DNA of 36,825 nt from assembly GCA_021838445.1 (NCBI GenBank), contig JAKCDU010000034.1:1-36825 (forward strand). Direction: 5' to 3'. A model generated the notes under the pieces. The model had not been told where the DNA came from. It did not search any database and worked only from the letters and a program-made list of their open reading frames with translations. The position numbers were made by a program, and so were the translations under genes. This DNA comes from Actinomycetes bacterium (GTDB lineage Bacteria > Actinomycetota > Acidimicrobiia > Acidimicrobiales > Palsa-688). Every line of letters starts with the position of its first letter. The stretch's first letter is position 1. Positions 1 to 36,825 of this stretch are shown piece after piece.

Positions 1-146
1 GCCAGGGTGGCCACCCCGAACACGTAGATCCAAGAGGCCACGTAGGCCGGCTGGGTGTCGGGCAGGAGCTGATCGGGGGGCAGGGCCGAGACCAGCCGGT
101 CGCGGGTGGCTCCGGTCCAGCTGCGGCCCGTCGGGGGGGCGCTCAC
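1..146 (-). CDS. Cytochrome b, N-terminal part (cut by window edge)
   Basis: This is the first 48 codons of a minus-strand gene that continues beyond the left edge. The GTG start at 146 overlaps the stop of the small upstream gene by 4 nt, so the two are translationally coupled. The reading begins VSAPPTGRSWTGATRDRL and continues to LLPDTQPAYVASWIYVFGVA, where the first membrane helix begins. A short cytoplasmic leader followed by a 'P-x-YVASWIYVFG' entry into helix A resembles the cytochrome b subunit of quinol-oxidising bc-type complexes in Actinobacteria, which pass electrons from quinol to a cytochrome c or oxidase in the plasma membrane. The haem-ligating histidines lie outside the window, so the call rests on the N-terminal pattern only. 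Another polytopic membrane protein is possible. Confidence 0.6.
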   Translation of the reverse strand, partial: MSAPPTGRSWTGATRDRLVSALPPDQLLPDTQPAYVASWIYVFGVATL

Positions 147-322
147 CGGTCTTCCCTGTGACCCGGGAAGGGCAGGACCAGGGCGGCCACGAACACAGTC
201 AGCATCAAGACGATGACTATGAGGTTGGCCAGTGACATCTGGATGAAACCCCAGTGGATGTAGTAGCCGGTGCCGTTGAGACCGACCGCCAGTATCCCCG
301 GGGATGAAGTGAGAACCTCCAT
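143..322 (-). CDS. Small single-span membrane protein upstream of cytochrome b
   Basis: This is a 59-residue protein starting MEVLTSSPGILAVG from an ATG at 322. Residues about 29-51 (SLANLIVIVLMLTVFVAALV) form one hydrophobic segment, followed by PFPG and a charged tail HREDR. A short stretch rich in aromatic residues (GYYIHWGF) precedes the helix. The stop codon overlaps the GTG of the cytochrome b gene in a GTGA arrangement, which argues that the gene is real and made together with it. I infer that it is a small accessory or assembly subunit of the respiratory complex. I do not recognise a named family. It is not an artefact of frame: hydrophobicity is confined to one helix and the flanking residues are polar. 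Confidence 0.65.
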   Translation of the reverse strand: MEVLTSSPGILAVGLNGTGYYIHWGFIQMSLANLIVIVLMLTVFVAALVLPFPGHREDR

Positions 323-618
323 ACCGCGACCTCCGCTGTTGGCTTGCTTTTCGGGACTGTAGACGGACTTCTGCGTCGCGAGGAGAGTCGAATTGCCCTA
401 TAGAAGGTCCCGTTCAGAGCAAAGTACCTGAAGTATCTATCGGTCAAGGGATACTGAGCGTGACGAGCGCCGTGTTTCGCCCGATCAGGACCTGGGTCAC
501 CAACCAGAGGCGCTGGCCCAAGCCGGAGATTCCGGAGGCGGCAAGGGGGCAACCCGAACTCCGGCGACCCTTGAGGTAGCGTCCCTGCTGTGATCCGGCG
601 CACCGTCATCCTCCGGCC

Positions 619-1296
619 GTGCCGACCACGTCGGTCCCGGGTGGGACGCGCGGGGCAAAGCCGGCGGTGAACACCGGCCACCTGCTCCACACCTACGGCT
701 ACTACGCGGTGTTCTTGCTGGTGGGGGCCGAGAGCCTGGGTATCCCCCTCCCCGGCGAGACCATCCTGATCACCGCCGCCCTCTACGCCGGCAGCAGCCA
801 CAAGCTCTCGGTGTACGGGATCTTCGCGGTGGCCGCAGCGGCGGCCATCATCGGGGACAACATCGGGTTCTGGATCGGGGACAAGGGTGGTTACCGCCTG
901 GTGCGGCGCTACGGGCGCTACGTGCGCTTCGACGAGGCCAAGGTGAAGGTCGGCCGGCTGGTGTTCGACCGCCACGGCGGCAAGGTGGTGTTCTTCGGGC
1001 GGTTCGTTTCGGTGCTGCGGACCTACGCGGCGTTCCTGGCAGGCACCATGAAGATGCATTGGCGCCGCTTCCTGCCCTACAACGCCGCGGGCGGGATCGT
1101 GTGGGCGGCGGTGTATTCTTTCGTTCCTTACGCCGTGGGTTCGGCCATCAACAAGGCGTCGCACACCCTGACCATCGTCCTCGGGGTGCTCGCCGCGGTG
1201 GTGATCGTGGCCGCCATCGTGGTGGTCCGCCGCAAGGCTTCCCAACTCGAGGCGGCGGCCGAGGCCGCTTACCCGGGGCCGCTGCCCGAGAGGTGA
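619..1296 (+). CDS. DedA family (SNARE-associated) membrane protein
   Basis: This is a 225-residue polytopic membrane protein of the DedA/VTT family, whose members act as lipid or small-molecule transporters in the cytoplasmic membrane, often undecaprenyl-phosphate or phospholipid flippases. Hallmarks are the early motif ESLGIPLPGETIL (about residues 39-51), the re-entrant segment, the FFGRFVSVLRTYAAFLAGT stretch (about 124-142) with the conserved Arg pair, and the FLPYNAAGGIVWA segment (about 149-161). A C-terminal helix (about 181-205) ends in a basic then Ala/Glu-rich tail. The start is uncertain: GTG at 619 gives a polar 16-residue extension without a clear ribosome site, and a GTG at 667 would start directly before the conserved region. 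It stands alone, divergent from the cytochrome b genes and convergent with the PNPOx-like gene. A decayed second DedA lies at 3298-3997. Confidence 0.88.
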   Translation: MPTTSVPGGTRGAKPAVNTGHLLHTYGYYAVFLLVGAESLGIPLPGETILITAALYAGSSHKLSVYGIFAVAAAAAIIGDNIGFWIGDKGGYRLVRRYGRYVRFDEAKVKVGRLVFDRHGGKVVFFGRFVSVLRTYAAFLAGTMKMHWRRFLPYNAAGGIVWAAVYSFVPYAVGSAINKASHTLTIVLGVLAAVVIVAAIVVVRRKASQLEAAAEAAYPGPLPER

Positions 1297-1340
1297 CCGC
1301 CCCGGCGAGGGCGGCCGGCGGTCAGGCCCAGTCGAGCCGG

Positions 1341-1745
1341 TCAGGCCCAGTCGAGCCAGTGGCCGACCAGGACCCGGGGTTCGAGCAGCACCGCCGGCGA
1401 AAGCGAACCGCTACCCGCCGGGGGGCGGTTCCCGGCGGGGAGGCGGTCGGGAACGGCGACGGGGGTGACCGACCCGATGGCGACGGCGCTCCAGTGGCGG
1501 CTGACCTGATCGTCGAAGCCGGCGGCGTGCAGGGCGACGACAGACGACAGGAGCTTCTTGGACACGTCGGTGCGGTCGGGCAGTACGACGAGGAAGGCCT
1601 GATCCTCGGCCACGTAGCGGACCGGTATGGCGTAGGGGAGGGCGGACAGGGCCAGCCCGACGGTCCCCAGGCCGCCTCGACCGAGGTGCTCGAGGCAGGC
1701 GTCGGCCCCGAAATCAGAGGAGGCGAAACGCGCCAAGCCGATCAT
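1341..1745 (-). CDS. PNPOx-like split-barrel flavoprotein (copy A)
   Basis: This 134-residue protein starts at ATG 1745 (MIGLARFASSDFGADACLEH). It resembles the pyridoxamine 5'-phosphate oxidase-like split barrels: an N-terminal 'CLEHLGRGGLGTVGLAL' block for the first strand pair, then 'ALPYAIPVRYV', the usual 'x-P-x-x-x-P-V-x-Y' segment that lines the flavin or F420 pocket, and a later 'FDDQVSRHWSAVAIG' block corresponding to the strand with the conserved W-S-V-x-x-x-G. Family members bind FMN, F420 or haem and reduce small molecules; the substrate here cannot be told. It is a diverged tandem paralogue of the gene at 1852-2253, similar length and same order of motifs. The C-terminal 25 residues, rich in Leu and Val, close the barrel. 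Confidence 0.7.
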   Translation of the reverse strand: MIGLARFASSDFGADACLEHLGRGGLGTVGLALSALPYAIPVRYVAEDQAFLVVLPDRTDVSKKLLSSVVALHAAGFDDQVSRHWSAVAIGSVTPVAVPDRLPAGNRPPAGSGSLSPAVLLEPRVLVGHWLDWA

Positions 1746-1851
1746 GGCCAAGTTCTTCTCACAACCGCCACGGTTGCCGCCAGGGTCCAAAGGCCCTGAT
1801 GGGACCCCACGCTGGGCCGCTGCAGACGCCAAGCGCGGGATGCGGCGGAAG

Positions 1852-2253
1852 TCAGAGCTCGAAGCGGTAGCCGTGCACAAGGGTCGGGGTGAGGACGAAC
1901 CCCGTCGGCGGCGCAGCGGGGTGGGCCGCCGAGCGGCCTATGGCCATCACCGTCCACCGCCCGCCGGCGCCGTCATCGCCCGACGCTTGCAGCCCCACGA
2001 TCTGCTGATCGAGGGCGGCGGCCACCGGGAGGCCGGCGGGGAGGGTCAGGTGGATGCCCTCGGTCCCCGTCCGGTAGCGGACCGGTACCACCATGGGCAG
2101 GGCTTCGACCGAGAGGACTACCACTCCGCTGTTGCCGCCGCCGAGCAACGCCAGGCACTCAGCGGCCGGCAGGCTCGGGCCGGCCGAGGCGTCGAAAGTC
2201 GATACGAGCGGCTCCCAGACCGCCGCCCACTCAGGAGGGTCACTTTCGGGCAC
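1852..2253 (-). CDS. PNPOx-like split-barrel flavoprotein (copy B)
   Basis: This 133-residue paralogue lies immediately upstream of copy A on the same strand. I chose the GTG at 2253 because a GGAG lies 8 nt before it and the resulting length matches copy A; a TTG at 2274 would add seven residues. Motifs run in the same order as in copy A: 'CLALLGGGNSGVVVLSVEALP', then 'MVVPVRYRTGTEGIHLTLP', then 'GGRWTVMAIGRSA'. The Trp-Thr-Val...Gly block corresponds to the Trp-Ser-Ala-Val block of copy A. A flavin- or F420-binding oxidoreductase role is inferred from the family; no substrate can be assigned. The 106-nt gap between copies holds no gene. The pair probably arose by tandem duplication and may form a heterodimer, as split barrels act as dimers. 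Confidence 0.65.
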   Translation of the reverse strand: MPESDPPEWAAVWEPLVSTFDASAGPSLPAAECLALLGGGNSGVVVLSVEALPMVVPVRYRTGTEGIHLTLPAGLPVAAALDQQIVGLQASGDDGAGGRWTVMAIGRSAAHPAAPPTGFVLTPTLVHGYRFEL

Positions 2254-2459
2254 TCGGCAAGCTCCACCACTCAAGCTTTCGCGACGCTCAAGGTGTCACA
2301 AGCACCTGGCAGCCGCAAGGGACCGAAGGTGGTTTCCCCCCAGACGGCGGCTTCCCCCCGGATGGCGCGGTCCTCGGTTGGACGGCGCTGGGCTGCGGTG
2401 GCCGGCGGATCGGCATGGATCGAGGTGCCCGGACCGGAAGGGATCGACGTGGCCGGCGG

Positions 2460-3281
2460 TCAGGCGGTGGCGGTGAAGATGTGGAAGGCGAGGGGGGCGG
2501 CGATGAGGTCCCCGTCCCGCCGAAGAGGGTCGAGGTGGCGGTCCACGGCGGCTCGGGCCTCGTCCAGGTGCTCGTCCGGGATGCCGAGGAAGCGGAGCTG
2601 GTCGTCGTCGACGATGGCCTCCTCGGCGATCAGGGCCTCGACCTGGTGGGGCTTCGAGAGCGGGTCGGACCACCCGGCGTCGGACAGGACCGACAGGACC
2701 GAGTCGGCGTCGGCGAAGGCGAAAGGCCCGGTCGGGGATTTGCCCGGCGCCGGGGCCGGCGGGGGAGCCGTGAAGGCGGCCAACGCCCGTCCTATGAACC
2801 ACGGGTTGCGGTCCATGGACTGCCAGCAGGCGAAGGCCAGGCGGCCACCGGGGACGACATGGGACCGGATGTTGGCGAACGCTTCCACCGGGTCCTCGAA
2901 GAACATGACGCCGAACTGGCTGATGGCCAGGTCGAAGGGCTGGTCGTCGATGGGCTCCTGCTGGACGTCCCTCACCACGAAACGCACCGTGGTGGCCGCC
3001 TCGGCGGCGGCCCGTCGGCGGGCGTAGTCGACCAGCGGGGCCGAGATGTCGGCGCCGACCACTGTGCCGGTGGGGCCCACCGCGGCCGCTGCCCGCAGCG
3101 CAGCGATGCCGGCGCCGCTGCCGACGTCGAGGACCCGGTGGCCGGGCTCGGGGCGGGCGGCGTCGATCAGGTAGGGCGTGACATGGCTGGTCATCGTCTC
3201 GCGTTTGGGCCACGCCGAGGTCCAGTGCTCGTCGTTCCAGCGGCGTCGCTCGCCCTCGTTGATGGTTTCGTTCACGGTCAT
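2460..3281 (-). CDS. SAM-dependent class I methyltransferase
   Basis: This is a 273-residue cytoplasmic methyltransferase starting at ATG 3281 (MTVNETINEGERRRWND), with GGAG about 11 nt upstream. The Rossmann SAM-binding core is clear: motif I VLDVGSGAGIAAL (about residues 51-63), the acidic end of strand 2 in VVGADISAPLV, the DVQQEP acidic loop after strand 3, and motif IV FDLAISQFGVMFFEDP, followed by the HVVPGGRLAFACW segment typical of Methyltransf_11/25 proteins. The N-terminal 'RRRWNDEHWTSAWPKRE' resembles small-molecule methyltransferases that open with a W-x-x-W element. The substrate is unknown. It starts 17 nt after the stop of the decayed DedA/COG4705 mosaic and may be transcribed from the ABC exporter promoter further upstream. 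Confidence 0.88.
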   Translation of the reverse strand: MTVNETINEGERRRWNDEHWTSAWPKRETMTSHVTPYLIDAARPEPGHRVLDVGSGAGIAALRAAAAVGPTGTVVGADISAPLVDYARRRAAAEAATTVRFVVRDVQQEPIDDQPFDLAISQFGVMFFEDPVEAFANIRSHVVPGGRLAFACWQSMDRNPWFIGRALAAFTAPPPAPAPGKSPTGPFAFADADSVLSVLSDAGWSDPLSKPHQVEALIAEEAIVDDDQLRFLGIPDEHLDEARAAVDRHLDPLRRDGDLIAAPLAFHIFTATA

Positions 3282-3297
3282 GTCTGTGCCGGTGCTC

Positions 3298-3997
3298 CTA
3301 ATCGGTGGCCCACGCCGACGGGTCGAAGACCGGGCCCCCGCGGCGCCGGGCCCGGACCGTCGGCCGATCCAGCCGGGTGATGCCGACGTAGGCGACGAGG
3401 GCGAGGATGGGGACGGCGAAGAGCATGGTAGCCGCGGGGTGGCCGATCCCGATACCACCGGCGGACCGGGAGAAGCCGAGGTAGTTGGCGAAGGACGCCC
3501 CGAGGGGTCGGATGAGGATGTAGGCCAGCCAGAATGCCACCACCGAGTCGAGCCGGGCGGTGGCGTAGGCCAGGCCGGGCAGGGCGAACAGGCCGATGAA
3601 CATGACTCCCGACGCCAGGTAGCCGAGGTGGAAGGTCATGGCCGTCAGGTCGCCGACGGCGGTGCCGAGAGCGAAGGTGGCCAGCACAGTGGCCCAGTAG
3701 CCGATGAGGGCCATGGCCCCGTCCCACAGCAGGGAGCCTATGGCGGTGAGGACACCGAAGCGCAGCGCCGGTACCCGGGCCACGCCGGCCGGCACGGCCA
3801 CGAAGTTGCGGATCACCGGCAGCAGCCGGCTGCCCAGCACCCCCCAACGTTCGTGGCGGCGGTACCAGCCCTCGGCCCGGTCCAGGTCGGCGGGGCTGAG
3901 CAGGCACGCAGCACTATTGCAGGACCGACAGGAGGAAGATGGCGACGTAGCCCGACGACGAAACGAAACTCGTCGGGTTCAGCAGAGCCGGCGTCAA
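3298..3997 (-). pseudogene. Mosaic remnant: DedA fragments joined in frame to the C-terminal half of a COG4705 membrane protein
   Basis: Reading minus-ward, a plausible TTG start at 3997 gives LTPALLNPTSFVSSSGYVAI then FLLSVLQ and a TAG. This is the first helix of a DedA protein, which should continue into SACIPIPSE. One frame over, NSAAC follows at once and then jumps to LSPADLDRAEGWYRRHERWG, the DedA segment well past the missing middle. The second frame stays open to 3298 and reads the DedA C-terminal block (SRLLPVIRNFVAVPAGVARV, ...GSLLWDGAMALIGYW). It then passes without a break into TVLATFALGTAVGDLTA and FWLAYILIRPLGASFANYL, the second half of a COG4705 (DUF347) membrane-anchored protein. 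The result is a frameshift, an internal deletion and a gene fusion within 700 nt. A GTG at 3840 could still start a 180-residue multi-span hybrid, so residual expression cannot be excluded. Confidence 0.75.
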
Positions 3998-4000
3998 ATT

Positions 4001-4828
4001 TCAGGCGTCCCTCCGCCGCAACTCTACCGCCGCGGCCACCAGGGCGGCGGCGCACCAGGCGCAGAACACCCCGAAGCCGGTCCACGGAGCCAGCACGTTG
4101 CCGTCGCTGCGCAGCGTCCACAGGGCGCTGCCGGCAGCGCCGGGCAGGTAGGGGCCCACCGTGTTGTTCCAGCTGGACGGCAACGCGTTGAAGATGACCG
4201 GGAGTATGAGCAGCAACCCGAACAGGGCGGCGATGCCGCCGGCGGTGGAGCGCACGATGAAGCCGAGAGCCAGGCCGAGCAGCCCGACCAGAGTCAGGTA
4301 CAACGCGGCGCCGAAGACGGCCCGCACGGCCCCAGGGTGGCCCCAGCCGACGCTGTGGCTGGCGAGGAGGCTCTGACCGGCGGTGAAGGCCACCACGGTG
4401 GCGGCCAGCGAGCACACGAAGCTGACGGCGGCGAACACCAACGCCTTGGCGGCCAGGACCGGGAGGCGGCGGGGGGCGGCCCCCAGCGTGGCCCGCACCA
4501 TGCCGGTGCTGTACTCGCCGCTGATGAACAGCACGCCGAGCACGCCGATGGTGAGCTGGGCCAGGTTGACCCCGACCAGGGAGCGGTCCACGGCGTTGAA
4601 ACGCAGTCGTTCGATCTGGGTCATCGAAGACCAGTGGGAGTTGGTGAAGTACGACACCAGCGAGCCGATGCCGATCACGGCCACGACGGTGGCGGCCATC
4701 ACGATCCACGACGACCGCAGCGTGCGGAACTTGATCCACTCGGAGCGGGCCACGGTGGCGGTGGTGACGGGGCTGACCGTTACCCGGGGGGCGGTGCCGG
4801 GGTGGGTGGGGGCGGTGGTGACGCTCAT
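4001..4828 (-). CDS. ABC-2 type transporter permease
   Basis: This 275-residue integral membrane protein is encoded directly downstream of its ATPase, with a 4-nt overlap (start 4828, ATPase stop 4825). After a polar, Thr/Pro-rich N-terminus and a basic segment (ARSEWIKFRTLRSSW) there are about six hydrophobic spans: residues about 40-60, 90-107 (LTIGVLGVLFISGEYSTGM), 125-150, 175-200, 210-230 and 245-265. The 'GEYSTGMVRATLGAAPRR' segment after the second span is typical of ABC-2 exporters of the NatB/CcmB-like group in Actinobacteria. It exports an unknown substrate across the cytoplasmic membrane. The permease at 16733-17557 is a clear paralogue (GEYATGMIRSTISAEPRR). Only 3 nt separate its stop from the TTG of the decayed DedA gene. 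Confidence 0.9.
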   Translation of the reverse strand: MSVTTAPTHPGTAPRVTVSPVTTATVARSEWIKFRTLRSSWIVMAATVVAVIGIGSLVSYFTNSHWSSMTQIERLRFNAVDRSLVGVNLAQLTIGVLGVLFISGEYSTGMVRATLGAAPRRLPVLAAKALVFAAVSFVCSLAATVVAFTAGQSLLASHSVGWGHPGAVRAVFGAALYLTLVGLLGLALGFIVRSTAGGIAALFGLLLILPVIFNALPSSWNNTVGPYLPGAAGSALWTLRSDGNVLAPWTGFGVFCAWCAAALVAAAVELRRRDA

Positions 4829-5745
4829 GCGGCGCTCCCGTCGAGGCTGGCCGCCCGGTACTCCACCGAGTCGGAGGTGAGGGTCATGAACACGTCCTCG
4901 AGCGAGGCGCTCTCGACGCGCAGCTCGTAGACGGCCAGGCCGTGGCGGCGGGCCGTCTCGCCGACCTGCTCGGGGGATGCGCCGCGCACCTCCAACAGCC
5001 CGGCCTCACGGCTGGTGACGGTGACGTCGGGGCTGGCCAGGTGGTCGCGCAGTTCGCTGGCCTCCGGGGAGCGGACCATGACCGTGCTCGACGCCCCCTC
5101 GAGCAGCTCGGAGGTCTCCACGTCGGCGATGAGGCGGCCCCGCCCGACGACGATCACGTGCTGGGCGGTCAGCGCCATCTCGGCCATCAGGTGGCTGGAG
5201 AGGAACACCGTCCGTCCCTCGCCGGCCAGGCCCCTCAACAGGTTGCGGACCCAGCGGACCCCTTCAGGGTCGAGACCGTTGATCGGTTCGTCCAGGATGA
5301 CCGTGGCCGGGTCGGCGAGCAGCGCGGCGGCGATACCCAGCCGCTGGCCCATGCCCAGCGAGAAGCTCCCCACCCGCTTGGAGGCGACCTCGGATAGGCC
5401 CACCAGGTCGAGGACCTCGTCGACGCGCCGGGTCGAGATGCGGTGGGTGGCGGCCAGGGCCAGCAGGTGGTTGCGGGCCGATCGCCCGGTGTGGATGGAC
5501 CGGGCCTCGAGGAGGGCGCCGACCTCCGACAGCGGGGCGCGATGGTCGGCGTAGGCCCGGCCGTTGACCGTAACCGAGCCGCTGGTCGGGCGGTCGAGGC
5601 CGAGGATCAGCCGCATGGTGGTGGACTTACCCGACCCGTTGGGCCCGAGGAATCCGGTGACGATGCCCGGCCGCACCTCGAAGTCGAGGTGGTCGACGGC
5701 GGTCTTGGGGCCATACCGCTTGGTCAGGCTCCGGGCCTCTATCAC
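4825..5745 (-). CDS. ABC transporter ATP-binding protein
   Basis: This is a complete 306-residue ABC ATPase (start ATG 5745, MIEARSLTKRYGPKTAVDHL) that powers the adjacent ABC-2 permease. Walker A is GPNGSGKST (about residues 34-42), the signature region is SFSLGMGQRLGIAAAL (about 136-150), Walker B is ATVILDEPINGLDPEG (about 157-172), and the H-loop is FLSSHL. The C-terminal third (about 215-306) is the regulatory extension seen in drug and lantibiotic exporters, ending 'ASLEDVFMTLTSDSVEYRAA'. This intact gene is a useful ruler for the truncated ATPase at 17554-17898. That protein retains the same first 20 and last 95 or so residues but nothing between. Confidence 0.95.
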   Translation of the reverse strand: MIEARSLTKRYGPKTAVDHLDFEVRPGIVTGFLGPNGSGKSTTMRLILGLDRPTSGSVTVNGRAYADHRAPLSEVGALLEARSIHTGRSARNHLLALAATHRISTRRVDEVLDLVGLSEVASKRVGSFSLGMGQRLGIAAALLADPATVILDEPINGLDPEGVRWVRNLLRGLAGEGRTVFLSSHLMAEMALTAQHVIVVGRGRLIADVETSELLEGASSTVMVRSPEASELRDHLASPDVTVTSREAGLLEVRGASPEQVGETARRHGLAVYELRVESASLEDVFMTLTSDSVEYRAASLDGSAA

Positions 5746-5963
5746 GGCTGGGTCGCTTCTGCGCGCATGGAGCCAAACGCTACGGGGCCGGTCCGGTGGG
5801 AGGAAGCGGCTGGAGGATGATTGTCGCCCGGGCGGGCTACGCCCTTTGGATGACCCGCCTACGACCCTGGTATGACCCGGGATCGGGGACCCGGCGCCCA
5901 GCTGCGGGTCCTATGGTTGGAGAACGCGGCGGGCCCGGGCCCGGCAAACCGAGGGGAGACGCC

Positions 5964-6395
5964 ATGTCACGGGTGAACACCTATCTCAACTTCGCCGGCC
6001 GGGCCGAGGAGGCGTTCGGTTTCTACGCCGGGATCTTCGGTACCGAGATCGCCATGCTCAGCCGCTTCTCGGACATGCCCGATATGGGGCCCGGAGCGCT
6101 TCCGCCCGAGGAGGCGGGGCTGGTCGTGCACGCCGAGCTGCCCATCATCGGTGATCACCTGCTCATGGCCACCGACATGTTGGAATCCATGGGCCACCAG
6201 GTCCGCATCGGCAACAACACCACTATCTGCCTCGACGTCGACAGCCGCGACGAGGCCGACCGGCTCTACGGCGCCCTGTCCGACGGCGGCTCGGAGGGAG
6301 CGCCCATGGCCGACATGCCCTGGGGGGCCTACTGGGGGGTCATCCTCGACCGCTACGGCATCCGTTGGATGGTCAACCACACTCCGGCGCCGTAG
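5964..6395 (+). CDS. VOC / PhnB-like glyoxalase-fold protein
   Basis: This 143-residue cytoplasmic protein has a GAGGGGAG ribosome site 4-5 nt before ATG 5964. The pattern is that of the PhnB-like vicinal oxygen chelate group: VNTYLNFAGRAEEAFGFYAG at the N-terminus, a central VHAELPIIGDHLLMATDM block, and a C-terminal WGAYWGVILDRYGIRWMVNH. 'LNF-GxAEEAFxFY' and 'GIRWMVNH' are characteristic of that family, sometimes annotated as 3-demethylubiquinone methyltransferase-like. No enzymatic activity is established for most members. The usual metal-binding positions are partly replaced, so a binding or chaperone role is as likely as catalysis. It is the first of four VOC proteins in the window and stands alone, ending at a hairpin shared with the convergent aldo/keto reductase gene. 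Confidence 0.88.
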   Translation: MSRVNTYLNFAGRAEEAFGFYAGIFGTEIAMLSRFSDMPDMGPGALPPEEAGLVVHAELPIIGDHLLMATDMLESMGHQVRIGNNTTICLDVDSRDEADRLYGALSDGGSEGAPMADMPWGAYWGVILDRYGIRWMVNHTPAP

Positions 6396-6397
6396 CG

Positions 6398-6420
6398 GCC
6401 CGACGGGGTTTCGGTCGGGC
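6398..6420. terminator. Hairpin between convergent genes
   Basis: The 7-bp inverted repeat GCCCGAC / GTCGGGC has a 9-nt loop. It lies 3 nt after the VOC stop codon and 5 nt before the end of the aldo/keto reductase gene on the other strand. There is no T-tract, as is usual for high-GC actinobacterial terminators. A bidirectional terminator role is inferred from position. Confidence 0.6.
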
Positions 6421-6425
6421 GCGCT

Positions 6426-7421
6426 TCAGCGGTGCACGGTGGACATGTCGGCGTAGCGATCGCCGGCGGTGGTGCCGGCGGGGGCGGCCTCGTCGATGGC
6501 TCGCAGGTCCTCGGGGCGCAGCTCGACGTAGAGCGCAGCGATGTTCTGCTCGAGGTAGCTGCGCCGTTTGGTGCCGGGGATGGGGACCACGTCGTCGCCC
6601 TGGACCAGGACCCAGGCCAGGGCCAACTGGCTGGCGGTCACGTCACGCTCGGCGGCGATCTGGCGGACCCGGTCGACCAGCTCCAGGTTCTTCTGGAAGT
6701 TGTCCCCCTGGAAGCGGGGAGAGTGGCGGCGGAAGTCGTCGGGGTCGAGGTCGTCGAGGCTGCGGATGTCTCCGGTCAGGAAACCTCGGCCGAGGGGGGA
6801 ATAAGCGACGAAACCGATCCCGAGCTCCCGGACGGTGGCCAGCACGTCATTGTCCTCGACGTCGCGCGACCAGAGGGACCATTCGGTCTGCACGGCGGTC
6901 ACGGGATGCACCAGGTGGGCGCGGCGGATGGTCTCGGGGGCCGCTTCGCTGATCCCCAGGTGGGTCACCTTGCCTGCCTCGACCAACTCCGACATGGCGC
7001 CCCACGTCTCCTCCACGGCGACCGCGGGATCGACGCGGTGCTGGTAGTAGAGGTCGATGTGGTCGACCCCGAGCCGGGCCAGGCTGGCGTCGCAGGCCCG
7101 CCGCACGTAATCGGGACGACCGTTGACCCCGACGCGGGTGCCGTCCTCGCGCCGCTCGTTGCCGAACTTGGTGGCCAGCACGACCTCGGCGCGCCGGCCG
7201 GCGATGGCCCGGCCCACCAGCTTCTCGTTGGTGAACGGCCCATACATGTCGGCGGTGTCGAGGAAGGTCACTCCGGCGTCGAGGGCGGCGTGGATCACCG
7301 CCACGGACTCGTCGTCGTCGCCTCGACCGTAGAACTCGGACATGCCCATGCAGCCCAAGCCCTCAGCCGAGACGTCGAGCGCGGCGCTACCTGATCCCAG
7401 GGTGCGGTGGGCTACGGGCAC
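6426..7421 (-). CDS. Aldo/keto reductase
   Basis: This is a 331-residue NADPH-dependent oxidoreductase with a TIM barrel. The GTG at 7421 is preceded by GAGGAGG at a 7-nt spacing, which decides the start. The catalytic tetrad of the family is visible: Asp55 and Tyr60 in FLDTADMYG, Lys85 in ATKFG, and His128 in YYQHRVD. The C-terminal cofactor-binding block [17 protein letters not shown] is typical of AKR13-like bacterial enzymes that reduce aldehydes and ketones with NADPH. The N-terminal [12 protein letters not shown] is also characteristic. It is a single-gene unit, divergent from the diiron protein across a 203-nt region that carries a palindromic site. Confidence 0.95.
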
Positions 7422-7574
7422 GGCGGGCCTCCTCGATGGTCGGGGGGCTCCCAACCTACCGGGAGGTGGTGGTGGTGGCGCGGCCGGCCTGTCCCTTTTG
7501 TCCGGGCGGGGGCGGGGCGGCGGCGGCGGTGATGACCTTCGGCCCTAGCGCGCCGCCCCGCCGGGGGGATGAAG

Positions 7575-7589
7575 ATTAACGTTGTTAAT
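7575..7589. promoter_or_regulatory. Perfect palindromic operator candidate
   Basis: ATTAAC-GTT-GTTAAT is a perfect 15-nt inverted repeat of two 6-nt arms, strikingly AT-rich in a GC-rich background. It lies 36 nt before the GTG of the diiron protein gene. Its size and symmetry fit a homodimeric TetR- or GntR-type repressor. It could serve either divergent gene, but its position favours the diiron protein. Confidence 0.6.
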
Positions 7590-7624
7590 GCAGCGCTGCT
7601 GCCCGCAGTGGGAGGGACCGCAAA

Positions 7625-8701
7625 GTGGCCTCGGACAACCTCGGCGAGCTCGAATCCCTGCTCGCCATCACCAACCTCGACGGGGATACGCCCGAACACC
7701 GGGTCGACTCCCGCTACCAGGCGGTGTTCACCTGGAACTACGACAAGGGCGCCCGTTCCCGCCTGGACCGCCTCTACGAGAAGGCCAAGACGGCGCAGTG
7801 GAACGCCCGCACCGACATGGCCTGGGATACCAACGTCGACCCGGAGCGGGTGGTGCGCTCCAACCGGGAACTGATGGGGGCCAACGGATTGGACGTCGAC
7901 GTCACGGGCACCCCCTTCGCGCACTGGACCGACGACCAGTGGGTGCAGCTCGGGATCGAGAGCCAGAACTGGATGCTGTCGCAGTTCCTCCACGGCGAGC
8001 AGGGAGCCCTGATCTGCACCGCCCGAATCGTGGAGACGGTGCCGTGGATCGACGCCAAGTACTACGCCTCCACCCAGGTCATGGACGAGGCCCGCCACGT
8101 CGAGGTCTTCAGCCGCTATCTCGACGACAAGCTGAACGGCCGCTACCCCATCAACGTCCACCTGGGCGCCCTCCTCGACGACATCTTGAGCGAGGACCGC
8201 TTCGACATGACCTACCTCGGCATGCAGATCATGGTCGAGGGACTGGCCCTGGCCGCGTTCGGTTTCATGCACGAGACGACCACCGAGCCGCTGCTGAAGG
8301 ACATCCTGCGTCACGTCATGTCCGACGAGGCCCGTCACGTTGCGTTCGGGGTGCTCTCCCTGCAGGAGTTCTACGCCGGCCTGTCGAGCGCCGAGCTGAT
8401 GGAACGCAAGGAGTTCGCCTACGACGCCGCGGTACGCATGCGCGACCGCTTCATGCAGCAGGAGGTGTGGGAGCGGCTGGGCGTACCGGTCAAGGACGCG
8501 GTCCAGGTGATCACCCGTTCACCGGAGCGGCAGATGTTCCAGCGGATGCTGTTCTCCAAGATCGTGCCCAACTGCAAGAAGCTGGGCCTGCTCGACCAGG
8601 GGGGCACCTGGCTGCGGGACCGCTTCGCCGAGCTCGGCGTGATCGAGTTCGAGCACCTGGCCGACACCGGGGACGAGTACGAGGCCCTGCAGGTCGCCTG
8701 A
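7625..8701 (+). CDS. Ferritin-like (R2-like) diiron protein
   Basis: This 358-residue, mostly helical cytoplasmic protein starts at GTG 7625, behind GGGAGGG. It has a full set of carboxylate and histidine ligands for a diiron site: Glu125 (HGEQGAL), Glu155 and His158 (DEARHVEVF), Glu205 (MVEGLAL), Glu235 and His238 (DEARHVAFGV). The E...ExxH...E...ExxH order is that of ribonucleotide reductase R2-like oxidases, acyl-ACP desaturases and AurF-type N-oxygenases. It therefore probably activates O2 to hydroxylate, desaturate or N-oxygenate a substrate that I cannot name. Length and the Trp-rich region before the first ligand (HWTDDQW, ESQNWML) fit actinobacterial 'ferritin-like domain' proteins. 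Regulation may act through the palindrome at 7575-7589. Confidence 0.85.
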   Translation: MASDNLGELESLLAITNLDGDTPEHRVDSRYQAVFTWNYDKGARSRLDRLYEKAKTAQWNARTDMAWDTNVDPERVVRSNRELMGANGLDVDVTGTPFAHWTDDQWVQLGIESQNWMLSQFLHGEQGALICTARIVETVPWIDAKYYASTQVMDEARHVEVFSRYLDDKLNGRYPINVHLGALLDDILSEDRFDMTYLGMQIMVEGLALAAFGFMHETTTEPLLKDILRHVMSDEARHVAFGVLSLQEFYAGLSSAELMERKEFAYDAAVRMRDRFMQQEVWERLGVPVKDAVQVITRSPERQMFQRMLFSKIVPNCKKLGLLDQGGTWLRDRFAELGVIEFEHLADTGDEYEALQVA

Positions 8702-8787
8702 CCGGAGGGCGGCCGCTCGGTGGAAGAACACGGGATCGGGGTAACACGCCTGCGGGTGGATCAGTTTGGTGGCCCGAGGAGGACCGA

Positions 8788-8819
8788 TGCCGGGACATGT
8801 AGGCGTCCTCGTCCCGGCA
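8788..8819. terminator. Strong hairpin between convergent genes
   Basis: TGCCGGGAC and GTCCCGGCA form a perfect 9-bp stem around a 14-nt loop. It sits midway between the diiron gene (ends 8701) and the beta-propeller gene coming from the other side (ends 8851). A bidirectional terminator is the likely role. Confidence 0.65.
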
Positions 8820-8850
8820 CCGCTGAGCGGCGGGGGCGGCGCCACGGCGC

Positions 8851-11097
8851 TCAGTAGGAGTGCCAGGCGCTGGACCCCAGGTCGGGGAGGCCCGCGGTGA
8901 TCACCCCGGCGGGGGTCAACGCCCAGACCTGGTTGGCGATCACGATGGAGCGGCTGGCGGGAAGCTGGTCGTGGGCCAGGGTGGCGACCCGCCCCAGGGT
9001 GCCGTCACCGGCGATGCGGTAGGCGGCCAGTCCCGAGCCACCGGTCTGAATCGGGTAGAGCATCGGGCCGCCGGGGTAGACCGGCGGGGTGCTGTCCACG
9101 GCCAGGAGGGCCAGCCCCGCCGGCGCCCAGTACAAGAAGGCGTGCGGGTCGTAGCCGCCGGCCACGTACTGGTAGCCGGTGGCCAGGGTCGACTCGCTGA
9201 TGCGGCTGGGGTGGGCGGGGTCGGAGACGTCGTAGGTCGCCACGACCAGACCCGACGGTTCGCCGTCGGTGATCTGCACGCCCACGCCGAGCAACCGCCC
9301 GGCGGGCAGCGGGTAGAGGAACTCCGAGAAGCCGGGCTGGTCGAGCTCGCCGGCGAGCACCGGGTGGTTGGGGTCGGTCAGGTTGACGACGTACAGGGGG
9401 TCGAAGGTCCGGTAGGTCACGACGTAGGCCTGGTCGCCGATGAAGCGCACGGCTCTGATGAACTCCCCCGACCCGAGGTTGCCCACCGCGCCGAGCGTGA
9501 CCAGCTGGTTGCCCGTCGGTTGGAGCACGGTGATCTGCGACTGGGTCGACCCGTCCGGCGTCTGCGAGGTGGACGCCACCCGGAGCAGACCGGCCGCCGT
9601 CTCGTCCATGGCGTAGGAGTTGATGAGCCAGCCGGGCACGGTCCCCTCCCCCTCGTAGGACGGCGGGCCGGTGGGCGGGGTGGCGATGGTGTAGATGTCG
9701 GTGGAGGCCTGCCGGGGCGGGATGACACTGCAGCAGCCTGACGGCTGGGCTCCGGCGTAGGGGTTGGTGCCGGTGGGGCCGGCCACGTAGACGTGGGCGG
9801 CGGTGGCGTAAACGGTGTCACCGGCGGCGACCACCGAAACCCCCGGTTCGGGGGTGGTGGCGGCCGGGTCGAGGGACACGATGCTCACGGTGGAGATCCC
9901 CGCCGCCGTGGCCGGGCGGGCCACCGACGTGCAGCTGGATATGGGTTGGCGGGCGGTGGTGGCCCCGTTGGGGTCTTCCACCTGGTACGACGGGAGCCAG
10001 TCGTCGAGGTTGCTCGAGGCGATCAGCTGCCGGTTGGCCGCGGTCGCCTGGTCGGCGTTGGTGGAGGGGTCCGAGAAGTTGAGGCGGGGGCCGTCGCTGC
10101 GCAGGACCAGGCGGACCCGTCCCCCGGCGCCCCGGGCGGCGACGAGGGTCCCGTCGAAGTGGAAGGTCCGCACCAGCCGAGGCGCCGAGGGCACCGACAG
10201 GTCCACGACCGAGACCTGGGCGCCGGGCGCCGTCGCCGGGGCGACGGTGGGGTAGGACACGGCCGGCATCTCCACGCCGACCGGCCCGCGGGAGGTTCCG
10301 CCCGACGAGAGCACCACGGCCAGGGTGCCGTCGACCAGCAGGCCGCCGCCGGTGTCTCCCGACAGCTGGATGGAGCCGAGTACCCGGGCCGAGGGGTCGA
10401 GCACCCGCAGCGTCGAGCCGACCAGGGTCACGACCGTCTGGCCGTCGGTCTTGACCGTGTCGGGTTCGTCCACGCCCGCGACCTGATCGTTGGTCTGGGA
10501 GAAGGTCGGCTCGCCCCCCGACGCCGGCGCCGCGGTGGCCCCGCCGGCCGGCATGGCGGTGGCGCTGCTGGCCGCCGCCGAGGACTTCTCGCCGGCCGGG
10601 GCGACCGCTCCGCCGGCCGTCGCAGAAGCCACGCCCGAACTGCCCGTCGGAAGCCCGACGGCCGGGCCGAGCGAAGTCCGGGGGTAGGGCAAGCCGAGAC
10701 CGTAGCCGGGGTAGGGCTGCAGACCGTAGGGGCCGACCAGGGATTCGGCGGTGGTACGCATGTAGTCGAGGTAGGCGTTGCAGGCGTCGAAGCTGACCAG
10801 CGAACCGGTCAAGGCCACGCCCGGCGCCCAGGGCGACGACGTGGGCGACGGCCCCCCTCCGACCCCGGTCAGGGAGGGGTGGCGATGGCCCCCGGCGCTG
10901 CTCACGACGACCAGCCCGGCTACGAGACCGAGCGCGGCGGCTGTGGTCGCGGCTGCGGCGGCCGCCGTGACCGCCGAGCGGCGCGCCACCCGGTGACGCG
11001 GCCCCGGGGGGGCTTTCGGCGACCAGGGATGGCTGGTGCGGCCGGGGGGATGGCCGGGGTCGCGGGGGTCAGGCTCGGGGAGTCGATCTTCGGTCAT
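8851..11097 (-). CDS. Membrane-anchored beta-propeller protein (Beta_propel family)
   Basis: This is a 748-residue exported protein. The ATG at 11097 is preceded by AGGAAGGA. The N-terminus is proline-rich and polar, then RHRVARR introduces one membrane span at about residues 42-66 (Ala/Val-rich). The following 200 residues include a low-complexity Ala/Ser/Pro linker. The remainder matches secreted proteins with a C-terminal beta-propeller distantly related to WD40: NDQVAGVDEPDTVKTDGQTV is the signature 'Q..GVDEPDivKtDG', then repeated blades with VVDLSVPSAPRLV, FIGDQAYVVTY and YVVNLTDPNHPVLAGELD. The cell location is the outside face of the membrane. Function is unknown in the family; protein binding is likely. 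Its start is divergent from the LLM oxidoreductase gene over 199 nt. Confidence 0.85.
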   Translation of the reverse strand: MTEDRLPEPDPRDPGHPPGRTSHPWSPKAPPGPRHRVARRSAVTAAAAAATTAAALGLVAGLVVVSSAGGHRHPSLTGVGGGPSPTSSPWAPGVALTGSLVSFDACNAYLDYMRTTAESLVGPYGLQPYPGYGLGLPYPRTSLGPAVGLPTGSSGVASATAGGAVAPAGEKSSAAASSATAMPAGGATAAPASGGEPTFSQTNDQVAGVDEPDTVKTDGQTVVTLVGSTLRVLDPSARVLGSIQLSGDTGGGLLVDGTLAVVLSSGGTSRGPVGVEMPAVSYPTVAPATAPGAQVSVVDLSVPSAPRLVRTFHFDGTLVAARGAGGRVRLVLRSDGPRLNFSDPSTNADQATAANRQLIASSNLDDWLPSYQVEDPNGATTARQPISSCTSVARPATAAGISTVSIVSLDPAATTPEPGVSVVAAGDTVYATAAHVYVAGPTGTNPYAGAQPSGCCSVIPPRQASTDIYTIATPPTGPPSYEGEGTVPGWLINSYAMDETAAGLLRVASTSQTPDGSTQSQITVLQPTGNQLVTLGAVGNLGSGEFIRAVRFIGDQAYVVTYRTFDPLYVVNLTDPNHPVLAGELDQPGFSEFLYPLPAGRLLGVGVQITDGEPSGLVVATYDVSDPAHPSRISESTLATGYQYVAGGYDPHAFLYWAPAGLALLAVDSTPPVYPGGPMLYPIQTGGSGLAAYRIAGDGTLGRVATLAHDQLPASRSIVIANQVWALTPAGVITAGLPDLGSSAWHSY

Positions 11098-11296
11098 CTG
11101 GTCCGTCCTTCCTCGTCGAGAGCGACACCCGGCGGGCTCGGGCCGCCCGCTTCGAGCTTCCGCCCCTACAGACGAGCCGAGCCGGCCGTCTGGTTCCGGC
11201 CGACGCAGATTTCGTGTGTTCGGGGGTCTGGCGGTCGGGTCGGGGGTCTTCGGGGAAGGGCGCGATAGGGGCGTTCCCCGGATGTAGACCTGTGGG

Positions 11297-12223
11297 ATGA
11301 CCCGCGTCGGGATATCCATCGGCACCAGCTACGACATCGGCGGCCCGGGGGGTCTTAGGGAGGGACCCCGGCGGGCCGTCTCCCAGGCCGCGGCGGCGGC
11401 CCGGGCCGGGCTCGCCAGCCTGACCGTCGGGGATCATCACGCCACCCCCCACGGGTACGTGCAGAACGTCCCCATCATGGGGCGCCTCCTCGCCGACTGG
11501 CCGGGACCGGCCGGCTGCCTGTTCCTGGTGCCGCTGTGGCATCCGGTGCTCATGGCCGAGCAGATCGGTACCCTGGCGGCCATGGCCACCGGGCCGTTCA
11601 TCGTCCAGGCCGGTGTCGGCGGGGGAGCCGGCCAGTTCAGGGCCATGGGGGTCGACCTCACCCGGCGGGCGGCGCTCTTCGAAGAGAACGTCAGGATGGT
11701 CAAGGCGCTGTTCGCTGGGGAGACCGTTGACAGCGCCGTGCTCGGCATCCACCGGGCCCGTATGGCCACGGTGCCCCCCGAGGGCGTCGAGTGGTGGATC
11801 GGAGGGGGCGTTCCCCGTGCCATCGAGCGGGCGGCCCGGATCGGTGACTGCTGGTACGCCAACGCCGACCTCACCCCGGAGACGGCGGCCGAGGCCCTCG
11901 CCGTCTATCGCGACGCCTGCGCCCGATTCGAGCGGGAGCCGTCGCGCCTGCCCATCCGCAAGGATGTGCTCATCTGCGAGCGGGCCTCCGAGGCCGAGAA
12001 GGCGGGCGACGCCTTGATGGCCGCCGGCTACCGGGGCTTCGAGCGGGCCGCGGTGGCCTACGGAGATCCGGCCGGGGTGGCCGAGCAGCTGTCGGTACTC
12101 GCCGACCTGGGCTTCACCGACATCATTATCCGAACCATGGCTTCGGCGCCCGGTCTCGGTCCCGAGGCGGAGGACCGCTCGGTGGAGTTGGCCGGCGAGG
12201 TGCAGTCACTCCTTTCCCACTGA
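11297..12223 (+). CDS. LLM-class (luciferase-like) flavin/F420-dependent oxidoreductase
   Basis: This 308-residue TIM-barrel oxidoreductase of the bacterial luciferase-like superfamily is usually F420- or FMN-dependent in Actinobacteria. Typical elements are the N-terminal strand TRVGISIGTSYD, 'ASLTVGDHHATP' (strand 2 with His residues near the flavin), 'FLVPLWHPVLMAEQIGTLAAM' (the 'hP..lA.q..tl' signature), 'FIVQAGVGGG', 'FEENVRMVKALFAGE' and the C-terminal 'YGDPAGVAEQLSVLADLGFTDII'. The substrate is not recognisable. The start ATG 11297 lacks a strong ribosome site but fits the first strand exactly. It is a single gene; a second member of the same superfamily is at 34290-35174. Confidence 0.88.
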   Translation: MTRVGISIGTSYDIGGPGGLREGPRRAVSQAAAAARAGLASLTVGDHHATPHGYVQNVPIMGRLLADWPGPAGCLFLVPLWHPVLMAEQIGTLAAMATGPFIVQAGVGGGAGQFRAMGVDLTRRAALFEENVRMVKALFAGETVDSAVLGIHRARMATVPPEGVEWWIGGGVPRAIERAARIGDCWYANADLTPETAAEALAVYRDACARFEREPSRLPIRKDVLICERASEAEKAGDALMAAGYRGFERAAVAYGDPAGVAEQLSVLADLGFTDIIIRTMASAPGLGPEAEDRSVELAGEVQSLLSH

Positions 12224-12277
12224 GGGCAGCGGGGCGCCGGAGCTGTTCCAGGCGCCGACCAGGCCCTGGCGCTGCCG

Positions 12278-12317
12278 GCGGACCCGGTCCTGGCACCGGC
12301 CGCGGACCCGATCCTGG
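12278..12317. repeat. Two direct copies of a 16-nt sequence
   Basis: GCGGACCCGGTCCTGG at 12278 and GCGGACCCGATCCTGG at 12302 are identical at 15 of 16 positions with a 24-nt period. They lie in the 181-nt space between two convergent genes. They may be a short tandem duplication without function. Confidence 0.5.
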
Positions 12318-12404
12318 TGTGCTGGGGTCCGCTCGACCGGTGAGCACCCCCACCTGCCCGGTGGAGAGTGGGTCTGATATCGGGGTGCGGGTTCCGGGCG
12401 GCTC

Positions 12405-12770
12405 TCAGCGGGATTCGAAATCGAGGGCGTTGGAGATGTCGGTCAGCGCCGAGTTGAGCCTGAGCCTTCCCCGGTCGATCAGTTCGATGACCTGCAGGTC
12501 GGCTGGATCATCGATGTTCAGGGTGGAGCGAAGGCCTTCGAGCCTGCGCTTGACCGACACGATGGATGATTCGAGCTGTCTGCGGCGGCCCCGAAGGAGG
12601 CCGGTTTCCCCCGCCGCATTCATCCGGTCGAGATCGGCGAGCAGCGTCGCCAGTGGCGGGGTGGTGTCTATCTGCCAGAGGTCGGGAGTCCGGGCCGAAC
12701 GAGCTGCGGTGACGGACTTCCAATCCTCGGCCCAGCTGGTCCAGTCCGTAGCGGCGTGGGTGAATGCCAT
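12405..12770 (-). CDS. Hypothetical protein, helical, 121 aa
   Basis: The ATG at 12770 is preceded by GGAGGGGAGGG, an unusually strong ribosome site, which makes this a credible gene. The sequence starts MAFTHAATDWTSWAEDWKSV and contains no membrane segment. The middle and C-terminal parts (residues about 45-121) are rich in Leu, Arg, Asp and Glu, with heptad-like spacing (LLADLDRMN, LESSIVSVKRRLEGL, VIELIDRGRLRLNSALTDI), so a helical bundle or short coiled coil is likely. I do not recognise the family and assign no function. It stands alone, upstream of no obvious partner. Confidence 0.6.
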   Translation of the reverse strand: MAFTHAATDWTSWAEDWKSVTAARSARTPDLWQIDTTPPLATLLADLDRMNAAGETGLLRGRRRQLESSIVSVKRRLEGLRSTLNIDDPADLQVIELIDRGRLRLNSALTDISNALDFESR

Positions 12771-12929
12771 GCAACTGCCCTCCCCTCCCCCCGCCTGCGG
12801 GTGACTCGTCCGTGGATTCCCTTCCCGGGGTGACTTTACTGCGAAAAGGTCAGGCATGATGCCAACGGTCGGGTCGCGTCGGAGCATGGGCGACCGGAGC
12901 CCCCCGGGCGGCGTGGTGCCCGACCTGGT

Positions 12930-13223
12930 TCAGGAATCGACGTGCAGAAGCTCCTGCAGGCGGATTCGGAGGCGCTCCTCGTCGGCGGCGGGGCCGGTAG
13001 CCGTCAGGTCCACCACCTTCTTCCGGCTGGTGGGCCCCTGGACGAGAGTGACGTGGCTCGGGGGCAGCCCGAATGATTCGGCTATCGACCGGAGAGCCGA
13101 TATGGTCGCCCGGCCCCGATCGGCGGGCTCGGCCACCCGGACGATCAGGGCTCCGTCCCGGGACCCGCCGACTCCCGGTCGACGGGAGCCCGGCTTTACG
13201 AGGATCTCCACGCGCACACCCAT
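12930..13223 (-). CDS. DUF167 / YggU family protein
   Basis: This is a 97-residue cytoplasmic protein with start ATG 13223 (MGVRVEILVKPGSRRPGV) and AAGGAAG upstream. The pattern V-x-V-x-x-K-P-G-S-R near the N-terminus, then DGALIVRVAEPADRGRA (the family's 'l.v.v.apP..GkAN.al' block) and the C-terminal 'HVTLVQGPTSRKKVVDL' ('v.iv.G..sR.K.v.i') define DUF167. The structure is a small alpha/beta fold; function is not established. Family members often sit near yggT or division genes, which is not the case here. Confidence 0.88.
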   Translation of the reverse strand: MGVRVEILVKPGSRRPGVGGSRDGALIVRVAEPADRGRATISALRSIAESFGLPPSHVTLVQGPTSRKKVVDLTATGPAADEERLRIRLQELLHVDS

Positions 13224-13337
13224 CAGTCTTCCTTCGGGCCGCACCGTCGACCAGTTGCCGTGCGCTTGCGGCGATTGGGTCGTGGGTGCGTCGCCGGGCA
13301 CCGGGCCTGGTCCCGATCCTGTGCTGTGGTTGCTCTA

Positions 13338-13718
13338 TCAAATGAGCGGCAAGAGTTCGACGTCGTACTGATGGAAGCGCTCGTCGACGCTGATTAGCGA
13401 CAGGTGCTCGGCACGGGCCTGCGCAATCATCATCCGGTCGAAGGGATCGGAATGATGAGGTGGCAAATTGCTTGCCAGAAGCGCATGTGTAGCTGTGATA
13501 TCCAGAGTTTGGAAATCGTTGACAGCGAGCACGTCCAGCAGGTCGTCGGGCGCCTCCAGCCTTCCGACGGCCTTCTTGATGGCGATCTCCCAGACCGCCG
13601 CCGCTGAGACCATGACTTCGTTGTCACCTGATGAGATCGCTCCCCGGGCCGCAGGCGGAAGCCGCGGGTCATCCGAGAGCCACCACAAGAGGATGGGCGT
13701 ATCCAGCAGCAGGCTCAC
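13338..13718 (-). CDS. vapC: VapC-type PIN-domain toxin
   Basis: This is a 126-residue ribonuclease toxin of a type II toxin-antitoxin system. Acidic active-site residues are all present: Asp6 (LLLDTPILLWW), Glu44 (AVWEIAIKKAVGRL), Asp91/Asp94 (HHSDPFDRMMIAQA) and Asp112 (SVDERFHQYDV). The 'LDTxILLWW', 'WEIAIK' and 'HxDPFDRMLIAQA' blocks are those of the VapC/PIN subgroup that cleaves tRNA or rRNA when freed from its antitoxin. Its start overlaps the antitoxin stop by 4 nt. Base composition is visibly less GC-rich than that of neighbours, especially between 13440 and 13540, which points to recent transfer. Confidence 0.93.
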   Translation of the reverse strand: MSLLLDTPILLWWLSDDPRLPPAARGAISSGDNEVMVSAAAVWEIAIKKAVGRLEAPDDLLDVLAVNDFQTLDITATHALLASNLPPHHSDPFDRMMIAQARAEHLSLISVDERFHQYDVELLPLI

Positions 13719-13954
13719 GGACGCTCACCGCGAAACGCGGCAGCCAGGTCCTCAGGTAGTTGATCGAAGTCTTCGTGAAAATGGACCCGTCCGGCCCACT
13801 GGCCCGGATGGCGGGGGGATCGGGCGCGAGGTGGGACTAGGCGGGCGACCACGTGGCCAGCCCGGGCGATCTCCACTTCGTCGGCCTCACCGGACTCGAC
13901 GGCAGCCACGAGCCGAGAGAGATTGCTCTTGGCTTCATGCATGTTGACCCGCAT
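13715..13954 (-). CDS. Phd/YefM-type antitoxin
   Basis: This is a 79-residue antitoxin partner of the downstream PIN toxin. The N-terminal MRVNMHEAKSNLSRLVAAVE is the DNA-binding Phd/YefM fold start ('vnvheAKt.LS.Ll..v..Ge'), followed by VEIARAGHVVARLVPP. The C-terminal part (FHEDFDQLPEDLAAAF) is the acidic segment that wraps the toxin; 'd.lp.dl..aF.g' is common in PIN-linked antitoxins. The ATG at 13954 lies only 9 nt after two tandem TTAGCTAG copies, so the message is leaderless or nearly so and probably autorepressed. Confidence 0.9.
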   Translation of the reverse strand: MRVNMHEAKSNLSRLVAAVESGEADEVEIARAGHVVARLVPPRARSPRHPGQWAGRVHFHEDFDQLPEDLAAAFRGERP

Positions 13955-13963
13955 ACCCAGAGC

Positions 13964-13980
13964 TTAGCTAGGTTAGCTAG
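13964..13980 (-). promoter_or_regulatory. Tandem TTAGCTAG sites before the toxin-antitoxin operon
   Basis: Two 8-nt copies of TTAGCTAG start 9 nt apart (13964-13971 and 13973-13980). Each contains the palindrome TAGCTA. Their position just before the antitoxin start is where the antitoxin is expected to bind its own promoter, and a TANNNT -10 hexamer could be read inside the same sequence. Confidence 0.6.
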
Positions 13981-14152
13981 ACGGCGTGGCGGCAGTGGAC
14001 TGTCAACGCCTGCTGCACGCCCGCCCCGGGAGTCATGGCCGTCGCCCCCCGGGCGCGGTGATGCTTCTCGGACGGACCCTGGCCCGGTGGGCCCTCCGCC
14101 TCGCCGACAGGGAAGCATCCCCCGCCCCTGTCGCTCCGGACCGCTAGCGCCC

Positions 14153-14226
14153 GGTGGCCCGGTGGCCCGGTGGCCCGGTGGCCCGAGCAATAGGGCCGCT
14201 CGGTGGCCCGAGGAATAGGGCCGCTC
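14153..14226. repeat. Compound tandem repeat: 8-nt and 25-nt units
   Basis: GGTGGCCC occurs four times head to tail (14153-14184) and once more at 14202. The last tandem copy begins a 25-nt unit (14177-14201) that is repeated at 14202-14226 with a single C/G change (gagcaatag versus gaggaatag). A third, partial copy (GGTGGGG) begins at 14227. The tract ends 21 nt before the DUF427 start codon. Confidence 0.85.
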
Positions 14227-14247
14227 GGTGGGGTAGTTGAACCGGGT

Positions 14248-14613
14248 ATGAGCGCAGGCCACACCATCCATGTCGTTCCCAGCGACACCCACGTCGAGGT
14301 CCGTCTGGGGGGCAGCCTGCTCGCGTCCAGCGACCGCGCCCTGCGCCTGGAGGAGACCGGTCTCCCACCCCGGTATTACCTCCCGCGCGCCGACGTGCGG
14401 ATGGAACTACTCCGCGCGACGTCGTTCCACACCACCTGCCCGTTCAAGGGGGAGGCCTCCTATCTGTCCGCGGAGGTCGACGGACGGACCCACGACGGCA
14501 TCGTATGGAGCTACGAGGAGCCGAAGGCCGAGGTCTCTGATATCGCCGGGATGCTGTCCTTCTATCCCGACCGGACCGAGATCCTGGTCAACGGGGAAGT
14601 ACTCGACACCTGA
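14248..14613 (+). CDS. DUF427 family protein
   Basis: This is a 121-residue cytoplasmic protein. The pattern is that of DUF427: HIHVVPS-type strand, 'VEVRLGGSLLASSDRALRL', 'YYLPRADVRMELLRATSFHT', 'CPFKGEASYLSAEVDGR' and 'VWSYEEPKAEVSDIAGMLSF', ending 'DRTEILVNGE'. The CPFKG-x-A-x-Y and YPxP/YLPRxDV blocks are highly conserved in the family, whose function is unknown. The ATG at 14248 is preceded by a weak AGTTGAACCGGGT region. The gene follows the tandem repeat directly, so its promoter must lie within or upstream of that tract. Confidence 0.9.
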   Translation: MSAGHTIHVVPSDTHVEVRLGGSLLASSDRALRLEETGLPPRYYLPRADVRMELLRATSFHTTCPFKGEASYLSAEVDGRTHDGIVWSYEEPKAEVSDIAGMLSFYPDRTEILVNGEVLDT

Positions 14614-14790
14614 GCTGGGCGACGCCCGACCTTCCGGCGCCCGGGCGGGTCAGGAGCTTCTGCGGTCGTCTCGCAGCCGGCGTATCCCCGGTCCGGCCGC
14701 CAGCGCCGTGCCGGTGCCCGCCGAGAGGGTGATGGGGGAAGGGCCAGGGTCCGACTGTTCCAGCCGGCCCGGGCGCGGTACCGAGCCGGT

Positions 14791-15453
14791 TCAGGACGCC
14801 TCGGGAGGGCGCAGGCCGTGTTCGTAGACGAATATGACCGCCTGCACCCGGTCCCGTAAGTGGAGCTTGGCCAGGATGCGGGTGACGTGGGTCTTGACCG
14901 TGGCCTCCGACAGGTAAAGCTTCTCGGCGATCTCGCCGTTGGACAGACCCGAGGCCATCTCCATCAGGACCTCGCGCTCGCGGGCGGTGAGCTCGCCCAT
15001 CGGGTCGGGTCCGGTGACCGGAGACGTCGGCAGCTGGCCGGCGTAGCGGTTGAGCAGCTCGCGGGTGATGCGCGGCGAGACCACGGCGTCGCCGGCGGCG
15101 ACCGAGCGGATAGCCGCCACCAGCTCGTCGGGGGGCACGTCCTTCAAGAGGAAGCCGCTGGCTCCGGCGTGGAGGGCGGCGAAGGCGTAGTCGTCGAGGT
15201 CGAAGGTGGTGAGGATCAGGACCCGGGTGGGGATCCTCTGCGCGATGATCCGCCGGGTGGCTTCCACGCCGTCCATGACCGGCATGCGGACGTCCATGAG
15301 GACCACGTCGGGCCGGTGGCGGCGAGCCTCCTCCACGGCCCGGGCCCCATTGTCGGCTTCACCGACGACCTGCACGTCGTCGACGGCGTTGAGGACCAGG
15401 CGGAAGCCGGTGCGGATGAGGGGCTGGTCATCGACCACCAAGACGGTGCTCAT
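14791..15453 (-). CDS. NarL/FixJ-type response regulator
   Basis: This 220-residue two-component regulator is the partner of the overlapping histidine kinase gene (kinase stop 15450, ATG 15453). The receiver domain (about 1-120) has the acidic pair Asp8/Asp9, phospho-acceptor Asp54 (VVLMDVRMPVMDG), the Thr of LILTTFD and the Lys of FLLKDVP. The C-terminal LuxR-type helix-turn-helix is at about 150-215 (ELTAREREVLMEMASGLSNG, IAEKLYLSEATVKTHVTRIL). It most likely controls its own operon, which encodes an ABC permease, in response to a signal seen by the kinase. Confidence 0.96.
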   Translation of the reverse strand: MSTVLVVDDQPLIRTGFRLVLNAVDDVQVVGEADNGARAVEEARRHRPDVVLMDVRMPVMDGVEATRRIIAQRIPTRVLILTTFDLDDYAFAALHAGASGFLLKDVPPDELVAAIRSVAAGDAVVSPRITRELLNRYAGQLPTSPVTGPDPMGELTAREREVLMEMASGLSNGEIAEKLYLSEATVKTHVTRILAKLHLRDRVQAVIFVYEHGLRPPEAS

Positions 15454-16736
15454 GGATGCCCGTAGTCGAGCAGCAGGCGGGCCCGGACGGCCCAGCCGCC
15501 CCCCAGGGCCGGTCCGGCGTCCAGGGTACCCAGGTACAGGCCCACACGCTCCTTGATCCCCGTCAGGCCGTGGCCGGCCGCCGCCGGTGGGCCGGTGGCG
15601 GCCCACCCGATCGCCGGGGGGCGCCCGTTGTCGGTGACGGCGATGTCCACCATCCCGGGCATCCAGTCGACGGCGACGGTGACGGAGGTGGGTTGGCGGG
15701 CGTGCTTCAACACGTTGGTGAGGCTCTCCTGGATGATGCGGTAGATGTTGGCCTCGGTGGTGTCGGCCAGGTCCGGGACCCGGCCGCGCACCCGGTAGTC
15801 GGCTTTTATTCCGGCGCCCCTTACGGTGGTGAGCAGGGCGTCGAGGCTGGCCAGGGTGGGGTGGGGTTGGAACTCGGCGGGGCTCCCGTCGCGCAGGACG
15901 CCGAGCAGGCGCCGCATCTCGGCCAGAGCCGAGCGTCCGGTCGAAGCCGACTCGACCATGGCCTGATGGGCGGCCTCCGGGTCCCGGGCCCCAGCCGCGG
16001 CGGCCCCGTCGGCGAGGGCGATCATCACAGACAGGGAGTGGGCGACGATGTCGTGCATCTCCCGGGCGATCCGGGCCCTCTCGGCGGTGGCCGCCAACCG
16101 AGCCTGCTGGTCCCGCTCGCGCTCCAGGCGCCGGGCCCGGTCCTCCAGGGCTTCGAGGTACTCACCTCGGGTGTGCACCGTGGTCCCGGTGAACAACGCC
16201 GCGGTGGCCAGACCGGTGAGGAACACCAGCGACCCGAGCGCCCCGCCGTGATCGGGCGAGTTGCGAAAGGAGGTGGCGACGACCATGACCTCCAGGATCA
16301 CCGCGGCGGGCAGCGCCCGCCGCCAGCCCCTCTCGGCGGCCACCGTATAGAGGGCCACCAGCAGCCCGAAGTCGGCCACCAGGTGCTCGCCGACCGACCA
16401 CTGGGCTACGTACACCGCGATCGCCGTCGCGAACACGGCGCTCGGGTGGCGCCGCCGGAACAGCAACGGTAGGAGCAGCAGCTGCTGGAACAGCCAGGCC
16501 TCCCAGGCCAGGTGGGTGCGGGCGATCTGCAGGCTCGACAGCGCCTCCAGGACCACCACCACGGCCCCGTCGAGCACCTCGGGCCGGCGGTGCCACCAGG
16601 TGGCGTGGGGCCGGCCCGGGTAGGTCATGATGCGCCCGACCAGCGTCGCCGGCCGGGCGCGCCCACCCGAGGCCGGTGAGCCGGGGGCTGGCTCGCGGCC
16701 CTCGAGGGACGGGCTGGGCGCGGGGACGGAGGTCAC
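15450..16736 (-). CDS. Sensor histidine kinase (HisKA_3 / NarX-like)
   Basis: This is a 428-residue membrane kinase. The GTG at 16736 overlaps the permease stop (GTGA), and its own stop overlaps the regulator start. The N-terminal half has four or five hydrophobic segments (about 58-72, 84-94, 100-118, 122-138, 143-155 and 168-185) with very short loops, the intramembrane-sensing type. A coiled segment (about 195-220) leads to the dimerisation helix with phospho-acceptor His228 in AREMHDIVAHSLSVM. The ATPase domain carries the N-box IIQESLTNVLKHA, the G1 box VTDNGRPP and the G2 box GHGLTGIKERV. Intramembrane-sensing kinases paired with ABC permeases usually report on antibiotics or envelope stress. 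An internal ATG (residue 37) is an alternative start. Confidence 0.93.
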   Translation of the reverse strand: MTSVPAPSPSLEGREPAPGSPASGGRARPATLVGRIMTYPGRPHATWWHRRPEVLDGAVVVVLEALSSLQIARTHLAWEAWLFQQLLLLPLLFRRRHPSAVFATAIAVYVAQWSVGEHLVADFGLLVALYTVAAERGWRRALPAAVILEVMVVATSFRNSPDHGGALGSLVFLTGLATAALFTGTTVHTRGEYLEALEDRARRLERERDQQARLAATAERARIAREMHDIVAHSLSVMIALADGAAAAGARDPEAAHQAMVESASTGRSALAEMRRLLGVLRDGSPAEFQPHPTLASLDALLTTVRGAGIKADYRVRGRVPDLADTTEANIYRIIQESLTNVLKHARQPTSVTVAVDWMPGMVDIAVTDNGRPPAIGWAATGPPAAAGHGLTGIKERVGLYLGTLDAGPALGGGWAVRARLLLDYGHP

Positions 16737-17557
16737 ACGTCCTGGCGCACCAGCCGCCAGGCTCCGGCCGCCAGGGCGACCCCGGCCCAGAGGACCATGA
16801 CGGCCAGTCCCACCCAGGCGGAGAGCGCGCCGGGGCCGGGGTGCACGCCGACGAGGGCATTGCCGGCGTTGTTCGGCAGGTAGGGCAGGACGTGCTGCTG
16901 CCAGCTGGCGGGCAGGAGACTGCCGAGGAGCGGCAGCACGAGGAGCAGACCGAAGGTGGCGGCGATGCCGCCGGCCGTCGAGCGGATGAGGAACCCGAGC
17001 CCCATGGCCAAGGCGCCCGCGACTGTCAGGTACAGGGCGGCGCCGACGACCGAGCGCAGGGCGTGGGGCGCCCCGAGGATCGTCGCGTGGGTGCCCATGA
17101 CGGCCTGGGCCACGAAGAACGAGGCGAAGGCGGCGACCAGCATGGTCACCAAGGTCATGACCGAGAACACCGCCAGCTTGGACCACAGCACCGGGAGGCG
17201 GCGGGGCTCAGCCGAGATGGTGGAGCGGATCATCCCGGTGGCGTACTCGCCGGTGATGGCCAGGACGGCGACCACCCCGATGGCCAGCTGGGCCAGGTCC
17301 ATGCCGGCCAGGCTCTGCGAGACGGGGTTGAAGTCCCGGGGGATGGGCTTCTGCGAGGTCATCGCCCACGATGAAAGCACTCCGAAGCCGGTCATGCCGG
17401 CGAAGGCGACGGCGTAGGTGATCCACGTCGAGCGCAGGGTGGTGAGCTTCACCCGCTCTGCTGAGATCAGCCGGCGCAGGGTCACCGCGTGGATGGGGAC
17501 CCGGCGGGTGGTGGGTCGCCCCAGGGCGCCGGGCGCGGGGAGGTCGATGGTAGTCAC
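16733..17557 (-). CDS. ABC-2 type transporter permease (paralogue)
   Basis: This is a 274-residue membrane protein with about six spans, with ATG 17557 overlapping the end of the ATPase remnant by 4 nt. After a polar N-terminus comes ISAERVKLTTLRSTW, matching the basic entry of the permease at 4001-4828. It also shares the post-span motif GEYATGMIRSTISAEPRRLP and the later LIRSTAGGIAATFGLLLVLP. It should form the membrane channel of an exporter, but the ATPase encoded just upstream lacks its catalytic core. It would therefore need an ATPase from elsewhere, possibly that at 4825-5745, or may be inactive or purely sensory with the downstream kinase. Confidence 0.9.
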   Translation of the reverse strand: MTTIDLPAPGALGRPTTRRVPIHAVTLRRLISAERVKLTTLRSTWITYAVAFAGMTGFGVLSSWAMTSQKPIPRDFNPVSQSLAGMDLAQLAIGVVAVLAITGEYATGMIRSTISAEPRRLPVLWSKLAVFSVMTLVTMLVAAFASFFVAQAVMGTHATILGAPHALRSVVGAALYLTVAGALAMGLGFLIRSTAGGIAATFGLLLVLPLLGSLLPASWQQHVLPYLPNNAGNALVGVHPGPGALSAWVGLAVMVLWAGVALAAGAWRLVRQDV

Positions 17558-17898
17558 GCCGCGATCCTTTCGCTCGACGGCCGGGCGTGGAACTGCACCG
17601 CGTCCCGGGTCAGTTCCATGAACGTCTCCTCGAGCGACACCTGCTGGGGTACCAGCTCGAAGAGCACGACTCCGGCTGCGGCCGCCCGCGGGCCGATGTC
17701 CTCGCTGGTAAAGCCCCGCACCTCGAGCACGTCGGGGGGCTGACTCGAAACGGCCGCGTCGTCACCGGCCAGCAGCTGGCGCAGGCGCCCGGCGCCGGGC
17801 GTGCGGACCCGGACCGTGGTCGAACGCGACGCGTCGGTGAGCTCGTCGACGGCGATCTTGTCGCCATAGCGTTTGGTGAGTCCCTCTACTTCGATCAT
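17554..17898 (-). pseudogene. ABC transporter ATPase lacking its whole catalytic core (in-frame deletion)
   Basis: The 114-residue open frame starts normally at ATG 17898 (MIEVEGLTKRYGDKIAVDEL), exactly like the first 20 residues of the intact ATPase at 4825-5745. The next residues are TDASRSTTVRVRTPGAGRL and on to LEETFMELTRDAVQF, which correspond to residue about 217 onward of the intact protein. About 190 residues are missing, including Walker A, Q-loop, signature, Walker B and H-loop. The frame is preserved and the 4-nt overlap with the permease is intact. The junction at 17839-17850 reads GTCGACGAGCTC (VDEL), a sequence likely to occur at both deletion ends because paralogues carry VxEL before the C-terminal domain. 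It cannot bind or hydrolyse ATP. A misassembly must be excluded. Confidence 0.85.
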
Positions 17899-18205
17899 TT
17901 CTGCTGCTCCTGGTGGATCACGTCTCGAAGTATCGGCGGTACCGCGGTTGGCGCGCATCGCCCGCTCAGCTGATTCTGAGCTGTCGCGGTACGACCTTTG
18001 ATGTATCCAGCGGTTCAGGCCCACGGGATCTCGGTCAACTCGAGCAGGGCTGGTGGAAGGTCTCTGACCGTTCTCCCAGGGGAAACTCATGAGGTCCCCA
18101 GTTGGCTCTCATGGAGCGCTCAAGCCGGGCCGGGACGATAGCTGAGCCCGACCGGCGCGACCGACGCCGGCGGCGCAGCAGATGAGAACCTGAAAGGACA
18201 CGAAC
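17899..18205. other. 307-nt divergent intergenic region
   Basis: This holds the promoters of the ABC/two-component operon (minus) and of the anchored protein gene (plus). I see two small inverted repeats: GCTCAG-6-CTGAGC at 17964-17981 and GGGGA...TCCCC around 18078-18098. No credible gene is present, although weak frames are open. A regulator-binding site for the NarL-type protein is plausible here but no consensus can be named. Confidence 0.5.
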
Positions 18206-18871
18206 ATGGCTGACCAGCTCTACGATCCTCCCCTCCCCCCCTCCCCCCACCGGGCCCGTCGAAGGATTCCCCGGGCAGCTGCCACCGTCGGGCTCGCCGC
18301 CGTCCTCGGGGTGGCGGGGGCCGGGGCGGCTTTCGCCCTGACCGGAAGCTCGCCGGCCAAGGCCTCCGCGGCGTCGCTGACCGCGACGAGCTCGTCGAGC
18401 TCCACCGGTTCGTCAGGATCCACCGGGTCCTCGGGGTCCACGACCACCCCGCCCGGCCCCCTAGGTCCCGGCGGCCGTCGGGGTATGGGGATGGGCGGCC
18501 CGATGATGGGCGGTGACGTGCTGCACGGCGTGTACACCGTCAAGACCGCCTCGGGTTCCTACCAGACCGTCGAGACTCAGGTCGGCACCGTCAGCTCGGT
18601 GTCGTCCAGCTCCATCGTGGTCAAGAGCGCCGACGGCTACAGCGGCACCTACAGCGTCACCACCTCCACCGTGGTCGACTCCCAGGCCGGCGGCATCAAC
18701 GCCGTGACCCAGGGCGACACCGTGCGTATATCGGCGGTGGGCAGCGGCAACACCGGGACGGCCACGTCGATCACCGACATGACCAAGATCAAAGCCAGCC
18801 GCGCCGGATTCGGCTTCGGGCCCCCGGCGTCGAGCTCCTCCTCGGCCGGTACCGCGGGGACAGCCGCCTAG
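18206..18871 (+). CDS. Membrane-anchored protein with DUF5666-like domain
   Basis: This is a 221-residue exported protein, with AAAGGA 8 nt before ATG 18206. A short cytoplasmic basic tail (HRARRRIPRAA) precedes one membrane helix (about residues 24-46, AATVGLAAVLGVAGAGAAFAL). A Ser/Thr/Gly linker (about 52-85) and a Gly/Met-rich stretch (RRGMGMGGPMMGGD) follow. The C-terminal domain (about 112-195) has strands of the DUF5666 type: VETQVGTVSSVSSSSIVVKS, then YSGTYSVTTSTVV and VTQGDTVRISAVGS. Such OB-like domains bind unknown ligands outside the cell. It ends before a large hairpin. Confidence 0.75.
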   Translation: MADQLYDPPLPPSPHRARRRIPRAAATVGLAAVLGVAGAGAAFALTGSSPAKASAASLTATSSSSSTGSSGSTGSSGSTTTPPGPLGPGGRRGMGMGGPMMGGDVLHGVYTVKTASGSYQTVETQVGTVSSVSSSSIVVKSADGYSGTYSVTTSTVVDSQAGGINAVTQGDTVRISAVGSGNTGTATSITDMTKIKASRAGFGFGPPASSSSSAGTAGTAA

Positions 18872-18891
18872 GTCGGCCGGGCGCCGGCCGT

Positions 18892-18944
18892 GGGCCTACC
18901 GGTCGAGTGCTCCCCGGGCGGGGAGTGACCCGACCGGTAGGGCC
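18892..18944. terminator. Large nested hairpin
   Basis: The outer arms at 18892-18905 and 18931-18944 pair over 14 positions with one mismatch (core CTACCGGTCG/CGACCGGTAG). Inside, CTCCCC-GGGC-GGGGAG at 18910-18925 forms a second perfect 6-bp stem. It lies 20 nt after the stop of the DUF5666-like gene, between convergent genes, so a bidirectional terminator is likely. Confidence 0.7.
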
Positions 18945-19058
18945 GTGGCCACCGTCTGAGGAGTCAGGAGCGGTTCACCGGATCTCAGGTCCACTGTCGG
19001 TCCCCAGGGCGCCGCTGATGCCCTTGCTGTGCTCGGCTGTCCTGGCGCCCATGCCGTC

Positions 19059-20720
19059 CTACCCGGTGGTGCTCGACGCCGACGGCGGAGCCCCACCCAT
19101 GTTGGCCTGCGAGGGGTGAGCGACTCCGGCCGGGCCCTGGCCGAAGGCGGCGAGGACATTGTCGGTGATGGTGGTGGCGGCGTTGGGCGGGGCGCAGGTG
19201 GCGCACGAGCTCTGCACCGAGCCCACCCAGTCGATGGTCCCGGTGTCCCAGACCCCCGCGCCCGAGGGGGCGCTGTAGTAGGTCATGTCGGCGGTGCTGT
19301 GCAGCCCGTTGCAGTCGACCGGTGAGCTGGCCACCACCGTCACGTCCCCCGGGTTGGGGACATCCGGCGAGAAGTGGTCGTATTCGGGACCGACGATGCC
19401 GGCGATGCGCGACCCGTAGGTCAGGCCGGTGCCGGCGTACATCCAGTTGCCGGGGTCGGTGATGACCATGTCGGCCTGGACCGGGTTGCACTGCCACATC
19501 TCGCCGAGGAGGGTGCTCTCGGGGGCGTTGTTGGGGGCGTCTCGCCAGGCCCAGGGGGTGACGTCGGCATTGTCCACCCCGAGGAGGGGGTCGGCCTGGG
19601 CGTTCTTGTAGTCGGTCTCCACCCGGTCGGGACCGAGGCCCGACGGGCTGAGCCGGATGTGCCGGTAGACGGCGTTGGCTCCGAGGAACACCAGGTTGAC
19701 GCCGGAGTTGCGGGCGTCGACGAGGCCCTGGCGCATGGCCAGGCTGTAGTACTCGTCGTGGCCGAGGGAGATGAACGAACGGTGTTGGAGGACGCTCCTC
19801 GGGTTCTCGTCGAGGTTCACGTCGGTGGTGTAGCTGACGTCGAGGGAGTGCGACTCCATCATCGAGATCATGGGCAGCTCGAGGCCGAGGAAGTCGCCGC
19901 TGCCGTTGCCGAGGGTGTTGGGGCGGTCGAACGACACCATCGTGGCCCGGTTGGCCAGTCCCCCCGTCGGGCCTTGGTAGAGGTCGTAGCCGCCCCACAT
20001 GTTGTAGGCCTCCCACGTGGTGACGCTGTCGTTGATCAGGTAGGCGCTGTGGCTGGTGTCGTCGCGCAGGGTGAGGGGTATGTAGCTCTGCCAGCCGTCG
20101 GAGGAGTCCAGCTTGAACAGGTAGGTGCCCTGCGCCCAGCCCGCGGTCGACACGGTGACGGGATCGATCCAGGAGCAGCTGACCATGTGGCTCGGGGAGG
20201 CGGTGGCGCAGGGGGCCTGGGCCACGCCGGACTCGGTGGCCCCGGTCCAGACCAGGCGTCCCTGGTCGCCGCCGTACCAACCCATCCGGAAGGCCTGGAC
20301 CTGGTAGGTGGGGGCGGTCGTGGTCACGTAGAGCTGTACCGCGGTGCCGGTCTCGACGCTCACCTTGTCGGCGTAGCCGGCGATCTGATCCGAGGTCGCC
20401 GGCTTGGTGAGCTGCCACTCCTTGGTACCCGGCTTGGCGTTCTCGGCGGCGACCCAGGCCGCCGTCTCGGCGGGGTTGAACGGCGGGGCCACGGGGCTGT
20501 GGGCGGCCGGTGGGGCGATAGTGACCGCCGAGGTGCGGGTGGAGGGCGTGACGGGGGTGGCCAGCGCGGTGCCGTGCTTGGAGGTCGGTCCGCTCCGGGG
20601 GTGGAGGTAGATGATGGCGGCCACCGTCACCAGCAGGGCGACGATGGCAACCAGAGGCCGGGACACACCGGGTCTGCGGTGGTTCTCGCCGCCGCTGTGT
20701 ATCGGTTTGTACCGGTTCAC
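19059..20720 (-). CDS. Membrane-anchored protein with N,N-dimethylformamidase beta-subunit-like domain
   Basis: This is a 553-residue protein with start GTG 20720, preceded by AAAGGGTAGAT. A short cytoplasmic tail is followed by one membrane span (about 22-42, PLVAIVALLVTVAAIIYL) and a Thr/Pro/Ala linker to about residue 85. The main domain starts with TSDQIAGYADKVSVETGTAV and YQVQAFRMGWYGGDQGRLVW, the beta-sandwich with 'yR.GwYgG.g.R' seen in proteins related to the DMFase large subunit. It continues with YLINDSVTTWEAYNMWGGYD, the HDEYYS motif (about residue 320) and WMYAGTGLTYGSRI. Cell-surface location is inferred from the anchor. Enzymatic activity as an amidase is not shown for these secreted actinobacterial homologues. 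Confidence 0.8.
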   Translation of the reverse strand: MNRYKPIHSGGENHRRPGVSRPLVAIVALLVTVAAIIYLHPRSGPTSKHGTALATPVTPSTRTSAVTIAPPAAHSPVAPPFNPAETAAWVAAENAKPGTKEWQLTKPATSDQIAGYADKVSVETGTAVQLYVTTTAPTYQVQAFRMGWYGGDQGRLVWTGATESGVAQAPCATASPSHMVSCSWIDPVTVSTAGWAQGTYLFKLDSSDGWQSYIPLTLRDDTSHSAYLINDSVTTWEAYNMWGGYDLYQGPTGGLANRATMVSFDRPNTLGNGSGDFLGLELPMISMMESHSLDVSYTTDVNLDENPRSVLQHRSFISLGHDEYYSLAMRQGLVDARNSGVNLVFLGANAVYRHIRLSPSGLGPDRVETDYKNAQADPLLGVDNADVTPWAWRDAPNNAPESTLLGEMWQCNPVQADMVITDPGNWMYAGTGLTYGSRIAGIVGPEYDHFSPDVPNPGDVTVVASSPVDCNGLHSTADMTYYSAPSGAGVWDTGTIDWVGSVQSSCATCAPPNAATTITDNVLAAFGQGPAGVAHPSQANMGGAPPSASSTTG

Positions 20721-20795
20721 ATCTACCCTTTCCGCGGGACGGCCGAGTATCGCAGGTCCGGGTGCGTGGCAGAGCGCCCGGGGGGCCGGGCGGCG

Positions 20796-21182
20796 TCAGG
20801 CCTCGACGATCACCAGGGTGTTGCCGTCGGGGTCGCGGGCGAAGAACATGGGCGGGGCGCCCGGGAAGTCGAGGACCTCGTCGACATCGACGCCTCGGGC
20901 GGCGAGCGCGCCGTGGGCCGAGCGGGCGTCGGGGGTGGCGAGGCGCAGACCGGTGTCCACCCCGGTGCGCACCCCGCCGGGGTGGGGCGGGGGCAAGGCG
21001 ACGGTGGTCTCGGCGCCCGGAGGGGCGACTTCGATCCAGCGGTCACCGGCGCCGAAGGTGCTGTCGCGGCGCACCTCGAAGCCGAGCACGTCCCGGTAGA
21101 ACGCCAGTGCGCGCTCCTGTTCGGCTACGGGAACGGCCACGGCGTGGACCCGGCTGATGTGGAGGCTGGGGGAGCTGTCCAC
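20796..21182 (-). CDS. VOC family protein (glyoxalase/bleomycin-resistance fold)
   Basis: This is a 128-residue protein starting at GTG 21182, only 5 nt after the stop of pgi, so it is probably translated from the pgi transcript. No ATG is available near the start and the ribosome site is poor. The VOC pattern is clear: HAVAVPVAEQERALAFYRDV, LGFEVRRDSTFGAGDRWIEV, then the second beta-alpha-beta unit TGLRLATPDARSAHGALAAR, ending in FFARDPDGNTLVIVEA with the family's terminal Glu metal ligand. Dioxygenase, lyase or binding activity cannot be told apart. It is coupled to a glycolytic gene without an obvious functional link. Confidence 0.88.
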   Translation of the reverse strand: MDSSPSLHISRVHAVAVPVAEQERALAFYRDVLGFEVRRDSTFGAGDRWIEVAPPGAETTVALPPPHPGGVRTGVDTGLRLATPDARSAHGALAARGVDVDEVLDFPGAPPMFFARDPDGNTLVIVEA

Positions 21183-21187
21183 AGACG

Positions 21188-22837
21188 TCAGGCCCGGCCC
21201 CGCCCGGTGCGGTAGCGGCGGATGAGGGCGTTGGTGGAGGAGTCGTGGTCGCCGGGCGGAGCCGCCTCGGAGGTGAGCTCGGGCACGATGCGTTGAGCCA
21301 GGGCCTTGCCCAGCTCCACCCCCCACTGGTCGAAGGAGTTGATCCCCCAGATGACCCCCTGGGTCAGGACCTTGTGCTCGTAGGTGGCGACCAGCGCCCC
21401 GAGGGTGCGCGGCGTGAGCTTGCGGGCCAGGATGGTGTTGGTCGGATGGTTGCCCCCGAAGGTGCGGTGGGGGACCAGCGAGGCGGGGACGCCGGAGGCG
21501 GCCACCTCCTCGGCGCTGCGCCCGAAGGCCAGAGCTTCGGTCTGGGCCAAGAAGTTGGCCATGAGCAGGTCGTGCTGAGCTCCGATGGACCCCTCGGGAT
21601 GGTTGGGTTCCACGAAACCGACGAAGTCGGCGGGGATCAGCCGGGTGCCCTGGTGGATCAGCTGGTAGTAGGCGTGCTGGCCGTTGGTGCCCGGCGTGCC
21701 CCACACCACCGGACCGGTCGGCAGGTCCACGGGCTCGCCCGAGAGGGTGACGCTCTTGCCGTTGGACTCCATGTCGAGTTGCTGCAGGTAGGAGGAGAAA
21801 CGGGACAGGTAGTGGTTGTAGGGCAGCACCGCGTGGGTCTCGGCCCCGAACAGGTCGATGTACCAGACGCCGATCAGACCGAGCAGGGCGGGCAGGTTCT
21901 GGCGCAGTGGGGCGGTACGGAAATGGGTGTCCACCTCGTGGAAGCCGGCCAGCATCTCGAGGAAGGCGACGGGACCTATCGCCACCATGAGCGACAGGCC
22001 GATGGCCGAATCGTAGGAGTAGCGGCCACCGACCCAGTCCCAGAAACCGAACATGTTGTCAGTGTCGATGCCGAACTCGCGGACCTTCTCGGCGTTGGTG
22101 GACACCGCCACGAAGTGGCGGGCCACCGCCGAGCGGTCGCCCAGGCCCCCGATCAGCCATTCGCGGGCGGTGGTGGCGTTGGTGATGGTCTCGAGAGTGG
22201 TGAAGGTCTTGGAGCTGACGATGAACAACGTCTCGGCCGGGTCCAAGTCCTGGGTGGCCTCCCAGAGGTCGCTGCCGTCGACGTTGGAGACGAACCGGCA
22301 GTCGACGGAGCGATCCGAGAAGGCGCGTAGGGCGTCGTAGGCCATGGCGGGTCCCAGATCGGAGCCGCCGATGCCGATGTTGATCACTGTCTTGATGGGC
22401 TGCCCGGTGTGGCCGACCCACTCGCCCGAGCGCACCCGGTCGGCGAAGGCGGCCATGCGATCCAGTACCTCGTGCACCTCGGGGACCACGTTGCGGTCCC
22501 CGGTAGCGATGCGCTCGGCTCGCGGGGCGCGCAGGGCCACGTGCAGCACCGCCCGGTCCTCGGTGACGTTGATGCGCTCGCCGGCCCACATGGCCTCGAT
22601 CCGCTGGGGCAGGCCGGCCCGTTCGGCCACCCGCACCAGGTGCTCCACGGTCTCGGCGGTGAGGCGGTTCTTGGAGTAGTCGAGGTAGAGGCCGGCGGCC
22701 TCCACGGTCAGCAGTTCGCCGCGGCCGGGGTCGTCGGCGAAGAGGTCCCGAAGGTGCACGTCGCGCATCCGGGCATGGTGCTCCTGGAGGGACCGCCATT
22801 CGGCGGTTTCGGTGATCCGTACCGGGGTGATCGCCAT
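21188..22837 (-). CDS. pgi: Glucose-6-phosphate isomerase
   Basis: This 549-residue enzyme interconverts glucose 6-phosphate and fructose 6-phosphate in the cytoplasm (glycolysis, gluconeogenesis). The start ATG 22837 ([14 protein letters not shown]) gives the usual length for the long bacterial form. Diagnostic segments are [34 protein letters not shown], the signature [14 protein letters not shown], the catalytic-Glu segment [19 protein letters not shown], and the second signature [16 protein letters not shown] with the catalytic Lys. All expected blocks are present and in order. Upstream frames remain open to 23431 on this strand but are only the shadow of the divergent patatin gene. Confidence 0.98.
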
Positions 22838-22940
22838 GGGCGCACCATACCCACTTCCCCGGCGCCGGCCGGGGACGGTTTTCTGGGGCTCGGGGCCGAT
22901 AGTCCTACCGTTTGGGTCGCGGCGCGGGCACGCTGGAGGG

Positions 22941-23939
22941 ATGCAACCCATCGGTCTGGTGCTCGGTGCGGGCGGAATCGCCGGGCAGGCGTACCACGCT
23001 GGGGTCCTGGCCGCCCTGGAGGAGGCGACCGGATGGGATCCCCGGTCGGCGCCGCGTGTCGTCGGTACGTCGGCGGGGTCGATCACCGGGACGCTGCTGC
23101 GCAGCGGGGTGTCGGCACGCGACCTGGCGGCTTGGACGACGCGGGCCCCGCTGTCGGTCGAGGGCGAGATGATGCGCGACCTCTTCGGGGAGGAGTTCCC
23201 CGAGCTCGAGCCCTTCCGGGCCCGGCACCTCCTCCACCGCCCGTCACTGCCCGGCCTGGGTCTGGTGCGCCGCGTGGCGTTGCGCCCCGGCCAACCCCCG
23301 GGCGCGGCCCTGCTGCTCACCCTGCTCGGCCCCGGAACGGTGGACATCGCCGCCCTGCTCGATCCGCTGAAGGCGGTCGAGCCGGCCGGCTGGAGCTCCG
23401 GAGACCTGTGGATCTGCGCCGTGCGACGCAAGGACGGTCGCCGGGTCGTCTTCGGCGAACCCGGTTCCCCCGTCGCCCCTCTGCACCTGGCCGTCGCCGC
23501 GTCGTGCGCCGTCCCCGGCTACTTCGCGCCGGTGTCCATCGGCGGGGTCTCCTACGTCGATGGCGGAGTCCACTCACCCACCAACGCCGCCCTTCTGCGC
23601 GACGAGGGGCTGGCTGCGGTGATCGTCGTGTCGCCCATGTCGGGCTGGCGGGGCCTGCCGACCGACACCAACGCAGTGGTGTCGCGCCACGCCGGTATGA
23701 GGCTGAACCTCGAGGTCAGGGCCCTGCGGCGCCGGGGCATCGCGGTGGTGGTCTTCGAACCGGGCCGAGCCGAGCACCGCCTGATCGGCGGCCAGTGGCT
23801 CTCCCGGGACCGCGTGGCGGCCATCACCCGGGCCGCCTTCGAGTCCACCACGGCCCACCTGCAGCGTCTCGAGGTCCGCCAGGCTCTGGGCCGGGCCGGG
23901 ATCGCCGCCCCGCACCGGCGGGATCGCCGCAGCGCCTGA
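22941..23939 (+). CDS. Patatin-like phospholipase
   Basis: This 332-residue lipid acyl hydrolase has a GGAGG ribosome site before ATG 22941. The oxyanion-hole glycines are in [16 protein letters not shown], the nucleophile Ser44 is in VGTSAGS (G-x-S-x-G) and the catalytic Asp207 is in YVDGGVHSP (DGG motif), so the Ser-Asp dyad is complete. There is no signal peptide or membrane span. Bacterial cytoplasmic patatins act on phospholipids or acylglycerols. It is a single gene, divergent from pgi over 103 nt. Confidence 0.94.
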
Positions 23940-23949
23940 CGCCCCACGC

Positions 23950-24073
23950 CGGCGGTTGGGCCAGCCAGGGTCAGGGTGATCCGCTCCTCCCGCCGGTCGG
24001 TGCGTGCCGTGCGCCGCCGGACCAGGCCCTTGCGGACCAGTCGGTCGCACATACGCGTCGCCCCGGGGCGGGA
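23950..24073 (-). pseudogene. MarR-family regulator fragment
   Basis: On the minus strand the frame reads RPGATRMCDRLVRKGLVRRR then TARTDRREERITLTLAG. This is the recognition helix and wing of a MarR-type winged helix ('stATRm.drLv..GLv.R....DRRe..l.LT'). An in-frame TGA lies just upstream and the N-terminal dimerisation and first helices are missing; the C-terminal helix is also absent. About 40 codons survive between two unrelated genes, so I call a decayed gene. A 166-residue open frame from the ATG at 24052 exists but its C-terminal two thirds is antisense to the patatin gene. Confidence 0.65.
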
Positions 24074-24180
24074 CCGATCACCGGTCCGGCGCCGCCGACC
24101 TCCGCCTCAGGTTTCATGCTGCAATCAGTGCGCATCGTCGGGCCGATCCGGCTCCGCTCCGGGGCGGAGCCGGAGGAGCG

Positions 24181-25059
24181 TCAACTCGGGGCGGCCGACC
24201 CGACGAACGGGGCGTCCCCGAAGGCGAAGATTCCGCCGTCCGCGCCGAGCAACCAGTAGCCCTGATGGTCCGGGGTCACGGCCATGGAGACCACCGCAGC
24301 GGCCAGTCCCACGTCGGCCGTCGAGCCGTAGAACGGGGCGCTGCCGATGGTGAAAACCCCCCCGTCGCCACCGAGCAACCAGACCCCGACGTCGGTGGCG
24401 GTCCCGTGGTCGACCACATCCACGAACGGCGCGTTGGGCGGGACCGACGAAAGGTCCGCCCATCCGCTCGGCCAGCTACCAGAGGAGAACCCGAACACGG
24501 CCAGGGCCCCCCTTGCCGTGACCAGCCAGTAGTGCGAGTCGTCGGCGAAGGCGTTGAGCGCGGTGACGGGGCCATCGAGGCTGGTGGCGCCGACCAAAGA
24601 GCCGGAAAAGCGGGCGTCGCCGAAGGCGAACACACCACCGTCGGACGCGGCCAGCCAGTAGCCGCCACTGTCGGGGGTCGCCGCCTCACCCACCACGGGG
24701 GCCGCGAGGGCCAGGTGGGCGGCCGACCCGAAGAAGCGGGCGTCGCCGAAGCTGAACACTCCGCCGTCGGAAGCCACCAACCAGTACCCTCCGCCATCGG
24801 CGGTGGCGGCGATCCCCACGACGGGAGCGGCGAGGCGGACGCCGTTCAGAGATCCGTGCCCGACGGCGTCACCGAAGGGCAGGACGTCGCCCGCCGCGGT
24901 GGCCACCCAGTAGCCCCGCCCCGACACCGTGGAAGCCAACCCCACCGCCCGGTCGCCCGGCATGACCGCCGGTGACACCGTCGCCGCGGCCGGCCCGACC
25001 CAGATGAGCCCCCACGCCAAGGCCACCGATCCCAGCACCACCCTCAACCGCCAGCCCAC
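24181..25059 (-). CDS. Secreted GYWLVASDGG-repeat protein
   Basis: This is a 292-residue exported protein. The GTG at 25059 is preceded by AGGAGGT at a 6-nt spacing, better than the TTG six codons upstream. A signal peptide covers about residues 1-27 (LRVVLGSVALAWGLIWVGPAAA). The mature part is made of about five imperfect repeats of 45-50 residues: 'GYWLVASDGGVFSFGDARFF' then 'GSAAHLALAAPVVGEAATPD', with further copies starting GYWVATAAGDVLPFGDA, GYWLAASDGGVFAFGDA, VWLLGGDGGVFTIGSA and GYWLLGADGGIFAFGDA. The fourth copy is degenerate (HYWLVTARGALAVFGF). Such repeats probably fold as a beta-propeller. They are common in Acidimicrobiia exported proteins, where they occur alone or behind enzymatic domains. 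No catalytic domain is present here. Confidence 0.85.
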   Translation of the reverse strand: MGWRLRVVLGSVALAWGLIWVGPAAATVSPAVMPGDRAVGLASTVSGRGYWVATAAGDVLPFGDAVGHGSLNGVRLAAPVVGIAATADGGGYWLVASDGGVFSFGDARFFGSAAHLALAAPVVGEAATPDSGGYWLAASDGGVFAFGDARFSGSLVGATSLDGPVTALNAFADDSHYWLVTARGALAVFGFSSGSWPSGWADLSSVPPNAPFVDVVDHGTATDVGVWLLGGDGGVFTIGSAPFYGSTADVGLAAAVVSMAVTPDHQGYWLLGADGGIFAFGDAPFVGSAAPS

Positions 25060-25143
25060 AGCCGCACCTCCTGACAAGGTCCGTTAGCCATGGTGGCGTG
25101 GTCGCCTGGCCAGGACTAGAGGCCTTCGGTCCCCTCGATCGCC

Positions 25144-26935
<1,792 letters not shown>

Positions 26936-26942
26936 AAATACG

Positions 26943-26948
26943 ATTATG
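26943..26948 (-). promoter_or_regulatory. -10 element of the thiC promoter
   Basis: CATAAT on the minus strand matches the -10 consensus at 5 of 6 positions. It lies 8-10 nt before the riboswitch 5' end, which is where transcription should begin. The -35 region is GC-rich without a clear hexamer. Confidence 0.55.
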
Positions 26949-27090
26949 CCCGACGGGCCCGGCAAATGCACCGATGCCCCGCCACCAGCCGCTCGCGGCG
27001 CGCCGCCGCCGGTCCTCCTGTCGGGTGGACGCAACCTCGGCGCAGGGTCACTGGCCCGCCTCTCGGAGGCCGGCACTACCTTCGGGGGAC

Positions 27091-27360
27091 ATGAACGAGC
27101 TCCGGCACCACATGCACGTGGTGTTGGCCAAGACCGAGAGGTGGCTGGCCGACCTCGTCCCGGCGTCGCTGAGCGAGATCATCGTGGCCCGGCCCTTCCC
27201 GGACCGGATCTCGTCCACGTACAGCGCCTGGGTGGCGGACGAAGCGGGCCTCACCCGGCTGGACGGCATCGAATGCTGGATGTACCACCACGGGCTGCGC
27301 CACATGGGCGAGATCGAGCACGCCCGGGGGCTGGTCGGGTTGCAGGGCATGACCTCCTGA
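27091..27360 (+). CDS. Short DinB-like protein
   Basis: This 89-residue protein has GGGGGAC before ATG 27091. The C-terminal half, CWMYHHGLRHMGEIEHARGL then VGLQGMTS, resembles the last helix of DinB/DUF664 proteins ('H..RHlGEie..rgl.Gl.G'), which bind metal with three histidines in a four-helix bundle and act in thiol-dependent chemistry or damage response. The protein is about half the usual length and lacks the N-terminal helices, so it may be a truncated copy or an independent two-helix unit. No upstream fragment in another frame was recognised. Confidence 0.5.
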   Translation: MNELRHHMHVVLAKTERWLADLVPASLSEIIVARPFPDRISSTYSAWVADEAGLTRLDGIECWMYHHGLRHMGEIEHARGLVGLQGMTS

Positions 27361-27479
27361 TCCGATTGCTCCCGACCAGGTTGCAGGTGCTCCATCGGCG
27401 GAGAAACGGGCGCGCTCTCCCGAACCCCCGAGCCTGCTCCACCTCTGTCGGATCCTCTTGGGGTTCTCGGGTTTCGCTA

Positions 27480-27881
27480 CTACCCGGCGAAGGTAGCGAA
27501 GGTCCAGTGGTTGCCGTCGGGGTCCTCCACGGTGAAATCACGCGACGGGTAGTCCGACCGATCGACGATCGAATGGACCACCGTCGCGCCGATGGCGCGG
27601 GTTCGCTCCAGCACGGCATCGGGATCGGAAGTAACGACATGGAGAGAGCTGGTTCCCGGCCGGCACGGAGTGGCACGCTCGCCCGTGCTGGAGAGCAGCA
27701 CACGACCACCCTCGGGCCAATCCAACTGGCAGTGATGGATCAACCCGCCCTGCTCGCCCGGGATCATCAGGTCCTCGGTGAATCCGATGGCCAGCAACCA
27801 CTCGCGCAACGCCACGGCGTCGTCACTGACGACGCTCGCCCAGATGCTCGGCTGACGGATACCACTCGCTCGGATGGCCAT
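27480..27881 (-). CDS. VOC family protein
   Basis: This is a 133-residue single-domain glyoxalase-fold protein starting at ATG 27881. The two beta-alpha-beta-beta-beta units are visible: PSIWASVVSDDAVALREWLL, AIGFTEDLMIPGEQG, HHCQLDWPEGGRVLLSS, then TSSLHVVTSDPDAVLERTRA, ending in the terminal strand RDFTVEDPDGNHWTFATF with 'DPdGN.W.f'. The His in HHCQLDW and the final region are candidate metal ligands. This form is close to the PhnB/'AhpD-like VOC' proteins of unknown substrate. It is a single gene. Confidence 0.88.
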   Translation of the reverse strand: MAIRASGIRQPSIWASVVSDDAVALREWLLAIGFTEDLMIPGEQGGLIHHCQLDWPEGGRVLLSSTGERATPCRPGTSSLHVVTSDPDAVLERTRAIGATVVHSIVDRSDYPSRDFTVEDPDGNHWTFATFAG

Positions 27882-28074
27882 GGCCTGCCGAATCTACCTT
27901 TCGTCAACAGCGACCGTCGTGCCGCGGTGTCCGGCCGCCCCTGATCACCGCCAGGTGGTGATCGCCGCCTTCACCAGGAGACGCCACGCCCCCGACTGTG
28001 CCCGGGGTGTGCGGTCGGACGCGCCGTGGCTACTGGCCGAGCCCGAGATGCTTCGCTCGGACCGACACGGAACA

Positions 28075-28104
28075 TTGCCTGCACCATTTGCGTAGGCATA
28101 ATAT
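28075..28104 (+). promoter_or_regulatory. Sigma-70-like promoter
   Basis: TTGCCT at 28075-28080 and TAATAT at 28099-28104 (18-nt spacer; overlapping CATAAT at 28097 with a 16-nt spacer) form a recognisable housekeeping promoter 33 nt before the small gene at 28137. An AGGAG ribosome site lies at 28128-28132. Confidence 0.55.
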
Positions 28105-28136
28105 CGGTGGTAACAGCGTCGATGATCAGGAGCGAC

Positions 28137-28292
28137 ATGGCAGAGTTGACAGCAGAGCAGAAGGAGCACTTGGCAGCGATTGATGCCAAGGTGGAAGCGA
28201 GGATCGAGCTCTCAGCAGAGGACGTGGCTTTCCTGGAGGAGAACGAGGAGGCTCTGGAGAGCATTCCTGCCGACGAAGTGGAGAGCGAGTAA
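28137..28292 (+). CDS. Small acidic protein of unknown function, 51 aa
   Basis: This short helical, strongly acidic protein reads MAELTAEQKEHLAAIDAKVE, then ARIELSAEDVAFLEENEEAL and ESIPADEVESE. ATG 28137 follows AGGAG; an ATG at 28122 would add five residues. Its TAA stop overlaps the next ATG by one base (TAATG), so the two genes are translationally coupled. Third codon positions are A or T in 14 of 51 codons, clearly more than in neighbouring genes, and TAA is used as stop. I do not recognise a family. The charge and size would suit an antidote, an inhibitor or a leader-like partner of the second protein, but nothing shows this. Confidence 0.7.
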   Translation: MAELTAEQKEHLAAIDAKVEARIELSAEDVAFLEENEEALESIPADEVESE

Positions 28293-28615
28293 TGCCGCCG
28301 ATCCCCGACGAGTTCACCATCACACAGGGCTTCCCTGGTACCTACCGGAACCTAGGCGGCGTTTCGTGGTACAAGGACGGCGACACGAACGCTGATGTAC
28401 CACACTTCACCGTCAACGGCGACCTGTCTGCGTGGCACCTCACGTACATGGTTGGTGGCTTCAACGTCGGTATCTGGTATCACGGCGACCGGTTCAGCAA
28501 CGTCAACTCGAGGAATCTTCCGCCCAGCAGATACCTGCAGTGGAAGCGGTGGGACGACGCCCACTGGGAGGAATGCGACGCTGCCGCTGCCGATTTCTAC
28601 GATCAGTTCGGCTGA
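28292..28615 (+). CDS. Hypothetical protein, Trp/Tyr-rich, 107 aa
   Basis: This is the second gene of the coupled pair. The protein begins MPPIPDEFTITQGFPGTYRN and contains many aromatic residues (seven Trp, with VSWYKDGD, SAWHLTYM, GIWYHGDRF, YLQWKRWDD, HWEECDA). Alternating polar/aromatic segments suggest mainly beta structure, with a helical C-terminal 20 residues (EECDAAAADFYDQFG). There is no signal peptide or membrane span, one cysteine, and no motif that I recognise. As with its partner, codon use is less GC-biased than around it. The unit could have been acquired recently. No function is proposed. Confidence 0.7.
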   Translation: MPPIPDEFTITQGFPGTYRNLGGVSWYKDGDTNADVPHFTVNGDLSAWHLTYMVGGFNVGIWYHGDRFSNVNSRNLPPSRYLQWKRWDDAHWEECDAAAADFYDQFG

Positions 28616-28760
28616 CGAACCAGGCGACTTCAAGGACCACGACGACTTCGCAGGCCACGGATCGTTACCGGCACCTCCCATCCTGTCGATGACTCTGGTC
28701 GGGGGATGGGACAGGGCGAAGTAGTTGGCTGAGCGTGCTCAGTCGAGAAGGGAAACCCGA

Positions 28761-29309
28761 ATGATCCTGTCCACTCATGCGTTCTTCCAGCAGGCCTACC
28801 TCGTCAACGACCTCGAGGAGTCGATCGAGAAGTGGAACCGCCTGTACGAGGCTGGACCGTTCCACATCAGCCCGCACCATCAGACCGAGAAGTTCTCCTA
28901 CCGGGGGACCAACCAGCAGGCCGATGTCTCCTACGCCTTCGGGTACCTGGGTGACCAGATGATCCAGTTCGTCCAGCAGCACGACGACATTCCGTCCATC
29001 TATCGGGAGATGTACGCCGCCGGTGAGGAAGGGTTCCATCACGTCGGGATCCTCGTCCACGACTTTGCCGAAGAACGCCAGCGCTTCATCGACGCCGGTT
29101 TCGAGGTGGCGTGCGAGTTGTGGGCCGACGGTGTCGATGCCGCCTACATCGACACCCGCTCGGTCAACGGAGGGTTCACCGAGCTGCACGGTGACCCCCC
29201 GCACATCCTGGGATCCTTCGCTCGTTGGAAGCGCCAGCACGAGCTGTACCGTCCCGGCGACCCCGTCGTCGTTCCCCGCATACCGTCTTGGCCGCCGGCC
29301 GGCACCTGA
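28761..29309 (+). CDS. VOC family protein (methylmalonyl-CoA epimerase-like)
   Basis: This is a 182-residue protein with GAAGGGAAA before ATG 28761. The fold pattern is that of Glyoxalase_4 / epimerase-like VOC proteins: FFQQAYLVNDLEESIEKWNR, LYEAGPFHISPHH, YAFGYLGDQMIQFVQQHDD, then EEGFHHVGILVHDFAEERQR, FIDAGFEVACELW and the strand VNGGFTELHG. The HHVGILV His and TELHG Glu are the usual metal ligands. Homologues in Actinobacteria are annotated as VOC proteins or as steroid/fatty-acid catabolism-linked epimerases; the substrate is unknown here. A Trp/Pro-rich tail follows the domain. Confidence 0.88.
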   Translation: MILSTHAFFQQAYLVNDLEESIEKWNRLYEAGPFHISPHHQTEKFSYRGTNQQADVSYAFGYLGDQMIQFVQQHDDIPSIYREMYAAGEEGFHHVGILVHDFAEERQRFIDAGFEVACELWADGVDAAYIDTRSVNGGFTELHGDPPHILGSFARWKRQHELYRPGDPVVVPRIPSWPPAGT

Positions 29310-29421
29310 AAGGTCAATCCACAGGCCGCCGCCCGGATCAGACCCACCCGGGCCGCCGCCGCAGTACTTGACCCCGCTGAAGCGCCGCCCTGGTACGGTC
29401 TCCGACGGAGGCGCAAGCAAC

Positions 29422-29919
29422 GTGGAGATCCGAACGGTGCGGCCGGGCGAGTACCGACGGGCCGGGGAGATCGTCCTGGCGGCCTACCGGGCCATTCCGG
29501 GGGGGACGACATCGGACGACTACGCCGCCGAACTGGTCGACGTGGCGGCCCGGGTGGGAGGCGCCGAGGTCCTGGTGGCGGCCGTCGGGGGCACCACACT
29601 GCTGGGTTGCGTCACCTTCGTCGCGGGCCCCTCGTCGCCGTGGGCCGAAGGCGTCGAAGGCGGTGAGGCGGCCATACGTATGCTCGGGGTCGACCCCTTG
29701 GCGCAGCAACGCGGCTTCGGCCGGGCCCTGGTCGAAGCTTGTGTCGAGCGGGCCCGATCTCTCGGCCGGGAAGCGGTGCTGCTGCACACCACGCCCTGGA
29801 TGACCGCCGCTCACCGGCTGTACGAGCGCGCCGGGTTCTTACGGGTCCCCGAACGCGACTGGCATCCGACCCCGTCGGTTCCGCTGCTGGCCTACCGCAA
29901 GCCGCTCATCCGGGAGTGA
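29422..29919 (+). CDS. GNAT family N-acetyltransferase
   Basis: This is a 165-residue acetyl-CoA-dependent acyltransferase. GTG 29422 (VEIRTVRPGEYRRAGEIVLA) sits at the first strand of the fold; no ATG is available. The acetyl-CoA-binding motif A is visible as IRMLGVDPLAQQRGFGRAL, i.e. the V-x-P-x-x-Q/R-x-x-G-x-G/A loop with helix VEACVERARSL, followed by EAVLLHTTPWMTAAHRLYER and AGFLRVPERDW, the motif B region 'A...Y.r.GF'. The substrate amine is unknown. It is a single gene. Confidence 0.93.
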   Translation: MEIRTVRPGEYRRAGEIVLAAYRAIPGGTTSDDYAAELVDVAARVGGAEVLVAAVGGTTLLGCVTFVAGPSSPWAEGVEGGEAAIRMLGVDPLAQQRGFGRALVEACVERARSLGREAVLLHTTPWMTAAHRLYERAGFLRVPERDWHPTPSVPLLAYRKPLIRE

Positions 29920-30162
29920 CCGGCGGGATCGGGATGAGGCTCTGAGCGGCCATGGCCGGTGGCGCCACCAGCCGGTGGGTGCCGGATCAGTGAGCCGCTT
30001 CAGCGTCGAAGCGGTCGAGGACTCCCTCTTGCATCCCCAGGCGCTCGCGTAGGGGAGCCCCGCCGCTGGATGCAGACCGGCCGGGTCCCAGTGGCGATTG
30101 AGAAGGGGCGGCCCGGAGCCGCCGAATCAGGTCGGGTCCGGGTCTGCGGCGATCAGCTGACT

Positions 30163-30543
30163 CTAGAGAGGTCCCAGGTTGAACTCGTTGAGAATGCTGT
30201 CACCGGCCTCGCCCGAGTAGATGGAGTCCTGCCGGATGCAGTACTTGACCGTACCGAGGTCGATGTAGAAGTCGTCGCGAAGGTCGCCGTGCGGGCCGGC
30301 TTTCTTCAGGGCGCTGCGTGCGTCACCGTCAGGGTCGTCAATCCAGTCGTTGTAAAGCTGCCCGTACCCCTTCTCGTGGCACCAGGCCTGGAAGATGGGC
30401 AGCCAGTAGCTGTCCGACTCGTAGATCTTCTGTAACTCCTTGGGGCGGGAATTGCCCAGGAGCCGCGACGCCTGATCCTCGGTGATCCAGTCGAATACGA
30501 ACGTCTGGACCGCTCCTTGGTGTTCGAAGGTGAACGAAGCCAC
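30163..30543 (-). CDS. Hypothetical protein, 126 aa
   Basis: GTG 30543 with GGAGG at a 7-nt spacing is the best start (VASFTFEHQGAVQTFVFDWI). The protein is soluble, moderately acidic and rich in aromatic residues (SYWLPIFQAWCHEKGYGQLY, NDWIDD), with SRPKELQKIYESD and RSALKKAGPHGDLRDDFYID. The last 30 residues (GTVKYCIRQDSIYSGEAGD) look beta-rich. I recognise no family and assign no function. Composition is less GC-rich than in most neighbours. Upstream on the same strand a palindrome overlaps the likely promoter. Confidence 0.65.
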   Translation of the reverse strand: MASFTFEHQGAVQTFVFDWITEDQASRLLGNSRPKELQKIYESDSYWLPIFQAWCHEKGYGQLYNDWIDDPDGDARSALKKAGPHGDLRDDFYIDLGTVKYCIRQDSIYSGEAGDSILNEFNLGPL

Positions 30544-30879
30544 AGAGGCACCTCCTCGGGAATCTCCCCAAACATACATGTTGGCCCTTGGTCGTGCCTC
30601 GACGCATCGGCCTCGCTGCTGCTCCGGCCGACCATTTGACGGCGCCGGTGTCTGAGGCGCTCCCCTTGCTCTGGAGGACCTCAGATTTGGGGCCGGGGGA
30701 GCGAGCCGGTCCCGAGGGTGGGTACCCGACGGTGCTCGCCGTGGACACACCGGGCCGCTACCGTGCTGGGTGGGCAGGGGTCACCGGGCCACTCGGTGAC
30801 AGCGGCGGTTCCCCGACCAAGTGGGGGGATAGGGATTGACGGACGGCGGCTGGTGGAATACTCGGACCCGGTACAGGAA
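30544..30879. other. 336-nt divergent intergenic region with palindrome
   Basis: This space separates the orphan gene (minus) from the response regulator (plus). The inverted repeat AACAT-AC-ATGTT at 30571-30582, just 28 nt before the orphan GTG, is AT-rich against its surroundings and is a candidate operator. The regulator start could be earlier (GTG 30853). Open frames here lack ribosome sites and look incidental. Confidence 0.5.
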
Positions 30880-31551
30880 ATGACCCCCGTCGGCGGGGCC
30901 ACGCCGCGGGTGGTGATCCTGGACGACCATCGCCTGCTCGCCGCCGCCCTGGCCGCCGCCCTGGAGGTCGTCGGCTTCGTCGTCGATACGCCTGAGCTGA
31001 CCGACCCTGACCGGGTGCTCAGCGCGCTCGAGGGTGATCCGCCGCAGGTAGCGCTGCTCGATCTGGACCTCGGCGTATTCGGGTCTGGGGAGTCGCTGCT
31101 CGGGGGTTTGGTGTCCATGGGGGCCCGGGTGCTGGTGGTGTCGGGAACCTCGGACGAGGCTGCGGTCGGACGGTGCGTGGCCGCCGGCGCTTGGGGATGG
31201 GTACCCAAGAGCGAGGCCCTCGACGACCTGGTCACGGCCATCGAATCGACGGCAGCCGGTCGCGGTCAGCTCGATGAAGCCCAGCGGGACCGGCTCATCG
31301 GGGTGTGGCGCACCGAGCGGGAGGCGGCCGAGCGGGCGTTGGCTCCCTTCGCCCGACTGAGTAGGCGCGAGAGCGAGGTCTTGGCCGGTCTGGCCGAGGG
31401 CCGGTCGGTGGAGCGCATCGCCGCCGAGTCCTTCGTGTCCGAGACGACGGTGCGCACCCAGGTGAGGGCCATCCTGACCAAGCTCGGGGTGAACAGCCAG
31501 CTCGAGGCGGTGGCCACGGTGGCGAGAGCTGGTTGGCGGCCGCCCACCTGA
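30880..31551 (+). CDS. NarL/LuxR-type response regulator
   Basis: This is a 223-residue regulator. The receiver domain has the acidic pair Asp15/Asp16 (VVILDDHRLL), phospho-acceptor Asp61 in VALLDLDLG, Ser in LVVSGTSD and the Lys of WVPKSEALDDL. The LuxR helix-turn-helix is at about 158-215 (FARLSRRESEVLAGLAEGRS, IAAESFVSETTVRTQVRAIL). The start is not certain: ATG 30880 has only a weak CAGGAA upstream and GTG 30853 is an alternative. The likely partner kinase lies downstream at 31905, but separated by 353 nt with hairpins, unlike the tightly overlapping system at 14791-16736. Confidence 0.92.
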   Translation: MTPVGGATPRVVILDDHRLLAAALAAALEVVGFVVDTPELTDPDRVLSALEGDPPQVALLDLDLGVFGSGESLLGGLVSMGARVLVVSGTSDEAAVGRCVAAGAWGWVPKSEALDDLVTAIESTAAGRGQLDEAQRDRLIGVWRTEREAAERALAPFARLSRRESEVLAGLAEGRSVERIAAESFVSETTVRTQVRAILTKLGVNSQLEAVATVARAGWRPPT

Positions 31552-31904
31552 CCCCGTGCCCGGCTAGGACCGGCCGGGTCGAGTGGGTAGGGAAATACTC
31601 AAATCTGATGAAGTGGTATCGGCCTGCGCCGAGACATACTCGCCCCGGCAGCCGATAGGCGCCCGCCGACGTTCCATGCCGTACGGGAGCGGACCGTCGC
31701 CGGCCTGTGCTGGGGAGAGGCCGGCGACGATCCAGGCGCACGCTGAACGGCTACCGCCGGTTGAACAGGCGGTTGGCCCCAAAGGGCACTTGTGGCGGGC
31801 CGAATGGTCTTTTGTTCCGTCGAGAACTACGCAAAAAGAATTTGCTGCTATAAAGGTGCAGAGGCCCTCTGGCCACGGACACACCCCGTGGCTACTTTGC
31901 CGCT
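31552..31904 (+). other. 353-nt structured intergenic region between regulator and kinase
   Basis: No gene is recognisable. Two strong inverted repeats occur: TATCGGC...GCCGATA (31617-31623 with 31651-31657, extended by TGC/GCA past a one-base bulge), and a perfect 12-bp repeat CGTCGCCGGCCT / AGGCCGGCGACG at 31695-31706 and 31718-31729 with an 11-nt loop. An AT-rich stretch (31800-31855) containing TATAAA at 31849-31854 follows and may hold the kinase promoter. It could be a terminator plus promoter, or a structured leader. Confidence 0.6.
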
Positions 31905-33464
31905 GTGCGTTCTCGCCATGAGGAGCGCCCCGCCTACCGGGGGACGGACCGCCGGGCTCGCCAAACGGGCCCCGAGCAGGCACGCCCGACGGCCGAGCTG
32001 TTCCTCCGAGCTGCCCTGGTCCCTCTGATGGTGCTGGCTGTCCTGGCCGTCGGGTGGAACGACCGGCCCGATGCCCTTTCTGCGTCGAACGTGCTCGAGG
32101 TGCTCACCGGCCTGGTGGCCGTGGCCGCCGGGGTGACACTGCTGGTGGCCTGGAAGATCGCAGGTAGGGCGGCCACCGCCCGGCTCGGGTTGTCGCTGAT
32201 CGAGCTGGGGGTGCTCTCGGCCGCCTACCACGGGTTGTCGGCCCTGAACCTATCTGGGCGCGGCCTCGACCCCTACGGTCGGGTGGTGGTGTGCGCCGCC
32301 GTGGTGTCGTCCATGGTCGCCGCCCTGCGCAGCCCGGAGGTGGACGCGGGTCTGCGTCCGACGCGCTCCGCCGGGGTCACCTCGTTGCTCTCCCTGGCCG
32401 TGCTGGTCCTCTTAGCCCACCTATTGTGGAGCTTCCCGTCGCTTGGGAGGGGCCCGGTGCTCGGCGCGGTGACCGGCGGCGGGTGTGCCGGAGCGTGGAC
32501 GGCGCTGGCTGTCCTGGCGTGGACCCGGCGTGGCCCGGCGGAGCGGCCCCATCGGTGGTGGGTCGGCACTTTTTCCATCTTGCAGGCGGCCGGTGCGGTC
32601 ATGGGGGCCCTGCTTCCCGCCGCCGGATGGGGACGGGTGGCGGTACACATGGTGGTCCTCACCGGGTCCTCGGTGGCCTTGACCGCGGGGGCCACCGTCT
32701 TGCGGGGGCGGCTCGCCGGTCAGGACCGCTACGCCCGGGAGCTGCGGGTCGGACTCGAGAGCCTGCGGGCCGACCTGGAGTTGGAGCGCGCCGAGCTCGA
32801 CGAGCGCCTCCACGACCTGCGCAACGCAGTGGCCGCCTTGCGCAGCGCGGATTCCACTCTGCGCCGTCATGCCTCCCGGTTGGACGACGCCACCCGGCGC
32901 AACCTGGCCGACGGTCTCACCGCCGAACTGGCCCGGCTCCAGTCGCTGATCGAGCCCGGCCGCCGCCCCCGCATGCAGGACTTCCGCCTCGATTCGGTGC
33001 TGGGGCAGGTGGTGGCCGCCGAGGTCACCTTCGGGTCAACCATATGTGTCGCGGTCGGGCCCGAGATGGTGCACGGGGACCCCGACGGCCTGGCCCAGGT
33101 GGTGCAGAACCTGTTGGTCAACGCCCGTCGTTACGCCCCGGGTACCCCGGTCAGCCTGAGCGCTGAGCGTCTCGGCGGCCGGGTCCTGGTGCACATCGTC
33201 GATGACGGTCCCGGGGTGGGCGACGCCGAGCGGGCAGCCATCTTCGGGCGCGGCGCCCGGGGCCGAGCGTCGGCCGGCACGACGGGCTCGGGCCTGGGGC
33301 TCTACGTGGCCCAGCGACTCATGGCCGAGATGGGCGGGAGCATCTACCTGGCCGACGGGCCGGGGGGCGCCCATTTCGTGGCGGAACTCCAGGCCGTCCC
33401 CAGGCCCCAGCCAATCCCGCCCACGGTCACCACCGGCTGGCCGTTAGCTCGTCCTAACGGCTAG
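31905..33464 (+). CDS. Membrane sensor histidine kinase
   Basis: This is a 519-residue kinase. After a basic, polar N-terminus there are about eight hydrophobic spans between residues 33 and 265 with short loops, resembling intramembrane or 7TM-type sensors. A coiled segment (about 272-302, ELRVGLESLRADLELERAEL) leads to the dimerisation helix with candidate phospho-acceptor His303 (RLHDLRNAVAALRSA). The ATPase domain shows the N-box VVQNLLVNARRYA, the G1 box VDDGPGVGD, the F-box IFGRGARG and the G2 box GSGLGLYVAQ. The GTG start at 31905 has no ribosome site and may be leaderless or misplaced. It probably phosphorylates the regulator at 30880-31551. Confidence 0.9.
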   Translation: MRSRHEERPAYRGTDRRARQTGPEQARPTAELFLRAALVPLMVLAVLAVGWNDRPDALSASNVLEVLTGLVAVAAGVTLLVAWKIAGRAATARLGLSLIELGVLSAAYHGLSALNLSGRGLDPYGRVVVCAAVVSSMVAALRSPEVDAGLRPTRSAGVTSLLSLAVLVLLAHLLWSFPSLGRGPVLGAVTGGGCAGAWTALAVLAWTRRGPAERPHRWWVGTFSILQAAGAVMGALLPAAGWGRVAVHMVVLTGSSVALTAGATVLRGRLAGQDRYARELRVGLESLRADLELERAELDERLHDLRNAVAALRSADSTLRRHASRLDDATRRNLADGLTAELARLQSLIEPGRRPRMQDFRLDSVLGQVVAAEVTFGSTICVAVGPEMVHGDPDGLAQVVQNLLVNARRYAPGTPVSLSAERLGGRVLVHIVDDGPGVGDAERAAIFGRGARGRASAGTTGSGLGLYVAQRLMAEMGGSIYLADGPGGAHFVAELQAVPRPQPIPPTVTTGWPLARPNG

Positions 33465-33537
33465 GAGGAGGGCGCCAGCGGGCGACCCCGGTCCAGCTGG
33501 CTGTGGGGTGTGCCGACCCGGCGAGTAACTGGGTGGT

Positions 33538-34209
33538 TCAGGCGCCGGGGACGGTCAGCTGGGCCGACCGGGTGACGCAGGTGAGGAAGAGCCACTCGTG
33601 GTCGGGCCAGTCCACGCTGGTGATGGCTTGGGGGACGGTGATCAAGCCGTGCAGGCTGAACCACAGGACGGCGGTGTCGGCGAAAGCGTCCGTGCTGGCC
33701 GACGCCCCCGCATCGATGCACGCCTGGATGGCCTCGGTGACCAACTTGATGGCGGCGGTCATCAGTGGGCCGGTCTCGGCCATGACCCGACCCTGGGCTT
33801 GCCAATCATCGACAAAGTGCCGCCCGACGAGAACGCCGTAGCGACCCGGTCGGCTCTGGCCGTAGCTCACGTAGGTCCGGCACAGAGCCAAGAGCCTCTT
33901 CACCGGATCCGACTCGGAGGCCGCGGCTTGGCGCAGCATGTCGAGCAGAGCGGTGAGCTCACGGGCTACGACGGCGTCGATTATGGCCGTGCGGTCGGAG
34001 AAGTGGGGGGCGATGGACGGGGCGGCGATCCCTACCTCTCGAGCTATCCCCCGGAGGGTGACAGCCTCCTCGCTGCCGGTCCGCTCCAGGATGGCGGTGG
34101 CGGCGGCGAGGATGTCTTCCCGCAGCAGCGACCCCTCGCCTCGGCGATTCCGCGGCCTCGGCGGTCGGGACTGAACCGCTGGGGCTCCTTCGACCGATAC
34201 ATTTGCCAT
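33538..34209 (-). CDS. TetR family transcriptional regulator
   Basis: This 223-residue repressor starts at ATG 34209 (MANVSVEGAPAVQSRPPRP). The basic N-terminal arm (PRPRNRRGEGSLLREDIL) leads to the TetR helix-turn-helix at about 35-75 (EEAVTLRGIAREVGIAAPSI, APHFSDRTAIIDAVV). The C-terminal part carries a TetR_C_13/33-like ligand domain with SRPGRYGVLVGRHFVDDW and TVLWFSLHGLITVPQAI. It probably represses itself through the inverted repeat 3 nt upstream of its start, and perhaps neighbouring genes. The ligand is unknown. The next gene on the same strand upstream is the LLM oxidoreductase. Confidence 0.95.
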   Translation of the reverse strand: MANVSVEGAPAVQSRPPRPRNRRGEGSLLREDILAAATAILERTGSEEAVTLRGIAREVGIAAPSIAPHFSDRTAIIDAVVARELTALLDMLRQAAASESDPVKRLLALCRTYVSYGQSRPGRYGVLVGRHFVDDWQAQGRVMAETGPLMTAAIKLVTEAIQACIDAGASASTDAFADTAVLWFSLHGLITVPQAITSVDWPDHEWLFLTCVTRSAQLTVPGA

Positions 34210-34211
34210 AA

Positions 34212-34247
34212 AATCTTACCTTTGTAAGGTTACGGTCAATAATTATA
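34212..34247 (-). promoter_or_regulatory. TetR promoter with operator
   Basis: A perfect TATAAT (minus strand, 34242-34247) is followed downstream by an inverted repeat AATCTTAC-CTTT-GTAAGGTT (34212-34231, one mismatch in 8-bp arms; core CTTAC/GTAAG). The operator would cover roughly +5 to +25 of the transcript, ending 3 nt before the ATG, a classic layout for autorepression. Confidence 0.75.
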
Positions 34248-34289
34248 GCTTGATGATCTGTGATCGCTTCGTCGAGCCCTCGGGTTGGT

Positions 34290-35174
34290 CTACAGCCGGG
34301 CGGCTTCAATGTCGGCCAAGCGGTCCATGGCGGGGGCGAAGGTGGACTCCAGCCAGCCGGCCGGATCATCGCCGACCGGTCCGGTGACCAGGGTCGATAC
34401 GCCCACCGAGGCTAGGGACTCGGCCGCCGTCACGACCTCGGCGAGGCCGGCGCCGGGCGCCAGGTCCCGGAAGCTGGCCGTGACCTCGATCTCGTTGGGG
34501 TCACGTCCGAAGTCGTCGCAGTGGCGGCGGAGCACGTCGAGCTTGTGGGCGATCTCGTCGCGGCCACCGAAGAAGTTGCAGGCGTCGGCGTAGCGGGCCA
34601 CGAGGCGCAGGGTCTTGCGTTCGCCACCCCCGCCGATGAGGATGCGGGGCCGGGGTTGGCTGAGCGGCGGCGGGCTGCAGAGCGTTTCGGCGAGCTGGTA
34701 GTGGCGCCCCTCGAACGGGCCGTTGTCTTCGCTCCACATCTGCCGGCAGATCTGCAGGGTCTCCTCGAGCATCTCGAATCGATCGGTCAGCGGTGGGAAG
34801 GGGACACCCAGGCCGCGGTGCTCCCGTTCGTACCAAGCCGCCCCGAGGCCGAGCTCGGCCCGCCCCTGGGACAGCACGTCGAGGGTGGTGACGGTCTTGG
34901 CCAGGAGCCCGGGATGGCGGTAGGTCACGCCGGTGACGAGCAGGCGTAACCGGAGGCGTTCGGTGGCGGCGGCCACGAACCCGAGGGCGGTGTAGCCCTC
35001 CAGCATGGGGTCCTCGGCCGGCGCCATCTGCTCCATCTGGAAGAAGTGGTCCATGAACGACAGGGTCCGCACACCGATGGCCTCGGCCCGCCGGGCCAGG
35101 TCGACGACCCCGGGCCCGATCCCCGCCGGGCCGCCGGCCCAGTCGAAGCGGTGAACATGAAGATCCAGGTGCAT
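34290..35174 (-). CDS. LLM-class F420-dependent oxidoreductase
   Basis: This is a 294-residue member of the luciferase-like superfamily, TIGR03560-like subgroup. The N-terminal MHLDLHVHRFDWAGGPAGI and LARRAEAIGVRTLSFMDHFF, RLRLLVTGVTYRHPGLLAKT (the conserved 'RHP..lAk...tlD' motif), RAELGLGAAWYEREHRGLG, RFEMLEETLQICRQMWS and ILIGGGGERKTLRLVARYAD follow the family order. These enzymes use F420 (or FMN) for hydride transfer; the substrate is not known. It starts at ATG 35174 and is followed by the TetR gene (intervening 80 nt), so the regulator may control this gene's transcript. Confidence 0.92.
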   Translation of the reverse strand: MHLDLHVHRFDWAGGPAGIGPGVVDLARRAEAIGVRTLSFMDHFFQMEQMAPAEDPMLEGYTALGFVAAATERLRLRLLVTGVTYRHPGLLAKTVTTLDVLSQGRAELGLGAAWYEREHRGLGVPFPPLTDRFEMLEETLQICRQMWSEDNGPFEGRHYQLAETLCSPPPLSQPRPRILIGGGGERKTLRLVARYADACNFFGGRDEIAHKLDVLRRHCDDFGRDPNEIEVTASFRDLAPGAGLAEVVTAAESLASVGVSTLVTGPVGDDPAGWLESTFAPAMDRLADIEAARL

Positions 35175-35263
35175 CCGACCTGTATATCAACCCCAGCCGA
35201 GCGGTCCGGGGGCGGCCAGGGTCGGATGCGGTTCGGGGGCGGCCTGGGGGCGGTCCGCCGTGT

Positions 35264-35297
35264 GGTCCGGGGGGTCAGCCGGTCCGGGGGGTCAGCC
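35264..35297. repeat. Tandem 17-nt direct repeat at the HDOD gene end
   Basis: GGTCCGGGGGGTCAGCC occurs twice head to tail (35264-35280 and 35281-35297). The second copy contains the stop codon (TCA on plus, TGA on minus) and last codons of the HDOD gene. The first copy lies just downstream. Confidence 0.85.
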
Positions 35298-36164
35298 GAT
35301 CCCGAGCGCTTGGCTGATGTGCTCGGTCCGCTCGGTCACGTCCTGGATCAGGGCGTGTAAGCGGCGGGCGTCGAGGCTGACGTTGGGGGGGATACGGGTG
35401 TGCAGCTCTTGCCAGACGGTTTCCTCCTCGGCTTCGGCGTACCCGGAGCGATCGGGTCGGGCCGACGGGAACATGGCCAGGTCGGCGAAGCGGACCACCG
35501 AGGTGAGCAGAGCTTCGGGCGGGAGGTTGCGGTCGTGGTGGTGGAGCACGACCTGGCCGATCAGATCGGGGATGCCCCACTGCTCGCAGGCGATGGCCCC
35601 CAACTCGGCGTGGTTGACCCCGCAGATGGACTTCTCGATCTCGGTGAGATCCTCTGGTCCCTCCCAGTTCCCCTCGTCGATCTGGCGCAACCGTTCGGGG
35701 GCCTCCTGGAACATGACGAAGCGCCCCACGTCGTGCAAGAGGCCAGCGGTGTAGGCCTCATCGGGATTGACCCGGACACCGGTGATGTGACCACAGACGG
35801 CCTTGGCCGCCGAGGCCACCTGCAGGGCGTGGCGCCACAAGCTTCGGTCCCACGAGTCGCGGGGAACGAACACCCGGGTCACGCCGGAGCTGACCACCAG
35901 GTTGGCGGCGTAATCGGCGCCGATGCGGGTCACCGCCGCAGCGATGGTGGTGATGGGAGCGAGGGGGGAGCTGGCCGCCGAGTTGGCCGCGGCCATCACC
36001 TGGGTCGAGAAGTTCGGCTCGGATTCGACGGTGGCGATCACCTCGTCGGGATAGTCCTCGTCGTCCCGGTTGAGGCGCAGCAGCTTGACCACCACCGACG
36101 GCAGCACGGGTAATTCCCGCAGGTGGCCTTCCAACCGTTCCCGCAAGTTCGCATCGGTGCTCAC
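35292..36164 (-). CDS. HDOD domain protein
   Basis: This is a 290-residue cytoplasmic signalling protein with start ATG 36164 (MSTDANLRERLEGHLRELPV). The HDOD domain spans about residues 15-210: LPVLPSVVVKLLRLNRDDED, IATVESEPNFSTQVMAAANS, AAVTRIGADYAANLVVSSGV, and an HD-type pair retained in part as GLLHDVGRFVMFQ and NHAELGAIACEQWGIPDLI, VVLHHHD. The presence of HD-like residues suggests it may still bind metal. HDOD proteins act in cyclic-nucleotide or chemotaxis/stress signalling, usually as regulatory scaffolds. No GGDEF, EAL or kinase domain is fused here, and no partner gene is adjacent. Confidence 0.92.
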   Translation of the reverse strand: MSTDANLRERLEGHLRELPVLPSVVVKLLRLNRDDEDYPDEVIATVESEPNFSTQVMAAANSAASSPLAPITTIAAAVTRIGADYAANLVVSSGVTRVFVPRDSWDRSLWRHALQVASAAKAVCGHITGVRVNPDEAYTAGLLHDVGRFVMFQEAPERLRQIDEGNWEGPEDLTEIEKSICGVNHAELGAIACEQWGIPDLIGQVVLHHHDRNLPPEALLTSVVRFADLAMFPSARPDRSGYAEAEEETVWQELHTRIPPNVSLDARRLHALIQDVTERTEHISQALGIG

Positions 36165-36744
36165 CGGCGCACTCCTCGTTGCTCTATCCGAGTGGGCCGT
36201 GGCGTGTCCCCCTCGGTCTCCTTCATTCCGGGGTGTCGACTATCGGCGAGCTACTGACCGGGTAATCGGGTGGAAGAACGCACCCCCAACTCTCTCCCAT
36301 TCTCGCAGAACGGGCGTCCTCAGTTCTGCGATGGCGGGCTGAGCGCCGAAGCATCGAGGTTTGACAAGCCGGCTGGAGGTGGACCCGCACACCCCGGACA
36401 CTTTAAGCCCGCAATTTGTCGACGTGGAAGACGTTGGGGATCGGGTTCCGATGGGCCCATCCGTCGAGGAGATAGGTCCCTGCTCGGCGGCCTCGGCTCG
36501 GCGAGGTTCCCAACATGCGACCCGGCGCGGCCGCGGCGTAGGTGCCGACCAAGCCGACTGTCGGTCCCGGCCCGAACGTCTTCCCCACCGACGCGCCCAC
36601 CACGCTCGGGGTGGCTGGGACCGGGTCACCGCTCGCGACCTGGGGAGTGCGGGCGAAGGGCGAGACCGCAGGGGAGTGACGGGCCGGTAGTATTGGCTTT
36701 CAGTTTGCGCGGTCCGCCGCGGGATCCCCAAGGAGACGTCCGCT
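36165..36744. other. 580-nt region without a recognised gene
   Basis: Frames are open on both strands but read as Arg/Pro/Ser-rich translations without ribosome sites or family motifs. It contains a perfect 9-bp inverted repeat TCGCAGAAC-11-GTTCTGCGA (36303-36331), and the 3' end carries the promoter and leader of the helicase gene (TAGTAT at 36688-36693 is a possible -10). A decayed gene cannot be excluded. Confidence 0.5.
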
Positions 36745-36825
36745 GTGACCGACCGGGCCGGCGAGCAGCCGCTCAGCTTCACCACTCTGGCGCTGCGCGC
36801 CGAACTACTCGAGACGCTCGGCGAG
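36745..36825 (+). CDS. Probable DEAD-box RNA helicase, N-terminus (cut by window edge)
   Basis: GTG 36745 follows AAGGAG at a 9-nt spacing. The 27 codons in the window read VTDRAGEQPLSFTTLALRAE then LLETLGE. The pattern 'sF..L.L...ll..l.e.G' is the segment just before the Q-motif of DEAD-box ATP-dependent RNA helicases. None of the catalytic motifs is inside the window, so the call is provisional. Confidence 0.6.
   Translation, partial: MTDRAGEQPLSFTTLALRAELLETLGE

Follow-up and report, generated by a model that had tools for sequence, protein, structure and literature searches.

A co-inherited, low-GC orphan gene pair on an accessory segment missing from a congeneric actinobacterial genome

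The window, by which we mean the whole stretch of 36,825 nucleotides analyzed here (bases 1-36825 of contig C14, part of a 117-contig genome totalling 3.99 Mb), contains two small genes on the plus strand that we term P1 and P2. The pair and its start signals are as follows.

28075..28102, plus strand: sigma-70-like promoter match, TTGCCT-16-CATAAT, from a motif scan; its hexamers differ in the congener
28128..28132, plus strand: Shine-Dalgarno sequence AGGAG, 4 nt 5' of the P1 ATG; unchanged in the congener
28137..28292, plus strand: P1, an ORF of 51 aa, acidic, pI 4.05
28290..28294, plus strand: TAATG stop-start overlap, with one base common to P1 and P2; unchanged in the congener
28292..28615, plus strand: P2, an ORF of 107 aa, aromatic-rich (6 Trp), pI 4.69

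A preliminary description of this DNA had placed two ORFs here joined by a TAATG overlap, and both were recovered in place, sharing a single base. It had also credited them with a good promoter and a good ribosome site. The ribosome site stands, whereas the promoter is the weaker of the two because the congener does not share its hexamers. The promoter match is the sole sigma-70-like site in 27900-28800 (9/12 matches; shuffled sequence gave a mean of 0.2 sites, sd 0.5), and both the promoter and the co-transcription of the pair are put forward as candidates. A longer P1 starting from the in-frame GTG at 28026 (88 aa, with a hydrophobic stretch) was rejected: between the window and the congener, the 54 bases preceding the ATG carry 3, 4 and 4 changes by codon position, without codon-position bias, and the start at 28137 was therefore preferred.

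The only source of relatives was one congeneric genome (G002; L005, a contig of 8909 bases), which over the 6429 bases compared is the DNA of JAKBAX010000177.1, from the metagenome-assembled genome Actinomycetes bacterium isolate ZJ3.bin39. In this locus the gene order, the Shine-Dalgarno sequence, the start and the overlap are all as in the window, and the proteins are 96% (P1) and 97% (P2) identical to ours, with differences at 2 of 51 and 3 of 107 residues, respectively. Each gene has acquired 14 base changes, distributed 3, 1 and 10 over the three codon positions. The resulting dN/dS is about 0.055 for P1 (dN 0.025, dS 0.457) and about 0.116 for P2 (dN 0.018, dS 0.155), and the contrast between synonymous and non-synonymous change is significant for both (Fisher test on rounded counts, p = 1.6e-6 and 5.0e-5). 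Since the changes are biased toward third positions and the Shine-Dalgarno sequence, start and overlap are kept, the two-genome comparison identifies P1 and P2 as genuine protein-coding genes under purifying selection in these frames. The orthologue set of two, one per genome, is too small for coevolution tests.

The pair also differs from its surroundings in composition. Its GC content is 59.1% as against 70.0% for the window, and of 1818 sliding windows of its size eight lie at or below this value, all eight overlapping the pair. A or T occupies the third position in 14 of the 51 P1 codons and 22 of the 107 P2 codons. The preliminary description had put the first gene far above its neighbours in this respect, which is true relative to 11 longer window genes (6-17%) and less so relative to the two VOC genes and the GNAT gene listed below (15-19%). 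In 14 window genes, hand-picked from a longer ORF list (an omitted long ORF, 15450-17186, has 18%), at least 14 such codons are found in 24 of 992 stretches of 51 codons and at least 22 in 29 of 837 stretches of 107 codons, and the total of the pair, 36 in 158, is matched by 1 of 708 stretches; as the stretches overlap one another, these counts are non-independent. The "foreign" character first described is thus plausible, composition alone leaving transfer unproven.

P1 and P2 lie on a segment of variable presence, the main features of which are given below.

25144-26892, minus strand: ThiC, the left flank, beyond a region of small ORFs
approx. 27361..29420, no strand assigned: the segment VOC1-P1-P2-VOC2, absent between kept flanks in the congener G001
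27480..27881, minus strand: VOC1, a weak Glyoxalase_6 match (E 0.00035, 21.6 bits, below the Pfam cut-off of 23.6)
28761..29309, plus strand: VOC2, a Glyoxalase_4 match (E 2.3e-11)
matched from 29437, plus strand: GNAT gene, the right flank, after VOC2

Further to the right, beyond the GNAT gene, lie a response regulator and then a histidine-kinase-type gene. In G001, the third genome of the genus (completeness 94%, contamination 7%), ThiC, the small-ORF region and the GNAT gene are kept in order and window positions ~27361-29420 are missing; the left match stops near L036:5898 and the GNAT match starts at 6041-6056. Because this stretch is lacking between kept flanks, we read the alignment as the gain or loss of ~2 kb with VOC1, P1, P2 and VOC2 as a block, or stepwise with the same outcome. 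On neighbourhood conservation, which had been proposed as a check, the pair is kept together in L005 and absent from G001. Three genomes of the same family (G020, G006 and G003), in which ThiC alone was matched in the regions fetched, are uninformative on gain versus loss, since their flanks are not kept or, for G003, the contig ends soon after. No direct repeat was seen at the segment edges; the one inverted pair, at 27467 and 28746, is weak (15 bases, 87%). No tRNA was found in the window, and Pfam recognised no integrase in the 10 window ORFs submitted to it. Among eight genes or ORFs compared with L005, P1 has the highest dS (0.457, 32 sites); the others, besides P2, are VOC2 (0.102, over 86 of 182 codons), VOC1 (0.115), an ORF at ~27051-27395 (0.135), ThiC (0.172), 24184-25077 (0.337) and GNAT (0.339).

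Several smaller differences were seen around the pair. VOC2 has 107 aa in L005 as against 182 aa in the window, being 75 codons shorter in frame near its start, with P1-P2 intact. The L005 counterpart runs from 7986 onward, and a relative in G056 aligns over VOC2 residues 6-160; this speaks for a loss in L005, whether genuine or produced by the assembly. About 129 bases at 27919-28047, between VOC1 and the pair, are missing from L005. The minus-strand 115-aa ORF at ~27048-27395 has a dN of 0.106, near its dS of 0.135, and is probably on the wrong strand; the plus strand has a frame (MNELRHH..., ending at 27360) of more gene-like appearance, although neither Pfam nor NCBIfam matched anything in 27088-27357. 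At 24189-24835, within an ORF of 298 aa on the minus strand that Pfam did not match, there are internal repeats, where several L005 and G001 stretches match more than one place.

In a search of 61 genomes (own included), P1 and P2 were each found in the same two, and at the thresholds used the remaining 59 yielded neither, so that neither occurred without the other, and genes living apart, which would have spoken against a unit, were not seen in this set. For P2 we also searched overlapping samples of the class, phylum, family and order. In the class (395 genomes), no genome but its own gave a match. It was found in its own genome plus three weak partial matches among 396 of the phylum (E <= 0.05); and in its own genome and G002, plus two weak matches each, among 32 of the family (E <= 0.1) and 397 of the order (E <= 0.01). 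As E-values are per genome, about 20, 3 and 4 chance matches are expected in the 396, 32 and 397 genomes, respectively. All seven weak matches are partial, three contain stop codons (L026, L027 and L072), and none was accepted as a relative; near L029, L030, L071 and L072, the matches covered by this check (L026-L028 lay outside it), no P1-like stretch was found at E <= 0.05. For P1, the matches listed at E <= 0.5 comprise 27 places besides its own (L044-L070), which we read as chance matches within larger frames because the shortest ORF with a start within 25 codons of the expected position has 78 aa, and 8 of the 27 have no such start. A close-relative scan of the genomes of 84,980 species returned one locus, that of the congener; the scan relies on near-exact peptides and the genome searches on one or two query sequences, so remote relatives could be missed.

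Mobile-element collections were likewise empty of convincing relatives. The viral contigs searched gave no relative of P1 or P2, and 15 of them with the YLQWKRW codon pattern matched nothing past a peptide of up to 10 residues. P2 gave four phage records (best E 4) and two plasmid records (best E 2), all unconvincing; P1 had no phage match at E <= 10 and nothing convincing in plasmids. The Gordonia phage Dexdert gene 3 (E = 4, 26% identity over 92% of P2) has a terminase gene upstream and no P1 match, and was set aside as chance. A second copy of the pair was not found in its own genome. Searches of Pfam, PHROGs, NCBIfam and PADLOC yielded nothing above cut-off or significant for either protein, the best family matches of P1 being CSLinker (E 0.015, 15.2 bits; cut-off 27) and a PHROG at E 0.22. 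These results agree with the original statement that neither protein belongs to a known family, and the homology to a known family that would have told against it was not seen. Sequences in the PDB gave no match to P2 and four unconvincing ones to P1 (E 0.56-5.5), and none of the titles and abstract openings of the best literature matches concerned the pair.

The protein properties are in line with part of the preliminary description. P1 is indeed acidic, with 17 Asp and Glu against 3 Lys and Arg and neither Trp nor Tyr, and P2 is indeed Trp-rich, its six Trp being joined by 6 Tyr and 7 Phe. The helical character ascribed to P1 is not established, for the hydrophobic moment calculated for a helix is low, at 0.04-0.24 over 18-residue windows, and the strand-like moment reaches 0.65. 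AlphaFold2 models of P2, alone (mean pLDDT 44.0, pTM 0.28) or with its one orthologue (mean pLDDT 45.1, pTM 0.31), are too poor to use; the strands that they show, with a helix after them at the C-terminus (89-106), are no more than a hint at a pLDDT of about 45. Of the 323 matches (E <= 10) that Foldseek returned for the second model in the PDB, none reached E <= 0.001, and the beta-rich ones among the best 50 (fatty-acid binding proteins, a Ralstonia lectin, haemopexin) were not counted as evidence because the model is unreliable. The motif series G-x-Y ... WY ... W-x-L ... WY in P2 is one we take to resemble aromatic beta-repeat domains, a likeness given no weight here.

Taken together, these observations support the view of P1-P2 as a real, co-inherited, low-GC orphan pair on an accessory segment missing from a congener. 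The reading we favour, at a probability of roughly 45% and so somewhat short of even odds, is that P1-P2 is a lineage-restricted accessory pair, carried on the 2-kb variable segment with two VOC-type genes, whose products form a P1-P2 complex. It draws on the presence of both genes in two genomes and the absence of both from the third of the same genus, on selection acting on both, on the kept order and overlap, and on the overlap of the GC-poorest window stretches with the pair. Translation is commonly coupled by stop-start overlaps, and the products of neighbours coupled in this way often bind one another; such overlaps are also common in bacterial operons and do not in themselves imply binding. 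Since ribosomes can restart at an overlapping ATG, those finishing P1 may go on to make P2, and the two proteins would thereby be produced together and in step. P1, small and strongly acidic, could then bind P2, which is rich in aromatic residues, and help it to fold, hold it or restrain it, with P2 presumably carrying the activity; we infer these roles, and the complex itself, from the gene arrangement and protein composition.

An unlikely alternative is that P1-P2 belongs to a detoxification or small-molecule segment, in which it helps the VOC enzymes or deals with the same compound as they do. In its favour, G001 lacks the entire segment that carries all four genes, and VOC2 lies downstream of the pair on the same strand. 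However, VOC1 is on the opposite strand, VOC2 starts 145 bases past P2 and is the gene shortened in L005, where P1-P2 is intact, and no relative of P1 or P2 was seen in four wide-flank regions around VOC relatives (all three VOC1 relatives outside the two carriers and one of nine further VOC2 places). A weak P1 match near a VOC relative (L042; 25 residues, 32%, E 0.005 in a small search) was read as chance. The flanking genes belong with the VOC/glyoxalase-bleomycin resistance superfamily, whereas P2 is without profile similarity to it, with hhalign probabilities of 0.3% and 0.2% against the two VOC proteins and no Pfam match above cut-off.

We consider it improbable that the pair is a new toxin-antitoxin module resembling type II, or a small module of self-restraint, with P1 as labile antitoxin and P2 as toxin. 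Two small genes with the acidic one first, a one-base overlap, patchiness within the genus and AT-richness would suit such a module. Against this, there was no PADLOC, NCBIfam, above-cut-off Pfam or significant PHROG match, no convincing relative in phage or plasmid collections and no second copy in the own genome, and the pairing of an acidic antitoxin with a basic toxin is not on offer because P2 (pI 4.69) is acidic like P1 (pI 4.05). Type II features described for HicAB (PMC2701414) include a small two-gene unit, occurrence in many genomes, mobility, presence in phages and plasmids, and an HTH, RHH or nuclease fold. The likeness of our pair to that account lies in its two small, co-directed, overlapping genes (51 and 107 aa, overlap kept in two of two genomes) and in its patchy distribution within the genus. 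In contrast to wide and mobile spread, it occurs in 2 genomes of one genus; the phage and plasmid collections and viral contigs searched gave no convincing match to it, and sequence profiles found no HTH, RHH, nuclease or known toxin domain in it, although a very distant fold could escape such profiles. The abstract of that paper names fast evolution among the defining properties of toxin-antitoxin systems (PMC2701414), whereas P1 and P2 are strongly constrained and nearly unchanged between two species. The analogy first drawn with antitoxin-toxin, inhibitor-effector or immunity pairs accordingly gained nothing beyond architecture. The pair may work like a toxin-antitoxin system, membership of type II cannot be claimed, and a toxin or immunity role is only modestly likely. 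It would be a long shot for P1-P2 to be a new conflict-module family, a toxin with its restraint or an effector with its inhibitor, of a fold outside the family libraries, carried by uncultured actinobacteria on a chromosomal segment that can be swapped.

Also improbable is that P1 and P2 are two unrelated accessory genes of phage or mobile origin, merely adjacent and sharing a transcript, as their low GC, lack of relatives and variable segment might suggest, given the tight overlap kept in the congener, the absence of phage, plasmid or viral-contig relatives in the collections searched, and the lack of an integrase among the ORFs put to Pfam, of a window tRNA and of an edge direct repeat.

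The favoured pair resembles lineage-restricted (orphan) genes in being constrained, atypical in composition and without a relative found past one genus, and differs from them in that P1 and P2 come paired, their stop-start overlap being conserved. Its present standing is that of a lineage-restricted gene pair of unproven role, and it is a fair candidate for bench testing on the strength of the selection and joint presence observed. Should P1 and P2 act as a unit, two protein families so far unrecognised would be added, together with a small accessory module whose presence and absence contrast cleanly within one genus.
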